Part shown: positions 1 to 64,000 of the stretch, piece after piece | How the letters are laid out: each line of letters opens with the position of its first letter | Position numbering within the stretch: position 1 is the stretch's first letter | IMG/VR virus record: IMGVR_UViG_3300021963_000029 | Coordinates: 1-64,000 of that record | From: a virus | Length of the DNA: 64,000 nt | Direction: 5' to 3' (one strand) | Notes under the pieces: model-generated | Told to the model about the DNA's origin: nothing | The model's database searches: none | What the model saw: only the letters and a program-made list of their open reading frames with translations | Made by a program: the position numbers and the translations under genes

Positions 1-87
1 TCCCAGAACCAGTATTGTTTTAGTGGCATAAACGAGTGAGATAGTGCCAGGTGAATTAATACTATCTGCTGTTCCCCAAAGAGCCAT
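1..87 (-). CDS. Virion structural protein, N-terminal fragment (runs off window)
   Basis: Only the first 29 codons lie in the window. The reading frame opens with MALWGTADSINSPG and stays open to position 1. A purine-rich stretch (AAGGTAAGG) sits just before the ATG, and a TATAAATA late-promoter octamer lies 36 bases upstream, directly after the terminator of the preceding gene. The MALWG start resembles the beginning of structural proteins I know from T4-like cyanophages, but with so little sequence the function cannot be assigned. Late expression is inferred from the promoter. Confidence 0.65.
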   Translation of the reverse strand, partial: MALWGTADSINSPGTISLVYATKTILVLG

Positions 88-122
88 GTGCCTTACCTTG
101 AATAAAATTTCTTTTCTTATGT

Positions 123-130
123 TATTTATA
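123..130 (-). promoter_or_regulatory. T4-type late promoter TATAAATA
   Basis: Exact TATAAATA on the minus strand, 36 bases before the ATG at 87. It overlaps the U-tract of the terminator at 127-160, so termination of one unit and late initiation of the next share bases. Confidence 0.6.
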
Positions 131-160
131 AAAATGGGAGACCTATGGAGAGGTCTCCCA
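127..160 (-). terminator. Rho-independent terminator
   Basis: A perfect 9-bp stem (TGGGAGACC pairing with GGTCTCCCA, loop of 8) spans 135-160. On the minus strand it is followed by TTTTTATAAAT. It lies 23 bases after the stop of the 59-aa gene and ends that transcription unit. Confidence 0.85.
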
Positions 161-182
161 TGCCATCATATTTTAGTTGTAA

Positions 183-362
183 TTATGGAGTTAAATCTTG
201 TGCACCCTTTTTCTTCAGGACTGCTTGTGCCTGAAGAATGACTAGTGAAAGGATACCATTTGATTTTACTTTTGGGTTTGCTCCCATTGCTTCTGATACT
301 GCAAACAGAACAGTTGCAATCAGTGCTTGGTTAGCAACAGCCCATGCGATTAGTGCTGACAT
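183..362 (-). CDS. Small hydrophobic membrane protein, 59 aa
   Basis: The ATG at 360-362 is preceded by AAGAGGTC, a good ribosome-binding site, and the frame closes with TAA at 183-185. The product begins MSALIAWAVANQALIATVLF, which can form one transmembrane segment (about residues 2-22), and ends in a basic tail (VLKKKGAQ). Very similar small proteins occur in cyanophages as far as I recall. Function is unknown. Size and layout would fit a holin-like or other small inner-membrane protein, but nothing in the sequence proves that. A terminator follows directly. Confidence 0.75.
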   Translation of the reverse strand: MSALIAWAVANQALIATVLFAVSEAMGANPKVKSNGILSLVILQAQAVLKKKGAQDLTP

Positions 363-383
363 GATGACCTCTTAGAATCCGAT

Positions 384-1322
384 TTATTTATCTTTTGTAT
401 CCTTTAAAATCTTATCAGCAGCTTTAGCAAGTTTATCATACTTACCTTTCACTTTTCTGTTTGCTGCAGGAGCAGGTGATTTGGCAGCAGGAGTAGTTTG
501 AACTTTTCCCTTCTTTCCTTGAGGTCTTAGACCTTGAAGAACTGTTTCACCTTTACTATGAATAGCAGCAACTCGCTTTGCCTCCTTCTCTTTTGCTTTT
601 CTCTGAGCATCAGTCATAGCATTCTGAGACCTCTCTGAAGCAGGTCTCAGTCTAGACTTTTTTGGGTCAAATACCCCTTCAAATAGTGGAGTTCTTCCTT
701 CAACATACGCAAGCACTGATTCAGTTGCAGAAACCTTCATTCTTTGTGCTTGTTGAGCAACTTGGAAATCTGCTCTTTCCTTAGATACCTTTGCTCTAGC
801 AGCCTTTGCTTTTGCTGCTGCCATTGGATCTGGTTTTTGTCTTTCAGCATCACCCTTTGGTGGCATATCATAGGTGTCTGCCTCATCAAGTTGAACTGAA
901 TTATAGATTCCAACAATTTCATCTAAGGTAAACTTAGAAAGATCATAACCCTCTGCAATCAATTCATCCATCCATGCTTCAACTTCTTCAGAGACAGTTG
1001 GTTTGGTATTGATCTTATTGTGGATTCCCTTTCTTACATCAAGTTTGTCATTTTTATCATTCTTGCTGTGAAGTTCTCTTTCTTCCTTCTTTACTTTCTT
1101 TTTGAATGACCCACCTACTTCACCTTTCTCATACCCAACTCCATCTCCATCATCATCCCACCATCTCTTCTTACCATTTTCGGTTTCACCTTTCTTTTCT
1201 GCTTTTTCTTCAGCAGGACCTTCTTTATGCTTCTTCTCGCCTTTCTCTTCCTTCTCTTTCTTTTCTTCAGAAAGATGTGGTTCTCTGATCTCAGAGAAAG
1301 TGTCCGCCCAAATGTTAGTCAT
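384..1322 (-). CDS. Highly charged Lys/Glu-rich protein, possible internal head or core protein
   Basis: 312 aa, not assignable to a known enzyme. The first 50 residues are almost only K, E and G. Then comes an acidic DDDGDG loop (residues 56-61, after two tryptophans) reminiscent of calcium-binding DxDxDG loops. A helical segment around residues 112-142 (EVEAWMDELIAEGYDLSKF) resembles a module I associate with cyanophage hypothetical proteins. An Ala/Lys-rich, probably coiled-coil half and a basic tail follow. A TATAAATA late promoter lies 23 bases upstream, so it is probably made with the structural proteins. The composition resembles phage scaffold or internal proteins. This is inference, and a regulatory or DNA-compacting role is equally possible. 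Confidence 0.7.
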   Translation of the reverse strand: MTNIWADTFSEIREPHLSEEKKEKEEKGEKKHKEGPAEEKAEKKGETENGKKRWWDDDGDGVGYEKGEVGGSFKKKVKKEERELHSKNDKNDKLDVRKGIHNKINTKPTVSEEVEAWMDELIAEGYDLSKFTLDEIVGIYNSVQLDEADTYDMPPKGDAERQKPDPMAAAKAKAARAKVSKERADFQVAQQAQRMKVSATESVLAYVEGRTPLFEGVFDPKKSRLRPASERSQNAMTDAQRKAKEKEAKRVAAIHSKGETVLQGLRPQGKKGKVQTTPAAKSPAPAANRKVKGKYDKLAKAADKILKDTKDK

Positions 1323-1344
1323 TTATCTACTTATGGTTTATTTT

Positions 1345-1352
1345 TATTTATA
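1345..1352 (-). promoter_or_regulatory. T4-type late promoter TATAAATA
   Basis: Exact TATAAATA on the minus strand, ending 23 bases before the ATG at 1322. It overlaps the last codons of the upstream nucleotidylyltransferase-like gene. Confidence 0.6.
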
Positions 1353-2454
1353 CTAAAGTAACATCTTTGATCCAGGATTTAAACATGATGCCATCCTCAG
1401 TGACACAGATTAAATGATTTGCACCCGATCTAATAATCTCTCCCTTCAATCCAGTGTTACAACTTTGAACTGTGTCCCCTACTCTATAGAGGTTTCCAAA
1501 AACATAATTCTCCCTTAAGGATTTCAAATCCAAATCAGGAGCAATCTCCCAAGTTTCTTTTACTTCTAAAGATCCACCAAGGTCAGCAAACAATTGCTTC
1601 AATACTTTTGGTTGTACTCCAGCAGGCATGGTTTTCTTAAACCCTTCAAAGTCTCCTCCTGCTGCTGCTTTTCTAGCAGCAGAAGAAGTTTCATCTGGAT
1701 CTTTTGGACCAGAAGAAACTACATTGATGGAAGAGAAATTGTATAATTGACCATTCTGCTTCTTAGCAAGGTTATCAATTTCAGAACATCTTTCTGATCC
1801 ACAGATAATATTAATAGTTGTATAACCTTCCTGATTTAAGAATGCAAGAACATCAAAGATAGTTTTGAACTCATCACTATCAATGATTCTATCTGCATAC
1901 TCAGGGAACATCATCTTCATGTATTCAATTTTAGTATCAGCATCTAAAGGATTCTTCTTACCATCTTGAATTCTAGATGGGAACACATAGAAATTACCAC
2001 CAGAAGATGCTTGCTTAAGAGCATTTAAAAGATTCTTATGTCCCTTTGTAGGGGGATTAAACTTACCAAAAGCAACAGTTACTGCTTCTCCAGATGGTTT
2101 TGTTTGTTGCTGTTGTAAACCTCTTGCTGATGCTCCAGATGCTTGAGGTTTTTTAGTTCTGTCTGACCCTGCTGGTTTTGGTTTTGCACCAATTCTCTTT
2201 GGTGCTGGTTTTGCTTTTGCTAATTTCTTTGACTTAACATCAGCAGGATCTTGTGATGCAGAGTCTCCTTCTTCACCTTTCTTCTTTTTCTTTTGATCTA
2301 TGAATTGCAGTTTACCCTTAACTGTCTGTGCTTTTCTAGATCCTTCTTTATCGATCCAATATCCATGCCCATCACCAACATACCCAAGTTTCTTTGCTTG
2401 CTGTGCAGCTTGGGATGTTCTTGCTTCTGTTATAAACTCTAGGAATCTTTTCAT
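1348..2454 (-). CDS. Nucleotidylyltransferase-like protein with capsid-targeting-like N-terminus
   Basis: 368 aa in three parts. Residues 1-10, MKRFLEFITE, closely match the T4 capsid-targeting sequence (MKTYQEFIAE in the internal proteins), with an I-x-E gp21-type cleavage site. A conserved-looking segment (KKLGYVGDGHGYWIDKEG) and a long Lys/Pro/Ala-rich linker follow to about residue 120. Residues 125-285 form a cytidylyltransferase/NMNAT-like domain: GKFNPPTKGH (130-139) is the family's G-x-F-x-P-x-T/H-x-G-H nucleotide-binding motif, and SSAARKA (257-263) sits where these enzymes have the second phosphate-binding S-S-x-x-R motif. Family members join a nucleoside triphosphate to a phosphorylated substrate (NAD, CoA or lipid precursors). 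The substrate here is unknown. The gene overlaps its upstream neighbour by ATGA. Packaging into the head is inferred from the N-terminus only. Confidence 0.8.
   Translation of the reverse strand: MKRFLEFITEARTSQAAQQAKKLGYVGDGHGYWIDKEGSRKAQTVKGKLQFIDQKKKKKGEEGDSASQDPADVKSKKLAKAKPAPKRIGAKPKPAGSDRTKKPQASGASARGLQQQQTKPSGEAVTVAFGKFNPPTKGHKNLLNALKQASSGGNFYVFPSRIQDGKKNPLDADTKIEYMKMMFPEYADRIIDSDEFKTIFDVLAFLNQEGYTTINIICGSERCSEIDNLAKKQNGQLYNFSSINVVSSGPKDPDETSSAARKAAAGGDFEGFKKTMPAGVQPKVLKQLFADLGGSLEVKETWEIAPDLDLKSLRENYVFGNLYRVGDTVQSCNTGLKGEIIRSGANHLICVTEDGIMFKSWIKDVTLV
2425..2454 (-). other. Capsid-targeting-like sequence (MKRFLEFITE)
   Basis: The first ten codons encode a peptide with the T4 layout M-K-x-(F/Y)-x-x-F-I-x-E. 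In T4 such peptides direct internal proteins into the prohead and are cut off by gp21 after the glutamate. The role here is inferred from that similarity. Confidence 0.6.
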
Positions 2455-2678
2455 TTATTGATTTCTGAATATATCAAATCCTGATTGTCGAGAATATACT
2501 GCAATCCTATGCCTTTGGCATGTAAGTATTTATCCTTCTTATCTTTTGGATCTTTATATTGATCCATAAAAGAAGAGTAAAACCTAGAAAAATTTTCTAT
2601 AGTTTTCCTCTTCAATTGTTTCACTCTTACATGTTGTTTATATAGTGGAATTAGTTCTTTAAAAAAATCTTCCATCAA
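2451..2678 (-). CDS. Small hypothetical protein, 75 aa
   Basis: Starts MMEDFFKELIPLYKQHVRVK and is rich in basic and aromatic residues, probably all helical. I do not recognise a family. It is linked on both sides by ATGA overlaps: its start lies in the end of the DNA methyltransferase and its stop in the start of the nucleotidylyltransferase-like gene. It is therefore almost certainly translated from the same message. Confidence 0.65.
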   Translation of the reverse strand: MMEDFFKELIPLYKQHVRVKQLKRKTIENFSRFYSSFMDQYKDPKDKKDKYLHAKGIGLQYILDNQDLIYSEINK

Positions 2679-3445
2679 GACTCAAGCAAACTGAAAAGAC
2701 CTCTCTCACTATTTACCTCAACACCACACTCCTCTGTAAACTTCTCAAGATCTCTCCTAGAAGGATTGTTAATTCTTTCTTTTGCCATAGCATGATAATC
2801 ATCAGAAAGATCAAAACCAATATAGTCATGACCAAGAAGTGTAGCAGCAAGACCAGTTGTGCCTGAACCACTGTAAGGATCAAGAACAATACCAGGAGTT
2901 TCCATCACTGCTTGGATACAACGAAGTGGAAGAACAATAGGGAAGGGAGCAGGATGAGGATTCTTCATCTCAGGACCAAACTTCCAGACACTGCCATAAT
3001 TAACAGACCTTCTAGGAAGTTTAGGACGCTTTGCACCTTTGCACAACCAATAGATTCTTTCATCAATCTGTGTGAATCTATATCCAGAAATCTCTGGACC
3101 ACTACCTCTGTTCCAAATAATTTCCTCTCTAATGTGCCATTTGGTTTTAGGCAACCATTCCCAAGGAGAAGTTGCATTGCCTTCAAGATACCTGACTTTA
3201 TGATTGTAGAACAAAGAACCACCTTCTTTGGTTTTGTCAAAGAGAACATTCAACAGTTCAATTTGCTGCTCTTGATAAACATCTTCTGGAAGAGAGTCAT
3301 CAAATTTGTCATACTCAATTTTGCGAAACAATCCACCACCAATCTTCTGTTTGTTGTATGGTGGTGAAGTTACAGTACAATCAATAGAGTTGTCATCAAG
3401 TTGCTTTGCTAACTCAATACAATCTCCAGTTCTCAGGTCAATCAT
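2675..3445 (-). CDS. Site-specific DNA methyltransferase (beta-class, N4-C or N6-A)
   Basis: 256 aa. The catalytic motif IV TSPPYN lies near the N-terminus (residues 26-31) and the SAM-binding motif I DPYSGSGTTG near the C-terminus. That order defines the beta class, including many N4-cytosine and some N6-adenine enzymes. An S before PPY is more usual for N4-cytosine, but target base and site cannot be read from sequence. It probably modifies phage DNA against host or rival restriction. It follows the 425-aa unknown gene by 31 bases. The gap holds TATACT (minus strand), which could be a weak -10 element. This enzyme is distinct from the Dam-like one at 14678. Confidence 0.9.
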   Translation of the reverse strand: MIDLRTGDCIELAKQLDDNSIDCTVTSPPYNKQKIGGGLFRKIEYDKFDDSLPEDVYQEQQIELLNVLFDKTKEGGSLFYNHKVRYLEGNATSPWEWLPKTKWHIREEIIWNRGSGPEISGYRFTQIDERIYWLCKGAKRPKLPRRSVNYGSVWKFGPEMKNPHPAPFPIVLPLRCIQAVMETPGIVLDPYSGSGTTGLAATLLGHDYIGFDLSDDYHAMAKERINNPSRRDLEKFTEECGVEVNSERGLFSLLES

Positions 3446-3476
3446 AAGGTCTCCAGTGTTTTACCAGTATAGCACA

Positions 3477-4754
3477 TCACTGGACCTTGATAAAGGGTCC
3501 AGACAGGTCTGCTTGACTAATGTTCATTTTTGATGATAGGAAGTAGGCATGAGTGATAAGTTCTGCTAATTTATGATCCTTCTTAGCCTCAATAAACATT
3601 TTCATGTATCTAAGGATTCTAAGTTTACTCCTCAGTTTAACAGCATAGTTTTTACCTGCAGGATTAGGAGATTGATCATCAAGTAAAAATGCTTTTTGAA
3701 TAAATTCCTTTGGGGTGCATGTCTTACCCATGTAAGAAATTCTACCAAAGTCTTTAGATATGGTACTATCATCAACTAAGTCTTGGAAATACTCTTGCCA
3801 ATATTCTAATTGGTTTAGATTAAATTTTCCATTAAGAGGAATGTTATGATTGATTTCCTCTCCAGTATATTTTTTAACTAACTCTGCCATCTTTGGTGCT
3901 GGGATTGCACCATTTCTTGCAGTAGCATTTACATATTTTCCTTTATTGTTAGCAACTCTATCTCTTGGTTCAGTTGCATGAGCAGCAGTACTAGAGACTT
4001 TACTTTCCCAAAAATATCTTTTAATATATTTTCCAGCTTTAAATTGTGCTTCAAATGTCAAAGAGTTTCCAGCAAAATCCATTTCACCCCCTCTCTTTGT
4101 GATTTCCATGTAGGTGAACATATCTCCAATTAAATCTCCTTCATGGACTTCAATACCATCTGGACCTACATCTATGTTAGTTTCATAGACATGAGACTCT
4201 GGTTCTGCTTTAGTTGGTTTCTTTAAAGAAATTCCAAGCAGAGATTTCTTCACTAACAGTTGACTTAGGTATGCATTTACTGTTCCAACAAATACTTCTG
4301 GAGATGTTGTTCCATCAGAAAACTCTTCCTTAAGAAGATTAATCATGTTTTTGACTTTCTGTTCTTCTGATGCTTTTATCATATAAACATCAGTTGTATT
4401 CCAACTATCTTTTTTACCAGTAAAAATTTGTTGTTGAGGTCTGTTAAAACTAGACCAAATGTAGTCATAAATGTCTGTAGTTTTTCCCATGGGAAGAGTC
4501 TTAGTAGACCCCCCATATCTGGCATACTTCCATGTAGTATCTTTAGTGCCTTCAGTGTGACCAAGGTATTTGATTAAAGCTTTTGCTTGCTTCAACAAAC
4601 CAAGATACCATTCAGAATCCATATTTGGAAACTCAGACTTTAGATCATTATAAAGATCTAAGTCTTGGTTTGGAGTTAAGTCTGCACCTTTCTCTATAGC
4701 ATGATAGAAGACAACAATAGATGCTGCTTCAAAGAGATCTGTTTCAGTTGCCAT
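3477..4754 (-). CDS. Unknown conserved-looking protein with KDSWN..D and GISLKK motifs
   Basis: 425 aa, no family I can name with confidence. Visible features are GKKDSWNTTDVYMIK at about residues 113-127 and LLGISLKKPT at about 174-183, separated by a predicted helical stretch, then a mixed alpha/beta C-terminal half rich in K and Y. A D followed later by (S/E)-x-K resembles the catalytic layout of PD-(D/E)xK nucleases, so a nuclease is possible, but this is inference. It lies between mazG and a DNA methyltransferase on the same strand. A 7-bp inverted repeat (CTGGACC/GGTCCAG, 3480-3502) covers the end of the gene. Confidence 0.75.
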   Translation of the reverse strand: MATETDLFEAASIVVFYHAIEKGADLTPNQDLDLYNDLKSEFPNMDSEWYLGLLKQAKALIKYLGHTEGTKDTTWKYARYGGSTKTLPMGKTTDIYDYIWSSFNRPQQQIFTGKKDSWNTTDVYMIKASEEQKVKNMINLLKEEFSDGTTSPEVFVGTVNAYLSQLLVKKSLLGISLKKPTKAEPESHVYETNIDVGPDGIEVHEGDLIGDMFTYMEITKRGGEMDFAGNSLTFEAQFKAGKYIKRYFWESKVSSTAAHATEPRDRVANNKGKYVNATARNGAIPAPKMAELVKKYTGEEINHNIPLNGKFNLNQLEYWQEYFQDLVDDSTISKDFGRISYMGKTCTPKEFIQKAFLLDDQSPNPAGKNYAVKLRSKLRILRYMKMFIEAKKDHKLAELITHAYFLSSKMNISQADLSGPFIKVQ

Positions 4755-4771
4755 ATACCTTCAGTTTACAA

Positions 4772-5182
4772 TTATCTATCGTCTTCAGAACGATTTTCAG
4801 AATAGAATACATCAAAAGCACCACCAGGATAACGCTTTTCAAGTTTAGTTACATTCTTTGCAATCACTTGATCAAGGGGAGTATCCAAAGCAATACATGC
4901 TTGCATAACATACCACATCAGGTCACCCAGTTCAGTAAGAAGGTGATCTTTGTTATCTTCATTCCAAGGTTTGCCTTGGAAGATCATCTTCTTAACAATC
5001 TCCAAGAACTCACCACCCTCAGCATTGATACCAACACCAGCAGTGAGGAGACGTTCAATATTAGCACCTTTGCGATCCAGTTCAACAATACGATCTGAGA
5101 AGGCAACAAAGTCTCTAGATGCATCAGAGGTAACAGCATCTACAAATTGTTGGTACTTGTTAAAATCAACTTGTCCAGTCAT
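4772..5182 (-). CDS. mazG: MazG-like nucleotide pyrophosphohydrolase
   Basis: 136 aa. The metal-binding helix pair of the MazG/all-alpha NTP pyrophosphatase superfamily is visible: EGGEFLEIVKK (ExxE-type) around residues 54-64 and ELGDLMWYV (ExxD) around 85-93. These enzymes hydrolyse (d)NTPs to the monophosphate and pyrophosphate. Cyanophage MazG is thought to act on deoxynucleotides and help shift the host pool to the phage's base composition. Its start overlaps the gp41 stop by one base (TAATG), consistent with co-translation with the replication genes. Confidence 0.9.
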   Translation of the reverse strand: MTGQVDFNKYQQFVDAVTSDASRDFVAFSDRIVELDRKGANIERLLTAGVGINAEGGEFLEIVKKMIFQGKPWNEDNKDHLLTELGDLMWYVMQACIALDTPLDQVIAKNVTKLEKRYPGGAFDVFYSENRSEDDR

Positions 5183-6561
5183 TAGAATTTAAAACCTGCG
5201 AATTTACTTTGTTTTGGTTCGTCATCATTAGTATACTCTTCTTCTTGTCCAGAGTCAAGAATATCATCTTGTGCCTTCTGTTCACAATCATAGAGTCTCA
5301 TTTTTGCTCTATCAATACCAACAATGAACCTTTTGTTGATAGTGGGATCATTATATCTGTTCTTCAATTGCTTCACCATAATTTGCCCCAACTGTTCCAA
5401 CTCTTCTGTACTAATAAGGGCAAACATAAGATCAGCAGTAGCAGGCAGACCAAAGGACTCTGAAGTATCAGTAAGTTCAACATCAGAGTTCCCATAACCA
5501 CTCCTAGTGGTCTGGGTAGCAGAGACAATGGGAACATTGAATTCCACTGCCAATCCACGTAACTCTTCTGCAATTGCCTTAACATAAGAATAAGAGTTGA
5601 CAGAGAAGTTTGACTTATACCTACTGGAAGCACAAATGTTAAGGTAATCAATGAAAATAATATCAGGTCTAAATGACTTTTTAAGAGATAGTTCATTTAG
5701 CAAAGACTTGAAGTGACCTACATGTGCTGAAGCAGTTGGGTACTCTTTGATAATCAAAGTTCCCTGTGTCTTCTTAGCAATGCTATTTACTTTAGTATCA
5801 AACATTTGCTTAGGAAGATCCACAATATCCTTGATGTTTACATTCAATAGGTTCGCATCAATTCTTTCAGCAATCCTGTCCTCTGCCATTTCAAGTGTAA
5901 TGTAGAGAACATTGCGCCCTTGCAAGAGGATGGAGCTAGCCATGTGGCACATGAATAGACTTTTGCCGACGCCTGTACCAGCAAGAGCGATGTTGAGAGT
6001 CTTATTAGGGAGACCACCTTTTGTGATTTTGTTAAAGTATTCAAGATCAAATGGGATTTTTTCTTCTTTTCTGTGATAGGTTTCATATCTTAGTTCGTAG
6101 TCATTAAGGTAGTCATGTCCAATATGGTTATCAAAACTTACAGCAAGAGCATCTTGAAGAATAGATGGGATGGCATCTCTGTTCTTCTTTTCATCTTGCC
6201 CATCTGCAATCTTGATTGATTCCATAAGAGCAAGATAAATTGCCCTATCTCTACACCACTTCTCAGTAGTGTCAATCAACCAATTAACTTCTACTGAGGA
6301 ATCTTCAAAGTTAGTAACATAGTCACAGACAGTTTTGTATGTGTCCTCAGTAATGTCAGTTCTCTTTTCTACTTCAATGCCAATAACATCTTTAGTTGGC
6401 ATTGTTGAGTATTTAATGACAAAATTGGTAATCTCTTCAAAGATTACTCTTTCATGAAAAGATTCAAAATAGTCTTGCTTTAAGAAGGGAAGAACTTTCC
6501 TACAATATTCATCATTAAAAATTAGGTTTTTCAGGATTGTAGTTTCTATTTTCTCCATCAA
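5182..6561 (-). CDS. 41: gp41 replicative DNA helicase (DnaB-like)
   Basis: 459 aa, close to T4 gp41 (475). The N-terminal half (about 1-150) is the helical primase-interacting region. The RecA-like motor follows, with Walker A GTGVGKS at 195-201 and a Walker B-type strand (IIFIDYLNI) about 110 residues later. The protein forms the hexameric 5'-3' helicase of the T4-type replisome and unwinds ahead of gp43. It lies in a gp43-uvsX-(hydroxylase)-gp41-mazG series. The acidic, low-complexity tail (GQEEEYTNDDEP) is a likely protein-interaction end. Confidence 0.97.
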   Translation of the reverse strand: MMEKIETTILKNLIFNDEYCRKVLPFLKQDYFESFHERVIFEEITNFVIKYSTMPTKDVIGIEVEKRTDITEDTYKTVCDYVTNFEDSSVEVNWLIDTTEKWCRDRAIYLALMESIKIADGQDEKKNRDAIPSILQDALAVSFDNHIGHDYLNDYELRYETYHRKEEKIPFDLEYFNKITKGGLPNKTLNIALAGTGVGKSLFMCHMASSILLQGRNVLYITLEMAEDRIAERIDANLLNVNIKDIVDLPKQMFDTKVNSIAKKTQGTLIIKEYPTASAHVGHFKSLLNELSLKKSFRPDIIFIDYLNICASSRYKSNFSVNSYSYVKAIAEELRGLAVEFNVPIVSATQTTRSGYGNSDVELTDTSESFGLPATADLMFALISTEELEQLGQIMVKQLKNRYNDPTINKRFIVGIDRAKMRLYDCEQKAQDDILDSGQEEEYTNDDEPKQSKFAGFKF

Positions 6562-6567
6562 TTTCTC

Positions 6568-7113
6568 CTAGGGGTTACGTTTATGATGGGGAACATCAAA
6601 AACAAAAGTAATTCTTGGGATATCTCCCACATTAACTGCACTGTGTGGAATCTTATTATTGAACCAGAACAAAGTTCCAGGTTCTACAATCATAGATTCA
6701 TCACCAACACTATACTTGTATTTGCCTTGAATTGACAAATGATATCTGTCCTTTGTTTTATAATAAGTTCCTTCATCAATATGAAATCCAACCTCTTGTC
6801 CAATAGGTAAAGACAAGAAAGCACACCTACGATACTTTTTAAAATACTTGTTTAGAATTTTAAAAATCTCAGTGTGATTATCATATGCTGGAGTCTTTAC
6901 ACAAAGTTCAGAATTAAATGCTAACTCTCCTGGTTTACTGACTGCTCCCATTACCAACTGAAGAACATCCACTGTGGTTTTATATTTTGTAGGGTCTACC
7001 TGTTGAGTTTTACCAACAGATTTTTGTGATCCCCAATCTTCTGGATGTTCTTCTATTTGTTGTAAGACTTTAGAAACATCAATACCAGTCTTGATAATTC
7101 TAATATTATCCAT
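6568..7113 (-). CDS. Aspartyl/asparaginyl beta-hydroxylase-like 2OG-Fe(II) oxygenase
   Basis: About 181 aa from the ATG at 7113, which starts [10 protein letters not shown]. An in-frame ATG at 7140 would add 9 residues and overlap uvsX further. The C-terminal half is a double-stranded beta-helix with the iron ligands of the Asp_Arg_Hydrox family: the H-x-D pair in [10 protein letters not shown] and a distal His in [10 protein letters not shown], plus the basic [11 protein letters not shown] segment expected near the cosubstrate. Such enzymes hydroxylate Asp or Asn (or related) side chains using O2 and 2-oxoglutarate. The substrate is unknown. It is inserted between uvsX and gp41 and overlaps the uvsX stop by 8 bases. 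T4 has no counterpart here, so it is accessory. Confidence 0.8.
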
Positions 7114-8110
7114 ATGAAAATTCTTGTTTTGATGCTTCATCTAGTGCTTGCATTACATCTGCAGTGAAAAACTTTTCTGGGTTCTCCATGATAGTTTTGC
7201 CATATTGAGAAGTTCCATCTGGGGTTTCATATCTAGTTCCAACCTTCTTGAAGATCTCATACTTCTCTGCAAGTTCAAGGAGACCATAATACTTATCAAG
7301 ACCTCTTTCATCATAGTAAAGACGAACTTCTGCAGTTTTATTTTCTTTACTAAGTCTAGATTTATGAGTTGTTGCTTTGATGATATTACCAACAACTTCA
7401 GTACCATCTTTTTCTTTCTTCTTAGAAAGATAGATGATAGTAGATGCAGCATACTTAAGACCAGACCCACCACTCATTTCTTTCATAGGAATATAAGATC
7501 CCACTACATCATAGGTATGGTTAGTAACAATCATAGGGATCTTTGCCTGACCAAGTTTAAGAGTGAGCATTCTAAATGCACCTTTGACCAACTGAGATTT
7601 AGTCATGTCTCTAACTTGCTTCTCATTCAGAGCATCATCAATTTCTTTTTCTGTAGAAAGCATACCAAGAGAATCCAACACAAACATACAAGGTTTGCGT
7701 TCTCCTTCCTTCTTCTTCAGATAAAGATCTACTGCTTTGAGTGCTTTTGATCTAAACTCTTCAATAGTAACAACATTGACAACCACAAGACGAGAAGTAT
7801 CAATTCCACGAGATTCTAAAAGAGATTTAGTGACAGCAGCCTCAGTGTCAAAGTAGAGACAGTAACCATCGGAATGAGTATCAAGAAAGTTCTTAACCAC
7901 TGCGAGAGAGAAAAAAGTCTTTCCAGTACTAGACTCTCCAGCAATAGCAGTAATCTTATTCCCAGATACACCACCAAATACACTACCTGAAACCAGTGCA
8001 TTAAAAATGTACGAACCTGTGTCAACATAAGTTTCTGTTTCATCAATGTCAGAAGCAAGTTGTGTATACTCACCTCCAATTTCTTTTACAATATCTTTTA
8101 AGAAGTCCAT
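7106..8110 (-). CDS. uvsX: UvsX RecA-like recombinase
   Basis: 334 aa (T4 UvsX is about 390). Walker A is GESSTGKT at 58-65, and a Walker B-type strand (CMFVLDSLG) lies about 85 residues later. [14 protein letters not shown] resembles the L2/ATP-cap region of RecA-fold recombinases. It forms filaments on single-stranded DNA and drives strand exchange for recombination-dependent replication with UvsY and UvsW, both present in this window. It starts two bases after the gp43 stop. Confidence 0.97.
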
Positions 8111-8112
8111 AG

Positions 8113-10608
8113 TTATACAAAGAAGGATGATAGGTTGTTTGTTTTTTCTGTCTTCCAGTTAATACAATCTAGAATTGTCTTCAATGGTTCCAGAAAACTC
8201 TTATCAAATTGGAGTTCATAATCAACATACTTCCCAATATTTAATTCTTTAGGAAACTGTTGAATAAATGAGATCACATTTTCATGCAGAGGATTTGCTT
8301 TCTTTAAATAGCAAAACTTGATTTTCTCTCCATTGTTGATAACTGGATACTTGTTGTCCAGTTTATTTTTTCTGATGTAGTGATTATACAGCAGAACACC
8401 TCTGATGTGAATAGGGGTTCCCTTTTCATAGATAGCATTTACTGATCTATACTTGTTGATATTATTAGCAGTTCTTGGGAATGAGATGTCTTCAGGAGGA
8501 AGATTGCAAAATTCCTTCTTACTCTTTTCAATAAAATCAATCATGTCATCTTCAGTTTTTGTCATGATGATTTTAAATGCTTCTTTAATCATGGTTCTGC
8601 AAGGAGCAGGTGTAGAAGATTTGACTGCTTCAAGTCCCATGATTTTAAGTTTAGGTTCAGAATATCTGACACCCTCAGAGTCCCACACATTAAGAATGTA
8701 TCTTTTCTTGGCAGTCCAGATACCTCTCTCTGCAATGTTCTCCCTCTTCATCTGCATCTTCTGCTCATAAGCATTTACATACTCTGCCAATTCTTTGTAA
8801 GAACTTTCAATATAAGGTTCAAGTTCCATCTTACAGATCTTGTCAAGGAACCCAACAACTTTCTCAGCAGTTTTCTCTCTTCCCTGGTATACAGTTTCAA
8901 CCAAAGGACCCATGTTAAGGTAGATAGAATCAGTATCAGAAGCAATGACATAATCAACACCATCAGTTTTAAGAACTTTGTTAATGTAAGTATTCACTTT
9001 ATTCTCAATCCATCTAATTGAGACTTGACCAGAAAGAGTAACTGCTTCAGCATTTTCAATACGAAAATACCTAAAGAATTCATTACCAACTGCACCATAG
9101 GCAGAGTTGAGAGAAATTTTCTTTGCCATCTGAATGTTGTTACATCTGGCAATCTCTTTCATCAGTTCTACTGTAGGAGTTTTTTCATACTCCTGTTTTG
9201 CCTGAAGCATTTTCTTCTTGTAGATAACACGATCTGTGTACATCTTTTCCATCAACTCTGGCAGGAATCCTCTAATATTCTTTTTGTACTGTGCACCATT
9301 TGGGCATACTGTGTATGGATAATTTTCAGAAATCTTAATCTGTTTCTTCAAAACTTTATCCACAGTAACACCAGGGAATCTATCTTCAACAAGAGTTTCT
9401 GGTGAAATATTGTATTGCATAATCAAGTGAGGATATAGAGAGTTCAAGTCAAAACTCACCACCCACTCATGCTTACCAACAATTGGATCCTTTACATAGG
9501 CACCTTCATACCTCTGATCTTTCTTAGTTTCCTTTTTGAAAGGAATAACAATGTCCTTAGATCTTAGATAGTTGTAAATGATGGCATCCCACATTCTAAC
9601 CTGATAAAACACATCATTGAAATTACCTTTAGCATCATATGCCATGGTAATAGCAAGTTCAATGAGGCGCATTTTATCCTCAAGTCTGTCTACCAGTTCT
9701 ACGTCAACAATGTTATATTCTACAAACTTCTGCCAATCTTTTGTATAGAACTCTTTAAAAGTATCATACTCAGAGTGATCCAGCTTCTTCTGACCCAGTT
9801 CTACATTAGCAATGTGATCCAGTCTATATGACTCTTGGTTTGTATAAGTAAATTTCTTATACAGTTCCAGGTAGTCAAGAATAGTAATGCCAGCAAGTTC
9901 AACCCTAGTTTGAGGTCTACCTGCAATCACAATTTCAGATTGTGTGACAATACCCCAAGGAGAAAGTTTCTTTAAAGTCTTTCCCCCAAAAGTTTTTTCA
10001 ATCCTCCCACACAAGTATGGAATATCATAAAGATCACAGTTCCATCCAGTAATCACATCAGGGTGATTGGAATCCCAGTAAAAAAGAAACCTATCAAGAA
10101 GATCAGTTTCATCTTTACAGTAAATGTATTCCACATTATCTTGAGTGTTATTAAATGGTTTAACACCCCAGGTAATGATCTTTTTAGTATTGTAGTCCTG
10201 AATAGAAATTGTCAGTAGTTCTTCCTGGCAACTTTGCACATCAGGGAATCCATTTTCAGAGGCAACCTCAATGTCAATAGTAATTAATTGAATCTTACTA
10301 ATGTCAAACTTAATAGACTCTTCTGGATAGTTGTCAGAAATGTACTGATTTACATACCTTGTGTTTCCATACAGATTGAAATTATCAATGTTTTGATACT
10401 TATCAATGAACTCTCTGGTTTCTCTAATGGTTCCTGGTTTGATTTCATCTACATAATTCCCCTCAAGAGTTTTAAATTTAGTTTTCTTATTGGTACTAAC
10501 ATATAGCGTAGGGTAAAAAGTTTCCCTATTCTTAAAATGCTCGCCACCATCAAACCCCCTGGAGAGGATTTCATTCCCCACCAGGACAACATTAGTATAG
10601 AATTTCAT
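8113..10608 (-). CDS. 43: gp43 DNA polymerase (family B)
   Basis: 831 aa (T4 898). Exonuclease motifs are present: Exo [11 protein letters not shown], Exo [13 protein letters not shown] and Exo [13 protein letters not shown]. Polymerase motifs follow in order: [22 protein letters not shown] and [10 protein letters not shown]. The C-terminus (SSFFV) is short and hydrophobic like the clamp-binding tails of family B phage polymerases. All catalytic residues I can check are intact, and the gene is continuous with no inserted intron or intein. The start overlaps the upstream small gene by ATGA. Confidence 0.98.
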
Positions 10609-10853
10609 TTAATAAGTTCTTGATATTTTTCAAGTAAGGTTGGTTTTGGATCTACAAGAGTTAGAATCTTGTCAGAACTCATCATAAAGGTATCTTGACT
10701 TGTATACCCATAAAGATAAGGAACTAATTCTTGATCCTTATCTACAACATAGGGTTTAATTAGTTTACAGTCAGGTTCTCCAAGTTCAGAACCTACTTCT
10801 TCAATCTGCGTTATCAGAATCAGATTGTTTATCAGTGCCAGCAGTTTGACCAT
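10605..10853 (-). CDS. Small Sm-like paralogue upstream of gp43
   Basis: 82 aa, starting MVKLLALINNLILITQIEEV and ending [20 protein letters not shown]. Its layout matches three other small proteins in this window (10801, 15659, 21754): a K-L/I strand, an E-rich turn, a Y/F-x-P-like strand, then hydrophobic-D/E-P and a terminal helix with Y. The start lies 53 bases inside the preceding paralogue, and its stop overlaps gp43 by ATGA, so it is probably coupled to polymerase translation. No enzymatic motif. A small beta-barrel (Sm-like) fold is inference. Confidence 0.75.
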   Translation of the reverse strand: MVKLLALINNLILITQIEEVGSELGEPDCKLIKPYVVDKDQELVPYLYGYTSQDTFMMSSDKILTLVDPKPTLLEKYQELIK

Positions 10854-11124
10854 TTACATGCTCCAAATAAGATTCTTTTACTTCATCCAGGGGTTCTACA
10901 ATAGAAACTACCCAATCACATGGAATTGGAATTTCTTTCTGCTTGGACAGAGGAACATAAGGATAGTAAGTTACACTGCTACCTTCAACACCATCACCTT
11001 CATTTACTCTGGTGACAAATGGGTTAGCAAGGAGATAACCAATTACTTTATCTCCTGACATCATTTCTTTTACATCAGCAATGACATCCTCATAGGATTT
11101 CAGAACCAAAAGTTTAACAGACAT
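10801..11124 (-). CDS. Small Sm-like paralogue with acidic tail
   Basis: 107 aa. It begins MSVKLLVLKSYEDVIADVKE, continues through YYPYVPLSKQKEIPI and WVVSIVEPLDEVKESYLEH, and ends in a polar acidic tail (DKQSDSDNAD). The strand pattern and the VEP..E...Y ending match the paralogues at 10605, 15659 and 21754. It overlaps the end of the 480-aa gene by 11 bases. Function is unknown. Location in the polymerase unit suggests a role in DNA or RNA metabolism. Confidence 0.75.
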   Translation of the reverse strand: MSVKLLVLKSYEDVIADVKEMMSGDKVIGYLLANPFVTRVNEGDGVEGSSVTYYPYVPLSKQKEIPIPCDWVVSIVEPLDEVKESYLEHVNGQTAGTDKQSDSDNAD

Positions 11125-12556
11125 AATTTTCCAATGTTAATGTTTTATCTTGTAGTTTTAATATGTGATCAGCAAGTTTGTCAATATATCCTTTGTTTCT
11201 AAGTTCTTTAAAAACTAGATTCTCAAAGGCAAACTCACCACCTTTATCTAGGGCAGAATTTCTCATGTCCCTAAGCTTCTTCAGGAGACTTTCCAATGCT
11301 TTTTCATTGTTAGCATAGTTAATAGTCCTGTCAATCTTATTCATCATATCACGAACCTTGGTGTTTAGCAACTCCTCATCTAGGTCTCCAGTAAACTGTT
11401 CTGGTTTAATCAACCATTTGTTTGACTTGAGAGAGAATACACCTTGACTCTTCCTTCTTTTCTTTCCAGGTTCTTCAACATAAGGTTCCACATCATGACC
11501 ATAAACTTTTACCTCATGGGTTAAAGTCCATAGTTGTTTCTTTGCTTGATAATAATCAGAAAGAACATCTGGACAAGATCCATTATTAACAACTAAATGC
11601 AAATCTAGATCAGAATACTTGGTGTAATTATACCCTGCATTTCCACCCAAAAGTAAAATGTCAACAATCTGAGATTTCTTAACATCTACAAAGTCTGCCC
11701 AAGCCTTTGCAACTTTTAATAGATGTGCTCTAACCTCTGGTTTTAATTTTTCTCCATTCCAAAAAGTAGGATTTAATTGATCATGAACTCTAAATGATAT
11801 AGATTCTTCAAGAAAAGTTTTATAACTTTTCATTTTGATACTTTCATCTGTTATTCCTCTTGCCTTTGCAGCAACCGACATTCTTGCTCTCAGTTCTCTT
11901 TGTTTTTGCATTTTTGGAGTCTCTATTCCTTTTTCTCTGGCAAGTCTTTCAGATGCACTTCCTTGTCTCTCAATTTTCCTCTGAATCTCCACTCTATGAA
12001 CATCAGTACCATAATCTTGAAGACTGCCACCTTTACCAACTGGTTTTTGAGAAGAATGATATCCACCTGATCCTCTGTGAGGGACACCCTTTCCACCTTT
12101 GGGTCCATCAGTTTGTGCTAAGTTTCTTGGATCACTACCATGAAATTTACCAAACTTAGCATCTTTTTCTCTTTTTTCTCTTCTTTGTTCTGGAGATAAT
12201 CCCCAAAACTCTTTAGAAGATTGTGAGATTGGAGTTAAGTGGTGATGTTCTTTGCCTCTCCCAACAATAGTATCTCTTTTTTGATCTCCTCTTTTTTTTA
12301 GATTTGGATCTAAATCAGAGTCAACATCTTTAAGTCTAGATGCTCTGTTTATTTGTTGATTAGATCTGGAATCTGCCCTCTTAAGTCCATATCTTTGAAC
12401 CCCATTACTATCCCTACCAATAGTTCCAATTATATAATCACCTGGATTGTCTTTAGCATCAAGACTTTTCTTTACTCTATCCCATCTTGCCTTTTCTTCA
12501 GGACTACCATTCTCAGGGCGATTTACCTCCACAACAAATTCTCTAAAACTTTTCAT
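11114..12556 (-). CDS. Two-part protein: HNH-like region plus nucleotidyltransferase, each with a capsid-targeting-like start
   Basis: 480 aa. Residues 1-10, MKSFREFVVE, resemble the T4 capsid-targeting sequence. Residues 100-170 hold HHHLTPI (104-110), DPRNL (142-146) and PHRGSGGYH (159-167), an arrangement like HNH/EndoVII-fold nucleases of the x-H-H toxin type. A basic helical linker follows. Residues 242-251, MKSYKTFLEE, are a second capsid-targeting-like peptide. A nucleotidyltransferase domain comes next: LGGNAGYN (303-310) and SDLDLH (315-320) form the G-G/S...D-x-D active site of minimal nucleotidyltransferases. The gene sits among early replication genes but has a TATAAATA late promoter 18 bases upstream, with AGG before the ATG. 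It looks like two internal-head proteins fused end to end. Catalysis and packaging are inferred, not shown. Confidence 0.8.
   Translation of the reverse strand: MKSFREFVVEVNRPENGSPEEKARWDRVKKSLDAKDNPGDYIIGTIGRDSNGVQRYGLKRADSRSNQQINRASRLKDVDSDLDPNLKKRGDQKRDTIVGRGKEHHHLTPISQSSKEFWGLSPEQRREKREKDAKFGKFHGSDPRNLAQTDGPKGGKGVPHRGSGGYHSSQKPVGKGGSLQDYGTDVHRVEIQRKIERQGSASERLAREKGIETPKMQKQRELRARMSVAAKARGITDESIKMKSYKTFLEESISFRVHDQLNPTFWNGEKLKPEVRAHLLKVAKAWADFVDVKKSQIVDILLLGGNAGYNYTKYSDLDLHLVVNNGSCPDVLSDYYQAKKQLWTLTHEVKVYGHDVEPYVEEPGKKRRKSQGVFSLKSNKWLIKPEQFTGDLDEELLNTKVRDMMNKIDRTINYANNEKALESLLKKLRDMRNSALDKGGEFAFENLVFKELRNKGYIDKLADHILKLQDKTLTLENYVC
11158..11184 (-). promoter_or_regulatory. Candidate sigma70-type promoter for the gp43 unit
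   Basis: On the minus strand TTGACA (11184-11179) is followed after 15 bases by TATTAA (11163-11158), 34 bases before the 107-aa gene. The -35 is perfect, the -10 matches 4 of 6, and the spacing is short. It lies inside the 480-aa gene. It could give early expression of gp43, uvsX and gp41 independent of the late promoter at 12574. Confidence 0.3.
11804..11833 (-). other. Internal capsid-targeting-like sequence (MKSYKTFLEE)
   Basis: Codons 242-251 of the 480-aa gene encode a second M-K-S-(Y/F)-x-x-F-L-x-E peptide in the middle of the protein, directly before the nucleotidyltransferase domain. The ATG at 11833 has GATGAAAG about 9 bases upstream, a weak possible ribosome-binding site, so an internal start is conceivable. 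Confidence 0.55.
12527..12556 (-). other. Capsid-targeting-like sequence (MKSFREFVVE)
   Basis: The first ten codons of the 480-aa gene match the T4 internal-protein pattern M-K-x-(Y/F)-x-E-F-x-x-E, with gp21-type cleavage expected after the final E. Confidence 0.6.
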
Positions 12557-12573
12557 CTCGACCTTTTTATAGG

Positions 12574-12581
12574 TATTTATA
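12574..12581 (-). promoter_or_regulatory. T4-type late promoter TATAAATA
   Basis: Exact TATAAATA on the minus strand, 18 bases before the ATG at 12556. It merges with the U-tract of the hsp20 terminator (CCCCCTTTTTATAAATA), the same arrangement as at 123-160. Confidence 0.65.
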
Positions 12582-12620
12582 AAAAGGGGGGAAGTGGATG
12601 GTCTTAGTCATCCTTCCCCC
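12578..12620 (-). terminator. Rho-independent terminator after hsp20
   Basis: The stem pairs GGGGGAA with TTCCCCC and GGATG with CATCC, with a 2-base bulge and an 8-base loop (12587-12620). On the minus strand it is followed by TTTTTATAAATA. It lies 25 bases after the hsp20 stop. Confidence 0.85.
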
Positions 12621-12645
12621 ATGCGCCGACGATATTCAATATTAT

Positions 12646-13080
12646 TTAGAGATAATCCTTTCTAGCATGATGTTCAGGAACAATCTTTCCTAATCGAATG
12701 GTAAGTAATCCATCTTCAAAGATGACTTCTCTAACTTCTGTGTCATCTGAGAGTGTCCATGCTCTTTTGAAACTTCTTTGAGCCAGACCCTTGTGGATAA
12801 ACGTCCTATCCGTTTCTGTATCTTGTTTTTGCCCTTCGACAAAAAGTTTTCCATACTCTGTGAAGACATTTACTTCCTCCTTTTTAAATCCAGCAAGTGC
12901 AATCTCCAAATGAGATTCAACATTATTTACTTGAACAAGGTTGTATGGAGGGTAATTTGTTGTGGTTTCATGAAGATTAAATAACCTATCAAAGTATTCA
13001 TCCATTCCAATACTATTACGTGTGATCTTATCCATCAATGTAGGAAGATCAGACGCAGTGTATCTCATGAGGTTGGTCAT
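12646..13080 (-). CDS. hsp20: Small heat-shock protein Hsp20 (alpha-crystallin family)
   Basis: 144 aa from the ATG at 13080 (MTNLMRYTASDLPTL). It has a clear AAAGGAGC ribosome-binding site, which decides this start over an in-frame ATG 51 bases further up. The alpha-crystallin domain covers about residues 45-135. Recognisable points are IALAGFKKEEV, the GLLTIRL strand and the C-terminal I-x-P anchor (KIVPEHHARKDYL). Hsp20 proteins are ATP-independent holdases, and T4-like cyanophages commonly carry one. It stands alone between the regA terminator and its own terminator, with TATAAT about 60 bases upstream. Confidence 0.95.
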   Translation of the reverse strand: MTNLMRYTASDLPTLMDKITRNSIGMDEYFDRLFNLHETTTNYPPYNLVQVNNVESHLEIALAGFKKEEVNVFTEYGKLFVEGQKQDTETDRTFIHKGLAQRSFKRAWTLSDDTEVREVIFEDGLLTIRLGKIVPEHHARKDYL

Positions 13081-13140
13081 TATGGTAGCTCCTTTAAAAG
13101 CGAGTTTGTGTTTTGTGGACCCTTTTGGCATCCATTACTA

Positions 13141-13146
13141 ATTATA
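13141..13146 (-). promoter_or_regulatory. Probable -10 element of the hsp20 promoter
   Basis: TATAAT on the minus strand, 11 bases past the regA terminator and 61 bases before the hsp20 ATG. No good -35 hexamer is present at 16-18 bases, because the region is the terminator U-tract. It may therefore need an activator or be a middle-type promoter. Confidence 0.45.
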
Positions 13147-13156
13147 AGAGATCTAA

Positions 13157-13182
13157 TAAAAAAAGGGGGTGTTGAACCCCCT
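13157..13182 (-). terminator. Rho-independent terminator after regA
   Basis: A 6-bp G/C stem (AGGGGG with CCCCCT, loop TGTTGAA, 13164-13182) is followed on the minus strand by seven Ts. It lies just after the regA stop and closes the unit that begins at the promoter near 21700. Confidence 0.9.
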
Positions 13183-13188
13183 ACAGAA

Positions 13189-13629
13189 TTATTCAGTTAC
13201 CTCTACCTTTTTCTTTTTAGATCCAATATTGTACTTAGTCTCAAGAGTCCATTCATTCTTTTCTTTGTATGAAAGGACTTTGATTTGATTGAGAGGTGCA
13301 ATATCAGAAATTTTAGTCAGGTCTACAATAGTAATCAGACCCCAATCTGCAAGCAGTTGAGCAATTCTATTGCGTCTCTGAACATCATTGACAGTCAAGT
13401 TTGCATGTTTGCCATCAAGAGCAAACAGTTCTTTGAAGTGTACCAGATAGTATCTCCCCTGTTTATGGAGAATGTGGCAGGACTGATAGATTTTCTTTTC
13501 CTTCCTAGATGCCACACCAATTCTAGTCAGTGTCTCACGAACCTTTAAAAAATCATCAGGTTCATTCAGGACAACCTCTACCATTTGTTCTGGCGTCCAC
13601 TTCACTTCAGGTTCTTGAACAACACTCAT
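13189..13629 (-). CDS. regA: RegA translational repressor
   Basis: 146 aa (T4 RegA 122). The central region (VRETLTRIGVASRKEKKIYQ and YYLVHFKELFALDGK) follows the RegA pattern, and the protein ends in a basic KKKKVEVTE tail. RegA binds the start regions of early phage mRNAs and blocks their translation, including its own. It is placed next to gp62 as in T4, with an ATGA overlap, and is followed by a terminator. Confidence 0.95.
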   Translation of the reverse strand: MSVVQEPEVKWTPEQMVEVVLNEPDDFLKVRETLTRIGVASRKEKKIYQSCHILHKQGRYYLVHFKELFALDGKHANLTVNDVQRRNRIAQLLADWGLITIVDLTKISDIAPLNQIKVLSYKEKNEWTLETKYNIGSKKKKVEVTE

Positions 13630-14009
13630 TTTGTTCCTCCAGTTTCAAGTTTTTGTTTAATAAAGTTAATTTGGTCTTGTGTCAGAATTTTCAAAGCTTG
13701 CTCTGCTTTCTCATTACTATACTTATAGTAAGATTTAACTACATCAAGGTCTTTGATCTTATCCTTACGAATCCAGGGAGAGTATCTCTTTTTGATTCTT
13801 ACAATATTTATAAAAAAGTCATACTGTAACTTTTTGTCTAATGCATGATGGATGTTCATTTCATTGGCATACATCAAACAATCAATGTGCCCTGAAAGAC
13901 ATTTATTAATAATATAGGGAGGGTATTCTTTTGTAATTGTTGGATCATCATCAATCAGATTCTTCTTGGTCTGATTGATAGAGTTGAGCCAATCCTTTAG
14001 TTCTAACAT
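13626..14009 (-). CDS. 62: gp62 clamp loader small subunit
   Basis: About 127 aa from the ATG at 14009 (MLELKDWLNSINQTKKNLI), shorter than T4 gp62 (187) but of the size I expect in cyanophages. AGGA lies about 10 bases upstream. A further in-frame ATG at 14033 is unlikely to be the start. Recognisable core: YPPYIINKCLSGHIDCLMYA and RYSPWIRK. With gp44 it loads the gp45 sliding clamp. Unusually, its first 59 bases overlap the end of an HNH endonuclease gene in another frame, and it is separated from gp44 by four genes. Confidence 0.93.
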   Translation of the reverse strand: MLELKDWLNSINQTKKNLIDDDPTITKEYPPYIINKCLSGHIDCLMYANEMNIHHALDKKLQYDFFINIVRIKKRYSPWIRKDKIKDLDVVKSYYKYSNEKAEQALKILTQDQINFIKQKLETGGTK

Positions 14010-14688
14010 TAGTATCAAATTCCTGAACATCATTTAAAAAAACAGCTTCTTTGGAAATTCCAAGTTCTTCAGATCTTCTATTGAGGTTTTCAAAATAAGA
14101 ATCCAAAAGATAATCTACTGTTTCTTGTGGTGTTTTATCTAACTCATCAGATATTTCCAAAAGTTTTTTATACTCTTCTTCGCTAAATTCAAGTGAATCA
14201 GGATCTGCAAATTCTGTCTTTTTTCTATAAACAGAATTTTGTTTAGGTGTAACCCATCTAAGATTATCTACATGATTATTTTCTGGGTTGTCATCTATGT
14301 GATCTATAATTGCAGTGTCTTTAATCCACTGCTTTACAGCGTCTGGAAGATCATCCCAATGATCCTTTATCTGATCTGGGGGATTTTCATCAATAGGTTT
14401 CCAGGCATCCATAACTGCCTTATGTACCCTGATGGACAATCTGTGAGATTTTGAATTTTCTTTCCTTTTGCTGTAGTAATAATCAGGAAATAATCCTACA
14501 GGAATATCAACACTAAACTTAAGTGCTTCTATTCTATTACTTCTTTTAGAATAGTCTTTTGCAAATTTAATAAATTTGTTAGAAAGAGAACTATAAACTC
14601 TACCATCTTTGCTGACATAATATCCAGGAAGGACTTCATCAAACTTTTTTATAGGTTTAAACTCTTCCTCTAAATTCTCAAACAACAT
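13951..14688 (-). CDS. HNH homing endonuclease
   Basis: 245 aa. The N-terminus (GYYVSKDGRVYSSLSNKFI) is a NUMOD4-like DNA-contact segment. The nuclease core IDHIDDNPENNHVDNLRWVT (about residues 135-155) has the H..D...N..NN...NLRW signature of HNH_3-type homing enzymes, with the catalytic His present. The C-terminal third is helical and charged, and may recognise DNA. It lies between dam and gp62 inside the replication unit, overlapping both (11 and 59 bases). It is probably a free-standing mobile gene that cuts relatives lacking it, and its exact target cannot be read from this window. Confidence 0.88.
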   Translation of the reverse strand: MLFENLEEEFKPIKKFDEVLPGYYVSKDGRVYSSLSNKFIKFAKDYSKRSNRIEALKFSVDIPVGLFPDYYYSKRKENSKSHRLSIRVHKAVMDAWKPIDENPPDQIKDHWDDLPDAVKQWIKDTAIIDHIDDNPENNHVDNLRWVTPKQNSVYRKKTEFADPDSLEFSEEEYKKLLEISDELDKTPQETVDYLLDSYFENLNRRSEELGISKEAVFLNDVQEFDTNVRTKGLAQLYQSDQEESD

Positions 14689-15505
14689 AATTAATCAAAA
14701 CCAATTCTTTTCTTTGGTGCTGCTCTCTCATATATTCACCTACAGATCTCATTGTGTAGGTATGATCAAACTCAATTGCTTGCCAGTCTTTGAATCTTTC
14801 TCTTACTAACTGGTCTGAGTTATAACTAACCATCATATCCATAGAATGATTATCACAATCAGCAGCAAACTTATCGTGATCAAATCTTTTGTGCATTGAT
14901 CCTTTATTCCCATAGAGATTATCCTTAATGTCATAAGGAGGATCAAGATACATAAAAGCACCTTTGTATCCATCCATGAGATAATCATAGGAATAATTAG
15001 TTATACGCCATTTACCAATTATTTCAGAATACCCAGGCAGTCTTTGGATCCCTCGCAGATTGAAGTTGTTATTGGAGGCTTGTTCTGAAAATGATGAACT
15101 CTCTGTGAGACCAGAGAAAGAACACTTATTAACAACATAGAAAGCCACAGCACGATCAAAATTTGACACGGTTTTGTCATTGATCTTCTCCTTAGAAACT
15201 AAGAAAAGTTGTCTTGCTTTATCTGGAGTATTATTTGCTGTCTTTAAGTCAACAAGTTCACTTTTCAAATCATACCCAAACATCTGGAGTTGTTGCCAGA
15301 AATTTACAAGTGGTTCATAGAGATCATTCACCCAAATATCTAGGAAAGGATATTGCTTTGTGATGTAAATTGCAACACTTCCACCACCAAGAAATGGTTC
15401 TCTAAACTCATCATAGTTTCTGAGATCAGGAAGATACTGTGACAGTTTTTGTACTGCCCTAGATTTACCTCCAGGGTATCTAAGGGGTGTTTTGAGTTCT
15501 TTCAT
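14678..15505 (-). CDS. dam: Dam-like DNA adenine N6-methyltransferase
   Basis: 275 aa. An alpha-class D12-type methyltransferase: motif X/I RYPGGKSR (9-16), FLGGGSVA (38-45) and catalytic DPPY at 188-191. These enzymes transfer a methyl group from SAM to adenine N6, typically at GATC, though the site is not readable from sequence. Phage copies protect against restriction or affect packaging and gene expression. It overlaps the preceding 60-aa gene by 26 bases and the HNH gene by 11 bases. A second methyltransferase of another class is encoded at 2675. Confidence 0.95.
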   Translation of the reverse strand: MKELKTPLRYPGGKSRAVQKLSQYLPDLRNYDEFREPFLGGGSVAIYITKQYPFLDIWVNDLYEPLVNFWQQLQMFGYDLKSELVDLKTANNTPDKARQLFLVSKEKINDKTVSNFDRAVAFYVVNKCSFSGLTESSSFSEQASNNNFNLRGIQRLPGYSEIIGKWRITNYSYDYLMDGYKGAFMYLDPPYDIKDNLYGNKGSMHKRFDHDKFAADCDNHSMDMMVSYNSDQLVRERFKDWQAIEFDHTYTMRSVGEYMREQHQRKELVLINYVV

Positions 15506-15662
15506 AATCAGGAGGATGATACTTTAAAAATTCTCTAAAGGTCATTTTCATTTCTTTTTTAGTCATTCCACAATGTTCTGCTGCTGCAGGAAGATTCATG
15601 CTTGCCCTGAAAAGACCCCAGTTTGCTTCTTTTACATTTTCTGGTGTTGTCTTACTTGTCAT
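15480..15662 (-). CDS. Small hypothetical protein, HTH-like, 60 aa
   Basis: Begins MTSKTTPENVKEANWGLFRA and continues with NLPAAAEHCGMTKKEMKMTF, a helix-turn-helix-like pattern (A-A-x-x-C-G-M-T-x-x-E). It then has a F-x-x-Y-HPPDYE end. Such a protein is familiar from this position in cyanophages, but I know no function. DNA binding is inference. It overlaps both neighbours (ATGA with the upstream Sm-like gene, 26 bases with dam). Confidence 0.75.
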   Translation of the reverse strand: MTSKTTPENVKEANWGLFRASMNLPAAAEHCGMTKKEMKMTFREFLKYHPPDYERTQNTP

Positions 15663-15946
15663 AGAATCAAGGATTTCTCAGGAGTAATGACTGCGCTAAA
15701 GGCATTCTGATGTTGCTTAGATACTTCCTCACTAGGATCAAGCATGTAAACTACATGTTGTTTATCAACAACAACTTCATCTTTTCCTTTAGGAGTCAAA
15801 GGAATAAATGCAACAAATGCAACAGTTCCTTGAGGGGTTGGAACAGCAGCAAGTGAATTTTTAATTTTAATTGTAGTATCAGTTTCTTCCAGAAGTTCTG
15901 CTACTACTTCTTGCCCAAAGGCAAATCTAATAAGTTTTACGTTCAT
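15659..15946 (-). CDS. Small Sm-like paralogue next to gp44
   Basis: 95 aa. Begins MNVKLIRFAFGQEVVAELLE, with FIPLTPKGKDEVVVD in the middle and HVVYMLDPSEEVSKQHQNAF near the end. Strand order and the MLDPSEE ending align by eye with the proteins at 10605, 10801 and 21754. The G-Q-E-V-x-A-E-L segment is like Sm motif 1. It overlaps gp44 (upstream) and the 60-aa gene (downstream) by ATGA. Function is unknown. Confidence 0.78.
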   Translation of the reverse strand: MNVKLIRFAFGQEVVAELLEETDTTIKIKNSLAAVPTPQGTVAFVAFIPLTPKGKDEVVVDKQHVVYMLDPSEEVSKQHQNAFSAVITPEKSLIL

Positions 15947-16887
15947 TTGAATTTACACTCCACCATGATTTCAGTTAATGCAGCTAGTAAGTTAATTTCT
16001 TGGTCAGCCACGAACGCACTTTGGTATTGGTACTTAGCAATAACAAGCACGGCAGCAGGGATAGACTCTGGTGAAAGACAAGTATAACAGGAGTCATAAA
16101 CCCAGCGAAGTAGATTAGTAGGGTCATTGTCCAAGTTGGCGACCACCCACTTTCTGACCTCAGAAAAGTTTTTATCTTTAAGATATTTGACAAGATCATT
16201 TGTCTTTACATCATTAAAAACAGCAAGAATGGCAGAATCAATAGATCCACCAACAGAGTATCTTTGACACTCATTAAGCACTCTCCTCCAATCAGGAAAG
16301 TGTTTATTAATTATTTGGGCAAGGACTTTAGAATCGTATTGTACACGTTCTTCATCCAAGATGTTCTGTAGACGCTTGAAGAAGGATCCTGCCAACTGGG
16401 TTTTTTCCTTTCCTTTGATTGTGAAGTCAACAACTGCACATCTGGAATGGAGGGGTTCGATAATTTTGTTTTTGTAGTTGCAGGTAAAGATAAATCTGCA
16501 GTTCTTATAGAATGTCTCAATGTTAGCCCTAAGAAGGAGTTGTACATCTGAGGTTGTGTTGTCAGCTTCATCAATAATGATGACCTTGTGTTTTGCATCT
16601 GAAGAAAGTGAGACGGTCGATGCAAAGTTCTTTGCCTGGTTCCGTACCGTGTCCAGAAATCTTCCCTCGTCAGATCCATTGATGACATAAAAATCTGCTC
16701 CTAATTCATGGCATAATGCCTTTGCTACTGTGGTTTTACCACATCCTGCAGGTCCAGCAAGAAGAAGATTGGGAACTTCTCCTTTCTCTACAAAATCTTT
16801 AAATGTTTTCTTAGTCACATCAGGTAGAATACAGTCATCAATCTTTTTAGGACGATACTTTTCTACCCACAAAAATTGTTCACTCAT
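15943..16887 (-). CDS. 44: gp44 clamp loader large subunit (AAA+ ATPase)
   Basis: 314 aa from the ATG at 16887 (MSEQFLWVEKYRPKKIDDCI). The frame is open 84 bases further up, but the extra residues do not look like gp44 and would overlap the 48-aa gene. Walker A GPAGCGKT (about 45-52), Walker B IIIDEAD, sensor I (FTCNYK) and the S-R-C arginine finger (LHSRCAVV) are all present. Four copies with one gp62 form the loader that opens the gp45 clamp at primer ends. Confidence 0.97.
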   Translation of the reverse strand: MSEQFLWVEKYRPKKIDDCILPDVTKKTFKDFVEKGEVPNLLLAGPAGCGKTTVAKALCHELGADFYVINGSDEGRFLDTVRNQAKNFASTVSLSSDAKHKVIIIDEADNTTSDVQLLLRANIETFYKNCRFIFTCNYKNKIIEPLHSRCAVVDFTIKGKEKTQLAGSFFKRLQNILDEERVQYDSKVLAQIINKHFPDWRRVLNECQRYSVGGSIDSAILAVFNDVKTNDLVKYLKDKNFSEVRKWVVANLDNDPTNLLRWVYDSCYTCLSPESIPAAVLVIAKYQYQSAFVADQEINLLAALTEIMVECKFK

Positions 16888-16903
16888 AATAAAATAGTCA
16901 GGT

Positions 16904-17050
16904 TTACAAGGGTTGTGGACCACCCACAATAATTGCAGAAGGAATCTGTGCTTGTGCAATTTTAGTTGCATGGCACTGATTATTTGCTTCTACAATTATT
17001 TCCAGATATCTACTGTCTTTTGGCAATTTGTATCTGACTTTATATTTCAT
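16904..17050 (-). CDS. Small protein, 48 aa, between gp45 and gp44
   Basis: Read directly from the sequence: the ATG at 17050-17048 overlaps the gp45 stop (ATGA) and TAA lies at 16904-16906. The product starts MKYKVRYKLPKDSRYLEIIV and continues with EANNQCHATKIAQAQIPSAI. It looks like a small beta-beta-alpha protein. The tight coupling to gp45 and the 16-base gap to gp44 support it as real. Function is unknown. Confidence 0.72.
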   Translation of the reverse strand: MKYKVRYKLPKDSRYLEIIVEANNQCHATKIAQAQIPSAIIVGGPQPL

Positions 17051-17712
17051 CCAAATGTTGAATCAGGTTCAAGAGCAATAAAGTAATTCAGATTATACTT
17101 CTCATTAGTGAATTTGGAAATACACTTCTGAGAGATAACCACATTATAAGATCCAGGAATGATCTTAATGTTTTCAACTTTGAAGTTGAAAATGAACTCA
17201 GAGTCTGTCTCTCCAACAACAATTGAATATTCATTTGAAGTGTCATTCTTCTTGTCACGAACAACAAGACTAATCACACCATTAGCACCAATAGCAGAAA
17301 GATCAGGCAATTGATATACTGCTGCTGCTTTGATTAGTTTATCAAGTTGTGAATGATCAACTTGGAAACATACATCTTGGGTTGGAAGAGAAATCTCTTT
17401 CTCAGGAGGAGAAACAATAACCTCAGGATCTGCAAAGAAATATTTTACCTTTCTTTTGCCTTCTCTAATGATCAAATAAGAATCATTAGTAAAATCAAGA
17501 TCTGGATCCTGGTGAAGACCAAGACCATTCAGAAATTGATTGAGGTCATAGATAGCAAAGTCTTTAGGAAAATCTTCACCAACATCTGCCTCAGCAAGGA
17601 TATTCTGCATCACAGAGATAGTCCTCAGTTTAGTACCCTGTTTAACCAAGATAGATTGATTAATAGAAGCAAAGTTCTTAAGAACAGAAAGGGTAGTATC
17701 AGAAAGTTTCAT
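17047..17712 (-). CDS. 45: gp45 sliding clamp
   Basis: 221 aa from the ATG at 17712 (MKLSDTTLSVLKNFASIN), which aligns with the T4 start MKLSKDTTALLKNF. Upstream ATGs at 17730 and 17745 are possible but give unfamiliar residues. AIYDLNQFLNGL and the final FIALEPDS are typical of T4-type clamps. The homotrimeric ring tethers gp43 to DNA. In T4 it also activates late transcription together with gp55 and gp33, which is relevant to the late promoters listed here. It overlaps the DUF3310 gene upstream. Confidence 0.95.
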   Translation of the reverse strand: MKLSDTTLSVLKNFASINQSILVKQGTKLRTISVMQNILAEADVGEDFPKDFAIYDLNQFLNGLGLHQDPDLDFTNDSYLIIREGKRKVKYFFADPEVIVSPPEKEISLPTQDVCFQVDHSQLDKLIKAAAVYQLPDLSAIGANGVISLVVRDKKNDTSNEYSIVVGETDSEFIFNFKVENIKIIPGSYNVVISQKCISKFTNEKYNLNYFIALEPDSTFG

Positions 17713-18109
17713 AGGTGCTCGGAGTTTCATTGTGTAGACCAGCAAAGTGATAAAGAAGGACGCAATAATGAATTGCTTTCAGGATGTCAAGTTTAGACTT
17801 GCCATTCTTCTTACCAAATCTGGAGAGATATTTAATAGCATTAGATCTGGTAAATGGTTCAGCATCACCAATGCTCTCAATCAGATCCAAGGTTTGAGTC
17901 TTGGACTGCTCAGAAGTATAGTGTGCTTTGTATGTACTTACAAGATATTCTTCAATTTGCTTCAGGGTTTTGTCTTCGTTGTATTTCCAAAACCCATTTT
18001 TGTTTGTGTCTTCAGGCATAGGAAAGGTAATTTTGTCAAGGTCAAGAGTTCCAGATCCACCATCATACATGGTAAATTTAACTACATCTGGATAAAGATT
18101 CTCATCCAT
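17699..18109 (-). CDS. DUF3310-like protein
   Basis: About 136 aa from the ATG at 18109 (MDENLYPDVVKFTMYDG). An in-frame ATG at 18163, overlapping the gp46 stop, is an alternative with a hydrophobic, less convincing N-terminus. The C-terminal half has the pattern of DUF3310/nucleotide-kinase-like phage proteins: SNAIKYLSRFGKK followed by KLDILKAIHYCVLLYHF, i.e. Y-L-x-R-x-G-K...D-L-x-K-A. Biochemical role unknown. It lies between gp46 and gp45. Confidence 0.75.
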   Translation of the reverse strand: MDENLYPDVVKFTMYDGGSGTLDLDKITFPMPEDTNKNGFWKYNEDKTLKQIEEYLVSTYKAHYTSEQSKTQTLDLIESIGDAEPFTRSNAIKYLSRFGKKNGKSKLDILKAIHYCVLLYHFAGLHNETPSTYETF

Positions 18110-18149
18110 AATAAAGTAAAAGTAATCAATAACTATAATACCACTTAGA

Positions 18150-19871
18150 TCAGTCAGCGTCAACCATCATGCTGAATCCTTTTCTTTTTTCAAACTTGAT
18201 GGTTTTTTCAAATTTTTCTAAGAGGTCATCCACTTTGTGTGAGATCACAAAAGTGTTTGAATCTTTAACTACAAATTTAATAATCTTAGTAAAATAATCA
18301 GTTCCTGCTTCATCAAGAGAACTATCAAAGACCTCATCAAGTATCAATAAGTTTGTATTGATTGAGTTCTTTACCTTTGCCACTTCTCTCCATGTGAAGA
18401 GAAGTGCTAAATCAATTCTCATTTTTTCTCCTTCTGAGAATGATGAGTATGAGAAGTCTTCATAAATTGGGTTTAAAGACTTCTCATTAAACTCTTCATC
18501 CAAAGTAAAGTTTACAGGGAAGTCTAAAATCTCAAGATACTTGTTTAGATTGCTATTGATTACTGGTAAGTATTTCTGTATGATTTTAGACTTTGCCCCA
18601 TCATCTTTGAGGAGTAAACTAATAAACTCGTAGTTTTGTAATTCTTCTTTTTTTGTTGATGAGTCTTGGAGAATAGTTTCTAAAGACTCAGTTAGAGAGG
18701 TTAACTTTTCATACTCAGTATCTGTGTCTTGATTTCTGGTGGCAAGTGTTTGAATTTCAGATTCAGTTTCTTGGATTTGTTTTCTAAGTCCAGAAATTTT
18801 AACGTTGTTAAAATTAATTTCATGTGTTAATTGTGTTACCTCTTTAGTAATTTGCAAAAATTCATGTTGCTTTTTCTTTTCTGCCTCAATGGATTGCTCT
18901 AGTTCCTTTTGACCTTTTTGAACCTCCTTTGATTTTTCATGAATTTGTTCAATCTTATTTAACCTAAAATCCTCTTCAATATTTTGTGTGCAGGTAGGGC
19001 AAACCCTATTGTTGTTGAAAAACTTGTGCTCATCTACTAAGTTGGTAATTTTTTGTTCTATCTTAGCATTTAGTTTTTCCAACTTCTTAAGAAGGTCTTC
19101 TGAAAAAGAAATAGTTTCTAGTTTTTTTGTACTATTTTCAACTTGTAAATGAATAGTTTCATTATCTTTTACTATAGAATCTATTTCTGTGTCTAATGAT
19201 ACTAACTTAGATTTCCTAGATTGAATGTCTTCTGTTTTTCTTTTCTTTAACTTCTCAATTAAGTCTTGCTGTGATTCAATTTTATCTTCTAGGTTTTCTT
19301 TTTTATATGCAACCTCTCTAATATCATCTTTAAGTTCTTTAATTTTTATCTTAGCAACATCATTCATAGAGGAGAACACTTTAATATCAAGCAAATCCTC
19401 TACAACCTCTCTCCTATGTTGAGAGGACAGTTGCATAAAAGGAACAAAGTTAGAAGACCCAAGGATTACAATCTGAGTGAAAGATTTGTAGTTTAACTTC
19501 AGTGCAGATTGTTCCAACCATTTCTGTTGATCATTAGATGAGGATGATTGATCCAAAAGAACTCCATCTCTGTAGATCTCAAACAGAGTTGGTTTTATCC
19601 CTCTCCTGATAGTATACTGCTTTCCTGATATTGATAACTCTACCTCAACTAAACAGTCTTTTTCATTAACACTGTTTATCAGTTGATTTTTATTAATTTT
19701 TCTAAAAGGTTTATTGAACAGCACAAAAGTTAAGGCATCAAGGATAGTACTTTTACCTGCACCATTATGCCCAACAATTAGAGTTGCATTATGCTGATCT
19801 AGTTTTATTTCTGTCCAGTAGTTTCCAGACGAAAGAAAATTTTTATATCTTAGAATCTGAAACTTTATCAT
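18150..19871 (-). CDS. 46: gp46 recombination endonuclease subunit (SbcC/Rad50-like)
   Basis: 573 aa. Walker A GHNGAGKST at 34-42. Long coiled coils flank a zinc hook CPTC (about residue 287). The ABC signature FSEGEKMRIDLALLF, Walker B LLILDEVFDSSLDE and H-loop FVISHK lie near the C-terminus. With gp47 it forms the Mre11-Rad50-type complex that resects double-strand ends for recombination-dependent replication and host DNA breakdown. It overlaps the DUF3110-like gene by 29 bases. Confidence 0.97.
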   Translation of the reverse strand: MIKFQILRYKNFLSSGNYWTEIKLDQHNATLIVGHNGAGKSTILDALTFVLFNKPFRKINKNQLINSVNEKDCLVEVELSISGKQYTIRRGIKPTLFEIYRDGVLLDQSSSSNDQQKWLEQSALKLNYKSFTQIVILGSSNFVPFMQLSSQHRREVVEDLLDIKVFSSMNDVAKIKIKELKDDIREVAYKKENLEDKIESQQDLIEKLKKRKTEDIQSRKSKLVSLDTEIDSIVKDNETIHLQVENSTKKLETISFSEDLLKKLEKLNAKIEQKITNLVDEHKFFNNNRVCPTCTQNIEEDFRLNKIEQIHEKSKEVQKGQKELEQSIEAEKKKQHEFLQITKEVTQLTHEINFNNVKISGLRKQIQETESEIQTLATRNQDTDTEYEKLTSLTESLETILQDSSTKKEELQNYEFISLLLKDDGAKSKIIQKYLPVINSNLNKYLEILDFPVNFTLDEEFNEKSLNPIYEDFSYSSFSEGEKMRIDLALLFTWREVAKVKNSINTNLLILDEVFDSSLDEAGTDYFTKIIKFVVKDSNTFVISHKVDDLLEKFEKTIKFEKRKGFSMMVDAD

Positions 19872-20124
19872 AATCTGGAGGAATCACAATATCATCTGGG
19901 GTAATTATAGCATAGTTGTAATCTAAATGATCACAAGCCATGATTGCAACTTGAGGATTAACTTCTGTGACTTCCATTTCTGGATAGTCAAGTTCTTCTA
20001 GCATTGAAAGATATCTTTGGGCATCATCTTCTTCTTCAAACATGAAGAGAACTTTCTCTCCATTTCTATTTTCTACAGCAAATGCTCCTTCTTTATCTTC
20101 ATCTGCAACTGTTAGTATGTACAT
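19843..20124 (-). CDS. DUF3110-like protein of cyanobacterial type
   Basis: 93 aa. It starts MYILTVADEDKEGAFAVENR and continues with KVLFMFEEEDDAQRYLSMLE, DYPEMEVTEV and IITPDDIVIPP. The F-E-x-E-D-D-A-x-R-Y-x-x-x-L-E core is the hallmark of DUF3110, a family I know from cyanobacteria and plastids. Function is unknown. It sits between gp47 and gp46. The gene supports a cyanobacterial host and probably came from one. Confidence 0.8.
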   Translation of the reverse strand: MYILTVADEDKEGAFAVENRNGEKVLFMFEEEDDAQRYLSMLEELDYPEMEVTEVNPQVAIMACDHLDYNYAIITPDDIVIPPDYDKVSDSKI

Positions 20125-20125
20125 T

Positions 20126-21157
20126 TTACATCTGGAACGACTCTTGGTAAATGGACTGTATAAGTTCTTTTATTCTAACTTTATTTAACTTAATTTCAGA
20201 TTCATCCACATACCTCTTAAGCAAAGATAAAGTGTCTTCCTGCTGTACTAATTCATCAGCATCAAACTGCTCATTGATCTTTACTGATTCAATAACTTTA
20301 AGTTCCTGAGGTTGGGACTTGATTAAAGAATCTAAGAATTTATCAAACTTTTTCTGGTCGGTTTTATTTTTAACCACAAGTTTGACCATACATCCTTTGT
20401 ATGGAGTCAAATCCTTTTCAAGTGTCTCCTCATCATAATTACAGATCTTGAACATCTGGAATGGATTGTTCACATACTGCAGTTCATTAGTCTCAGTGTC
20501 CCATACAGTAAACCCTCTATTATCACCATAATCATTCCAATACAGTTGATATGGATTTCCAAGATAGAAGATCTTACCATCATCACTTCTAGTGTGATAA
20601 TGTCCAGAGAAAACTCTGTCAAATTTCTGGAATACAGATTTATCTCTTCCTGCTTCTTGAACATGCCCTCTATGGGCATAGAACCCTGTCAATTCTAAAT
20701 GACCCATAGCAACCCTTGCTGAGGTGTTTTGGATTGCTGCTAGGGTCTCTGACTCACTATCTGGAGTGATCCAAGGGATGAATAGAACCTCCTGTCCACC
20801 AACTTGAACATTAGTTGCTTTGGTGTAGATGTTGATGTTCTTATAATCACCAACCAACAATTCAGGACTGTTCAGTTTGTTTGTGTTCTTATAAAAAATA
20901 TCATGGTTACCAAGAACCAAGTGGACTTTATATTTCTTTAAAGGATCTAATATTACCCTTCTAGTCCACTCAATACTCCAATAATCAGTTGCTCTGCGAT
21001 TATCAAAGATATCTCCTAAGTGTATAACTGTATCAATCTTATTCTTTTTTAAGAATGGAAAGAATACTTCATTATAAAATTTCTCAAAATAATCATGGAA
21101 TACTTGGCTTCCTTTTCTGAAATTATAATGAGTATCAGTTATAATTGCTACTTTCAT
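20126..21157 (-). CDS. 47: gp47 recombination endonuclease subunit (SbcD/Mre11-like)
   Basis: 343 aa (T4 339). Calcineurin-like phosphoesterase motifs are in order: DTHYN (8-12), GDIFDNRR (about 48-55), GNHD (about 83-86), GHLEL and SGHYHTR. These bind two metal ions and cut DNA. It is the nuclease partner of gp46, with which it is co-transcribed (only the small DUF3110-like gene lies between). The start overlaps gp55 by ATGA. Confidence 0.97.
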   Translation of the reverse strand: MKVAIITDTHYNFRKGSQVFHDYFEKFYNEVFFPFLKKNKIDTVIHLGDIFDNRRATDYWSIEWTRRVILDPLKKYKVHLVLGNHDIFYKNTNKLNSPELLVGDYKNINIYTKATNVQVGGQEVLFIPWITPDSESETLAAIQNTSARVAMGHLELTGFYAHRGHVQEAGRDKSVFQKFDRVFSGHYHTRSDDGKIFYLGNPYQLYWNDYGDNRGFTVWDTETNELQYVNNPFQMFKICNYDEETLEKDLTPYKGCMVKLVVKNKTDQKKFDKFLDSLIKSQPQELKVIESVKINEQFDADELVQQEDTLSLLKRYVDESEIKLNKVRIKELIQSIYQESFQM

Positions 21158-21642
21158 GAAAATCTATAATTAATTCCATCTTTGATATTATTCATGTCAG
21201 ATGAAGTATATCCTAACTCAGAAGTATCTGCAGTAAATACTTCATCAAATCCAGATCTTTCTATGATCTTAGTTTTAATTTCCAACTGCTTCTTCTCTTT
21301 AGCAATCCTTCTTAGGAATGCATAGTAGACAATTTGAGTGAAGTATGCAAAAGGATTGGTCCTTTCCACATCAAAATTGTCAATGTACTGGATGCAATTT
21401 TCAATGCCATCACAAATCATGTCATCCTTAAACATGTAGTTGACAAAGTTTGGTTTGTATGATAAGTGTGTGGCAATCTTTAAGAAGCACTCTCCAAGGT
21501 AATTTGTAATCCTGGGTTTGGGGAGACCTTGCTCTTTAGCAGCAACGACCTTCTTCTTGTACTCAATCAGAGCAAGGTGAAACTCTTTATTGCTTACATA
21601 GTGTTCTGATCTTTTCTTACCTTTGGTCATTACTGGCAACAT
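21154..21642 (-). CDS. 55: gp55 late-transcription sigma factor
   Basis: 162 aa (T4 185). ISOLATED sigma-2-like core: GIENCIQYIDNFDVERTNPF followed by FTQIVYYAFLRRIAKEKKQ, as in gp55, with KRSEHYVSNKEF near the N-terminus. It directs host RNA polymerase to late promoters of the TATAAATA type with gp33 (not in this window) and gp45. An alternative ATG at 21630 would remove four residues. It is the first gene of the unit behind the sigma70-like promoter at 21677-21705. Confidence 0.95.
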   Translation of the reverse strand: MLPVMTKGKKRSEHYVSNKEFHLALIEYKKKVVAAKEQGLPKPRITNYLGECFLKIATHLSYKPNFVNYMFKDDMICDGIENCIQYIDNFDVERTNPFAYFTQIVYYAFLRRIAKEKKQLEIKTKIIERSGFDEVFTADTSELGYTSSDMNNIKDGINYRFS

Positions 21643-21676
21643 AAAATAACTTTATAAGTGTTCAAATAATACCATT

Positions 21677-21705
21677 ATTATACTCCCTTGACAATGGGTT
21701 GACAA
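21677..21705 (-). promoter_or_regulatory. Sigma70-type early promoter of the gp55-regA unit
   Basis: On the minus strand TTGTCA (21705-21700), exactly 17 bases, then TATAAT (21682-21677). The -35 differs from consensus at one base and the -10 is perfect. It lies 35 bases before the gp55 ATG, in the longest intergenic gap of the window (111 bases). It is the best early promoter seen here. Confidence 0.75.
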
Positions 21706-21753
21706 GTATTAATTTAGTGACTAAAATAACTCTGTGGGGTTTCAAGAGAAGGT

Positions 21754-22134
21754 TTAGCTATTTTTATAGACCTTTTCTAGAGTCTTTCTTGCTTCCTCTA
21801 CTTTAGAGATGAAACCCATTTTTCTATCTATATTTACTTTAGATGTTGATCTGTTGAATTTGTGATAGACATTAATAATTGTTTCATCACCAACTTCAGT
21901 CATAGTGATGACTTTGTTCATGTCAACAATGTACATGTCATCATCAGGGATATACATCCAAGGTTCTACTTTGTATCCTTGAATTATTCCTGATTTATTC
22001 ATCATTGGAGTAATAATAACAGGGTTATCAAGAATTAACAAAGTCCTATCATCTTCCTCTGAGACAGAGACTATGGCAAATATTTCTTCACCTGATACTA
22101 ACTTAATTGCTGCATAAAATTCTTCTTCCATCAT
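21754..22134 (-). CDS. Small Sm-like paralogue next to uvsW
   Basis: 126 aa. It begins MMEEEFYAAIKLVSGEEIFA, with LILDNPVIITPMM, PWMYIPDDDMYIVD and KVITMTEVGDETIINVYHKF. The order of strands and the ITM-x-E-x-x-D-E...Y ending align by eye with the three other small proteins at 10605, 10801 and 15659. The GEEIFAIV segment resembles Sm motif 1. This copy has a longer C-terminal helix. Its start overlaps uvsW by ATGA. Role unknown. Confidence 0.78.
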   Translation of the reverse strand: MMEEEFYAAIKLVSGEEIFAIVSVSEEDDRTLLILDNPVIITPMMNKSGIIQGYKVEPWMYIPDDDMYIVDMNKVITMTEVGDETIINVYHKFNRSTSKVNIDRKMGFISKVEEARKTLEKVYKNS

Positions 22135-23594
22135 TTCTTTAAATTTATTGTAATAATTTCATAATCAAAGTTTTCTTCGTTGTAGATTTTAATTCTTTCT
22201 ACTAAGTGGTTTAATGTGTAATTTCTCTTTGTATTGTGGGTAATGTCATCTGCAATGTCATATAATGTTGCTGATACTTTTTCTTTACCCTTTCTAAGAA
22301 CTCTTCCTATTGATTGTAAGTTTCTGATTCTGGATTTGCTTGGTGATGCAAAGACAACATTGTGTAGGTTTCTAATATTGATACCTGTACTAAAAGTGCC
22401 ATAAGAAGCAACAATAATTGCATTTGTTTCTTCCTCGGTAATTTTTCTTACTAATTCTCTTTCTTCAGTATCTACTCCACCATGGATGAAAAAGACTTTT
22501 CTATTTTCACTTACATGCTTATTTATTTCCTCATACAGAGGTTCCCCATGAGTAGCAACTCTATTGAAAAGAACTAAAGTATTGCCATCTAGATCTTTCA
22601 CCAAGTTTCTGATAAACTTATTTCTCTTCCCATGACCAATTAAAAATTGAACTTCTTCTTCATAGTCATTAAACTTTGTAGGTTCATGCTTTAGAAGAAG
22701 GACTTTAATTTTTAACTTAGATAGATATCCTTTTTTGATTAGTTCATCAGTTTTGATTAGTTTATATGTAGGTCCAAACAGACCTTCAAGAACTAACTTA
22801 TGAGTTTGAGATCCATCTAATGTTCCTGTAAAACCAAATCTATACTTAGCATCATGTAGATTGGACATGATATTGATTAGAGATTTTGATTTAAACTGAT
22901 GTGCCTCATCTCCAATCACAACATCAAAGTTTGAGAAATATGCTTTATCTAACTTATAAATGGATTGCCAAGTAGATATGGTAACTGCCATAGGAGATAC
23001 TCTTTCAGATCCACCATAGACTTTGTGGCAGTAATCTTTAGCACTCCATCCATAGTCCTCAAAGTCCTTGTACATCTGCTCTACAAGGGATGTTGTTGGA
23101 ACTACAAGAAGTATTTTTAATCCTTTCTCCACAAAGTATCTGACAACAGAATAAATCATCAATGATTTTCCAGATGCAGTTGGAGATAACAGCAACTTTC
23201 TTTTATACTTTAGAGCATCATAAACACCTTGAACTTGATAGTCTCTTGGTTCATGAGAACAAATGCTCTTCATATAATCTTTGACTCCTTCTAGAGAAAT
23301 GGATTCATCCATCTCTCCAGGAAGACCATAGTACTTGTTTGCAAGTAATTCAAATTTGTAATTATGGTTATCACAAAAAGAAATTAATTTATCTAAAAGA
23401 CCAGCATAGATTTCTCCTGTTTGGATATTAAACAGTCTGATCTTCCCATCCCAATGCTTACTTCTAAACTGAGGCATAAACTTTGCACCAGGAACATCAA
23501 ATGTAAACTGATCACTCAACTCATATTTGATGTGTGGATCACAATCTATCTTTAAATAAATTTCATTCTTCTTTGTAATAACTAAATCAGTCAT
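22131..23594 (-). CDS. uvsW: UvsW DNA/RNA helicase
   Basis: 487 aa. Superfamily 2 motifs: Walker A SPTASGKS (137-144), DEAH box VIGDEAHQF, motif III FTGTL, and motif VI SIGRVLRKG. The N-terminal 100 residues are the UvsW-specific domain (KHWDGKIRLFN). In T4 UvsW branch-migrates recombination intermediates and removes R-loops, switching replication to the recombination mode. It is paired with UvsY one base upstream, as expected. Confidence 0.96.
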   Translation of the reverse strand: MTDLVITKKNEIYLKIDCDPHIKYELSDQFTFDVPGAKFMPQFRSKHWDGKIRLFNIQTGEIYAGLLDKLISFCDNHNYKFELLANKYYGLPGEMDESISLEGVKDYMKSICSHEPRDYQVQGVYDALKYKRKLLLSPTASGKSLMIYSVVRYFVEKGLKILLVVPTTSLVEQMYKDFEDYGWSAKDYCHKVYGGSERVSPMAVTISTWQSIYKLDKAYFSNFDVVIGDEAHQFKSKSLINIMSNLHDAKYRFGFTGTLDGSQTHKLVLEGLFGPTYKLIKTDELIKKGYLSKLKIKVLLLKHEPTKFNDYEEEVQFLIGHGKRNKFIRNLVKDLDGNTLVLFNRVATHGEPLYEEINKHVSENRKVFFIHGGVDTEERELVRKITEEETNAIIVASYGTFSTGINIRNLHNVVFASPSKSRIRNLQSIGRVLRKGKEKVSATLYDIADDITHNTKRNYTLNHLVERIKIYNEENFDYEIITINLKK

Positions 23595-23595
23595 A

Positions 23596-24027
23596 TTACA
23601 TACCTGCCTGGAATCTCAAAAAGTCAATTGAGTTTTTAATTTGATAACTTCTATTGGAAATCATTTTTAAGATTTCTTCAATATACTTTAATATTGTATC
23701 ATAATAATCAATCTTAAGTAAGACTTTGTTTAATTGCTCATCTGCCTCAAGATATCTTGTAAGACTTTCCTTGTCTCTAATTTTGTATGGAAAAGGTTCT
23801 TCTTTGTAAATGTCAGGATCTGCTTTTCCTGAGTAGTAATTAGATCTTTCTAATTTTTTTACTTTGAAGTTTATTAATGCTTGTTTTCTTAAGAGGGTGA
23901 CATTGTTGTAAATTTCATAATATTTTGAATGTAGTAGTGGAACTTTTAGGGATTCATTATGGAGATCATCTATGTTGATTTCTGAATCCTCTTTCCACAT
24001 CATTTGAATTTCATCAAGAGAAATCAT
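23596..24027 (-). CDS. uvsY: UvsY recombination mediator
   Basis: 143 aa (T4 137). It begins MISLDEIQMMWKEDSEINID, and contains KYYEIYNNVTLLRKQ, YYSGKADPDIYKEEPFPYK and a helical C-terminus with SIDFLRFQAGM. UvsY is a hexamer that loads UvsX onto single-stranded DNA coated by the phage single-strand-binding protein. It overlaps gp3 by ATGA. Confidence 0.96.
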   Translation of the reverse strand: MISLDEIQMMWKEDSEINIDDLHNESLKVPLLHSKYYEIYNNVTLLRKQALINFKVKKLERSNYYSGKADPDIYKEEPFPYKIRDKESLTRYLEADEQLNKVLLKIDYYDTILKYIEEILKMISNRSYQIKNSIDFLRFQAGM

Positions 24028-24590
24028 AAAGGAGTTCCTGTTGCATTAACTATCTTGTAGTAAGTATACTTGAAATTAACCTCTGCAGTAAAATATCTAA
24101 TGTCAGTTTCAGTAGCATCAAATTGCAGAGTTGAAAGATATGTTGGGAACATACCATAATAAATGACTTGAGCACTAACTAAGTAATTGCTGTTTAAGAT
24201 CTGAAGAGTGCCATCAGACTCTTCATAGAATCTACCTTTGTTTAACCCTGGAACAGAGTCTGCACTTGCTTCTACTCTAAGATCATCATACTGCTCTAGA
24301 CTGTATGGAAACCCTAGACCTCTCATCCAGTTTTGAATTTCCATATAATTTTCAAGATTTTCATCTACTAAGAAACGTAGACTAAAATCTTCAAAATTCA
24401 TTTTATCCCCTGGGATGTCAATATTCTTTCCATAACGAGTTTGGATTGCTGATCCTAAAGTAATTGAGGGGATGTTTGCTGAGTTAGCAAAGAAGTCTAC
24501 TTTAGGTGCCTTTTGTAATTTAAATTTGAAACCAACAGGAGATAAAAAGTTTCTATTTCCTGGTTGGTTATCCCAAGGATTTGTTGCCAT
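24024..24590 (-). CDS. 3: gp3-like tail completion / sheath stabiliser protein
   Basis: 188 aa (T4 gp3 176). It begins MATNPWDNQPGNRNFLSPVG, then KFKLQKAPKVDFFANSANIP and LQFDATETDIRYFTAEVNFK. The fold pattern is that of tail-tube-like proteins, related in shape to gp19. In cyanophages a protein with this start lies between gp23 and uvsY and is called gp3, which caps the tail tube. It lies right after the gp23 terminator with no clear ribosome-binding site. AATAAATA is 10 bases upstream. Confidence 0.85.
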   Translation of the reverse strand: MATNPWDNQPGNRNFLSPVGFKFKLQKAPKVDFFANSANIPSITLGSAIQTRYGKNIDIPGDKMNFEDFSLRFLVDENLENYMEIQNWMRGLGFPYSLEQYDDLRVEASADSVPGLNKGRFYEESDGTLQILNSNYLVSAQVIYYGMFPTYLSTLQFDATETDIRYFTAEVNFKYTYYKIVNATGTPL

Positions 24591-24599
24591 TTTTTGAAC

Positions 24600-24607
24600 T
24601 ATTTATT
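24600..24607 (-). promoter_or_regulatory. Late-promoter-like AATAAATA before gp3
   Basis: AATAAATA on the minus strand, one mismatch to TATAAATA, between the gp23 terminator and the gp3 ATG. A start from it would give an almost leaderless message. The following bases (TTCAAAAAATG) are the same as before the 1034-aa gene at 55070. Confidence 0.35.
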
Positions 24608-24611
24608 CCAT

Positions 24612-24640
24612 AAAAAAAAGGACCCCCTGAGGGGTCCTTG
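24612..24640 (-). terminator. Rho-independent terminator after gp23
   Basis: A 7-bp stem (GGACCCC/GGGGTCC, loop of 4) at 24620-24637 is followed on the minus strand by eight Ts. It lies 17 bases after the major capsid protein stop and ends the head gene unit. Confidence 0.92.
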
Positions 24641-24656
24641 ATGAAGTGAACAAGAC

Positions 24657-26081
24657 TCACATGAGGTTGAGAACTTGTACTCTTCTGTAGTATCTGTTGG
24701 TGTTCTGTTGGATTCTTCCAAGACCTTGATCGGTACCTTCTGCAAATGGGTTTGCAACCATACCATATCTGGTCTTGAAGCCAATCTTGGGCTGGAAGGT
24801 GTCCTGACCAACTGCACGTACCATCTGGAGAGGTACATAAGGGCAGTAGAACAGACCAGCATCATAAGGATTGGTTCCTTTGTAACCAACAACATAATAC
24901 TGCTCAGCAGCAAGGTTTGCTGAGAATGGATCAATGTATACCTTGAACTTACCATTGAGAACACCAGCAAAGGTATTGCCAGTATCATCAACATTCAGGT
25001 TAGCATTGAGTGCAGGGGTGTAATCAAGCAGACCTGCCATGGTGAGTGCAGAAGCAACATCAGCAGAGCAGAGGATTACATTACCCTTCCCTCTTCTTGT
25101 TCTTTGAGCGATAGCATTAGCATCTCTCTCAAGTTGGAACAGAAGACCCTTGAACTTCTCAACTGACCATCTACCATTGGAGTCTACATCCAGGTCAAAT
25201 CTACCTGCATTAGCAACATTGGTTTGTGCACCAGCTTCAGCAACCTTATAGATGGTTCTGATGATCTCTCTGTTGATTTCAGCAAGGATTTCAGTTGAGA
25301 GAATGTTTGCTAACTCAGCTTCAGCATCCAGACCATGGATTGCTTTGAGGTCCTGAGCAAGTTCCAGGGTGTACTCAGCCTTGAGTGCTCTTGACTTTGC
25401 AGTAACTGAGAGCTTCTCAATGCTAAATGCCATCTGGTTGAACTGGTTACCAGCTGCATCACCCAGAGCTTCTGCAGCACTAGTACCCATGCCTTGACCA
25501 ACTTTGTAGTCAACACCAAGTGCACCAGCTGAGTTCAGAAGTGCAGGGTTTGAACCAGCTGCATTACCACCAAGGGCAAATCCAGTTGTACCAAAACCTA
25601 CTGATACACCACCATCAGAACCACCAGTGTAATCACCTTGAGTTAGTGATGCACCATCATTCTGAGCAGAGAATGCAGTATCAGGCTCATTGAACAGAGC
25701 TTCTGTGCCAGACTGATTGACATATCTGGTTCTCATTGCAAAGATTAGTCCAGTAGGACCATTCATTGGTTGAACACCAGCAAGATCATATGCAACTAGG
25801 TTAGGCATTGATCTTCTGATCAGTGAGATCAGAACAGGATCAAAACCAGCTACAGGACCAGCAGCAGTTGCTGAACCTGAGAAACCAGGGTTGGATGCTG
25901 ATTGGGTGTTGATGTTAGGAGCAGCCTCAGAAATAAAGGCTCTCTCTTCTCTTAAAAATCTTTCTTGGTTTTCTAGCAGTTGAGCGGTAACTGCTCTTCT
26001 GTAAGGATCCTTGATGTTATCAAGACCCTCTGCTTCCAGAAGAGGTTGCCACTTTTTCTGCAATTGTTCTGAAAGGAACAT
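24657..26081 (-). CDS. 23: gp23 major capsid protein
   Basis: 474 aa (T4 521). It starts MFLSEQLQKKWQPLLEAEGL. The propeptide ends at a gp21-type site I-S-E (50-52) before AAPN. The body contains typical gp23 stretches such as PNLVAYDLAGVQPMNGPTG, KAEYTLELAQDLKAIHGLD and CPYVPLQMVRAVGQDTFQPK. It forms the hexamers of the capsid. It follows gp22 with ACTAAATA 50 bases upstream and is closed by a strong terminator, fitting very high expression. Confidence 0.98.
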   Translation of the reverse strand: MFLSEQLQKKWQPLLEAEGLDNIKDPYRRAVTAQLLENQERFLREERAFISEAAPNINTQSASNPGFSGSATAAGPVAGFDPVLISLIRRSMPNLVAYDLAGVQPMNGPTGLIFAMRTRYVNQSGTEALFNEPDTAFSAQNDGASLTQGDYTGGSDGGVSVGFGTTGFALGGNAAGSNPALLNSAGALGVDYKVGQGMGTSAAEALGDAAGNQFNQMAFSIEKLSVTAKSRALKAEYTLELAQDLKAIHGLDAEAELANILSTEILAEINREIIRTIYKVAEAGAQTNVANAGRFDLDVDSNGRWSVEKFKGLLFQLERDANAIAQRTRRGKGNVILCSADVASALTMAGLLDYTPALNANLNVDDTGNTFAGVLNGKFKVYIDPFSANLAAEQYYVVGYKGTNPYDAGLFYCPYVPLQMVRAVGQDTFQPKIGFKTRYGMVANPFAEGTDQGLGRIQQNTNRYYRRVQVLNLM

Positions 26082-26130
26082 TTGCTTTTTCTCCTTGTTA
26101 GTCTTGTTAAAGTGTTTGTTTAACTACAAA

Positions 26131-26138
26131 TATTTAGT
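26131..26138 (-). promoter_or_regulatory. Late-promoter-like ACTAAATA before gp23
   Basis: ACTAAATA on the minus strand, in the 69-base gap between gp22 and gp23. It differs from TATAAATA at two positions but shares the TAAATA core. Confidence 0.35.
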
Positions 26139-26150
26139 ATAACCTAGAAT

Positions 26151-27308
26151 TCACTTGAATTTAGAAACTGCTCTCAGATAAGCATTCATTTGAGGTGAAT
26201 AATCCTCAACATTTTCTTGAATGAGCACTTCTTCTCTTGTGGAACCTGTTGCTCTTGGGAAATATGATTCCTTCAGAGTTTCAAGTTTTTCACGATAGTC
26301 TGTCTCACCTTCAAACTCAACACCTTCAGCAAGACCTGCAAGTTTTTCCTTCTGAGTTAAAGCTAACCCTTCAGTTACTTCATTAAAGATAGTATCACTT
26401 ACAGCCTCACTTAGTCTTTGATTTAGTAGAACATTTCTTTCGATTTGTTCGTTGAGTTTTGACTCCATTTCATCTAGTCTTTCGACCATGCCCTCTAATA
26501 CATCATATCTATCTTCAGGGATTTCTACATAATGTTCTTCAAAAAGTCCTTTTAGACCAGACATAAAGGACTCTGAGAGTTCTGATTTAATGCCATTTTC
26601 AATTTGAAGAGCATTCTCTTCAATCCATTCTTCAGCAACATACTCAAGATAGGCATCTACTCTTTGAGTAAGTTCTTCTCTGATTGTGGTAACTTCTTCT
26701 ACAAGATCATTCTTGTACTGCTCTTGCATTACTTCCATTGCAGAGATAAGTTTTGCCTTAACTGCTGCTTCAAAGATAGTTGCTGCTTTTGCAGTAAATG
26801 CTTCTGATAACTCTTCACCCTCAGAAAGGGCATTGATGTCATCAGTGTAATCTACTTCTGAGTTGACAATTTGATTCAGTTTGTCCTGAAGTGAAATGGT
26901 TTCTTCTTCAACCACTTCCTCTTCAGTTTCTACTGTTTCTACATCAGTCTCTTCTTCCTCAACCTCTTCTGACTCAAGAACAAGATCTTCCTCTTCTGCT
27001 TCAGTTTCTTCATATGACATGGCAGCTTTGTTAGCATGTTGCATAGGATCAGGACCCTTTGCACCTCTATGCTGAACATCTCTGACAGCCTTTAATCTTG
27101 CAGCAGGAGTCTTATACTTGTTTGACTCGTCATCAGGCTTTGAATTTTGGGGGGTTGGACCTCCTAGATCTTCCACTCCATTGACAAGACCTTCACCAGG
27201 AATGGTTGCTTTATGCATACCTTCCCCAGGTTTGGCACCCTTGTTTACTGCAGTGACAGATTTTTTAGTAGATACTTCCATTTCTTGTAAATCGTTACCG
27301 ACACTCAT
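26151..27308 (-). CDS. 22: gp22 prohead scaffold (core) protein
   Basis: 385 aa, longer than T4 gp22 (269). A long acidic stretch (EETEAEEEDLVLESEEVEEE, about residues 100-135) is followed by predicted coiled coils, such as MVERLDEMESKLNEQIERNV, and several (L/I)-x-E sites for gp21. The final NAYLRAVSKFK is typical of gp22. The scaffold fills the prohead and is degraded by gp21. It lies between gp21 and gp23 in the normal order and has a TATAAATA promoter 41 bases upstream. Confidence 0.95.
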   Translation of the reverse strand: MSVGNDLQEMEVSTKKSVTAVNKGAKPGEGMHKATIPGEGLVNGVEDLGGPTPQNSKPDDESNKYKTPAARLKAVRDVQHRGAKGPDPMQHANKAAMSYEETEAEEEDLVLESEEVEEEETDVETVETEEEVVEEETISLQDKLNQIVNSEVDYTDDINALSEGEELSEAFTAKAATIFEAAVKAKLISAMEVMQEQYKNDLVEEVTTIREELTQRVDAYLEYVAEEWIEENALQIENGIKSELSESFMSGLKGLFEEHYVEIPEDRYDVLEGMVERLDEMESKLNEQIERNVLLNQRLSEAVSDTIFNEVTEGLALTQKEKLAGLAEGVEFEGETDYREKLETLKESYFPRATGSTREEVLIQENVEDYSPQMNAYLRAVSKFK

Positions 27309-27348
27309 TTGTATACTCCGAATAAAAATCTTTGATTTATTCTATATT

Positions 27349-27356
27349 TATTTATA
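27349..27356 (-). promoter_or_regulatory. T4-type late promoter TATAAATA before gp22
   Basis: Exact TATAAATA on the minus strand in the 50-base gap between gp21 and gp22. The site lies in the palindrome ATTTATAAAT. Confidence 0.65.
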
Positions 27357-27358
27357 AA

Positions 27359-28009
27359 TTACAGATTTGAAAGATAATCTGCAAATAATTTGAGCTTGTT
27401 CTGCTCATTTAAACTTCTAGTTTTAGAAAGTCTTTCAATTTTATGTCTGGTATTGGATGCATTCATTTCTTTGAGAATGCCCCCATCCCAAACCCATTCT
27501 TTTCCTTCCATAATGCCTTCAACAAAAGCATCAGGTGCGGAAGGATCTGCTACAATATCTGCAGCAGTGGCAAGCATAAAGTCGTCTCCAATATACTTGA
27601 TACCATTTTTCTCAATCAAAGAACCAATTCCTCTGGAAGAAACCCCAAGTTTTACTCCTTCTCCAAGGAGTGACTTGGCAATGTTGCCCATTGGAGTATC
27701 AAGAATTTTTGCTTTACCTACAAAGTTATTTCCTTCTGATCTCAAAGAAGTAATCATATGTGAAACTCTATCCAGATTTACAGTAGGACCATCTGGGTGA
27801 CCAAGTTCTCCTAAAGCTCTTCCCTGTTTGATGAAGTTTTCAGTGTACTTGTTAACTTCTCTGGAAAGAACTTCCATAGGATAGCATCTGCCATTTCTGT
27901 TAGTAACTTCTGCTTGCAGAAATGGACCCTGAATATACAGGGTTTGTTTTCCATTTTTTTCTTCAGTAATAATTTCTACTGATTCGATTTCTTCTGTGAT
28001 GAGTTTCAT
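27359..28009 (-). CDS. 21: gp21 prohead core protease
   Basis: 216 aa (T4 212). A serine protease of the herpesvirus-assemblin-like fold: catalytic His in GELGHPDGPTV (H71) and catalytic Ser in LGVSSRGIG (S124 or S125), with EVTNRNGRCYPMEV near the N-terminus. It cleaves gp22, gp23, other head proteins and capsid-targeting peptides after (I/L)-x-E during maturation, so it would also process the three targeting-like peptides found in this window. Confidence 0.97.
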   Translation of the reverse strand: MKLITEEIESVEIITEEKNGKQTLYIQGPFLQAEVTNRNGRCYPMEVLSREVNKYTENFIKQGRALGELGHPDGPTVNLDRVSHMITSLRSEGNNFVGKAKILDTPMGNIAKSLLGEGVKLGVSSRGIGSLIEKNGIKYIGDDFMLATAADIVADPSAPDAFVEGIMEGKEWVWDGGILKEMNASNTRHKIERLSKTRSLNEQNKLKLFADYLSNL

Positions 28010-28013
28010 TTGA

Positions 28014-28553
28014 TTATGCCTGGGATGCTATTTGAACTTCTGCAACATGAAGATGTGCATTATTTGCTTCTGGAAATACTTCAATTTTTACACATCTAGC
28101 AGCAACTGCATTAGTTACAGTCAATGCTCCTCCAACTGCAGTACTGTTAAAATCAAGTACAATTGAAGAATCTGTTTTTGATAAAACTTGTGCAAAAGAA
28201 GTATTAATTCCTGTGTGCTGAGATCCAAGAATACTTACATGATCCCCAACAATAAATGGATTTCCAAAATTTTCACCAAAAGAAACAGTTGTAGTAGAAC
28301 CAGTTGTTATTCCTGAAATTTTTTGCCTTGCAACTCTTTCTTTAATAATTTCACTGGTGTTTTCTGGAATTAAAAATGAAGACTCACTACTAACACCAGC
28401 ATTATTATTTCCATCTTTAATTGCAATGTGACAACCTGCTCCAGAAGCAGTCATTCTTAGATAACCAGTTTGCAAATTAATTACTCCACTTGTAGCAATT
28501 CCATTATTGGGTGGAAGGATTGAAGTAATAGTTTGAACAATTTTTAATGCCAT
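28014..28553 (-). CDS. Unknown beta-rich protein between gp67-like gene and gp21
   Basis: 179 aa. It begins MALKIVQTITSILPPNNGIA and is rich in G, S, T, V and N with short beta strands, typical of a structural or decoration protein. T4 has the core protein gp68 at this place, but the sequence does not look like a scaffold (no charged helices), so I do not use that name. Its start overlaps the upstream 52-aa gene by one base (TAATG). A head decoration role is only an inference from position. Confidence 0.72.
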   Translation of the reverse strand: MALKIVQTITSILPPNNGIATSGVINLQTGYLRMTASGAGCHIAIKDGNNNAGVSSESSFLIPENTSEIIKERVARQKISGITTGSTTTVSFGENFGNPFIVGDHVSILGSQHTGINTSFAQVLSKTDSSIVLDFNSTAVGGALTVTNAVAARCVKIEVFPEANNAHLHVAEVQIASQA

Positions 28554-28711
28554 TATTCTTCCTCTGGGGCAAACATTGCTTGTGCGATGGGGGGTTTCAA
28601 TTCATCAATAATACTTGAAGATTTTGTGTACAAAATCTCTTTAATCTTGTCAGTTACCTCTTCTGGAGAACCTCCAGTAAGTACCATATCCATTAAATCA
28701 GCAGAATCCAT
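28553..28711 (-). CDS. gp67-like small prohead core protein, 52 aa
   Basis: Read directly from the sequence: ATG at 28709-28711, TAA at 28553-28555. The product begins MDSADLMDMVLTGGSPEEVT and ends with an acidic PEEE. It is small, acidic and helical, lying directly after gp20, where T4 has gp67 (80 aa). The identity is inferred from position and character. A TATAAATA promoter is 23 bases upstream and the next gene starts on its last base. Confidence 0.72.
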   Translation of the reverse strand: MDSADLMDMVLTGGSPEEVTDKIKEILYTKSSSIIDELKPPIAQAMFAPEEE

Positions 28712-28733
28712 AAAAATACTAGGTATATGGAAT

Positions 28734-28741
28734 TATTTATA
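28734..28741 (-). promoter_or_regulatory. T4-type late promoter TATAAATA
   Basis: Exact TATAAATA on the minus strand over the gp20 stop codon, 23 bases before the 52-aa gene. It would drive gp67-like, 179-aa and gp21 genes. Confidence 0.6.
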
Positions 28742-30392
28742 TTTCCGCACCTTTGGCATTAATTGAAGTTGCTTTATTTGCACTAGAAAGATCTGGTTCT
28801 TTAGGGTTTGCTCCTAAAGTTTCATTGCCTGCTGCCATAGGATCAAGAGGCATTCCATCTGGTCCAACTGCTGGCATCAATTTAGGATCTGGATAATCTC
28901 CATTTTTAATTTCTTTTTGGATGAGTTTATCTTCATCGACAATTTCTTGATCAGTTTGTCTCAGAATCTTTCTTCTTACATAATCTCTAGAGTAATAAGT
29001 TCCAATGTAAGGTTCAATTGCAACCATAAGATTTAGTCTCTCATTCATCAACTCAGTATCTTTGAGTTCTGAGAAGTGTCCATCATAGAGATAATCATAT
29101 TGAATATGATCACTCATTTTATCCCAATCTTCTGGAGTAATAATATTTTTTAGAATTAATTGAGTTTTCAATAAGTCATGGAAAACATTGCTGAATCTCT
29201 TTCTTAGTCTTCCTACAAACTTACCAAACATTAATTCATCTCTAAGAATCTCAGATGATCTTCCTAGATTAAATCCACCATCAGAAGCAGTTCTGGATTC
29301 TGGGACATTAAGTGCTCTGAATAGTTTCTTTTGGAAATACTGAACATCAGTCAGTTCTCCAAGATTCTGTCCACCAGGAAGAGTAGAGATCTCAGTTCCT
29401 CTACCACCTTCTCTTCTTGGAAGCCAAAAATCTTCCATCATACTCATGAACTTTTTATCATCACGCATTTCTCCAGTATTGGCATCATAAACAAGTTTAT
29501 TTCTATACCTGTTCATAACATCTCTAAGGTATTGCTCTGCTTTTACCTTAGGTAGATTGCCAACATCAATGTAGAAAATTCTTCTTTCTGGTGCTCTTGA
29601 AAGTCTGTAGATAACCAGAGCATCCTCAATCATTCTAAGTTGATTAAGTGCTTTGATTGCTTTGTGGAGATATGATAATGTAAGTTGTCTATTTCTATCT
29701 ACAAGACCTGATGTTACAAAAGTTACTGCATCTTTTGCAATTGGGATTCCTTTGTTTGCAGCAGCAGTCTTTTGAATATGTCCTTGTGGGAAGTATAGAA
29801 AATACTCTTCAATTTCAGGTTCATTAAAGTCACTTGCATCTTGTCTACTATTGTAGATTCCTGCAAAATTATCTCTTACTTTTTTTTCTTTTCTAATATA
29901 CTTAACCTTCAAAGCATCCATAAATCTAATATCCTGAATACCTTCCTCAGGATTTTTAAGATCAATTACTTTATGGTATAAGATTCTTCCATCAACATAC
30001 CAATTCTTAAAGATTTCATGTGCTTTTTTATCAAAGTCCATAAGATCTTTGATATACTTAAACTCATCTCTAATGATTTTTTTTAAACCATCACTGGCAT
30101 TTAGGTTACTAAGTTCAATTTCTACAGGAGAGTCATTTAAATCACTAACAATTGCTTCATTGATAACGTTCTCAATGGCACTATCACATTCAGGGTGAAG
30201 TGCCATTTCTCTATATCTTTTGATTAGATCATATTCATTTCTATAGACACCTTCAATATCTACATACTGCCCATAAAATCCGCTAGTTAGATAATAATCA
30301 ACCCCATCCTCGTTATTTTCGGGGACAGGGGATATAGCAGATTTAGGTAACTGGTTTTCGTCCTCAATTGAAAAACCAAAAAGTTTTGCCAT
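28737..30392 (-). CDS. 20: gp20 portal protein
   Basis: 551 aa (T4 524). Typical gp20 stretches are visible: CDSAIENVINEAIVSD, YRLSRAPERRIFYIDVGNLP, TLPGGQNLGELTDVQYFQKK and KLFRALNVPESR. The dodecameric portal starts head assembly, is the DNA channel, and joins the neck (gp13, gp14). It lies between gp19 and the core-protein gene. TCTAAATA lies 24 bases upstream. Confidence 0.98.
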   Translation of the reverse strand: MAKLFGFSIEDENQLPKSAISPVPENNEDGVDYYLTSGFYGQYVDIEGVYRNEYDLIKRYREMALHPECDSAIENVINEAIVSDLNDSPVEIELSNLNASDGLKKIIRDEFKYIKDLMDFDKKAHEIFKNWYVDGRILYHKVIDLKNPEEGIQDIRFMDALKVKYIRKEKKVRDNFAGIYNSRQDASDFNEPEIEEYFLYFPQGHIQKTAAANKGIPIAKDAVTFVTSGLVDRNRQLTLSYLHKAIKALNQLRMIEDALVIYRLSRAPERRIFYIDVGNLPKVKAEQYLRDVMNRYRNKLVYDANTGEMRDDKKFMSMMEDFWLPRREGGRGTEISTLPGGQNLGELTDVQYFQKKLFRALNVPESRTASDGGFNLGRSSEILRDELMFGKFVGRLRKRFSNVFHDLLKTQLILKNIITPEDWDKMSDHIQYDYLYDGHFSELKDTELMNERLNLMVAIEPYIGTYYSRDYVRRKILRQTDQEIVDEDKLIQKEIKNGDYPDPKLMPAVGPDGMPLDPMAAGNETLGANPKEPDLSSANKATSINAKGAEI

Positions 30393-30415
30393 TGTATAAT
30401 TTTAAACTGTAGAAG

Positions 30416-30423
30416 TATTTAGA
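30416..30423 (-). promoter_or_regulatory. Late-promoter-like TCTAAATA before gp20
   Basis: TCTAAATA on the minus strand overlapping the gp19 stop codon. One mismatch to TATAAATA. Confidence 0.4.
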
Positions 30424-31042
30424 CTACCTGAGAAGATGAGGTATTAGAGTTATCAGCAGCTTCCCACCATTGAACTTGAAGATCTACAGTGAATTCTTCA
30501 ATCTCATTTTCATTGTTGTATGAAAGATCAATTTGAGAAACACTGGTTGGGAATACTCCATGAACCACATACTTTCTTAGAACATCAATTTCTCCACCTT
30601 GAGTTCCTTTCTGGTTTAGTCCAGTGAACTGACCTCTAGAAAGTTGAGCAACTGTTACATCAGTCTGATACTCATTAGGATCAATAGTTCCACTTCCATC
30701 AGATACTTTGACAATGTAGTTCATCCATCTTTCAAAGACATTTCTCCACTTAAAGTCAATGTCATTGATGACAGTGATGGTCCAAACATCAAAGGTTCTG
30801 TCACCAGCAACTTTTAGAGTTCTTCCTCTAAAAGGAACTGGGATTTCAGTGATGGTTGATGCAGGGAGACCAGCTGCTTTAATTAGCATGTGGTCATCAG
30901 TGCTTACTGAGTCTCCAGTTGGGAAGGTAAAGTTTCCTCCTAATTCAGTACCAAAAGAAACCTCAAAGAGGTTACTTCTGGCACCGCCACCCTTCATCTG
31001 GGACTTGAATTTATCAATAGTTCTGTCGCTAAAGTTAGGCAT
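30419..31042 (-). CDS. 19: gp19 tail tube protein
   Basis: 207 aa (T4 163). It begins MPNFSDRTIDKFKSQMKGGG, has RSNLFEVSFG and KAAGLPASTITEIPVPFRGR, and the central FDVWTITVINDIDFKWRNVF typical of phage tail tubes. It builds the inner tube inside the gp18 sheath. AGGAGT lies just before the ATG. The short extra C-terminus (SNTSSSQVV) is polar and flexible. Confidence 0.96.
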   Translation of the reverse strand: MPNFSDRTIDKFKSQMKGGGARSNLFEVSFGTELGGNFTFPTGDSVSTDDHMLIKAAGLPASTITEIPVPFRGRTLKVAGDRTFDVWTITVINDIDFKWRNVFERWMNYIVKVSDGSGTIDPNEYQTDVTVAQLSRGQFTGLNQKGTQGGEIDVLRKYVVHGVFPTSVSQIDLSYNNENEIEEFTVDLQVQWWEAADNSNTSSSQVV

Positions 31043-31054
31043 TGTTTTTACTCC

Positions 31055-31062
31055 TATTTAGA
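31055..31062 (-). promoter_or_regulatory. Late-promoter-like TCTAAATA before gp19
   Basis: TCTAAATA on the minus strand running straight into the AGGAGT ribosome-binding site of gp19. Only 13 bases separate it from the ATG, so a start here would leave a very short leader. Confidence 0.3.
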
Positions 31063-33255
31063 TTAGACTGTACCTACAACTGTTTCAAAGGAGACCCCAG
31101 TTCTAGTAGCAACAAAAGTCAGACCAATGAAGTTGATGCTTCTTGCTGGTTTGACATAGATATCAGCAATAAATTCATTTCTATCAATAACATCTGGAGT
31201 GTTATTAGTTTCATCACAAACCAGGAGGAAGTCAGTAATTCCTCTCTTCACTTGTACATCTCTTAGATATGGTTCAACAATGTTGATGAAGTTTGCTCTA
31301 GTTGCTGCATCATTGAATTCAAAGAGTTGTGCATCAGCAGCACCCTTGATTGCTTGTTCAATAGTAATGAACAGTCTTCTAACATTGATTCTGTCAAATG
31401 CAGACTGGAATGATAGTGCAGTTTTGTCACCAAATAGAATGAAACCTGAACCAGGAGAAGAAATGATTGGGTTAACTCTTTGTGAATAGAGTTGATCTCT
31501 ATCTGCTTGTGCTGGATTGTATGCAAGTTTGATTGCAAACTTGAGACTTCCTCTAGTCTTTCCAGCAGGGGAATACCATGGGAACTGATTAATATCAGTT
31601 CTTACACATAGACCAGCAACATCTGCTGAACATGGCATGTAGATAAACTGCTGATTGAATCTATCATAGATGTATTGGTATCCACTATCAAATACAGCAT
31701 ATGAGGATGAAGTTAGTGGACTGAAGAATGATAGAACATTGTCTAGTTGTTGTGCCTCAGAGGCAACATTAACAACTCCTTCTCTGTATGGTGAGATGAA
31801 TGCCACACAATCTTTTCTAGTCTCAGCAATGCTGATTAGTTTATTTGCTTTTGCTTGCTCAATTTCTTTACCACCTGAAGCACTACCTTGGAGAAGATAA
31901 TTGATTGAAACTGCAGCATCATTAGAGAACTTATCATATGCCTCTACAATATTTGAGAGGGTTACTGCAAATCCACCAATGTTGGTTGCACCACCAGTAG
32001 GAGTGCTATAATCCTTTCCTCCAGTTAGGGAGTATGATTTGTTGCCAATTGAATTGAATGTGGTGTTCTCTGCATTGACTCCCCAAATGCCTGAGGACTC
32101 TGATTGAAGTGTATAACCTGAAGTAAACTTAACTGATACTGGATCCACACCCCAATATGCATCAGTGGAATCCCCAGGAGATTTTCCTGCATAAATGTAT
32201 GCTGAATTTACAGCAATATAATCTTTGTAGTATACTGAAGTTGATGGAGATACTTTAGTATCAAGTGCCTTAGATAGATTTACAAACTTCTCAAGAATTG
32301 TTTGTGGAGTTCCTGAGATGTTGTTTGACTTCTTGCTATCAATAACAACCACATGCATAGCATCATTGCCACCATTTCTATCAGTGACATAAGCATTTGC
32401 AGTTGGTTTAGGAGCAATGCTTCTCCAAGATACAGTTACAGAATCTCCTCTTGCAGTATCAAGAATATTTTGACTGTTGTACCAATCTTCTACTGCAGTA
32501 GGTGAAACTGTTGAAGTGGTTACTCCAGCATTAGTTTTTACTGTAACTGCTGCAGAAGTAACTCCTGCTCCTACTCTAAATGCATAAGCACCATTTTCTG
32601 TGTAATCTTGAGAGGATGCTGTTCCATTTAATACTTTTCCTGTAACTCTTACATAAGCTACAGATGCTCCAAGACCAGTGATTACTCCTTCAATGTACCC
32701 TGTTGGGGTTGAAGTTGTTCCAACACCAGCAATGGTTCCTGTAACTGCTTGAGTTACAGCATATCCAACTGCAAGGTTGGTTGTGTTAATTCCTGACAGA
32801 TTTTGATCTGCAAAGTGGTCAATAACACATACTTTTAAATCTTCTGCCCAATAACCTGGGTTCTTTGCAGCAAAGTACCAAGTGGTATCATCTGCATGAT
32901 CTTCTTGGTAATCTTCAAAGTTTTGTACAGTAAGATCTGTTAATGCTGAAACTCCAGCACCAGCATTAGCATTTCTTAAGTTATCTCCTGGGGCTCTTAC
33001 AACTCTTAAGCTGCCACCATAGGAGAGGAAGTTAGATGCAGAATACCAATACTCATAATGGTAGTTGTTGAGTGATGGTGTTCCAAAAGTTCTTTTTAAT
33101 TCATCTTCAGTCCTGATAGTAACAATCTGATTTACAGGACCTTTTGCAAAAGGAGCGGCGATACCTGCTGCTAAAGAAGTGGTATTCTGGATCCCACCCC
33201 TTGTTAGGTCTACCTCTCTTACATTGATACCTGGAGATGCTAAGCGTAACGCCAT
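31063..33255 (-). CDS. 18: gp18 tail sheath protein
   Basis: 730 aa (T4 659). It begins MALRLASPGINVREVDLTRG, the usual sheath N-terminus that reaches the neighbouring subunit. The middle holds variable beta-rich insertions (about 130-430). The conserved C-terminal core contains FPWYSPAGKTRGSLKFAIKL, INVRRLFITIEQAIKGAAD and INFIGLTFVATRTGVSFE. It is the contractile sheath. TATAAATA is 35 bases upstream. Confidence 0.97.
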   Translation of the reverse strand: MALRLASPGINVREVDLTRGGIQNTTSLAAGIAAPFAKGPVNQIVTIRTEDELKRTFGTPSLNNYHYEYWYSASNFLSYGGSLRVVRAPGDNLRNANAGAGVSALTDLTVQNFEDYQEDHADDTTWYFAAKNPGYWAEDLKVCVIDHFADQNLSGINTTNLAVGYAVTQAVTGTIAGVGTTSTPTGYIEGVITGLGASVAYVRVTGKVLNGTASSQDYTENGAYAFRVGAGVTSAAVTVKTNAGVTTSTVSPTAVEDWYNSQNILDTARGDSVTVSWRSIAPKPTANAYVTDRNGGNDAMHVVVIDSKKSNNISGTPQTILEKFVNLSKALDTKVSPSTSVYYKDYIAVNSAYIYAGKSPGDSTDAYWGVDPVSVKFTSGYTLQSESSGIWGVNAENTTFNSIGNKSYSLTGGKDYSTPTGGATNIGGFAVTLSNIVEAYDKFSNDAAVSINYLLQGSASGGKEIEQAKANKLISIAETRKDCVAFISPYREGVVNVASEAQQLDNVLSFFSPLTSSSYAVFDSGYQYIYDRFNQQFIYMPCSADVAGLCVRTDINQFPWYSPAGKTRGSLKFAIKLAYNPAQADRDQLYSQRVNPIISSPGSGFILFGDKTALSFQSAFDRINVRRLFITIEQAIKGAADAQLFEFNDAATRANFINIVEPYLRDVQVKRGITDFLLVCDETNNTPDVIDRNEFIADIYVKPARSINFIGLTFVATRTGVSFETVVGTV

Positions 33256-33289
33256 TTTGACTCCTCTAGTGCTTCATTTGCTCTAAATG

Positions 33290-33297
33290 TATTTATA
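33290..33297 (-). promoter_or_regulatory. T4-type late promoter TATAAATA before gp18
   Basis: Exact TATAAATA on the minus strand in the 80-base gap upstream of gp18. Confidence 0.65.
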
Positions 33298-33335
33298 ATT
33301 TGCAACTTTTTTGGTGGGGAAACAGTGCATGAACA

Positions 33336-33566
33336 TTACCAGTCTGGGTACTGCCACTCAATAGGGTCCCATTTTTGTTTTCTTTTTTGAACAATTCTTT
33401 TGACTGTGCAAGTTTTGCACTCATAAGAATATGATGATGGATATGCTCCTCTGTCTTTTCTAGTTTGGTAAAAATCAGTTAGAAGATCTTTTTCTTTTCC
33501 ACAAGACCTACATTTTCTACTGGAAAAAAGTAAGTGTTCTAGAGTAAAAAGATGTTCTACATCCAT
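33336..33566 (-). CDS. Small zinc-ribbon protein, 76 aa
   Basis: Contains CRSCGKEKDLLTDFY and YECKTCTVKRI: two C-x2-C pairs (19-22 and about 49-52) that would bind one zinc, with a K/R-rich helix after them. This ribbon is the type that often precedes the catalytic part of HNH endonucleases. Here no nuclease core follows, so it is either a remnant or an independent DNA/RNA-binding protein. It starts on the last base of gp17 (TAATG). Confidence 0.7.
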   Translation of the reverse strand: MDVEHLFTLEHLLFSSRKCRSCGKEKDLLTDFYQTRKDRGAYPSSYSYECKTCTVKRIVQKRKQKWDPIEWQYPDW

Positions 33567-35215
33567 TACCTATATTCCCACATGTATGACATATCTCCAT
33601 ATTCATCTATATGCCATACATCTCCATCAGCATCTACTTCTGCTGTTAATGCTTCTGTACCATCCAATATAAACCCAAAAGGAGCCATATCTTGCTCAAT
33701 TTGATTTTTCTGTTCTTCATATAATCTTTTTCTAACATCTTGTTCTGTAAGTTCTTTGAAGTAATCTTGTGCAACTAACCAAGCATAAATGACAAGACAC
33801 ATTGCCAAGTCATCATTACAACCTTCCTCTGCTTCAAATGAGTTATGCTTTTGAATAAAAGTAGTTAGTTCACTAATAATTTCATAGTCACTGAAGATAA
33901 GTTTATCTTCCTCAATCATAGTTTTCAAGTTAAGGCAACCAACTTTCTTAACTGTCTTAGACATCTTTAATCCAAGTTGGGTTTTCTTGCCAGAGAATCC
34001 TTGACCTACAATTTGTCCTGCTCTGCCTCTCATAGAGCACATAAGCAAGTTTTGGTACTCCAGATCATATTGTATGATTGCTGCTACCTGATCCCCCACA
34101 TCATTAACCTCACAGAGGATGTAAGCATTGTTATATGCTTTTGCTACATCTGCAATAACATTAGGGAACAACATAGGTTTAATTTCATTGTTCCTATACT
34201 TACCAACTATCTTGTGTGGGAAAGAAGTAATATCATAAATGACAAATGCTGAATAGTCATTGCCAACTCCTCTGGCAACATCAACTGTCATCAGATAATC
34301 TCTATCGTCTTTTGGGTCTTCATAAACATCCAATCCTTTGCTTCTCTTAATTGGATCATCATAGACCAGTGTTTTGAGTTTGCTTGGTGCAATAAGAGTA
34401 TCTACAGACCCTAAGAATTCGCACTCAAACTCAGTCTTAAACTGCTGTTCTGAGGTGTTTGATATTGTTTCCTGCTTCCACTTATCATCTCTTCCTGGGA
34501 CCTCTGACCAGTGAACATCAGTGGGAACATAAGCATTCTTTTCTCTTTCTGCATCATGCCACATCCTGTAGAAATGGTTCATCCCATTTGGGGTAGAAAC
34601 TATGATGACTTTTGTGCTCTGACCAGAAGAAATAGTAGGATAAACAGATGCAAAGAATTGGTCTGCAATATGGTTTGGAATGAATGCGAATTCATCAAGG
34701 AATATGATATTATAGGATCCACCTCTGACAGCACTTGCAGATGTAGAAGCTGCCAATATCTTTGACCCATTTTCCAACTCCATAGAACCTTTATTCCATG
34801 CTAAGATACCCTGCTGCAACCACTTTGGCAGGTTCTCATACGCAGTTTGTAATCTTGATAATAAATCTCTTGCAGTTGATGCTTTGTTTGCAAGAATGGC
34901 AATATTTACATTATCATTAAAAATTGCATAATGTAAAAGATAAGATACAACAGTTGTAGATTTACCTGTCTGACGAGGCATTTTACAAATGTTAAATCTG
35001 TTATTGTGGAAGTTTCTAATTAACTTCTCTTGGAAATGATATGGTTTGAATAATTGCAAACCATGATCAAGAGTTACAATCTGAACATAGTTTTTTGAAA
35101 AATATACAGGATCATTCTTACACTTAACAAATTCAATAATTTGTTCTTGTGTGAACTCAATTGCAGTATTGGCTTTTTTTAATAGAGGATTGCCAAGATA
35201 TACATTATCACTCAT
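33566..35215 (-). CDS. 17: gp17 large terminase subunit
   Basis: 549 aa (T4 610). ATPase: Walker A PRQTGKST (80-87), Walker B IIFLDEFAF (170-178 region) and the coupling motif VSTPNG. Nuclease (RNase H-like): TVDVARGVGND with the first catalytic Asp, CEVNDVGD, and NDDLAMCLV near the C-terminus. It pumps DNA into the prohead and cuts the concatemer. gp16 is separated from it by the 418-aa gene, unlike T4, where they adjoin. Confidence 0.97.
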   Translation of the reverse strand: MSDNVYLGNPLLKKANTAIEFTQEQIIEFVKCKNDPVYFSKNYVQIVTLDHGLQLFKPYHFQEKLIRNFHNNRFNICKMPRQTGKSTTVVSYLLHYAIFNDNVNIAILANKASTARDLLSRLQTAYENLPKWLQQGILAWNKGSMELENGSKILAASTSASAVRGGSYNIIFLDEFAFIPNHIADQFFASVYPTISSGQSTKVIIVSTPNGMNHFYRMWHDAEREKNAYVPTDVHWSEVPGRDDKWKQETISNTSEQQFKTEFECEFLGSVDTLIAPSKLKTLVYDDPIKRSKGLDVYEDPKDDRDYLMTVDVARGVGNDYSAFVIYDITSFPHKIVGKYRNNEIKPMLFPNVIADVAKAYNNAYILCEVNDVGDQVAAIIQYDLEYQNLLMCSMRGRAGQIVGQGFSGKKTQLGLKMSKTVKKVGCLNLKTMIEEDKLIFSDYEIISELTTFIQKHNSFEAEEGCNDDLAMCLVIYAWLVAQDYFKELTEQDVRKRLYEEQKNQIEQDMAPFGFILDGTEALTAEVDADGDVWHIDEYGDMSYMWEYR

Positions 35216-35221
35216 AAATTA

Positions 35222-36478
35222 TCAGCAATTCCAAGCTCTAAGGGACTTATTAATTCTGCTATTTGGATCTCTAGCAGTCTTTGCACTAGTACGCTTATTC
35301 TTCATGCCTCTCATTCTTGCACAGAATGATGCTCTTCTAGGATTGCCAACTTTCTTTGAGGGTGCTTTTAAATCACTACCAGGATTCTCTCTTTCATATG
35401 ACTTTCTTCCCTTTTCATTTAATCCACCTTCTTTATTCTTACCCTCCTTTCTTTGCCATGCAGCAACTTCAGTAATGAAGTCATTGTATGATTTTTGCTC
35501 AGTGGTAGATTTGATTTCTTTTACTTTTTTATCTTTAGATGCAATGTATTTAATTTTTGATTTTCCAGTTTTGCTAGATTCCCATGGGTTTAATTTTGCA
35601 CCAGGAGTTGCTGGGAATGCTTCTCCTAGTTCTCCAAGTGCCTTTGCTTTACGAACTTTCTTTGCTCTTAATTTACCACCAGGATAGTTTCTTTCATCAT
35701 TACCTTCAAAGTCAGGATCTACATTAGCACGATGCCTTGCTGCTCTTTCTGGAGAAAGTCTATCTGTGTGAATATCTTTTCTACGATTTGGAGAAAGTTT
35801 TTCTGCTTTTCTTTTTGCTGATCTCTCAACTTTTTTTCTTTGTGCTTGGAATGCTTTCATATCCATGCCTTCAGAAACATCCTCATCACTTTGCATATAT
35901 TCTGCTGCAGTATCAATAAAGTCTGCTGCTCTGGTAATCTTTGATTGTACCCAAGCAGGGATTTGCTGATCACCTTTCTTAATCTTACTTCTTAGGATAT
36001 TAACTGCTCTTTCAATTTGATCAAACTCAACTCTTGCCATATATCCCTCTTCATCCTTTTTCTTACCACTTGCAATTTCTTTGTGGTCTTCATGAATCTT
36101 AGATTCATTTGCTGGATGAATTTTGGCAATAGTATACTTGTCCCACATAGAGGGACCCCATGAGCACTCTTCTCTTTTTTCGTTCTTTTTACAAAGCAGA
36201 CAATACTTTGTATCTTTTTTGTATTGCTCTTCTGGAGTAGTTTCTTCTTTCATGGGTTTTTTCTTTTCTACTTTTTTAAGTCTTGTGTAGTAGTCTGGAA
36301 GTTCATCTACATGTTGTAGTGCAGTAATCCTTGCCCCACTCTTACTAGTAGTATGCTCTCCCTCAACTTCAGTTCCAATTTTTACCTGCTGCACAATTTT
36401 ATCTAGAGTGACTTTGTGCTTTTTAGCTAATTCCTCTGGAGTTTTATATGCTTTTACAGGACCTTTTGGATCTTTCAT
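35222..36478 (-). CDS. Modular 418-aa protein inserted between gp16 and gp17
   Basis: Not an enzyme I can name. Modules in order: residues 8-72 look like DUF5661 (LAKKHKVTLDKIVQQVKIGT...EHT...DYYTRLKKVEK); about 92-115 a Cys-containing segment (YCLLCKKNEKREECSWGPSM); about 145-195 a helical module (MARVEFDQIERAVNILRSKI...AADFIDTAAEYM) I associate with cyanophage proteins; a very basic Lys/Arg-rich stretch with YPGGKLRAKKVRKAK; and a C-terminal DUF6321-like segment (GGLNEKGRKSYERENPGSDL...RASFCARMRGM...DPNSRINKSLRAWNC). T4 has no gene here. The basic character and late-region position allow a head-internal or DNA-binding role, but this is open. Confidence 0.75.
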   Translation of the reverse strand: MKDPKGPVKAYKTPEELAKKHKVTLDKIVQQVKIGTEVEGEHTTSKSGARITALQHVDELPDYYTRLKKVEKKKPMKEETTPEEQYKKDTKYCLLCKKNEKREECSWGPSMWDKYTIAKIHPANESKIHEDHKEIASGKKKDEEGYMARVEFDQIERAVNILRSKIKKGDQQIPAWVQSKITRAADFIDTAAEYMQSDEDVSEGMDMKAFQAQRKKVERSAKRKAEKLSPNRRKDIHTDRLSPERAARHRANVDPDFEGNDERNYPGGKLRAKKVRKAKALGELGEAFPATPGAKLNPWESSKTGKSKIKYIASKDKKVKEIKSTTEQKSYNDFITEVAAWQRKEGKNKEGGLNEKGRKSYERENPGSDLKAPSKKVGNPRRASFCARMRGMKNKRTSAKTARDPNSRINKSLRAWNC

Positions 36479-36488
36479 TGTGTATAGA

Positions 36489-36905
36489 TTATTCCTCTAT
36501 ATTATTTAGAAGACCTTGTTTTATGAGTTTAGATAGTTCTGCTGTGGATCCCACAAACAGAGAGTTGTTGACTGTTGTAGGTCCTTTCTGAGGGGCATCA
36601 AGGTCTTTCATCTTCTTCTGCAGATCCATCAGTTTATCACTTACATCTCCAACAGACTTAATAAGTTGTCCTGCAACTTCATATGCTCTTGGGTGTCCAG
36701 ATTCTTGAGCAAGTTCTAAGATGCCATTGATTGCTTCTTGACCCTTTTCAATCAGACTATAGAGATTGCCTCTTGTATACTCATAGTCTTTTTGAGGATC
36801 ATCTGGAACTTCTGCTTGTTTTACTGGGGCAGGTTCTACCTGGACAATTTTAGTTTCAATGTCCAGTGCTTGTTCAATTTCTTCATACTTGTCTTTCATA
36901 ATCAA
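36489..36905 (-). CDS. 16: gp16 small terminase subunit
   Basis: 138 aa (T4 164). Typical segments: RGNLYSLIEKGQEAINGILE, LAQESGHPRAYEVAGQLIKS and NNSLFVGSTAELSKLIKQ, forming the central coiled-coil hairpin of gp16. It recognises concatemeric DNA and stimulates gp17. It overlaps gp15 by ATGA, the usual cyanophage neighbour. Confidence 0.95.
   Translation of the reverse strand: MIMKDKYEEIEQALDIETKIVQVEPAPVKQAEVPDDPQKDYEYTRGNLYSLIEKGQEAINGILELAQESGHPRAYEVAGQLIKSVGDVSDKLMDLQKKMKDLDAPQKGPTTVNNSLFVGSTAELSKLIKQGLLNNIEE
36503..36510 (-). promoter_or_regulatory. Late-promoter-like TCTAAATA
   Basis: TCTAAATA on the minus strand, 25 bases before the 418-aa gene, inside the last codons of gp16. Confidence 0.35.
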
Positions 36906-37756
36906 ATATCCACATCATTTCCTTGACTTGTACTGTATGTCTTAAAGTCTACAAATTCCTCTATCATATCATTAAATCCAAAGTCATCTCCAAGTTCAAT
37001 TAAACCATCATCTACAGTATCAATTACATTGTCTCCATTATAATCTTCAAGTGCCTTTGGAGTTACTGTGTATCTAACTTCTCTCTTAGCATTTAGAAGT
37101 GCATTGGTAGCATAATCAACTTGCACCTTCTTGATGAGACCTTGATCATCAGATGGGATTTCATTGAATAGATAAGTTTTTGCAGTAAAGTTTAAGGTAT
37201 AAGTTATCAGTCTTCTAGTTGAATAGTCTCCTTCATAATCATCTCTAAACCCAATTCTATTAAGAACTATAGGAATATCTCTCTTCTCTCCAATGGTAGG
37301 AATCATATTCACTGTCACATTGAATGATGGTTGGAAGTATGGTAGAATTTGTTCTACAATCTGCAACACATCATCTTGAACTTTTGCTAGAATGTTTAGT
37401 TCAAACCCAAGATTGTATGGGACTGGCATGTACACTCTTTTGTATGAACTGCCATCAGATGCTTCTGCAGTCTTAAAGGTTTGGATTGCAGATGCTTTTC
37501 TAGTAGGGTCATAATCAATAGATACCATTTCAAAAGACATTCTAGGTAAAGTAATTGCAATCTTTCTGTCTCCAGAAGGATTTTGCTCTAACCTAGCAAG
37601 GAACTTTTGAGTTGGTCCATAAGCAAGAGGAACCTTTAATACTGACAATGGATTGTCATTGTCATCAAATCTTCTGATTTGAATGTTATTAAATAAAGTG
37701 CCAAATGCAATTACAGTTTTGCTTATGGACTTGTGATAAAAATAATTACCAAGCAT
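36902..37756 (-). CDS. 15: gp15 tail terminator / sheath stabiliser
   Basis: 284 aa (T4 272). It begins MLGNYFYHKSISKTVIAFGT, with FNNIQIRRFDD, PLAYGPTQKFLARLEQNPSG and LPRMSFEMVSIDYDPTRK, all characteristic of gp15. It forms the hexameric ring that stops tail growth and joins the tail to the neck (gp13, gp14). A small structural gene lies 17 bases upstream. Confidence 0.96.
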   Translation of the reverse strand: MLGNYFYHKSISKTVIAFGTLFNNIQIRRFDDNDNPLSVLKVPLAYGPTQKFLARLEQNPSGDRKIAITLPRMSFEMVSIDYDPTRKASAIQTFKTAEASDGSSYKRVYMPVPYNLGFELNILAKVQDDVLQIVEQILPYFQPSFNVTVNMIPTIGEKRDIPIVLNRIGFRDDYEGDYSTRRLITYTLNFTAKTYLFNEIPSDDQGLIKKVQVDYATNALLNAKREVRYTVTPKALEDYNGDNVIDTVDDGLIELGDDFGFNDMIEEFVDFKTYSTSQGNDVDI

Positions 37757-37772
37757 TTTATAAAACCTTTAT

Positions 37773-38003
37773 TTAATATTTAACTCTTCTGGGATATAGT
37801 AATCCAAGTTGAGGTCTCTTTGCTCTCAAATAGTCTGCAGTTTGTTGATTAGAACTTAAATCTAAATTTCCAAGACTAACAGTTCCATTGCTAACTTCTA
37901 GTGTAAAACTAGCAGTAGATTGTGGCAATAATGCCAAAGTGGAACCAAGAGAAACCAAAGTTGTTGTAGTTATTCCTAACTGTATTGAAGTGTAGTCTGC
38001 CAT
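37773..38003 (-). CDS. Small structural-region protein, 76 aa
   Basis: Begins MADYTSIQLGITTTTLVSLG and ends KRPQLGLLYPRRVKY. It is Ser/Thr-rich and beta-prone in the first half, with a basic C-terminus. The LRAKRPQLGLLYPR end looks like a conserved peptide. No family recognised. It shares one base with the 484-aa gene (TAATG), so the two are co-translated. Probably a minor virion protein. Confidence 0.68.
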   Translation of the reverse strand: MADYTSIQLGITTTTLVSLGSTLALLPQSTASFTLEVSNGTVSLGNLDLSSNQQTADYLRAKRPQLGLLYPRRVKY

Positions 38004-39457
38004 TAGGTTGTTCTAGCACAGAACAGAATTCCACGAGTTCTTTCATCTTGTCTGTAAGAACCAGTAATAACTGTATAAACTTCAGCACCACTGATAGTAA
38101 CAGTGTCTCCTTGTTGAATATTTGCAGAAGGTGCAGAATATTCAAACTGGATTAATACAAAATCATCAGGAATATAATATGGAACTGGAATTAGATTCAT
38201 ATTAATTGGAATTCCTTTGATGACTGCATTATAAGATCCACCTCTTGCAGCATCTCTGTAATAAATTGAAGGATTGTCTTGTACTGAACCACTTGTAGAA
38301 TCTGAAGTTGGTGAAAAATATCTTGTTTTTTTATAAACTTCACTGTAATAACCACTTTCAAGTTGAAGATATCCATATTCAGCAGTTCTAGATGTTCCTT
38401 GAAATGAACCAAGTTGTTGCAATCCAGAACATTCTGTAATAAAGTCTAAGTATGCTTGGCCACTAGCATCTGAAGGACTAGGAACTATTTTAGTTGCTCC
38501 ACCCAAGAATACAGAATCATAATCCCATAAAGTTGAAGTAAAGTTATGGACAAAAAATGTAAGAAATGTATTGTCTCTTAATTTTGTAGAAGATAGTGTT
38601 GGTTGAGTATAGGAAAATACTGCAAAATTAGGATCTATTCCAGATCTATAAATTTTCAAACTTAGTCCATAAGAATTTGAGGAAGCAATAGTTTCATTTG
38701 CAAATTGATAAACCTGATTTCCTGCCATTCTATCATTATTAATATCAAACCAATATGCATTAGTACTAGTATTCCAAGTAATGTCTGTTATTGGATTTGT
38801 CCCATTACCATTACTATTTCCTGCAAATCTATTTCCATAACCAACACCAGCAGCAATAGTTTGCTGATTTGTATTTGCAACATCAAATGGTTGGAATCCA
38901 CTTCCTGCAAATATTGACAATAGATTATCTGAATTTACTTGGAAGGCTCTGTAAGTATCTCCATATCTTTTGTTTGCTTGGATTTGATGCCTAACAACAC
39001 CCCAAGGATAAGATGCCCCAGAGGTTACATTTTTATCATAATAAGTTGTAGTGCTTCCAAAACTAGTAGATGTTGTTCCAACAGAAACTACAAGATTTGT
39101 AGCACCATTTGCAACTCCTCCAATAGCAGATGCTGGTAAAGTTGCTACTTCACCATCAGTATATCCATATCCAGGACGATTGACCCAAATTCCATAGATA
39201 GTTCCCCCAGCTCTGTATACATTAAAAGATGCTCCTGATCCAATTCCACTTGTTGAAGTTGGAGAAACATCTTCATAATAGATTCCACCTAAATTGCTTA
39301 TTGTTCCACCACCAGATTGCACAGTAACTGAGGTTACTAAACCTGATCTAGCAGAACCATGCCAACCCAACCAAGAAAAAGCCTCTTCCAATTGGATAAT
39401 TACATCAGTTCTAGCCCATCCTACTGATTTTGAAATTGTAGTTGTCGTAATTGCCAT
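38003..39457 (-). CDS. Virion structural protein, 484 aa
   Basis: Begins MAITTTTISKSVGWARTDVI and QLEEAFSWLGWHGSARSGLV. An early segment (NRPGYGYTDGEVATLP) matches the glycine-tyrosine repeat shared by several proteins of this window. The C-terminal half has VPYYIPDDFVLIQFEYS and TRGILFCARTT. I recognise it as a common cyanophage structural protein next to gp15, but know no function. GGAGG lies 12 bases before the ATG, a strong ribosome-binding site. Confidence 0.78.
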   Translation of the reverse strand: MAITTTTISKSVGWARTDVIIQLEEAFSWLGWHGSARSGLVTSVTVQSGGGTISNLGGIYYEDVSPTSTSGIGSGASFNVYRAGGTIYGIWVNRPGYGYTDGEVATLPASAIGGVANGATNLVVSVGTTSTSFGSTTTYYDKNVTSGASYPWGVVRHQIQANKRYGDTYRAFQVNSDNLLSIFAGSGFQPFDVANTNQQTIAAGVGYGNRFAGNSNGNGTNPITDITWNTSTNAYWFDINNDRMAGNQVYQFANETIASSNSYGLSLKIYRSGIDPNFAVFSYTQPTLSSTKLRDNTFLTFFVHNFTSTLWDYDSVFLGGATKIVPSPSDASGQAYLDFITECSGLQQLGSFQGTSRTAEYGYLQLESGYYSEVYKKTRYFSPTSDSTSGSVQDNPSIYYRDAARGGSYNAVIKGIPINMNLIPVPYYIPDDFVLIQFEYSAPSANIQQGDTVTISGAEVYTVITGSYRQDERTRGILFCARTT

Positions 39458-39464
39458 TTGGAAA

Positions 39465-41282
39465 TTAAGCCTCCAGTTTTAAGATTGTTAATTCTGCTGT
39501 GATTGTTGTTGTAACCCCAGAGAGGTTTTGAACTGAAATATACATGGTGCTATTCACAGGATCATTTAAATTTCCACCAAGAACAAAAGGAGAAATGATT
39601 TGTGTTGTTGAAACTCCAGTGGTAACCAGTTCAGCAATAATTCCACTACCAGCAGTTGGATCTTCTCCTATACTTCTATTTAAATCATTAGATCTGGATG
39701 TACTATCAGTATATAGTCTAAACCAACCTGCTGTAGACAAACCAACCTTCATTAAGGCATATGATTTAAACCCAGTAATGTTTGCTGTTCCAATTCCATT
39801 GTTTACAATAGAAGTGGTTGCTCCAGATACTACTGATCTTGTTTTTAAAGTATTGTCTCCAACAAATGAAGAACCAGTAACAACTCCAACAAAAGAAGCA
39901 CCAGCAGAACCTTTAATTTCACCATTTACAGTGAGAGTACTTTCTGCATTAGTTGTTGCTATACCTACATTAGATAGTGTATGGATGCCTGTTGAATTAG
40001 TTCTCCAAACTGGTTGAAGAAGTAATTGATTATTTTTATAAAGATTTCCACTAAAGTTAATATTACCATTAACATCTAAAGTGGTAATTGGATCATTTGT
40101 ATTGATACCAACTAAAACTGTAGTGTGAATTCCTGCAGAGGCACCAACAGTTGCACTCCAATAAGATGCACCTTGTGGACCTCTTTCTCCTGTAGGTCCT
40201 TGAGGTCCTCCTGCTGGTCCTGCTGGTCCTTGATCTCCAGTAATTCCTTGGAAACCTTGAGATCCTTGAGGACCTCTAAACCCTTGAAATCCTTGTGGAC
40301 CTTGAATGCCCTGAGGTCCAACTGGACCTTGTGGACCTTGTGGTCCTATTCCTTGTGGTCCTTGTGGTCCTTGGAATCCCACAGATCCAGTAAATCCTTG
40401 GGACCCTTGAGGTCCTTGAGATCCTTGAGAACCTTGAGAACCTTGAGGTCCTTGAACCCCTTGAGGTCCTCTAAATCCCTGAGAACCTTGAACTCCTTGT
40501 GCTCCTTGGAATCCTATTGTACCTTGAGGACCTCTAATGCCCTGAAATCCTTGAGGTCCATATGTTCCTTGGGGTCCAATAGATCCTTGAAGTCCTTGAA
40601 CACCTTGTAATCCAGTTTCTCCTTGAGGTCCTCTAAATCCTTGAAATCCTTGAGGACCTATATACCCAACTTCTCTTATATTAATTGTCCCTTGCATTGG
40701 GGAATGGTTTTGGCAAATATAATATAGAGTTTCTGGAGCATCATTTGGAACTGTGAAAATTAAAGTTCCAGTTTGAACACCATTATTTTCTACCCCAGTA
40801 TTGTAAGATGTTGTTGTAATGCCAGTTTCTGCTACTGTTTTAATCCAAAATGGATGACCTGAAGCATTAACATTAAAAAAGTAAGTGAATCCTCTAGCTA
40901 AAGTTAATGTTGGATTAGTAGAAATTCCTAAAATTGATGGGTTAAAAATATATCCACTTGATCCGCTGTTTGTAATAGAAAAGGATATTCCGCCTGCAAC
41001 TCCTTGAGGACCCTGTGGTCCACTAGAACCTTGAGCTCCAACATTACCAAGACCTCCTTGAGCACCTTGAGGTCCAATATTACCTTGTAGTCCTTGTGCA
41101 CCTTGGGGTCCTTGAGGTCCTATTGCACCAGCAGTTCCTTGAAATCCTGTTAAATTTACTCCATCGCCAAAGGTTGTATAAATTTCAGTAAAATTAGAAT
41201 TTATCTTGGAAGCACCTGCTGCAAGAGTATCCCCAGTGCCATCATTTGGTGTAGTTCCTGTAGATATAATTTGCTTTGACAT
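39465..41282 (-). CDS. Collagen-like fibre protein with cupredoxin-like domain
   Basis: 605 aa. Residues 1-45 have the fibre N-terminus pattern TPNDGTGDTL...KINSNFTEIY. Residues 54-97 and 209-372 are G-x-y collagen repeats, mostly GPQ, GFQ and GSQ, which would form a trimeric triple helix. Residues about 98-205 form a cupredoxin-like domain: SGHPFW (H143) and YYICQNHSPMQG (C190, H193, M196) give the four ligands of a type 1 copper site with the C-x2-H-x2-M spacing of amicyanin. The C-terminal part contains SGIHTTVLVGINTNDPITTL, as in bacteriophage fibre tips. It is probably a neck or tail fibre that contacts the host. Copper binding is inference. Confidence 0.85.
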   Translation of the reverse strand: MSKQIISTGTTPNDGTGDTLAAGASKINSNFTEIYTTFGDGVNLTGFQGTAGAIGPQGPQGAQGLQGNIGPQGAQGGLGNVGAQGSSGPQGPQGVAGGISFSITNSGSSGYIFNPSILGISTNPTLTLARGFTYFFNVNASGHPFWIKTVAETGITTTSYNTGVENNGVQTGTLIFTVPNDAPETLYYICQNHSPMQGTINIREVGYIGPQGFQGFRGPQGETGLQGVQGLQGSIGPQGTYGPQGFQGIRGPQGTIGFQGAQGVQGSQGFRGPQGVQGPQGSQGSQGSQGPQGSQGFTGSVGFQGPQGPQGIGPQGPQGPVGPQGIQGPQGFQGFRGPQGSQGFQGITGDQGPAGPAGGPQGPTGERGPQGASYWSATVGASAGIHTTVLVGINTNDPITTLDVNGNINFSGNLYKNNQLLLQPVWRTNSTGIHTLSNVGIATTNAESTLTVNGEIKGSAGASFVGVVTGSSFVGDNTLKTRSVVSGATTSIVNNGIGTANITGFKSYALMKVGLSTAGWFRLYTDSTSRSNDLNRSIGEDPTAGSGIIAELVTTGVSTTQIISPFVLGGNLNDPVNSTMYISVQNLSGVTTTITAELTILKLEA

Positions 41283-41301
41283 TATAAGTCGCAGTTTATT
41301 T

Positions 41302-41309
41302 TATTTAGT
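41302..41309 (-). promoter_or_regulatory. Late-promoter-like ACTAAATA
   Basis: ACTAAATA on the minus strand, 20 bases before the collagen-like gene and overlapping the last base of gp14. Confidence 0.33.
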
Positions 41310-42688
41310 TAAACTTCCCCAAAGGGATTTATTTCAGTAAAATCTATAATTTCATCTGCTTCTTCTTCTATCTCATCATTATTATCATAAGAGGGTTCTT
41401 GTAACTCATATACTTTATATCCCCCTATAATATAGATAGCACTAGATGCTGCTCCAACTACTACATCTCCAGGAACAAAATCAGTTCCCATTCCAGAAAC
41501 TTTTAATTGCTTTGTAGAAGAACTCCAGTTTTTAACTATCCCTATTGCTCCAGATAAAGATCCAGAAACTCTTTCTCCTACAATATAATTTCCAGATGCT
41601 ACTGTTGATCCTGCTGAAATTGTAATTGTTGGAGCAACACTATATCCAGCACCAGCATTTATAATTCTTATTGTTGATATCCCACCACTTGCATTTAAGA
41701 ATGCTCTTGCTGTTGCAGTTGTACCTCCTGAAACTGGAGATGAAAAAGTTACTGTTGGTTCTGATGTATATCCAGTTCCAACATAAGTTAAGGTAACTAT
41801 GCCTATGCTACTTAAACTTGTAACTATGCCAACATCAACAGATGCTCCATATCCGTTGCCACCAAAAAAAGAAACAGAAGGAACTGTAGTATACCCAAAT
41901 CCAGGATTATCTATGTAGACTTTATCTAAACTTTTAGTAGCAGTTAATCCTCTTGCCTGAGTCATGACACCAGCCAACTGTCCTCTTTGTCCCGATGTTG
42001 GCGCATCCACTACTATTGATGGAGTTGAATTAAATCTATATCCTCCAGAGATGACATTAGCATATTGAATACCACCTTGAACTAATCCAGTATATGCTGT
42101 TGCAGTTATACCTAACCCAGATAAAGTAAGAACTGCTCCATAACCAATATCTTTTAATGCATAATCAACTTCAGGAACTCCAGTAGTTATTTCTTCATCC
42201 TCATATTCAAATAGTTCACATCTTAAATCATAAACATAATTTTTTTGAAGTTGGAAAAATGGTTTTCTATTTTCTACATACTTAATTTCCATTAAACTAT
42301 CAGATAATGGAATATAAATTAAATCCCCCTCTAAAGGTCTTGTATAATTTTCAAATCCATCGCTACTATTTTGAAGTAAAGACGCAATATAAGTATCAAA
42401 TCTTTCTTTTGATACTATTAAATTCATCTCATCAGTTATTCTTACTCCAAATTTTGACATTAATATAGAATTATTATCAAACCCTTCATAATTAACTAGA
42501 TAAGCTTCAATTGGAAATGCGTTATTAAATTTTGAATATAAGGCATCTTTAATTACAACACCTTTAGATACTATTTTTCTTGGTAAATAATATACTTCAA
42601 TTCCATACATCTTCAACTGCTCATTAATAAGATCTTGGATAAGACCTTGTTCTCCTGAAGTTCCTTGGATGAAAAATGGGTTTAACAT
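41309..42688 (-). CDS. 14: gp14 neck protein with long repeat extension
   Basis: 459 aa, much longer than T4 gp14 (256). The first 190 residues are gp14-like: MLNPFFIQGTSGEQGLIQDL, MYGIEVYYLPRK, SKFGVRITDEMNLIVSKERF and GDLIYIPLSDSLMEIKYVE. Residues about 190-430 are an insertion of repeated beta modules with G-F-G-Y-T-T-V-P-S-V or G-T-G-Y-T-S-E-P-T-V patterns. The gp14-type ending (VYELQEPSYDNNDEIEEEAD) then resumes. gp13 and gp14 close the filled head and receive the tail. The added modules probably decorate the neck. Confidence 0.93.
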   Translation of the reverse strand: MLNPFFIQGTSGEQGLIQDLINEQLKMYGIEVYYLPRKIVSKGVVIKDALYSKFNNAFPIEAYLVNYEGFDNNSILMSKFGVRITDEMNLIVSKERFDTYIASLLQNSSDGFENYTRPLEGDLIYIPLSDSLMEIKYVENRKPFFQLQKNYVYDLRCELFEYEDEEITTGVPEVDYALKDIGYGAVLTLSGLGITATAYTGLVQGGIQYANVISGGYRFNSTPSIVVDAPTSGQRGQLAGVMTQARGLTATKSLDKVYIDNPGFGYTTVPSVSFFGGNGYGASVDVGIVTSLSSIGIVTLTYVGTGYTSEPTVTFSSPVSGGTTATARAFLNASGGISTIRIINAGAGYSVAPTITISAGSTVASGNYIVGERVSGSLSGAIGIVKNWSSSTKQLKVSGMGTDFVPGDVVVGAASSAIYIIGGYKVYELQEPSYDNNDEIEEEADEIIDFTEINPFGEV

Positions 42689-42689
42689 A

Positions 42690-43520
42690 TTATCCTATCA
42701 GATCCATTGGTGGAAGTTCATAAGTAATCATCATTTGATCTTCTATTGCCTGTAGTTCTTTAACTGCATCATCATATATCTGTCTTCCATTAAGTTCTAT
42801 ACCACCAGGAAGTTTGACTCCTTGGAACTTAATTAAATTTTGTCCCCATTGTTTTTTAATTAATGAAGTTAAGTACTTCTTTAAAAATGAATCATTATAA
42901 ACTTTAGTAAACTCAGTTGGGTTTAAAATTCTGTAGCACTCAATTAAAAGATAATCATCTTCTTTTAATGTGTCCCAATTAGTATCAATGTAAAGTCTAT
43001 TTTGTCTCTTGTTAAACCTTATTTGCCTTTCTGGTCTAATGATCCAATCAATATCTTCAAGATATCTTTTAGTAACAAAATAGTTCAACATTTCAGTTGA
43101 ACTAAACCAGTAAATGTCATTTAAAAATAGTTGATAGTTTACATTGAACAGACCAGAAGATATTGTTCTATTATCTACTTTAAATATTCTTTCAACCCCA
43201 ATAACTGGATCTGGAACTTGAATATAATTGCTATTTTCTTCCCACTCAAAAGTTCCAATGTTAGAACTTGCTGTAGATATTTCTACATCTAAATCATTTC
43301 CAGGTGCTTTTGATTTTCCTCTTTCTATATCGTCTTTAGTAACTTTATATTTCATGAACATTTTTTCAACACCATCAAAATGCCTTTCATTGAACAATTG
43401 AAGGGCATCATCAACCAAGTCATCAAGTTGCTCTTCTGCAATGTTGATTTCCAATACAGGAGCACCAAGTTTTCTTAAACAATAATCAATTAATTCTTGT
43501 CTTGATGCTGGTTTTGCCAT
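42690..43520 (-). CDS. 13: gp13 neck protein
   Basis: 276 aa (T4 309). It begins MAKPASRQELIDYCLRKLGA and PVLEINIAEEQLDDLVDDAL, the usual gp13 start, followed by FNERHFDGVEKMFMKY. The C-terminus GVKLPGGIELNGRQIYDDAV is also typical. Together with gp14 it forms the neck. It lies one base from gp14. Confidence 0.96.
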   Translation of the reverse strand: MAKPASRQELIDYCLRKLGAPVLEINIAEEQLDDLVDDALQLFNERHFDGVEKMFMKYKVTKDDIERGKSKAPGNDLDVEISTASSNIGTFEWEENSNYIQVPDPVIGVERIFKVDNRTISSGLFNVNYQLFLNDIYWFSSTEMLNYFVTKRYLEDIDWIIRPERQIRFNKRQNRLYIDTNWDTLKEDDYLLIECYRILNPTEFTKVYNDSFLKKYLTSLIKKQWGQNLIKFQGVKLPGGIELNGRQIYDDAVKELQAIEDQMMITYELPPMDLIG

Positions 43521-43537
43521 TATTCTAGATTTTCTAA

Positions 43538-43723
43538 TTATTTAGAACCAAAAGGTTCTACTAAAGAAATAAGTGTTTCTTGCTGTTTAAAATAAAGTTT
43601 AACATAGCATTTGCAAATATCTTTCAAATGATCCATATCAGTGCAACTATCAATTTCTCTTGAAAGTTTTTCAAACTCAAACATTTTTGCTACACTTTCA
43701 AGTTCTAACTTTTCATGATTCAT
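43538..43723 (-). CDS. Small helical protein, 61 aa
   Basis: Begins MNHEKLELESVAKMFEFEKL and continues SREIDSCTDMDHLKDICKCY and KQQETLISLV, all helical with heptad-like spacing. A very similar pair of small proteins lies upstream of gp13 in cyanophages as far as I recall, but function is not known. It overlaps its upstream neighbour by 11 bases. Confidence 0.75.
   Translation of the reverse strand: MNHEKLELESVAKMFEFEKLSREIDSCTDMDHLKDICKCYVKLYFKQQETLISLVEPFGSK
43539..43546 (-). promoter_or_regulatory. Late-promoter-like TCTAAATA before gp13
   Basis: TCTAAATA on the minus strand, 19 bases before the gp13 ATG, over the end of the 61-aa gene. Confidence 0.38.
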
Positions 43724-43943
43724 AAAGTTTCCTCAATAAATGCTTTATTTCATTGATAGAAGATTTTAAGTCTTCTATATCAGACTCTATATTAGAGATC
43801 TTTTTTTGTTCTTCTTTTTTTCGTTCTCTTATTTTAATATACTGTTCAGATGCTTTAAAATCTGTATTGATAATTGCATTAGTGGAAAGATCTCTCAATA
43901 AATGAGGATATCCTTCCACCTTAGCATATTTTGGAGTTTCCAT
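43713..43943 (-). CDS. Small coiled-coil protein, 76 aa
   Basis: Begins METPKYAKVEGYPHLLRDLS, then a long amphipathic helix (KISNIESDIEDLKSSINEIK) that should form a coiled coil. The short N-terminal part resembles a peptide that recurs in cyanophage proteins of this position. It starts on the last base of the DUF4815-type gene (TAATG). Probably a minor baseplate or neck protein, function unknown. Confidence 0.76.
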   Translation of the reverse strand: METPKYAKVEGYPHLLRDLSTNAIINTDFKASEQYIKIRERKKEEQKKISNIESDIEDLKSSINEIKHLLRKLYES

Positions 43944-46900
43944 TATGCTAATGCAATTGCTCTGAGTTGTTTGATGACTGGAGGAATTGCTTGATTAGTG
44001 GTTGTGGCAACTATCTTAATTGCAAATCCAGTGAATGTTGGTAGATCATCAACTGTAAAGGTATATTCTCTAAATTGATCTTCTAAACTACTTGGGACAT
44101 TTACATCAGATCTTCCATCATTATCATCAGAATCAATAACATTACCATTTACATCTAAATTATTGTATCCTGGGAAAAGTTCCCAAACTTGATCTTCATC
44201 TGGAACATCAGTTCTGTAAATCTTATAAAGCATTCTGATATCAGAAGCAGCCTCTCTAAAGCAAGAAATATATGCTTTAATAGATGTTGCACTTTGTGCT
44301 AGATTAATTTTTTTACTAATATATGCAAATGCATGAGGATCATCTATGTTAGAATTTACTCTAGAATCTGCTGCATAAGAAGTTATTCCCACAGGTTGAT
44401 TAATTCTATATCCTTCTACATCAACATAAAGTTGATCTAGATCAATAATTGGAGAAACTTTGGAATCATCAGTGTCTAAAATTAACTCTAGAGTTAAAGA
44501 TTTTTGTCCTTCAAATAAAGTTGAGTTTAAGAATTGAGTTTCATTAGTTTTAGAAAGAACTGATCTAATTGTTTTAAATGTATTTTTCTTAACTGGATCA
44601 ATAGAAGTAAATCCTTGATCAACAAAAGCAGATTCAGTTCCATCTACACTTTGCTCAGATACAGTTCTGACAGTTGCAGACACTGATGTTTTATTTGGAA
44701 TAGTGATTAAATTTTCTCCAAAAGTTAGTGCACTGTAATTAATATTTCTTCCAGCATACACATTAGACCCACCACCAAATTTAGCAGAACCAAAAGTGCT
44801 TCCTGCTGATACTTGAATATGATAATCTCCAACTGTTGGTTTTGGATTTGTTTCAATGGTATGAGTAGTATTAATCTTAGTTAATGGGACATTATTAAAT
44901 TCATACTTATAAATTAGTGAATTAATTGGATGTGGAAGAGATGCTGTGCCATCTTGAGATCTAGTTATATTTGCAAGTGAGTTTGCAGTAACTGTAGTAT
45001 ACTTAATGATTTCTCCATTCATCCAAGCATATCCTGGATTTCCTGCTCCAACCACAGAACCATCATAAGTTCCAAATCCAGTTGAGCTGGCAATACTAAT
45101 TGATCCAGTATCAGTTGCCCCATATGCAACTGTAATTTTTGTAGGAATCGAATCTGGTTGAACTCCTACTATTTGTACTTTTTCTCCAGGAGAATACATT
45201 CCATGATCTTGATGGTCAATACGAAGATATCTTCCATTATTATATAAAGATGCACTTGTAGATAAAGAATAAATTGGATTTTCTGCTAGTTTATTTTCAG
45301 GTCTAATTATATTTTGTGGTGAGTTATACAACTTAACAGTACCACCATCAGTTATAAAATTAGCCCTTCTTATGGTAAACTTAAGGTCATCTTCTTGGCT
45401 TGGAGTCCAAGTACTTCCATTCTGTGCTTTAAACATGACCCCCATGGAGGGTTGTTTATTGATGATTACTTTTCCAATTTCTTTATTTTGGGCAGTTGAT
45501 ATTTCAACTTCTCCCATTCTAGAATGCCAAACCAAATAACTTGGAGAGTCTGAAACTAAAACTAATGCATATTCTTTACCCCCCTCCAATCTCACTAGTT
45601 TATCAAATGTAAATGTGGTTGCTACTGATGCATTTGAACTTGTTTTGACTTGTGATGGTAGTAAAACTTTTTGCAGTCCTGGAACTACTTTATCTGGACC
45701 ACCTGGATACCCATTAACAACTTCTCGAATTTGCAGTTCCACAGGTATTGATGCATCTTTATCTGCAAAGAAAATGTCAACTGAGGTTGGAACCATACCA
45801 ACTTCATCATTAACTAAGAAAGTTTGTGCAAGAGGATCATAGTATACAATGTAGTATGGTTGAATAATAGTTCCCTTGGATGTGAAAATATTATTTGCCT
45901 GACTAGTTACTTCGCCAGGAACCCCTACAGGATCTTTTTGAGTTGTAATCTTAGCAGTTGTAGTTCCAGTTCTAAATTGATTTTTACCAGTCCAAAGAGA
46001 CCCAACTACTGTTCCATTTTCATCTGAAATTAATCTATTATCAGAAATCTTTGCACTTGCTTTACTAGTTTGTCCATATACCCTATACCCAGTATTAACA
46101 TTACCCCAGAAATCTCCTAAATTTTGAGCAGTTAATGCCTCAGTGTCAACATTCAGTATGGTAGATTGTGGACCATATAAGGATGAAATACCAACAGTTG
46201 GAATGTATGGATTGATGTTATATTTAAATTCTGGATTAGTAATAGGTCCAGACTTATGATTAGGAACACAAATTCTAAATTGAGATGCAAGTGTTCCAGC
46301 AGAATCATAAGCAAGAACAGTTTCTCCTGGTTGGAATGTTCCAGTAACTTCAGTAATTTCTAATAATTTAGGGAATACAAATGACCCTGGTGACACTGCA
46401 TCAGATCCACTCACAACTTTAGCATCAAATAGATATTTAAATCTTGTATTTGGTTTTAGTCTAGTTGCTACGAATGAAATATTTCTTGGTCTAATGTAAG
46501 CTTCATACCCAGCAACATATTCTCCCCAAACAGTTCTATTCCCACCACCTCTAACACTTCCAGCATATACTGGAGGTCTTCTTACTGTCCAAGTATCTAT
46601 TTTTGGACTTAATTCTAAGTTTCCATCCCAGGTTACAATGTCAAAAGGATTGACACTTACAACTCTACTTGCAAAAGCTTGTTTAATATACTCTACTTCA
46701 GTGTATCTAAGACTAATAGTTTTTCCAACCCTAGAAACATTTACTGATGAAGTGTCACTTATATTGATTTGTGAAGGAGAAACTGATGAATCTGCACTAT
46801 ATAAACTCAAATCAACTCTAGCATTGTATACTACAGGAGATAAAGTCTCATTTTCTATGGTAGATGAAACTGCACTTTGTGCATCAACTGAGGATGTATC

Positions 46901-49900
46901 TACAAAATTATCAACAAAGAATCCAGACTTAAATCTGTTTAATCCATTGCTATCTTCAACATTTAAACTTTCTGTAGATAATTCTAATAAAGAAAGTGAA
47001 GTATAATATTCTAAGAAACCTACCCTATCTTCTAGATCTCTAAGATCTGCCATTGTATATCTCTTATTGTCTGTGACAATAATTTTTACTTGAGTAGAAT
47101 CTTCAATATTGTAAACATAAGGAGATGCTATAATTTCAGCAACATCTAATACTTCAGGAGAAATTTCTGGAGATATTGGAATTTCACTTGGCTCCCCAAA
47201 AACTATGTTAAAATTTCCTTCTCTATCTAGAGTTAATCTATCTCTTCTGCCAAGATAAAAATCATAATCAAATACAACACTTTCATCTGAAGCTAAAACT
47301 TGTGTTGCATTTGCTCCAGATGTTGCAAATGACCTTGAACTAAACTCAAAAGGACTTAATGCAGAAGCGTCACTATAATCTCCAACTCTAGGTCTAACAT
47401 CTATAATGTCTGTATTTCTAATCCCATCATATGATGGGATTTTTGTGCCATATAGTGAATTTAAATAACTATTGTTGGTAATTAAATCTCCGGAATCAAC
47501 AGAATCAAAAGTAAATTTATCAAAATAAACTTTCAGTCTTCCAGCTGGTTCTTGTGCCCCAGGTTTTCTGACCAATCTTCCATAATCATAATAATTTTTT
47601 CTTTGTCCATTATCAATAATGTAGTTATTAATAATATTTCTGTCCCCTGCATTTACAGTATCAACAATAGCAGTGTACTTAGTCTCAGTAAATGTAATTT
47701 TTTCAGATACAGAGAAAGTTTGTGGAGTTTTATATGCTAAGTATATTTGAGATGAAGCTTTTAATTGAATATAAACTGCAACAGCACCACTTTCTTCCCC
47801 AATCAAATGCTCTCCTAAAATAAGTTCTGAGGCATTTGAGGATGGACTAGTTAATTCAGTTAAAGAAATCCAAGGAACTTGAGGATCTCCATTTCCAGAT
47901 GATTCATAAATTGCATGAACTTCTACGATATCTGGAGAATCTAGACTAATTTGATCATCATCTACTCTTGTTCCATAAACTTGACTATAACTTAATCCAG
48001 CAGATCTTGATGGAGTGTATTTTGTTCTGATTACATTAATAGAATTACATCTACTATACTGCTTTTTCTTAGCACTTACATTAGATTTAATTTGTGTTGA
48101 AATTACTGTGCAAGGACCTGCTGTTGCACTTAGATTAGTAAATGTGCCGCCTTTACCTCCACTAGTTAAAGTTAATGTAGCTGTGGATAGATTTTCTATA
48201 GTTCCATTTGCATTAACTATGACATATCTTTCTTCATCAAATGGAGCATATACATAATCAGTCCCAGACAAACTTGGTAGTGTTAATGAAGTGCTTGTCT
48301 TTGTTACTGAGGTGTTTTGCCTCTTTACATAAGCATTTGAATTTTCTAAATTTACATTAGCAATATTTGAATTTGCTAATTTATTGTATAAAGTAGAATT
48401 TTCTGGTCTATCAATTGTTGGTTTGAGAATATTTATTGTTTGTAATGTGTATGTACCTACACCAACATTACCATTACAAACATTAGTTACTGTTGATACT
48501 CCAGTTAAACATATTTGATTTCTTGATGGTGTAAATGCTACAACTCTAGCAAAAACTTCTTGAGTAACTCCATTTGGTTGAAATGCAAGAACATCATCTA
48601 GTTTTACTTGACTTGGCCATGCAGATCCATTTGATCTTGAAATAGTTACAATTCCTACTGTTGCAACTCCAACAATTGCATTAAATGGTCCATTTAGTGT
48701 AATTCTATTTGATAAAACAGTATCTGCAACAAATCCTAAACCATCAGATACTGATTTAACATCTGCAATAGAATAATCTGTAACTGTTCCAATTACACCA
48801 GTAGTGCTACTAATTCCATTAATTACTAAATTTTCATTGCTGACAAATTTTCCAGATACTTGATATAATGATAAATTAGTATTTCCAGCAGTTATTGCTC
48901 TTAAATATCCTGAAGCTCCACTACTAGATCCTTGAATGTATGCCCCAACAAAAATATTAGTTAATGGAATTTGTGTTATTAAATTTGTAAAAGTTTGAAC
49001 ATCAAATAATTTTAAATTAAATTGACTTGCTGGACTTTCATATGAAGTATTGTGATGTTCATAATCATAAACTCTAGCATAACCAATGACGGAAGTTGTA
49101 ACTGCTACATTATCTTCTAATCTTCTTGAATATAAAGATACAGTACCAGTTGTGGTTAATCCTATTTTTGGAGATGATTGTACATTGTTTACTCTTAGTA
49201 AATCCCCTCCATTAAAAACTACTGAGGAAGACTCTACTCTCTTTGTTGTTCTTGGTTTTTCCCAATCAACAACAGTATCATAGTTTACAACCTCATAACC
49301 TTTAACATAAGATTTTCCTGGAGAAATTTGTATTAGTCCAAGATCTTGCGATGGAATTGATCCATCAGATGTTTTTTGGTTTTCTGAATATACTCCTTTA
49401 TAGAAAACTCCATCGTTTAAAGAATCAACTGCCTTTACATTGTAAGGTTTTAAACTATAATTTCCAGATTCATCAAAAGTTCTTCTAGCTAAAACATCAG
49501 TTATGAAAGATCCTGTTGTTTCTTGTTTAATTTTTCTAATAATACCATTTTCTACTCTAAACAATTCAATAAAATTATCATCATTTAAATCATCTAATGA
49601 TTTTTTTGCTAAAGTTAATGTGATGGTAAATCTATCTGCTCCTGGAGCAGCATAGTTTGAAAATCCTTGAGCATTATCATTTAGAGAAGGGTCATCATCA
49701 GATGTTACAATATCTTCAGAGATTTCAAGTCCAACTCTATAAGAAGGAGTTGCAGAATATTGCTCTAATATTAATTCTTGAGTTTTTACATCTACAAAAT
49801 AACCTCTTACAAAATAAACACCTTCTTCAATTCTTGCTGCAGTTCCAACTGAAAAGGCAGATCTACCAACAGGGTTTGTAATTTGAAGTATTGGTTCCCC

Positions 49901-50392
49901 TTCAAAAATAAACCCTTGGCCTAATGGAATATCAAAACTTGCAGTCAGTTCTTCGCCTGCTGTAAATAATTCAGTTTCAAAATCATTAGCAGATGAAAGA
50001 TATTTTACATAAATTGTAGTTCTATTTTTTGTAGAATCTGCTGCTTTTATGTAATTAACTACTTTTGCAGTAATCCCACTATCAGATCCTGTTATAATAT
50101 TCCCAACTAAAGTATCTAGATATTCTTCTACATTAATTCCTTTGTAAATGGTTTCAACTTCAACAGAATTGTATACTGGAATATAAGCACAGTTTCCAGG
50201 TATTACTACTCCGCCATTATTGAAAAACTTCTTTCCAAATTTTTCAATTTGATTTTGGAGTATTGACTGTAAAGTTGTTAATTCCCTTGTCTGTACAGTT
50301 ACTCCAGGTTTGAATAAAACTTTGTAGTAATTTTTTGCACTATCAAAGTCATCATAGTATGGAGTCTTGTTTAGGTTTGTACTTTGGGACAT
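43943..50392 (-). CDS. Large baseplate/tail structural protein, DUF4815 type, 2149 aa
   Basis: It starts MSQSTNLNKTPYYDDFDSAK, followed by NYYKVLFKPGVTVQTRELTT, LQSILQNQIEKFGKKFF and NNGGVVIPG, the signature of DUF4815, usual in cyanophage virion proteins. The rest is long, Ser/Thr/Asn-rich and beta-strand dominated, with no enzymatic motif. The C-terminal part contains YISCFREAASDIRMLYKIYR and EDQFREYTFTVDDLPTFTGF. It lies between gp8 and the small gene pair, where T4 has gp9, gp10, gp11 and gp12. It is probably a functional replacement for those baseplate-fibre proteins, which is inference. Confidence 0.85.
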   Translation of the reverse strand: MSQSTNLNKTPYYDDFDSAKNYYKVLFKPGVTVQTRELTTLQSILQNQIEKFGKKFFNNGGVVIPGNCAYIPVYNSVEVETIYKGINVEEYLDTLVGNIITGSDSGITAKVVNYIKAADSTKNRTTIYVKYLSSANDFETELFTAGEELTASFDIPLGQGFIFEGEPILQITNPVGRSAFSVGTAARIEEGVYFVRGYFVDVKTQELILEQYSATPSYRVGLEISEDIVTSDDDPSLNDNAQGFSNYAAPGADRFTITLTLAKKSLDDLNDDNFIELFRVENGIIRKIKQETTGSFITDVLARRTFDESGNYSLKPYNVKAVDSLNDGVFYKGVYSENQKTSDGSIPSQDLGLIQISPGKSYVKGYEVVNYDTVVDWEKPRTTKRVESSSVVFNGGDLLRVNNVQSSPKIGLTTTGTVSLYSRRLEDNVAVTTSVIGYARVYDYEHHNTSYESPASQFNLKLFDVQTFTNLITQIPLTNIFVGAYIQGSSSGASGYLRAITAGNTNLSLYQVSGKFVSNENLVINGISSTTGVIGTVTDYSIADVKSVSDGLGFVADTVLSNRITLNGPFNAIVGVATVGIVTISRSNGSAWPSQVKLDDVLAFQPNGVTQEVFARVVAFTPSRNQICLTGVSTVTNVCNGNVGVGTYTLQTINILKPTIDRPENSTLYNKLANSNIANVNLENSNAYVKRQNTSVTKTSTSLTLPSLSGTDYVYAPFDEERYVIVNANGTIENLSTATLTLTSGGKGGTFTNLSATAGPCTVISTQIKSNVSAKKKQYSRCNSINVIRTKYTPSRSAGLSYSQVYGTRVDDDQISLDSPDIVEVHAIYESSGNGDPQVPWISLTELTSPSSNASELILGEHLIGEESGAVAVYIQLKASSQIYLAYKTPQTFSVSEKITFTETKYTAIVDTVNAGDRNIINNYIIDNGQRKNYYDYGRLVRKPGAQEPAGRLKVYFDKFTFDSVDSGDLITNNSYLNSLYGTKIPSYDGIRNTDIIDVRPRVGDYSDASALSPFEFSSRSFATSGANATQVLASDESVVFDYDFYLGRRDRLTLDREGNFNIVFGEPSEIPISPEISPEVLDVAEIIASPYVYNIEDSTQVKIIVTDNKRYTMADLRDLEDRVGFLEYYTSLSLLELSTESLNVEDSNGLNRFKSGFFVDNFVDTSSVDAQSAVSSTIENETLSPVVYNARVDLSLYSADSSVSPSQINISDTSSVNVSRVGKTISLRYTEVEYIKQAFASRVVSVNPFDIVTWDGNLELSPKIDTWTVRRPPVYAGSVRGGGNRTVWGEYVAGYEAYIRPRNISFVATRLKPNTRFKYLFDAKVVSGSDAVSPGSFVFPKLLEITEVTGTFQPGETVLAYDSAGTLASQFRICVPNHKSGPITNPEFKYNINPYIPTVGISSLYGPQSTILNVDTEALTAQNLGDFWGNVNTGYRVYGQTSKASAKISDNRLISDENGTVVGSLWTGKNQFRTGTTTAKITTQKDPVGVPGEVTSQANNIFTSKGTIIQPYYIVYYDPLAQTFLVNDEVGMVPTSVDIFFADKDASIPVELQIREVVNGYPGGPDKVVPGLQKVLLPSQVKTSSNASVATTFTFDKLVRLEGGKEYALVLVSDSPSYLVWHSRMGEVEISTAQNKEIGKVIINKQPSMGVMFKAQNGSTWTPSQEDDLKFTIRRANFITDGGTVKLYNSPQNIIRPENKLAENPIYSLSTSASLYNNGRYLRIDHQDHGMYSPGEKVQIVGVQPDSIPTKITVAYGATDTGSISIASSTGFGTYDGSVVGAGNPGYAWMNGEIIKYTTVTANSLANITRSQDGTASLPHPINSLIYKYEFNNVPLTKINTTHTIETNPKPTVGDYHIQVSAGSTFGSAKFGGGSNVYAGRNINYSALTFGENLITIPNKTSVSATVRTVSEQSVDGTESAFVDQGFTSIDPVKKNTFKTIRSVLSKTNETQFLNSTLFEGQKSLTLELILDTDDSKVSPIIDLDQLYVDVEGYRINQPVGITSYAADSRVNSNIDDPHAFAYISKKINLAQSATSIKAYISCFREAASDIRMLYKIYRTDVPDEDQVWELFPGYNNLDVNGNVIDSDDNDGRSDVNVPSSLEDQFREYTFTVDDLPTFTGFAIKIVATTTNQAIPPVIKQLRAIALA

Positions 50393-50396
50393 GTTC

Positions 50397-51938
50397 TTAG
50401 AATTCTAAAATAATTTTTATATCTTCTCTTTGTTCAGATGATCTGGTAACAGAGGATCTGTTGTCTACATAAAGTATTTCTCCACTCTTGTTATTTATAT
50501 CTGGGCTTGCCAGTCCAGCAGAAAAACTTTGCCCCAGATAATAGTCTACTGTACCAAGAGTTAAAGTAGAACCAGTAAATGTAGTATCAATTGGATATGA
50601 ATTTGAACCAATTACAAAATTTGTTGAATTATCAAATTCATTTTGATCATATGTGCTAGCTGTTTGGATGCCACTATAACTATCGGCATAACTCCAATCT
50701 ATAGTATTAACTGTTCCAACTTGGTATGTATCTACATAATTAGTTCTTGGTTGTATATACCTCAATACTTGAGTTGTAGAATCAAAACTAACTAAAGTTC
50801 CTCTACCATTAGATGAAACTTGAGTAATTTGAGAATCTAATGGCTCTGTTATTGTGGAGGTATTCATTCTTGCACCATAAACCCCAGTTCCACTGCTTTG
50901 AGTAAATGTAGAGTTTGTCCCAAATGATTTAATGTTTCTAACAATCCCAACTCTAGAAAATTGATTCCCTACTATAAAGTCTGGATTTGTAGCATCATTT
51001 TCAATTCTACTATAAATTAAAACTCTAGTTGCTCCAAGTTCATTATAAACATCTTTTCCATGTCCTCCAGGTGGAGGAATAATTACATTAAATACTGCTT
51101 TTTCTCCACTCAAAGAAGGAAGAACTGAGTCTAAATCTAAAGTTGCATATGTATATTCAAGACCACCTGCTGTAACTTGAACTGAAACTGGTTTTGATTC
51201 TTCATCAAATGTTACACTAGCTTCTCCACCAAAACCATCTCCTTTAATTGGGACCCCAGTTAAAGTTCCCACATAGTTATATTGTGCTTGTTTTTCTACT
51301 AAAACTGCTTGAATTTGTCCATTAAATGCATTATCTCTAATTCTGGCAATTTCTGCATTAGTAGTGGTTCCCCAATCATTAGGAACTGCTACGTAATTAG
51401 TAGCATCAAATTTTAAAACATCAGATGGACTTAATGTATATAAGTATTTCCAAACATATCCATCACTTTCTTTTCTTGGGGAAATATCTGTGTGGAGAGG
51501 TTCTTGAGTTGAAATAACCCCTTGGTTTTGGTTTGCAGGGGTTGATCCATTATTAATGCAAATATAAACTCTATAATCTTGATTAATTACATAGTATTGA
51601 GCATCATACAATCTAGTAGCAGAAGCAACTGGAGAAATGTTATACACACTATAATCATGCCTATACATGTCATATTTTCTTCCTGTCACCCATTGAAGTT
51701 TTGGTATGACTCTAATAACATCAGAAGTGTTTATTTTTTTGACACCTAAGATAGTATCTCTGTAAGAATTTAAGTATAAATCATTATCTATTGGAGAAGG
51801 TTGGCTACTATCCCATCCACTGTCAAATGTAATCGCATTAGGAAGTCCCACAAAGACATAATAATTTCCATTAGCAATGTCAGTAATAAAATTATTAGAA
51901 TTCAATAACCTTAATTTATCAGTAACTATCGCTGGCAT
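50397..51938 (-). CDS. 8: gp8 baseplate wedge protein
   Basis: 513 aa (T4 gp8 334). It begins MPAIVTDKLRLLNSNNFITD, then NGNYYVFVGLPNAITF, WVTGRKYDMYRHDYSVYNIS, YYVINQDYRVYICINNG and SDGYVWKYLYTLSPSDVLKF, all strong gp8 features. The C-terminal part has added beta-rich sequence including one TAGGLEYTYATLD repeat. gp8 joins gp6, gp7 and gp10 in the wedge. Confidence 0.93.
   Translation of the reverse strand: MPAIVTDKLRLLNSNNFITDIANGNYYVFVGLPNAITFDSGWDSSQPSPIDNDLYLNSYRDTILGVKKINTSDVIRVIPKLQWVTGRKYDMYRHDYSVYNISPVASATRLYDAQYYVINQDYRVYICINNGSTPANQNQGVISTQEPLHTDISPRKESDGYVWKYLYTLSPSDVLKFDATNYVAVPNDWGTTTNAEIARIRDNAFNGQIQAVLVEKQAQYNYVGTLTGVPIKGDGFGGEASVTFDEESKPVSVQVTAGGLEYTYATLDLDSVLPSLSGEKAVFNVIIPPPGGHGKDVYNELGATRVLIYSRIENDATNPDFIVGNQFSRVGIVRNIKSFGTNSTFTQSSGTGVYGARMNTSTITEPLDSQITQVSSNGRGTLVSFDSTTQVLRYIQPRTNYVDTYQVGTVNTIDWSYADSYSGIQTASTYDQNEFDNSTNFVIGSNSYPIDTTFTGSTLTLGTVDYYLGQSFSAGLASPDINNKSGEILYVDNRSSVTRSSEQREDIKIILEF
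50492..50499 (-). promoter_or_regulatory. Candidate late promoter TATAAATA inside gp8
   Basis: Exact TATAAATA on the minus strand, 100 bases before the 2149-aa gene, in the 3' part of gp8. It may be functional, but it lies in coding sequence (D-I-N-N codons), so chance is possible. Confidence 0.35.
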
Positions 51939-51959
51939 TTGTTTTTGCTACTTTAATTT

Positions 51960-51967
51960 TATTTATT
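51960..51967 (-). promoter_or_regulatory. Late-promoter-like AATAAATA before gp8
   Basis: AATAAATA on the minus strand, 22 bases before the gp8 ATG and overlapping the stop of the 1034-aa gene by two bases. Confidence 0.4.
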
Positions 51968-54900
51968 AGTTCTTTCTGTAGAAAGTAAGTGGAATTGTAT
52001 TTATTCCAACTGGTGATGATGAGTAAGAAACTATTCCAATAAACACATTTGATCCAGAAGTTGATACACCTAATGAAGGAGACCCTATCCTAATAACACT
52101 TGCTCCAATTGACACCACAGTGACCCCATAAGACACAATATAAGATCCTTCCACATAATCACCAACTTGAACCAAAGAACCAATTCCAGAAGTAGTATTG
52201 ATGCCAATTATATTAGTTGCAAACCCACTGAATGTTCCTGGAGTGGTTGTAAATCCAACTGTAATACCAAATCCAAGATAGTTGCTTATAGATTTAGTGA
52301 CTTTAGTAATACTTGTTATTCCAGAATTATTTCTGTCTCTATTTTTAAAAATAAATTCTCCATTAATAATAGCATCTGCTTTTTGTGGAGTCCATTCAAT
52401 GGTTCTTCTTTGGGATGAAGAATCTGATAAACCTTTATCATAATATACCTCAGTTCTTACAGTATCTGAGCTAACTGCTCTTTGAGCTGTTCTTCTATTT
52501 TGTTCTTGTGGGAGTGGTCCAAAAACATGCCTTTGAATTCTTAACTTATCTCCCTCCTTTACGTCAGTCTGTGGTTGGGTAAATTGAGTATCCCCACTAA
52601 ATCCTTCATAAAAATAAACCTTAACTGTACTTCCTAAAGTTGGAGGTTCTGTAAATTCTAATTGGGATCCTCCCAAAAACGTATATGATTTTCCTGGTAT
52701 TTGTAAAATATCATTTACAAATATTAAAAGGTTTTGATCTAAATCAATTTCAGATGCAGGATTTGCTTCTAAACTAGTTCTTTTTATAACAATACCCAAT
52801 CCAGTGTCTACTTTTTCAAATAATGTAAATATTGTCCTTCTTCCATTTACTTTATCTGTTAAATCTTCAAGCTTTCTTAGTTTACCTACATTCCACGCTG
52901 CAAATTCATCTTTTGCAACCTCATTAAGAGTTATCTTCAATTTGTGATCATTTGTTTGAGTAGAAAGTCCCAAAACTCCACTGGGAACTAACACTTCACC
53001 AACTTTGTAATTGTAACCACTATTAGTAAATATTAAATCACTTACCTCTCCAAATTCATTAATTTTGAGTGACACTGATGCCCCAATTCCAGCAGCAGAT
53101 CCTGTCAATGGAATATTATCATATGGAATAGGATCATCTACCTTGATAATATAGTCATATTCATACTTAGTTACTGTTGCCCCAGGACCATGAGAAGTGC
53201 CAATAGTTCCAAGTTGACCTCTTACAGAACCAACAAGATTGCTACCAGTGGATCCAATTCCAATATACTTAATTATTTCTGTTCCAATAGCAACAAATCC
53301 TGGGTTATTAACACTAACTACGTTCCCCCTAAAATATTCAAATACTGAAGTAGAAGCTACAGAAATTAAAGTGCCATTTGGTGCTAAATCACTTATAATC
53401 CCAGTTAATGTAGATGATGTACCATTGTACAAATATCCAGATCCTCCAGTAATAATTCCAACTCCAGTAATAATTCCAACTGAATTAGGGTATGCAATTC
53501 CGAGAGCACCAGATCCTGGTAGTTCTTGATTATCTATTCTAATATAATAGGTTGATATTCCTGATCTATATCCAGATCCTTCATCTCCAATTATTATTCT
53601 AGATATTGTTCCTGCAGCAGAAACCACTGCAACCCCTTTAGCAGGATATTGAGGAGCATATAGTGTTCCACTACTAACTCCATATCCAACAATCATTCCA
53701 CCTCTTGGAAGACCTTTTACATTAACATCATAAGTTTTATAATCTCCAGAACCTATAAAATCAATGAAAGTGGTTGCAGCAGTTCCTATTCCAACATCCC
53801 TGTATTCAAATGCTTCTTCTGCCTCTGGATATTGAAAGACATTATTAATTAATACTATTCCATTATCAGAAGAAATGCCAGAGGTGTTTATTCCAGAAAC
53901 TTTTAATTCAAATGAACTTGTTATCCCTGTAAATTGTTCTGAAATATCATCAAAAACATAATTGCCTGAGTAATTGGATCTTAAGAAAACTCTTCCATGG
54001 AAAGAACTGTTATCAGATGGAAGTAATAAGAAAAACGCCCAACTGCCTGGAGGGAAAGCATTTCCAGTATTAGTTGAAAAATCTACAGCAACACCATTAT
54101 ATGCTTCAAATAAAGTATTAGCTAATTTAAATGTATTATTTGCACTTTTTATCAAATAATAAACTGCTCCATTAGTTAGTTCAACTGGAGGGTTTTCTGA
54201 ATAAAATACTGCTTGTGTTCCTGTAGGAATATTTTCATTTCCAGTAAAATAAGTAAAACTTTTATTTGCAAAATCAATGGAATTTACTGGAATAGTTAGA
54301 TTAATTTTTTTACCTTCCAAAGGAGCATTTGTAAAGTAAATATTGTCTTTTACAATGTTGTATTGACCTGCAAGAACTTCTGCTGGAGTTTGTGTTATAA
54401 TACCAGTAAAAACTATTTGTGGAGTCCCTAGTACCCCAGAACCTCTAGTTAGTGAGACTTCTTTAGTAGTATAGTTTATAGCAGAAACTTTTGATATTTC
54501 TTTTCTCCCAGAACTACCAGTAATTCTTATCAAAGATCCTATTTTTATATTTTTTAGACTTTCTACAGTAATGGAAATATTAGTAAAAGTTGTTATTCCC
54601 ACTGTACTTGCTACTGCCACTGGGGATTGAATCATATTATCAACAGAAATCAAACATTTAGTATTTTGTTTATCTGCTGTTAAAGAATGAACAGTCCCAA
54701 TTCCAGTAGTAGTTATACCAATATAATCTCCAGAATATGCTAAAGTTGATGCTAAAGCAATTCTAATGTTATCTTTGTCTAATACAATAGGATATACTAC
54801 ACTGGGCATATAACTGGAAAATCCAATATTTCCAATACCGTTAGTTTGTATTCCAATAGAAGTCCCAGTTCCTGGACTATAAAATAAAGTTTCTCCTGTT

Positions 54901-55070
54901 CTAAAAAAATGATCTTTTATAAAAATTTTATCTGAAGTTATCCCAACAATATTTTGATTTGCGCCATTAAACTCTTTATAAAAAATTGGTTGTCCATTAT
55001 GTCTTAATGGAAATGACGTCCTTCCATAAACAGAAGGAGTATAAATTGCACCTATGTCTGATATGGGCAT
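51966..55070 (-). CDS. Large baseplate-region structural protein, 1034 aa
   Basis: Begins MPISDIGAIYTPSVYGRTSF and PLRHNGQPIFYKEFNGANQN. It is beta-rich with many G, T, S and V residues and includes several shared repeats such as GDEGSGYRSGISTYYI and ITGGSGYLYNGTS. A more charged segment lies late (GLSDSSSQRRTIEWTPQKAD). No enzyme motif. It is placed between the giant YHYH protein and gp8, so it probably belongs to the baseplate or a baseplate-linked fibre. I cannot equate it to a T4 gene. Confidence 0.8.
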   Translation of the reverse strand: MPISDIGAIYTPSVYGRTSFPLRHNGQPIFYKEFNGANQNIVGITSDKIFIKDHFFRTGETLFYSPGTGTSIGIQTNGIGNIGFSSYMPSVVYPIVLDKDNIRIALASTLAYSGDYIGITTTGIGTVHSLTADKQNTKCLISVDNMIQSPVAVASTVGITTFTNISITVESLKNIKIGSLIRITGSSGRKEISKVSAINYTTKEVSLTRGSGVLGTPQIVFTGIITQTPAEVLAGQYNIVKDNIYFTNAPLEGKKINLTIPVNSIDFANKSFTYFTGNENIPTGTQAVFYSENPPVELTNGAVYYLIKSANNTFKLANTLFEAYNGVAVDFSTNTGNAFPPGSWAFFLLLPSDNSSFHGRVFLRSNYSGNYVFDDISEQFTGITSSFELKVSGINTSGISSDNGIVLINNVFQYPEAEEAFEYRDVGIGTAATTFIDFIGSGDYKTYDVNVKGLPRGGMIVGYGVSSGTLYAPQYPAKGVAVVSAAGTISRIIIGDEGSGYRSGISTYYIRIDNQELPGSGALGIAYPNSVGIITGVGIITGGSGYLYNGTSSTLTGIISDLAPNGTLISVASTSVFEYFRGNVVSVNNPGFVAIGTEIIKYIGIGSTGSNLVGSVRGQLGTIGTSHGPGATVTKYEYDYIIKVDDPIPYDNIPLTGSAAGIGASVSLKINEFGEVSDLIFTNSGYNYKVGEVLVPSGVLGLSTQTNDHKLKITLNEVAKDEFAAWNVGKLRKLEDLTDKVNGRRTIFTLFEKVDTGLGIVIKRTSLEANPASEIDLDQNLLIFVNDILQIPGKSYTFLGGSQLEFTEPPTLGSTVKVYFYEGFSGDTQFTQPQTDVKEGDKLRIQRHVFGPLPQEQNRRTAQRAVSSDTVRTEVYYDKGLSDSSSQRRTIEWTPQKADAIINGEFIFKNRDRNNSGITSITKVTKSISNYLGFGITVGFTTTPGTFSGFATNIIGINTTSGIGSLVQVGDYVEGSYIVSYGVTVVSIGASVIRIGSPSLGVSTSGSNVFIGIVSYSSSPVGINTIPLTFYRKN

Positions 55071-55079
55071 TTTTTGAAA

Positions 55080-55087
55080 TATTTATT
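55080..55087 (-). promoter_or_regulatory. Late-promoter-like AATAAATA before the 1034-aa gene
   Basis: AATAAATA on the minus strand, 10 bases before the ATG at 55070. The 20-base block from this motif to the start codon differs from the one before gp3 at a single base. Confidence 0.38.
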
Positions 55088-58000
55088 ATATGTTAGGGGT
55101 TAGTATTGTCTTCTTAATCACTTTGAAATTAAATGTTCCAGATGATGAGGGGGTAAGGGTTAAAGTATAATTACCAATGCCTGCATTATATACATTTTCA
55201 ATAGTGAATTCATTTAATGGCATGTTACCTGCAAAACCATATGTGGTAAGAGTGTTATAATCATCAAAGTGAACTGCATTTGTTTGGAATAAAGTTCTAT
55301 GTGTAGTCAACCCTACAGTTTTTTCAGCATATACAATATATTTTGATGCTGCAAATACTTGAGGGACTGTAGTTAATCCAACTGAAGAGGAACCAGTATA
55401 ATTGTAATTTTCACTGGTTTGCACACTTCTTTCATTTGAAATGTTATATGGAGCAGTTGGGGTATTTTTTATGAATTGAATATTACTAAAAATAGTAACT
55501 CCTACCCCCAAAACATTTGTGTAGTTGAATTCTATGGCACCAGATGAACTTGTAGTTACTCCAATAGAACCTAATTCTTTAGTTTTGTTTTCTGCATAAA
55601 TGTTAATATCAATGATATTGTCTACATTTTTTACAAAACTAAATTCAAAGGAACTTTCAACTTTATTTTGTGCTGAGGAAATACCAACTAAACCAACACC
55701 AGCATTGCAATCTGCTAATGGATAACTATAAAATGTTGATGTTGAAATTGAAGCAGATGATGCATATCCAATAGTTCTTTCAATTACGTCAACATATCCA
55801 TATGAAGTAGAAGTTATTCCAATAGTGGTAGAAACTGTATCTCTTATTGCTGCTATTGAATAACTATTAAAAATATTTTTTGGAGCAAAATTAATAACTA
55901 TTTCATTTTCATCTGTGGGACTTATAGACCCCTGCACTTCTCCCAATGGTTGTTTGGGAACCCCAGATTCAGTGTAAAAATCATAATAATATGCATATGA
56001 GACCAAATTAATAGTAGGACCAGTTCTAGTTACAAATAAATCAAAAACTTCTGGTTTTTCAAAAAGTCCAAAGAAAGATGTGGTTGCAGCAACAAAGAAA
56101 TAGTATTTAAGTACAACATTATTTGTTGTGTCTACAGTATCAACTGGAACCAAAACAAATGGAGAATTGTCAGTATTAAACAGTCCAGAAATATCATCTA
56201 CAGAAAGAACTCTATTAGCCTCAGATAAGAAGAAGTCTGAAAGTTTTTTAGTTCCAAATTTTAAATATTCAGAGTAAATCCCATCACTTTCATCAATATC
56301 TTCTTCAACAACTAAATCAAAATTAGAAACTGTAGATACATCTTTTTCAGAAATTAAAGATATGTTTACTGCAGATAAAGAATCTGAAGTTACACTAAGA
56401 GTTGAAGCTATTCCTACAGGTAAACTAGATTCAATAGTTAAATCCCCAAATTGCTTATATCCAGATACATGAACTAAGTCTGAAATTATAGGTTTCCATT
56501 CTGATATAGATTTTTTGCTCTTTAAACTATAAGAGAAATTTTGATAGTAATCATTATCTTGAAGTTTTTGTAAAATAGTTGACAAATTACCTCTAAAATC
56601 TTTCCACCCAATATTTTCAGAAAGGCTAGAATCTAACTTTAAAGAAGCTTTAAATTTTTCTATACTAAAAATAGTAGACTCTGATTTGGTAGAAGATCCT
56701 TTGATAGAATCTCCTACAGAAAAACTTGAAGAATTGTGGACTTTAATTAAATCTGTAATTGTTTCATTATTTTCATTATCAATAATTTCACTATTGTATG
56801 GAAGTAAACTTTCATTATTTAAGTATCTTGTTTTCCTTAAAGTTGGTTTAAATTTAGCTAAATCTTCATATCTTACTACAGAAGCATTAAAAGTTGACCC
56901 ACTAATAGTTCCAGGGAATTTTTGGAGTTCATATCTAACAATAGCTGCATCTGGAGAACTATAATTGGGATTAACATATGTTACAATGAATGGTGAAAAA
57001 TCATAGTCAGAACTGTTAAATCCTGAACCTCCTGTGCTAATTATATTTTCTACAAATATTGAACTTCCAACAGATATTGGCAAATCATTTGCTGTAGAAA
57101 AACCAGAAATAGGAGTTTCTAAGGTTAATTCTACTTCATATGGGAAAGAACCAGAAGATGTAGCATTTAAAATTCTAATACCATTGCTGTTATTGGTAGA
57201 AGCTATAAAATCATCAGTAGATTTTAAATTTCCGGAAGAATTAGTAACTAAAACTCTATCAATAGTATTGGCATTAGTTTGTGATATAACAGATGCCTCA
57301 AAATCTAAATCTGTTTGATTTGTAATTTTATTATATAAAACTAATGTTGGTGGAGACTGATATTTTTTTCCAGAATCCAAAATATCAACTTTATCTACTT
57401 GATAGCTATTTTTTGTTCTTAAAGCAACAAAACTATTTGTAACTGGAGATAGTGTTTTGTCACTTGGATAAACACTTTCAGTATTTAAAATTTTGATTGC
57501 TTTTATTTTGCCTATAGTTGTGGTAGTTGCATAAAGATCTGCCCCTACACCAGATTTTGTTGTTATAATTTTTATGCTGGGAACTTTTTTGTAAGAAGAT
57601 CCTCCATAAATTAATTTTACTTTATCAATTGGTCCTTTGATTCCAGAATCTAATACTGAATAATTTAATCTAGATAAAGTATTTGTGTATTGTGATCTTT
57701 CTGGATACACTGGAAGATTATATGTAAATGAAGTTCCTGCTATTCCAGTGACCTTACTTTCAATACTATACAAACTATCATCTAATTTGATTTCATTATT
57801 TCCATCAACAGTAAAATCTGGATAAATTTCATCATTTGTTGTAATATTAGTTAAATTATAGTATAACAGTTTTGGGGTGTATTCTGACACTCTAAAAGTT
57901 AAAGTTGTTGGAGTTTTAAATACTTCTACTCCATTATTTTCATTTCCAAAATAAGGATTTCTAAAGAATTCATCTGCATATAAGTTAAAATCTTTTCCAG

Positions 58001-61000
58001 AAATACTAGGACTAGATAAATCAAATACAACAATTTCATTTGCAACAACTCTAACTTTGGGATTAGTTTGGTTGTCTATTAAAACTCTTTTAGTTGTGGT
58101 TGAGTATCCAACAGTATAAGTTGTAGTAACTCCAGAAATTACATTTACTCTAATATTATTATCAACTGACAAGCCATGTGATGATGCTGTAGAAACTTGA
58201 ACATTAACTTGTTTTACAGTTCCCTTTACTACATTAGATCTTTGAGTTGTAAATTTATGCAAATCTCCAGTACCAACAGCATTATATCTTAATAGAGCAT
58301 TTCTATTTTTTACATTCCTTACATCTTGAACAAGACCAATAACATCTTTATCTAATTTAACTACAAATAAATTTGGTAGATTATTTAAATCACCAGCATT
58401 TGTAACTATGGTAGAAGAGTCTGTAGAGTAAACAACTCTTTCTCCATCTTTAAAATTATTAAATGGCAAATAAATCCCACCATGCTCAACAAATTTAGTT
58501 TGAGAAACACCAACTCCATAGGGATATACAGTTAATGTGTTACCTACTCCAGCAACAGTACTAATACCCACAGAGACTGATCTAGAGGGTTTAAAGTAGT
58601 ATGATTCATCTAGTTCTTTTATTGGATTTTTAAAATTAAATGGAGATGCAAAGGTAAATTTAGAAGTGTTATCATAAACAGTTGTTCCAACTCCATAACT
58701 AGGAGTCCCACTCTGCCTTAATACATTCAATCTTCCATTCAATTTATCCAACCCAATAATCTTTAAAGTTTCAGAACCAATCACTAATTCTTCATCAACC
58801 CTATAAGTAATAACTGGATTTTTTACTTTGATGCTTGTAACTAGTCCTGTTACAGATACTGCACTCAACGCTTCTGTTAAAACAGTATCTCTTTTTTCAA
58901 CATTAATCTTTACATATCCTTCTAAAGCAGAAAAATCAGTAGTAGAAATTCCACTTATGGTAACATAAGTCTGTGATTTAAACTGATGGGCAGTGCTGGC
59001 AATTCCAATAAACCCATTAGCATTAGAAATAAAACTTACATTTGTAAAGGTAGTCAATCCTGCTGTTATTTGATTAATACCAACACCAGCAACACTTTCA
59101 ACTTCAGCAAATGCTCCTATACCACCACCAGACTCTTCTTCAAATTCAATTTTGTCTCCTTTTTCATAATCAAGACCCCCATCTATAACTTTTACAGAAT
59201 TTATCTTTCCAGAACTTGCTGAAATAACCTTAGCATCAGGCTTAATTTCATTAGTATTAAGATCGAAATATTCATAATAATTTGTTTTATCTTCTACTCT
59301 ATAAGGTTTAGTGTACTTAATTATTCCAAGTTCATTAAAATTCAAATCTTGATTATAATCTAAATCAAAATTATTTTTGTCTGGGATATAGTTATAGAAA
59401 TTTCCTATCACATAAGGAAATTCTGGATTGTTATTTGCATCTATTGTGCAATAATATGCATAAATCCCTTGTGGATATTCTGGAGTTACTGCAAATCTTC
59501 CATTATTTTCGTCAAGAGTTCCTGTATTTGTAAACTCATAATCTTCTATACATTCTAATAATGATGGGGGACTAATTTTATTCCTAGTATATCCACTTCT
59601 CATTCTTACTATTGAACCACTTCCATTGGGGTTTTCATATGCATATGGTCCATAAATTGGACACCCATCATAAGACCAACCAATTATAGGAGAGTGTCTT
59701 GTCGGAGTAATGCCAAAAGCATTAATTAAATTTTGGTCTAAGAAGAAAGTTCCAAACGTATTGCCAAATTTAGAATACTTTGCTCCAAATAAACAACCAT
59801 TTGATAAATTAGAAGTTCCTAGTTTTGCTACATCATTTAAAGTCCATTCTGTTAAATTTGGTTGGATTTTAAGATTTTTTCCTTTATTCTGTACTCTTAT
59901 AGTTGTATCTGTTTTTGCATATCCAACTCCACCATTAATTACTTTAACATCAATAATTTGGGCATAACTAACAGTTCCATTATAAATTTGCCCATTACTG
60001 ACAGTTGCTACTAATTGTGCTCCATATCCTTGACCTTCTACTATAAAATCAAAATCATTATAAAAATCTTTTCCTGGATTTTTAACTATAACCTCAATAA
60101 TTTTACCATCTTCAATTACTGGTTCAAACTCTGCATCAGATCCCTCTAAAACCAGTGTAGTTGGTCTTTTATGTAGATTGACAATATTTTTAGAACCAAG
60201 TAATTCTAAAGCTGGTTTAGCAAGTCCTCTTTGAACATGTGCCCCAGTTACAGACCCTAAAACTATAGGTACAATAGTAGCCCCATATCCAGTTACTGCT
60301 GATGATGTGGTTTTAATTTTACCATCAATTTTAACTCTAATTTGAGGGTATTGAATAAAGTAGGTAGAAGCAAAATCAACATCAGTAATATCTACAATAT
60401 TTGTTCTTTCAAAGTCTGTACATAATCTAAAAGAATTATTATCTAATTTATCAATATAATAAATTTGTTCTGCTACTATTCCCCCAAGGGTTGATCCATC
60501 TGCAGTAACTTCAACTTCTTCTCCATTTTCATATCCATGATTGTTATAATAGAACACATTATCATAAATGTTAATGTGTTCTGGGCCAAAAGAAAGTTTT
60601 TTGTATTTAAATCCTGATTGAATTCCCACAAACCCAACTTCATCAATGACTTGAACTTTTTGTAAAGATCTAAATCTTTGCAGACCTCCACCAGTGGTTC
60701 TTAAATTAATTAAATTTGTTTCTCTTAAAGCATCTTGTCTTGTTGGGGCAAGTCTAAATGTTGTAGAACCAGCACCAATTTGAGAAACATAGTAAACTGA
60801 TTGGTCTAATAAAGTACCATCTGAAACAATTGATCCAATTCCAATTGGAAATGTTCCCAAAGTTTCATATACTACTGCTTCTCCTTCAACAAAAGGTTGA
60901 ACAGTAGTAAATGCAAATATATTGTCTACTGTTCTTACTACAGTCCCTCTTGTAGTTGCATTAAAATCAAATGTTTTATCAATAAACTTCATCTTTACAG

Positions 61001-63458
61001 TAATAGGAACATCTTTTCTAGCACCACCTGTAACTGTAATATTTGGGGTCCCTTCATAATCATATCCAGGGTTCATAATACGAAGACCTTTTAATTCCCC
61101 TTCCATAGATGGAATAATAAAAGTTTGAGTGTCTTGATCAATAACATTATTAAAAATGTCAAATTGTGGGGGGTTTATGAGACTATAATCTTCCCCACCA
61201 CTCAAAATATCTACAGTTTCAATTTTTCCATAGTAAATTTTATCAAAAGATTTGTAATTTTGAATTTCAACTCCATTAGCAAATATTCCAACTGGTCCAG
61301 GTTGAGTTTTTACTTTTTCTTTTTCAAATTGAGGAACTTTAGGAATTTTCTTTAAAGACTTAGTAGTAGAAAATTGATTACCATATAAAGGAGAACTAAT
61401 TAAATTAATTTGCTCTAACTTGCCAACAATAGAATTGTTTACATCTAATTCTATTAAACTAGTAGAAGTTACTCCTATAGTATCTCTAGTTTCTGCTAAT
61501 CTAATGACTGCAGGACCAACTCTTTTTACATAGTAAGTATCACCAGTGTTAAATCCAACTTTATTGGTCCAATTTCCAGAAACTGCATATCCAACAACTT
61601 TTACCGCTTCTCCATCATAAAAATTATGAACTCCAATTAATGAATTATCATTTAATTCTGATGCTGAAAATTCAAACTGTTTAATATATGGACTTACCTC
61701 ATAACTAGGCAATCCATTAGATGCAATATAATTGAAATTATCATCTGCATAAGCATCTTGAATATTAGCAGTGTACTTATTGTTAATTTGGTTGAATAGT
61801 CTTGTAAAAGGTACTGCTTTTGTTTTCTTTAATCTTCTTCTAAAAAGAATATCTTTTCCCAATAAAGTATCATCATTAATTTGCTGAATAGTAAATTCTT
61901 TTGAAAGAGAAGTGTTTACTTGTATATTTGAGAGATATAATGTATAAACTCCTTGAGTCTTTACATACAAATCTACTATATCTCCAGCAACTAAGTTATG
62001 ATCATATTTTGTTAAGGCTAATCCATTGGAAAGAGCAAATCCCTGTTGTTTTGCTGATCTAACTCCATCATCAACAACGCTTACTCCAACTCCAGCATAA
62101 ATTGAAATTGGAAGATTAAACTTTAAAGACTTAACAAATACATTATTATCAGTGTATCCAATGTTATCAATTTTTATAGGGTCTTCATCTACAGCATATA
62201 AACTTTCTTCTGATTTAATAGAGGATAAAACATTATTAATCCTCATACTTACTACTTTATTTCTATCCCCATCTTCATAAGAATAAACTGAGTTTGTAGC
62301 ATATATTAAAGTTTTTCTTGAAATCTCTCTTACTATGAGAGACTCATTTACTTCAGAAACACCTAAAAATTGATTGTTAGTTTTATCTTGATATTCATAT
62401 GCAACATCATTAATATACAAGGTCCCTTTTTTAGGGAATCCTACAGTGCTATCTACAAAAATAGTATCAGATCCTGATGGTACATCCTCTACACAATAAG
62501 TTTTAAATGTTGGGAAAAAAGTACCTGAGATTGATCCCTTTGGATTTAAATTATTTGAATATCCAGAAAAAATTCTAATCTTATAATAAGTTGTCCCTTT
62601 TAATAAAAATGAATCAACCGCATAAATTGATCCAGTGGCAGGTTGGACATCTGAATTAAATGAGTCAGCATCTTGATAAAGTGTCTGTCCTTGTAATTTA
62701 AAAGGATCTCCACTAATTAAATCGCAAATAAAAGTTTCGGTTACTACCCACTTATCATCAGAGGGAGTAAAACAAAATTCTCTTGGTTTAACAATATTAA
62801 CCTTTTCATCATACAACACTTTAAATAAAATTTTGTATGATTCATCAGTTCCTTTTGATTGATAAAATGTTTTTGCTTTACTTAAGAAATTTTGAGGGTT
62901 AATTTTTGAATCAAAATCTACTTCCTCAAACCCAGGAAGATACAAGGTTTTTTGTTTTTTAAAAAATTCAATCAAAAATAGATTGCTTAAATTGTTGACA
63001 ATATCCCCATCAGAGTGGTCTGCAGACTCTGTACTTGAAAAGACTAAGATTTCTGGGTTCTCTTCTCCTTGTAAGGAGTCAACCCCACTAAACCCTCTTA
63101 CACACCCAGTAAAAGAGTTTGTAGTTATACCTGTGTATGTAATAATCTCATCATTAATTTTAAGTAGACCATACTGTTTTGGCCAACCTTTAGTTGATTC
63201 TACATTTATGGTTTCATCTAAAAATTCTACATCAGCAGTTAATTTGGTTGAAGCAATTAAGTTGTTAGATTCAAAAGCAGAAAAATTCTTATACCCTGAA
63301 AGATTTTCAGAGAGATCTACTACACCTCCCTGAAATTCTTGAGAGCGATAATACTCTTTAAAAAATTCTCCTAAATTTGGATTATCTGCTAGAATAAATT
63401 CAGGGATTTGATTTTCAACAACATCACTGATTTTTACTAACTTCTGTTCTTCTATCAT
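55086..63458 (-). CDS. Giant baseplate-region structural protein with YHYH domain, 2790 aa
   Basis: It begins MIEEQKLVKISDVVENQIPE and FILADNPNLGEFFKEYYRSQ, a start typical of baseplate-wedge proteins. At about residues 1245-1400 it has a YHYH-type domain: HSPIIGWSYDGCPIYGPYAY, then NNGRFAVTPEYPQGIYAYY and FPYVIGNFYNY. The rest is mostly beta-rich with many repeats such as NPGYDYEGTPNITVTGG, YGGSSYKKVPSI and DSGKKYQSPPTLVLY. At 8.4 kb it is the largest gene of the window and is uninterrupted. Its position directly after gp6 is that of T4 gp7 (1032 aa), so it may fill that role. The two cannot be equated on sequence alone. Confidence 0.85.
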   Translation of the reverse strand: MIEEQKLVKISDVVENQIPEFILADNPNLGEFFKEYYRSQEFQGGVVDLSENLSGYKNFSAFESNNLIASTKLTADVEFLDETINVESTKGWPKQYGLLKINDEIITYTGITTNSFTGCVRGFSGVDSLQGEENPEILVFSSTESADHSDGDIVNNLSNLFLIEFFKKQKTLYLPGFEEVDFDSKINPQNFLSKAKTFYQSKGTDESYKILFKVLYDEKVNIVKPREFCFTPSDDKWVVTETFICDLISGDPFKLQGQTLYQDADSFNSDVQPATGSIYAVDSFLLKGTTYYKIRIFSGYSNNLNPKGSISGTFFPTFKTYCVEDVPSGSDTIFVDSTVGFPKKGTLYINDVAYEYQDKTNNQFLGVSEVNESLIVREISRKTLIYATNSVYSYEDGDRNKVVSMRINNVLSSIKSEESLYAVDEDPIKIDNIGYTDNNVFVKSLKFNLPISIYAGVGVSVVDDGVRSAKQQGFALSNGLALTKYDHNLVAGDIVDLYVKTQGVYTLYLSNIQVNTSLSKEFTIQQINDDTLLGKDILFRRRLKKTKAVPFTRLFNQINNKYTANIQDAYADDNFNYIASNGLPSYEVSPYIKQFEFSASELNDNSLIGVHNFYDGEAVKVVGYAVSGNWTNKVGFNTGDTYYVKRVGPAVIRLAETRDTIGVTSTSLIELDVNNSIVGKLEQINLISSPLYGNQFSTTKSLKKIPKVPQFEKEKVKTQPGPVGIFANGVEIQNYKSFDKIYYGKIETVDILSGGEDYSLINPPQFDIFNNVIDQDTQTFIIPSMEGELKGLRIMNPGYDYEGTPNITVTGGARKDVPITVKMKFIDKTFDFNATTRGTVVRTVDNIFAFTTVQPFVEGEAVVYETLGTFPIGIGSIVSDGTLLDQSVYYVSQIGAGSTTFRLAPTRQDALRETNLINLRTTGGGLQRFRSLQKVQVIDEVGFVGIQSGFKYKKLSFGPEHINIYDNVFYYNNHGYENGEEVEVTADGSTLGGIVAEQIYYIDKLDNNSFRLCTDFERTNIVDITDVDFASTYFIQYPQIRVKIDGKIKTTSSAVTGYGATIVPIVLGSVTGAHVQRGLAKPALELLGSKNIVNLHKRPTTLVLEGSDAEFEPVIEDGKIIEVIVKNPGKDFYNDFDFIVEGQGYGAQLVATVSNGQIYNGTVSYAQIIDVKVINGGVGYAKTDTTIRVQNKGKNLKIQPNLTEWTLNDVAKLGTSNLSNGCLFGAKYSKFGNTFGTFFLDQNLINAFGITPTRHSPIIGWSYDGCPIYGPYAYENPNGSGSIVRMRSGYTRNKISPPSLLECIEDYEFTNTGTLDENNGRFAVTPEYPQGIYAYYCTIDANNNPEFPYVIGNFYNYIPDKNNFDLDYNQDLNFNELGIIKYTKPYRVEDKTNYYEYFDLNTNEIKPDAKVISASSGKINSVKVIDGGLDYEKGDKIEFEEESGGGIGAFAEVESVAGVGINQITAGLTTFTNVSFISNANGFIGIASTAHQFKSQTYVTISGISTTDFSALEGYVKINVEKRDTVLTEALSAVSVTGLVTSIKVKNPVITYRVDEELVIGSETLKIIGLDKLNGRLNVLRQSGTPSYGVGTTVYDNTSKFTFASPFNFKNPIKELDESYYFKPSRSVSVGISTVAGVGNTLTVYPYGVGVSQTKFVEHGGIYLPFNNFKDGERVVYSTDSSTIVTNAGDLNNLPNLFVVKLDKDVIGLVQDVRNVKNRNALLRYNAVGTGDLHKFTTQRSNVVKGTVKQVNVQVSTASSHGLSVDNNIRVNVISGVTTTYTVGYSTTTKRVLIDNQTNPKVRVVANEIVVFDLSSPSISGKDFNLYADEFFRNPYFGNENNGVEVFKTPTTLTFRVSEYTPKLLYYNLTNITTNDEIYPDFTVDGNNEIKLDDSLYSIESKVTGIAGTSFTYNLPVYPERSQYTNTLSRLNYSVLDSGIKGPIDKVKLIYGGSSYKKVPSIKIITTKSGVGADLYATTTTIGKIKAIKILNTESVYPSDKTLSPVTNSFVALRTKNSYQVDKVDILDSGKKYQSPPTLVLYNKITNQTDLDFEASVISQTNANTIDRVLVTNSSGNLKSTDDFIASTNNSNGIRILNATSSGSFPYEVELTLETPISGFSTANDLPISVGSSIFVENIISTGGSGFNSSDYDFSPFIVTYVNPNYSSPDAAIVRYELQKFPGTISGSTFNASVVRYEDLAKFKPTLRKTRYLNNESLLPYNSEIIDNENNETITDLIKVHNSSSFSVGDSIKGSSTKSESTIFSIEKFKASLKLDSSLSENIGWKDFRGNLSTILQKLQDNDYYQNFSYSLKSKKSISEWKPIISDLVHVSGYKQFGDLTIESSLPVGIASTLSVTSDSLSAVNISLISEKDVSTVSNFDLVVEEDIDESDGIYSEYLKFGTKKLSDFFLSEANRVLSVDDISGLFNTDNSPFVLVPVDTVDTTNNVVLKYYFFVAATTSFFGLFEKPEVFDLFVTRTGPTINLVSYAYYYDFYTESGVPKQPLGEVQGSISPTDENEIVINFAPKNIFNSYSIAAIRDTVSTTIGITSTSYGYVDVIERTIGYASSASISTSTFYSYPLADCNAGVGLVGISSAQNKVESSFEFSFVKNVDNIIDINIYAENKTKELGSIGVTTSSSGAIEFNYTNVLGVGVTIFSNIQFIKNTPTAPYNISNERSVQTSENYNYTGSSSVGLTTVPQVFAASKYIVYAEKTVGLTTHRTLFQTNAVHFDDYNTLTTYGFAGNMPLNEFTIENVYNAGIGNYTLTLTPSSSGTFNFKVIKKTILTPNI

Positions 63459-63459
63459 C

Positions 63460-64000
63460 TTAACTTCTTATCTTAGTTCCAGTGGGATAACTTGTTTCTG
63501 GGTCAAATCTGCTTCCTGAAGCATTTTCACCAGATGAGATTATATCTTTGATCATTGTAAACTTACTTTTACCTACATCCAACTTCAAATAAATTGATTT
63601 TTTAGCAATAACATCATTAGAGTATGGAGTTGCCTCTATCTCTACTATATTATTAGGCAAAGAAGTTTCTGATATAGTTATAGTATCTATATTGATTTCA
63701 CCAGTGATATAATCAACTGTGCCAATGTCTTGTTGTTCTGTTTTTTCTGTTTCTCCATCAATAGAAAATAGATACAACCTTCCAGTTTTTAAATCTGCAT
63801 TAGGAGTATCTGATAGATAAACCTCTTTTGTTAGTCCTCTAATTCTAAATCCAGTGCTTCTAATATTATACCCTGAAGGAGAAGCAAAAAATCTATTTTC
63901 ATAGCAAATTGTGTATTGGGTTGGTTCATTAATAATAACACCAACATTTCTTCTAATTAATACTTTTGTTATGTTGGAAGTGATAGAAGTATTTGTAGCA
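63460..64000 (-). CDS. 6: gp6-like baseplate wedge protein, C-terminal part (runs off window)
   Basis: The frame is open to the window edge: it reads ITKVLIRRNVGVIINEPTQY, TICYENRFFASPSG, RSTGFRIRGLTKEVYLSDTP and then LYLFSIDGETEK, DYITGEINIDTITI and FDPETSYPTGTKIRS. A TTG codon at 63777 is not the start, because the sequence continues upstream without a stop. The YDYITGEI-type and final PTGTKIR features are those of the C-terminus of the gp6/J-like wedge protein, and position before the giant protein and gp8 agrees. About 180 C-terminal residues are seen. Confidence 0.78.
   Translation of the reverse strand, partial: ATNTSITSNITKVLIRRNVGVIINEPTQYTICYENRFFASPSGYNIRSTGFRIRGLTKEVYLSDTPNADLKTGRLYLFSIDGETEKTEQQDIGTVDYITGEINIDTITISETSLPNNIVEIEATPYSNDVIAKKSIYLKLDVGKSKFTMIKDIISSGENASGSRFDPETSYPTGTKIRS

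Follow-up and report, generated by a model that had tools for sequence, protein, structure and literature searches.

Can a transcription terminator and a late promoter be built from the same bases? This question is raised by a site close to the start of a 64,000-nucleotide stretch of viral DNA (hereafter the window), where a hairpin on the minus strand runs directly into the late promoter motif TATAAATA. The window covers the opening 64 kb of a virus record 180,814 bp long. Its first 8 kb matches 327 phage records, mostly from Synechococcus phages, 326 of which align at 60–80% identity, and by these sequence matches the source virus is judged to be a T4-like cyanophage. The "left end" at which an earlier note on this DNA placed the element is only the start of the record, and we rejected it as a genome terminus because window positions 13–138 recur as the final 126 nt of the record. 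The repeated record ends (window 1–138 and record positions 180676–180814) probably reflect a circular or permuted genome whose assembly overlaps itself. Relative to the other copy, the window is one T short near base 12, and the MALWG ORF is therefore frameshifted at the window start. The features of the site are as follows.

183–362, minus strand: upstream ORF of 59 aa, with its stop codon at 185–183, 21 nt 5′ of the hairpin, and a weak match to phrog_3509 (E 5e-4)
161–134, minus strand: terminator-like hairpin ATGGGAGACCT-ctccat-AGGTCTCCCAT, with 11 perfect pairs and a 6-nt loop
130–134, minus strand: T-tract TTTTT, in which T130 is the first base of TATAAATA and position 134 is also paired at the stem base
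133–131, minus strand: TTT, linking the stem base to TATAAATA
123–130, minus strand: T4-type late promoter box TATAAATA, assigned from its sequence and its conservation among relatives
122–118, minus strand: ACATA, directly 3′ of TATAAATA and followed by AGAAAAG from 117
117, minus strand: predicted late transcription start (+1), from placement of the box at −13 to −6 (excerpts of PMC1524935)
91–99, minus strand: Shine–Dalgarno-like AAGGTAAGG, from a reading of the sequence
1–87, minus strand: start of the MALWG ORF, whose intact 295-aa copy lies at record positions 179876–180763 (locus L003, 3877–4764)

The hairpin ends CCCA and continues as TTTTTATAAATA on the minus strand, exactly as previously described. 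Also correct is the claim that the last Ts of the terminator are the first bases of the promoter: there are zero bases between the T-tract and TATAAATA, and T130 belongs to both. The span of 123–160 given for the element locates it properly, but the 5′ base of the hairpin is 161, one position beyond.

Each half of the element has the features expected of its class. The hairpin is G+C rich, lies at the 3′ end of a gene, and has a predicted stability of about −18 to −19 kcal/mol; the segment 165–123 folds at −19.0 kcal/mol (z −4.4), and none of 200 shuffled versions is as stable. A U-tract immediately follows the stem, reading A UUUUU A U past the last G–C pair (six U residues in eight). The TATAAATA box at 130–123 lies shortly upstream of the ATG at 87, and the 35 nt between the end of the box and this codon include the Shine–Dalgarno-like sequence.

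T4 late promoters consist of an 8-bp box with no −35 element and involve the phage proteins gp55 and gp33, whose roles are described in excerpts of PMC2988020, and the late motif NATAAATA has been reported for cyanophage S-PM2 (excerpts of PMC2984593). This phage encodes homologs of both proteins, at record positions 21166–21639 (gp55, 63% identical to that of S-SM2) and 133864–134115 (gp33, 62% identical). Because a T4-type late promoter lacks a −35 element, a terminator could presumably run into it at little cost. The sigma70-type match at the element, only 9 of 12 positions at 194–165, would start transcription inside the hairpin. We rejected such a promoter as part of the element, since sigma70 matches in the first 6 kb are at chance level (17 versus 17.1 expected). 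No Rfam family matches the window at the gathering threshold.

Conservation was examined in 81 regions upstream of MALWG relatives, drawn from 63 IMG/VR loci, 17 isolates (16 fetched from 93 records, plus S-SM2) and the window itself. Judged on their last 95 nt, 58 of these regions are distinct. The motif NATAAATA is present 29–36 nt 5′ of the ATG in 57 of the 58. The sole region without it, B23 (L193), carries CTAAATA in its place, and a similar variant box has been reported for phage Aeh1 (excerpts of PMC1524935).

A hairpin and T-tract abut the late motif in 46 of the 58 distinct regions. Carriers include the cultured phages S-PRM1, with its box at record position 56,257, and S-CAM9. In 43 of these 46, an unbroken T-run of 5–9 (counting the first T of the box) leads into TATAAATA; ACG-2014f and S-CAM7 have two or three other bases between, and in L054 the box starts with C. 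In 33 of the 46, 5 or 6 nt separate the box from the last G or C before it. A strict stem rule that discards stems with more than one G–T pair recovers hairpins in 42 of the 58, and a fold-based rule gives 48, from which S-SKS1 and Bellamy were removed by hand because their folds sit in the upstream ORF and a T-run of 5 is absent. Four regions (L061–L063 and DSL-LC03) have weak hairpins only, with T-runs of 5–7. Seven others, all of which retain the promoter, yielded no abutting hairpin (the L027 group, L053, L064, P-TIM68, S-SM2, S-SKS1, and Bellamy). The terminator half therefore appears, by this sequence comparison, to be dispensable in some phages. Among loci with a callable upstream ORF, the gaps from stop codon to ATG are shortest (34–48 nt) in the phages without a hairpin, with L053 as the one such case that has a long gap (91 nt).

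The 46 hairpins use 22 different outer stems. When arms were swapped between hairpins, pairing fell from 100% to 51%; own arms were chosen by folding and pair by construction, and this result shows only that the stems differ, with shuffling serving as the control for hairpin strength. The upstream genes also differ, as seen from C-terminal peptides such as ...DLTP/DPTP, ...RKETKK, ...KPQEG, ...IKAREE, and ...LLKNC, and the hairpin persists despite these changes. This pattern indicates that the composite travels with the downstream MALWG gene. At L031, L033, L037, L055, L059, and L023, the upstream ORF contributes its final codons to the 5′ arm of the hairpin, and its stop codon lies inside the hairpin.

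The combination of hairpin and late box exceeds chance. Taken singly, TATAAATA is not enriched in the window (8 sites, all on the minus strand, versus 6.8 expected), nor are terminator-like sites in its first 6 kb (5 versus 3.8 ± 1.9 expected). A strict rule, which asks for a perfect stem of at least 7 and then TTTT, running into ATAAATA at a fused site, finds three strong terminators in the window, one of them fused. In 60 dinucleotide shuffles of the window, strong terminators averaged 0.017 and none was fused. We also shuffled 57 of the upstream regions while holding the T-run fixed. A stability of −10 kcal/mol or lower was reached by 46 of the 57 observed regions (with Bellamy but without L065, and so not the curated 46) versus 4.3% of 5,700 shuffles. 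For 33 of the 57, the window among them, none of 100 shuffles was as stable.

A scan of IMG/VR for GGGAGA..TCTCCC with TTTATAAATA no more than 3 nt behind it returned 62 stretches, compared with 7, 5, and 5 for three reordered tails. A MALW- ORF follows in 43 of the 62 (28 distinct), another ORF in 16, and none in 3. Without the MALW- cases there is a modest excess of 19 stretches (13 distinct) over the same 7, 5, and 5. The scan thus mostly shows again the conservation of the single MALWG site.

The reading that we favor, with a probability of about 0.8, is that an intrinsic terminator here insulates a late promoter of the gp55 type, the U-tract of the one overlapping the box of the other. 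This reading starts from the anatomy, its conservation, the differing paired stems, and the gp55 and gp33 genes, and from these we infer termination, initiation, timing, and insulation. Transcription entering from upstream on the minus strand would produce the hairpin; the polymerase would then pause in the U-tract, and its RNA would be released ∼7–8 nt past the stem, within the TATAAATA box. A 3′ end near 127, as predicted in the earlier note, is a reasonable expectation. In the late phase, gp55-bound polymerase, aided by gp33 and the clamp, would recognize the same box and start near 117, giving the MALWG gene a 30-nt leader without the hairpin. From the box placement, the late 5′ end is expected at about 117, one base from the 118 proposed earlier. 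Read-through message would then be absent until the late phase, and the promoter would not be crossed by elongating polymerase. The idea that a single element stops the upstream transcript and starts the late one is borne out as far as layout goes, by the abutting arrangement in 46 of 58 regions, the 22 stems, the near-fixed spacing, and the gp55 and gp33 genes; the stopping and starting themselves are what such a layout would predict.

One alternative is coincidence, in which the AT-rich stretch past a terminator happens to read TATAAATA. The box is not over-represented in the window and nearby terminator-like counts are at the shuffled level, as coincidence would have it. However, the motif recurs in 57 of 58 distinct relatives, whose hairpins use 22 stems, the IMG/VR scan gave 62 versus 7, 5, and 5, and no fused site arose in 60 shuffled windows, all of which makes this explanation extremely improbable. 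Another possibility is that the promoter is real and the hairpin mainly protects or processes the 3′ end of the upstream mRNA, with the overlap reflecting compact packing. Stable 3′ hairpins slow mRNA decay, and here the hairpin closely follows the upstream stop codon, in some loci taking in the last codons and the stop itself. We consider this role unlikely, since the T-run of 5–9 kept in 43 of 46 regions and the tight spacing to the box are as expected for a terminator, and since the element stays with MALWG while the upstream gene end changes.

The hairpin might instead belong to a translational switch, in which read-through RNA hides the ribosome site and late RNA lacks the hairpin, as for T4 gene e and I-TevI. 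Here the late promoter comes after a hairpin and the leader is short (the T4 cases are described in excerpts of PMC3014915 and PMC2988022), and in the minimum-energy fold of 190–60, three bases 5′ of the hairpin pair with bases past the start codon. Yet the hairpin has no pairing partner other than itself, and 34 nt lie between its end and the Shine–Dalgarno-like sequence. The other pairing near that sequence involves bases also present in the late RNA, and in the centroid fold nothing but the hairpin and one small stem downstream is retained. A translational switch is therefore highly improbable. A further variant makes the overlap itself functional, as a self-contained relay switch inherited with MALWG. 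The polymerase released in the U-tract would stay on the late box, where a gp55-bound enzyme would restart; alternatively, a stalled early polymerase would keep the late promoter shut until the late phase. We regard a relay of either kind as decidedly unlikely.

A terminator insulating a late promoter would suit the genes that surround this site. In this genome, MALWG comes after a cytidyltransferase-family ORF and two more ORFs and before a primase-family ORF. The order resembles that in S-SM2, which runs cytidyltransferase, three ORFs, the MALWG relative, three ORFs, gp61, nrdA, and nrdB. The MALWG protein matches phrog_3086 (unknown) and, weakly, phrog_613 (head protein, E 1e-7); at E 0.001, Pfam gave no matches for it or for three other proteins. 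Its relatives are annotated as hypothetical, tail fiber, or tail spike proteins. It is probable that MALWG is a virion gene set amid metabolism and replication genes.

Similar fusions occur elsewhere in this genome. Leaving aside the repeated end, the pattern TTTATAAATA is found six times, always on the minus strand, versus three for the backward pattern. Three of the six (123, 12574, and 174442) come after a strong hairpin. The second of these consists of two parts.

12587–12620, minus strand: hairpin GGGGGAAG...CTTCCCCC
12574–12586, minus strand: CTTTT followed by TATAAATA, between an hsp20-like ORF (12646–13131) and a downstream ORF (11114–12556)

The third, at record position 174442 on the minus strand (L186, 550), follows an ORF end that we take to be a putative nrdB. 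It represents a recurrent second site, present at 15 IMG/VR loci about 6.0–6.7 kb downstream of MALWG. Most proteins encoded after this site share an N-terminal LQEAYxxVY-like motif, and the copy in this genome has no Pfam match.

In 39 dereplicated IMG/VR loci with MALWG masked, 22 of 81 TATAAATA sites are fused, compared with 64 of 6,019 for 55 other orderings of the same letters (Fisher 2e-23); because 15 of the 22 sit at one recurrent position, the sites are not independent and this value overstates the effect. MALWG is upstream of 17 of the 22, and for 15 of those 17 the distance is 6.0–6.7 kb and the N-termini that follow are similar. In the window, the corresponding counts are 2 of 8 versus 6 of 602 (P 0.004), with the MALWG site as one of the two. 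For T4, 3 of 27 sites are fused versus 20 of 1,144 in the 97 of 169 kb examined (P 0.014). S-PRM1 has 1 of 10 versus 10 of 558 (P 0.18), its sole fused site being that of MALWG, and S-SM2 has 0 of 8 versus 7 of 665. The strict rule yields 8 strong terminators in the T4 pieces and 5 in S-SM2, with no fusion among them. Fusion as a genome-wide rule is not supported, given the counts for S-SM2 and S-PRM1.

Several related arrangements were seen in passing. At 24600–24640 on the minus strand of the window, between the major head protein gene (24657–26081) and a tail-tube-family ORF (24024–24590), a hairpin and eight Ts are followed by ATGG and then AATAAATA, a spaced and non-overlapping version of the layout. 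At L083, L151, L156, L176, L231, L234, and L235, the same fused element precedes small proteins beginning MAIFGTID, MTLYSRAE, or MS/PLYGRTDSN, with leaders of 32–36 nt; these are possibly a small virion protein family that shares a start signal. The N-termini MKSFREF, MKRFLEF, and MKSFSQF (window ORFs 11114–12556 and 1348–2454, and L016 17542) resemble MKTFKEF, the start of the T4 internal virion protein IpI, and the proteins that carry them may be packaged head proteins.

If our reading is correct, promoters with only a −10-like box can overlap terminators, and a late gene can be insulated among other genes within ∼40 bp. The MALWG site also provides a natural series of strong, weak, and absent hairpins for asking whether insulation matters, and the element could help to mark late genes when uncultured cyanophages are annotated.

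An overlap between a terminator and a late promoter is not described in the available portions of PMC3037559, PMC1524935, PMC7029224, PMC2988022, PMC3121705, and PMC5349666, nor in those of PMC2984593, PMC2988020, PMC2988021, PMC3014915, PMC4177764, PMC2993671, and PMC4503421. Prior mention is possible, for example in papers on promoter-early stem-loops or in a T4 genome review. We found no literature on transcription start sites of Syn9.

In T4 itself, the three fused sites, detected under a looser rule in the 97 of 169 kb, belong to genes 9, 36, and alt. Like the MALWG element, each has a hairpin and a T-rich tract immediately before TATAAATA. They differ in that other genes lie downstream, a C breaks the T-tract at genes 9 and 36, and none passes the strict rule. 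The gene before the element is non-virion at alt, as it is at window position 12574, whereas genes 9 and 36 follow late genes, and so a logic of "other block, then late gene" is not universal. T4 gene e and I-TevI share with MALWG a late promoter placed so that the late RNA lacks the upstream hairpin. In those genes the hairpins sequester the ribosome site (excerpts of PMC3014915 and PMC2988022), whereas the MALWG-element hairpin does not reach it.

A further comparison is with the promoter-early stem-loop (PeSL) cassettes of T4-like phages, described by Arbiol in 2010 and Comeau in 2014, which reportedly join a terminator stem-loop to an early sigma70-type promoter. These cassettes are also said to act as recombination sites in hyperplastic regions. 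Both they and the MALWG element are small intergenic units in which a terminator stem-loop is combined with a promoter that restarts transcription, a likeness that for our stem-loop is one of structure only. The MALWG element shows no early sigma70-type promoter beyond a chance-level match; its promoter half is instead a late box of the gp55 type, which has bases in common with the T-tract. A second difference from PeSL cassettes is that the element recurs at a single gene position. The varying upstream gene ends hint at a PeSL-like role in recombination, an observation that is suggestive only. Taken together, the MALWG element looks like a late-promoter variant of a PeSL-like cassette and, as such, a compact form of a known phage switch.

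Follow-up and report, generated by a model that had tools for sequence, protein, structure and literature searches.

The capsid-targeting sequence (CTS) of bacteriophage T4 has already been used for packaging foreign proteins. Work with suppressor mutants of the T4 internal protein IPIII traced the control of targeting to residues 4 and 7 of this N-terminal signal and that of processing to residues 8 and 10 (PMC9026906), and the prohead protease gp21 cleaves after L/I-x-E. In cyanophages, mass spectrometry has placed members of one protein family in virions of S-SM1 (T4-GC190 homologue; PMC3037559), S-SCSM1 (ORF91; PMC9602691), S-SZBM1 (S-SZBM1_140; PMC9146016) and S-CREM2 (ORF154, gp154; PMC10665884), and those proteome papers also cite S-CBWM1 for virion presence. 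The authors of two studies point out that carry-over is possible in proteomics of CsCl-purified particles; proteomics alone could not separate packaged cyanophage enzymes from carry-over contaminants.

A member of this family is encoded in the window analysed here, a 64,000-nucleotide stretch that is part of a 180,814-base virus record. An earlier note, made from the DNA letters alone, had described the open reading frame at 1348–2454 as an apparently head-targeted, NMNAT-like nucleotidylyltransferase. The gene proved to be real and lies on the minus strand, running from an ATG at 2454 to 1348 and encoding 368 aa. Its product matches PHROG_395, labelled 'cytidyltransferase', with an E value of 5e-72 and has matches in 545 phage records, 318 of which span at least 80% of its length. 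The main features of its surroundings are as follows.

384..1322, minus strand: 312-aa gene directly downstream of the enzyme gene, with its own late promoter motif at 1345–1351
1348..2454, minus strand: gene of the 368-aa adenylyltransferase-fold protein with predicted capsid targeting (PHROG_395 'cytidyltransferase'; T4-GC190 family)
2527..2533, minus strand: predicted late promoter motif gATAAATACT, 72 nt 5′ of the enzyme ATG and inside an upstream 75-aa ORF
3477..4754, minus strand: 425-aa gene, PHROG_1462, the family that also holds virion protein SSCSM1_90
26151..27308, minus strand: T4-type head scaffold, gp22 homologue (PHROG_237), the core to which a CTS would bind
27359..28009, minus strand: T4-type prohead protease, gp21 homologue (PHROG_207)

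The 312-aa gene occupies the place of virion protein SSCSM1_92 in S-SCSM1. T4-type portal, prohead protease, scaffold and capsid genes all fall within the window by PHROG matches, the portal is nearest to those of Synechococcus phages Bellamy, S-SM2 and S-SCSM1 (about 69% identity), and two Photo_RC genes, presumably psbA and psbD, are present in the full record. Judged from this gene content, the source is a T4-like cyanophage, a virus of marine cyanobacteria.

N-terminal decamer and late promoter

An AlphaFold2 model of the 368-aa protein, built with 58 relatives, gave the following layout, in which residues 4–10 form a short helix.

2425..2454, minus strand: residues 1–10, MKRFLEFITE, T4-type CTS with the prohead-protease motif L/I-x-E (ITE) at 8–10
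2296..2421, minus strand: residues 12–53, small folded module with a DGHG.W motif, confident at 15–52
2095..2295, minus strand: residues 54–120, variable, disordered linker rich in K/E/P/Q
1561..2094, minus strand: residues 121–298, HIGH-superfamily nucleotidylyltransferase domain, very confident in the model
2038..2067, minus strand: residues 130–139, GKFNPPTKGH, the (T/H)xGH nucleotide-binding motif
1672..1686, minus strand: residues 257–261, SSAAR, the counterpart of ISSTxxR
1351..1497, minus strand: residues 320–368, all-beta C-terminal domain that looks SH3/KOW-like and is conserved in the family

The protein begins MKRFLEFITEAR, and T4 IPII and IPIII, taken from a T4 record, begin MKTYQEFIAEAR and MKTYQEFIAEAS, respectively. 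Eight of the first 12 residues are identical to IPII, and F4, F7, I8 and E10 are all present, which bears out the earlier reading of MKRFLEFITE as a close match to the CTS. The T4 rule used for a CTS-like start (F/Y4, F7, L/I8, E10) is expected by chance from residue composition at about 2e-5 per start codon. Among 80 full-length relatives, 67 follow the strict rule and 78 a slightly looser one; loss of the peptide in close relatives, which the earlier note had named as evidence that would refute its reading, is thus not the pattern found, and the outcome favours the note. M1, F4, F7, E10 and A11 are invariant in five divergent members. Residues 12–110 are missing from two of these; since the decamer is intact there, the peptide is conserved independently of its neighbouring residues.

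Across 58 relatives the most conserved sites after Met1 are F7, F4 and E10, followed by A11, K2 and I/L8 (L or I at position 8 in 54 of the 58), and positions 3, 5, 6 and 9 are the least conserved of the decamer. This pattern coincides with the determinants 4, 7, 8 and 10 found by IPIII mutagenesis. The cleavage motif, ITE followed by A, is present in the 368-aa protein and conserved in the family. In the linker, the 58 sequences contain one L/I-x-E motif against 7.6 expected from shuffles; as the sequences are related to one another, this scarcity is no more than a hint that the linker meets the prohead protease.

In the S-CAM1/MED4-213 clade the enzyme is a stand-alone ORF that has no decamer and is split from the C-terminal domain, which is a separate ORF there; the jumbo-phage relatives are bare domains, also decamer-free, and those of HTVC008M and Melnitz-3 have weaker N-termini. 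The decamer-free versions of the S-CAM1/MED4-213 clade and the jumbo phages imply that the enzyme is not always in need of packaging. In many cyanophage records the C-terminal domain is labelled ribonucleotide reductase alpha subunit or NrdB (for example L107 3534–3809), apparently a misannotation.

The cyanophage late promoter has the consensus NATAAATA (PMC2984593). ATAAATA occurs 17 times in the window (27345–27355 among the sites), always on the minus strand, which is transcribed and carries the long genes; over the whole record the counts by strand are 41 versus 4. Besides the site upstream of the enzyme gene, sites occur 22 nt before the 312-aa gene and before the scaffold and sheath genes. 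ATAAATA was found no more than 100 nt upstream in 52 of 78 relatives versus 4.2% of other windows, a large effect even if relatedness makes its nominal p-value meaningless; the commonest distance among relatives is 27 nt before the ATG, and the 100 nt upstream of S-SM1_190 and of S-SZBM1_140 contain no ATAAATA. The enzyme gene is assigned a T4-type late promoter on this motif, and late expression is predicted.

A CTS-like start and a late promoter occur together at only two genes in the 180,814 bases, namely the enzyme gene and that of a 480-aa protein.

11114..12556, minus strand: gene of the 480-aa protein, N-terminus MKSFREFVVE
11804..11833, minus strand: second CTS-like decamer, MKSYKTFLEE, at the start of the nucleotidyltransferase half of the 480-aa protein
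12574..12580, minus strand: late promoter motif of the 480-aa gene, 17 nt upstream

The C-terminal half of the 480-aa protein (NTP_transf_2) is 45% identical to S-CREM2 gp156, a virion-detected protein. With its N-terminal decamer, its late promoter and this homologue, the 480-aa protein also looks packaged, in agreement with the proposal of a second packaged nucleotidyl-transfer fold. Its two decamers would fit a protein onto which a second CTS protein had, as it were, been fused.

Other CTS-like proteins occur near the family. In relatives, small proteins with a near-perfect T4 CTS (such as MKTFSEFIAEAEN) and a likeness to T4 internal proteins are encoded no further than about 3 kb from the adenylyltransferase (L028:1483, L038:1551, L058:1929, L072:6479, L099:6984). 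The structural operons of S-SCSM1 and S-SZBM1 encode small CTS proteins with the starts MKTFKQFMSES, MKSFKSFLSES and MKTFKQYITEA (L016 44215–44535; L009 42312–42629 and 42629–43126). These operon proteins are absent from the reported virion proteomes and are perhaps prohead-core proteins lost at maturation. In many cyanophages the gene next upstream of the adenylyltransferase encodes a DUF6267 protein with a ligase-like KWDGAP motif (L011 4803–5777, L009 1478–2671, L101 714–1961), and the Melnitz-3 copy has the CTS-like start LINFSKYITED. DUF6267 was rejected as an obligate partner, as a search run without a positive control gave no match in this genome. The fusion of DUF6267 to the enzyme in metaG-MbCM1, which keeps an internal MKKFSAFLSEA, was likewise set aside as a likely lost stop or assembly error.

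Homologues in virions

The decamer stands at the N-terminus of all four virion-detected homologues, those of S-SM1, S-SCSM1, S-SZBM1 and S-CREM2. The family was not detected in S-PM2 virions by proteomics (PMC3037559) and is not mentioned in the shallow S-CREM1 virion set of 14 proteins. In S-CREM2 the CTS pattern occurs at six of 4,203 candidate start codons, all six of which are annotated gene starts. Five of the six products were detected in virions (SAM lyase gp6, gp13, kinase gp14, gp136 and adenylyltransferase gp154), and none of 24 canonical structural proteins carries the pattern. The association between pattern and virion detection has a hypergeometric p of about 0.003 for all CDS and 2e-4 for non-structural CDS, values that are indicative only because the pattern was finalised after some S-CREM2 N-termini were known. 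A kinase reported in S-CRM01 virions begins MISFDQFLSE. The SAM lyase gp6 (L008 3837–5081; Pfam S-AdoMet_lyase, 70 bits), which has both the CTS decamer and a late promoter and is virion-detected, is a candidate injected anti-restriction enzyme.

Virion presence of the family rests on these published homologue data; the conservation of the signal, the late promoter, the catalytic motifs and the fold come from the present analysis. A decamer conserved at the key T4 positions, a late promoter and homologues in the virions of at least four cyanophages strongly support the head targeting proposed in the earlier note. Packaging of the 368-aa protein in the head is likewise strongly supported, and the protein very probably enters the host together with the DNA. 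An ordinary cytosolic metabolic enzyme, such as a glycerol-3-phosphate or other cytidylyltransferase, could instead be made from the infecting genome and reach particle preparations as contamination. 'Cytidylyltransferase' does appear in database names and published AMG lists, and the versions in jumbo phages and the S-CAM1 clade are decamer-free. We consider this quite improbable in view of the conserved T4-type decamer, the late promoter and the repeated detection in virions, and no cytidylyltransferase appears among the 50 PDB matches listed in the structural comparison described below.

We favor, as the likely reading, a T4-style internal head protein that has an adenylyltransferase-fold enzyme as its cargo. 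A mechanism is proposed in which the protein would be synthesized late in infection from the ATAAATA promoter and docked on the prohead scaffold by its decamer through F4 and F7. The prohead protease would cleave after E10 (I-T-E, then A11) and free the remainder within the head, from which the enzyme would be injected along with the DNA. In the new host, it would most likely adenylylate a small phosphorylated acceptor, with ATP as the AMP donor, ahead of phage gene expression. Cleavage, ejection, catalysis and substrate are the steps that we infer.

The residue 12–53 module is found on other virion proteins. Its profile matches the S-CREM2 kinase gp14 (5e-17) and gp12, annotated as 'Cas9' (5e-13), both of which are virion-detected and carry a CTS-like decamer; close copies occur in S-H34, S-CRM01 and others. 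At least three different payloads thus bear the decamer together with the module. For gp12 (L008 7704–10313), called 'Cas9' in the virion proteome paper, no Pfam match above cut-off was obtained, and an HNH-like stretch can be recognized by eye in gp12 and in a tagged 687-aa protein of S-B05 (L110 3483–5546). The 'Cas9' label looks doubtful, and a packaged HNH-like nuclease is more likely. As a speculative extension, decamer and module might form a two-part shipping label on interchangeable enzymes (adenylyltransferase, APH/Ser-Thr-like kinase, HNH-like nuclease), by which the head would deliver a multi-enzyme take-over kit. The adenylyltransferase would be its nearly universal member, acting on nucleotide/NAD pools before phage transcription.

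Fold, catalytic motifs and acceptor

Both parts of the catalytic set reported earlier, GKFNPPTKGH and SSAAR, are present and fall in columns conserved across the family. (T/H)xGH, R222, S258 and R261 show little or no variation in the family alignment, which suggests that the enzyme is probably active. These residues also bear on the possibility that the protein has a structural or scaffold-associated role in the head, with a fold that survives as a relic or as a non-catalytic nucleotide or DNA binder. Such a role would suit the extra small domains at both ends and the basic linker, the low virion copy in S-SZBM1 (emPAI 0.26; PMC9146016) and the position of the S-SCSM1 gene in a run of virion-protein genes (PMC9602691). 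Near invariance of (T/H)xGH, R222 and S-x-S-x-x-R is unexpected in a relic, and we regard this alternative as unlikely.

Modelled alone, domain 121–298 reached a pLDDT of 94. Its top Foldseek matches in the PDB are NadD, PPAT and NadM (E about 1e-5, TM about 0.6, 10–21% identity), and the 50 PDB matches listed comprise adenylyltransferases only. The domain thus has a HIGH-superfamily adenylyltransferase fold with (T/H)xGH and ISSTxxR-type motifs, and a cytidylyltransferase reading was rejected as having no structural support. The score for Pfam CTP_transf_like, which covers both adenylyl- and cytidylyltransferases, is below cut-off. A sequence-only PDB search gave no match for the single protein and weak NMNAT matches with the family profile. 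None of the curated NMNAT models TIGR00482, PRK08887 and TIGR01526 was passed; the best score was 21.3 bits, for a cut-off of 112.

Among 21,191 viral proteomes surveyed, phages with NadM always also had NadV (PMC9503650). A search of the 180.8-kb record, which may be a fragment, gave no PF04095 match for NadV (NAPRTase), whereas the positive controls did give matches, and a NadV/NadM salvage pathway in the same phage was rejected on this result. PADLOC returned no matches. The description as NMNAT-like consequently stands for the fold; it does not extend to function, as no NMNAT cut-off is reached, NadV was not found in the record, and NadD, PPAT and NadM structures fit equally well.

NMN or NaMN may tentatively be named as the single most likely acceptor. 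A true NMN/NaMN adenylyltransferase, injected to restore NAD+ once host NADases are triggered, would be a counter-defence; phages are known to counter NAD-depleting defences by NAD+ salvage, the NAD idea has already been put forward for S-SCSM1 (PMC9602691), and NadD/NMNAT provide the fold and the best weak family matches. This remains a doubtful assignment, given that TIGR00482 gives 21 bits against its cut-off of 112, that the NadV found in every surveyed NadM phage has no counterpart in this record, and that PPAT structures fit as well. For the packaged adenylyltransferase-fold protein that we favor, a putative effect on the nucleotide pools of the host as infection begins can reasonably be inferred.

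Comparison with known systems

If the favored reading is true, one of the most common genes of T4-like cyanophages, usually filed as auxiliary metabolic, encodes an injected protein, and the enzyme works ahead of phage gene expression instead of being expressed during infection, as has been assumed. The T4-type decamer and late promoter would then provide a sequence rule by which true head cargo can be told from contaminants and predicted from the genome alone.

The closest parallel for the signal is T4 IPII/IPIII (Black laboratory), with which the cyanophage protein shares the decamer pattern, the determinants 4, 7, 8 and 10 and the late promoter, and in both cases a T4-type scaffold and prohead protease are encoded by the same genome. 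The T4 cargo is a small basic protein, whereas the cyanophage cargo is a large multidomain enzyme with a second folded module after the decamer, and its cleavage and ejection are putative. T4 Alt, the packaged and injected ADP-ribosyltransferase with which the earlier note drew its comparison, is likewise a nucleotide-using enzyme inside the head. Its fold is unrelated and its propeptide is six residues ending in ITE instead of a decamer, so the parallel in the signal belongs to IPII/IPIII. NadD, NadM and PPAT (CoaD) share the fold and the positions of the (T/H)xGH and S-x-S/T-x-x-R motifs; they differ in that identity is 10–21% by Foldseek, the cyanophage protein scores far under their family cut-offs, and it has no fused Nudix or kinase domain.

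The virion proteins named 'cytidyl(yl)transferase' or NMNAT (T4-GC190, S-SCSM1 ORF91, S-SZBM1_140 and S-CREM2 ORF154) belong to the same family, at 35–47% identity, and carry the same decamer. In the accessible text of the virion-proteome literature on these homologues, the connection to the CTS is not made; a full-text search found 'cyanophage' and 'capsid targeting sequence' together in one paper, a T4 review, whose passages available to us do not draw the link. Virion presence of the family and the NAD hypothesis are already published; the new elements are the connection with the T4 signal at the level of the determinant residues, the late promoter and the shared residue 12–53 module.
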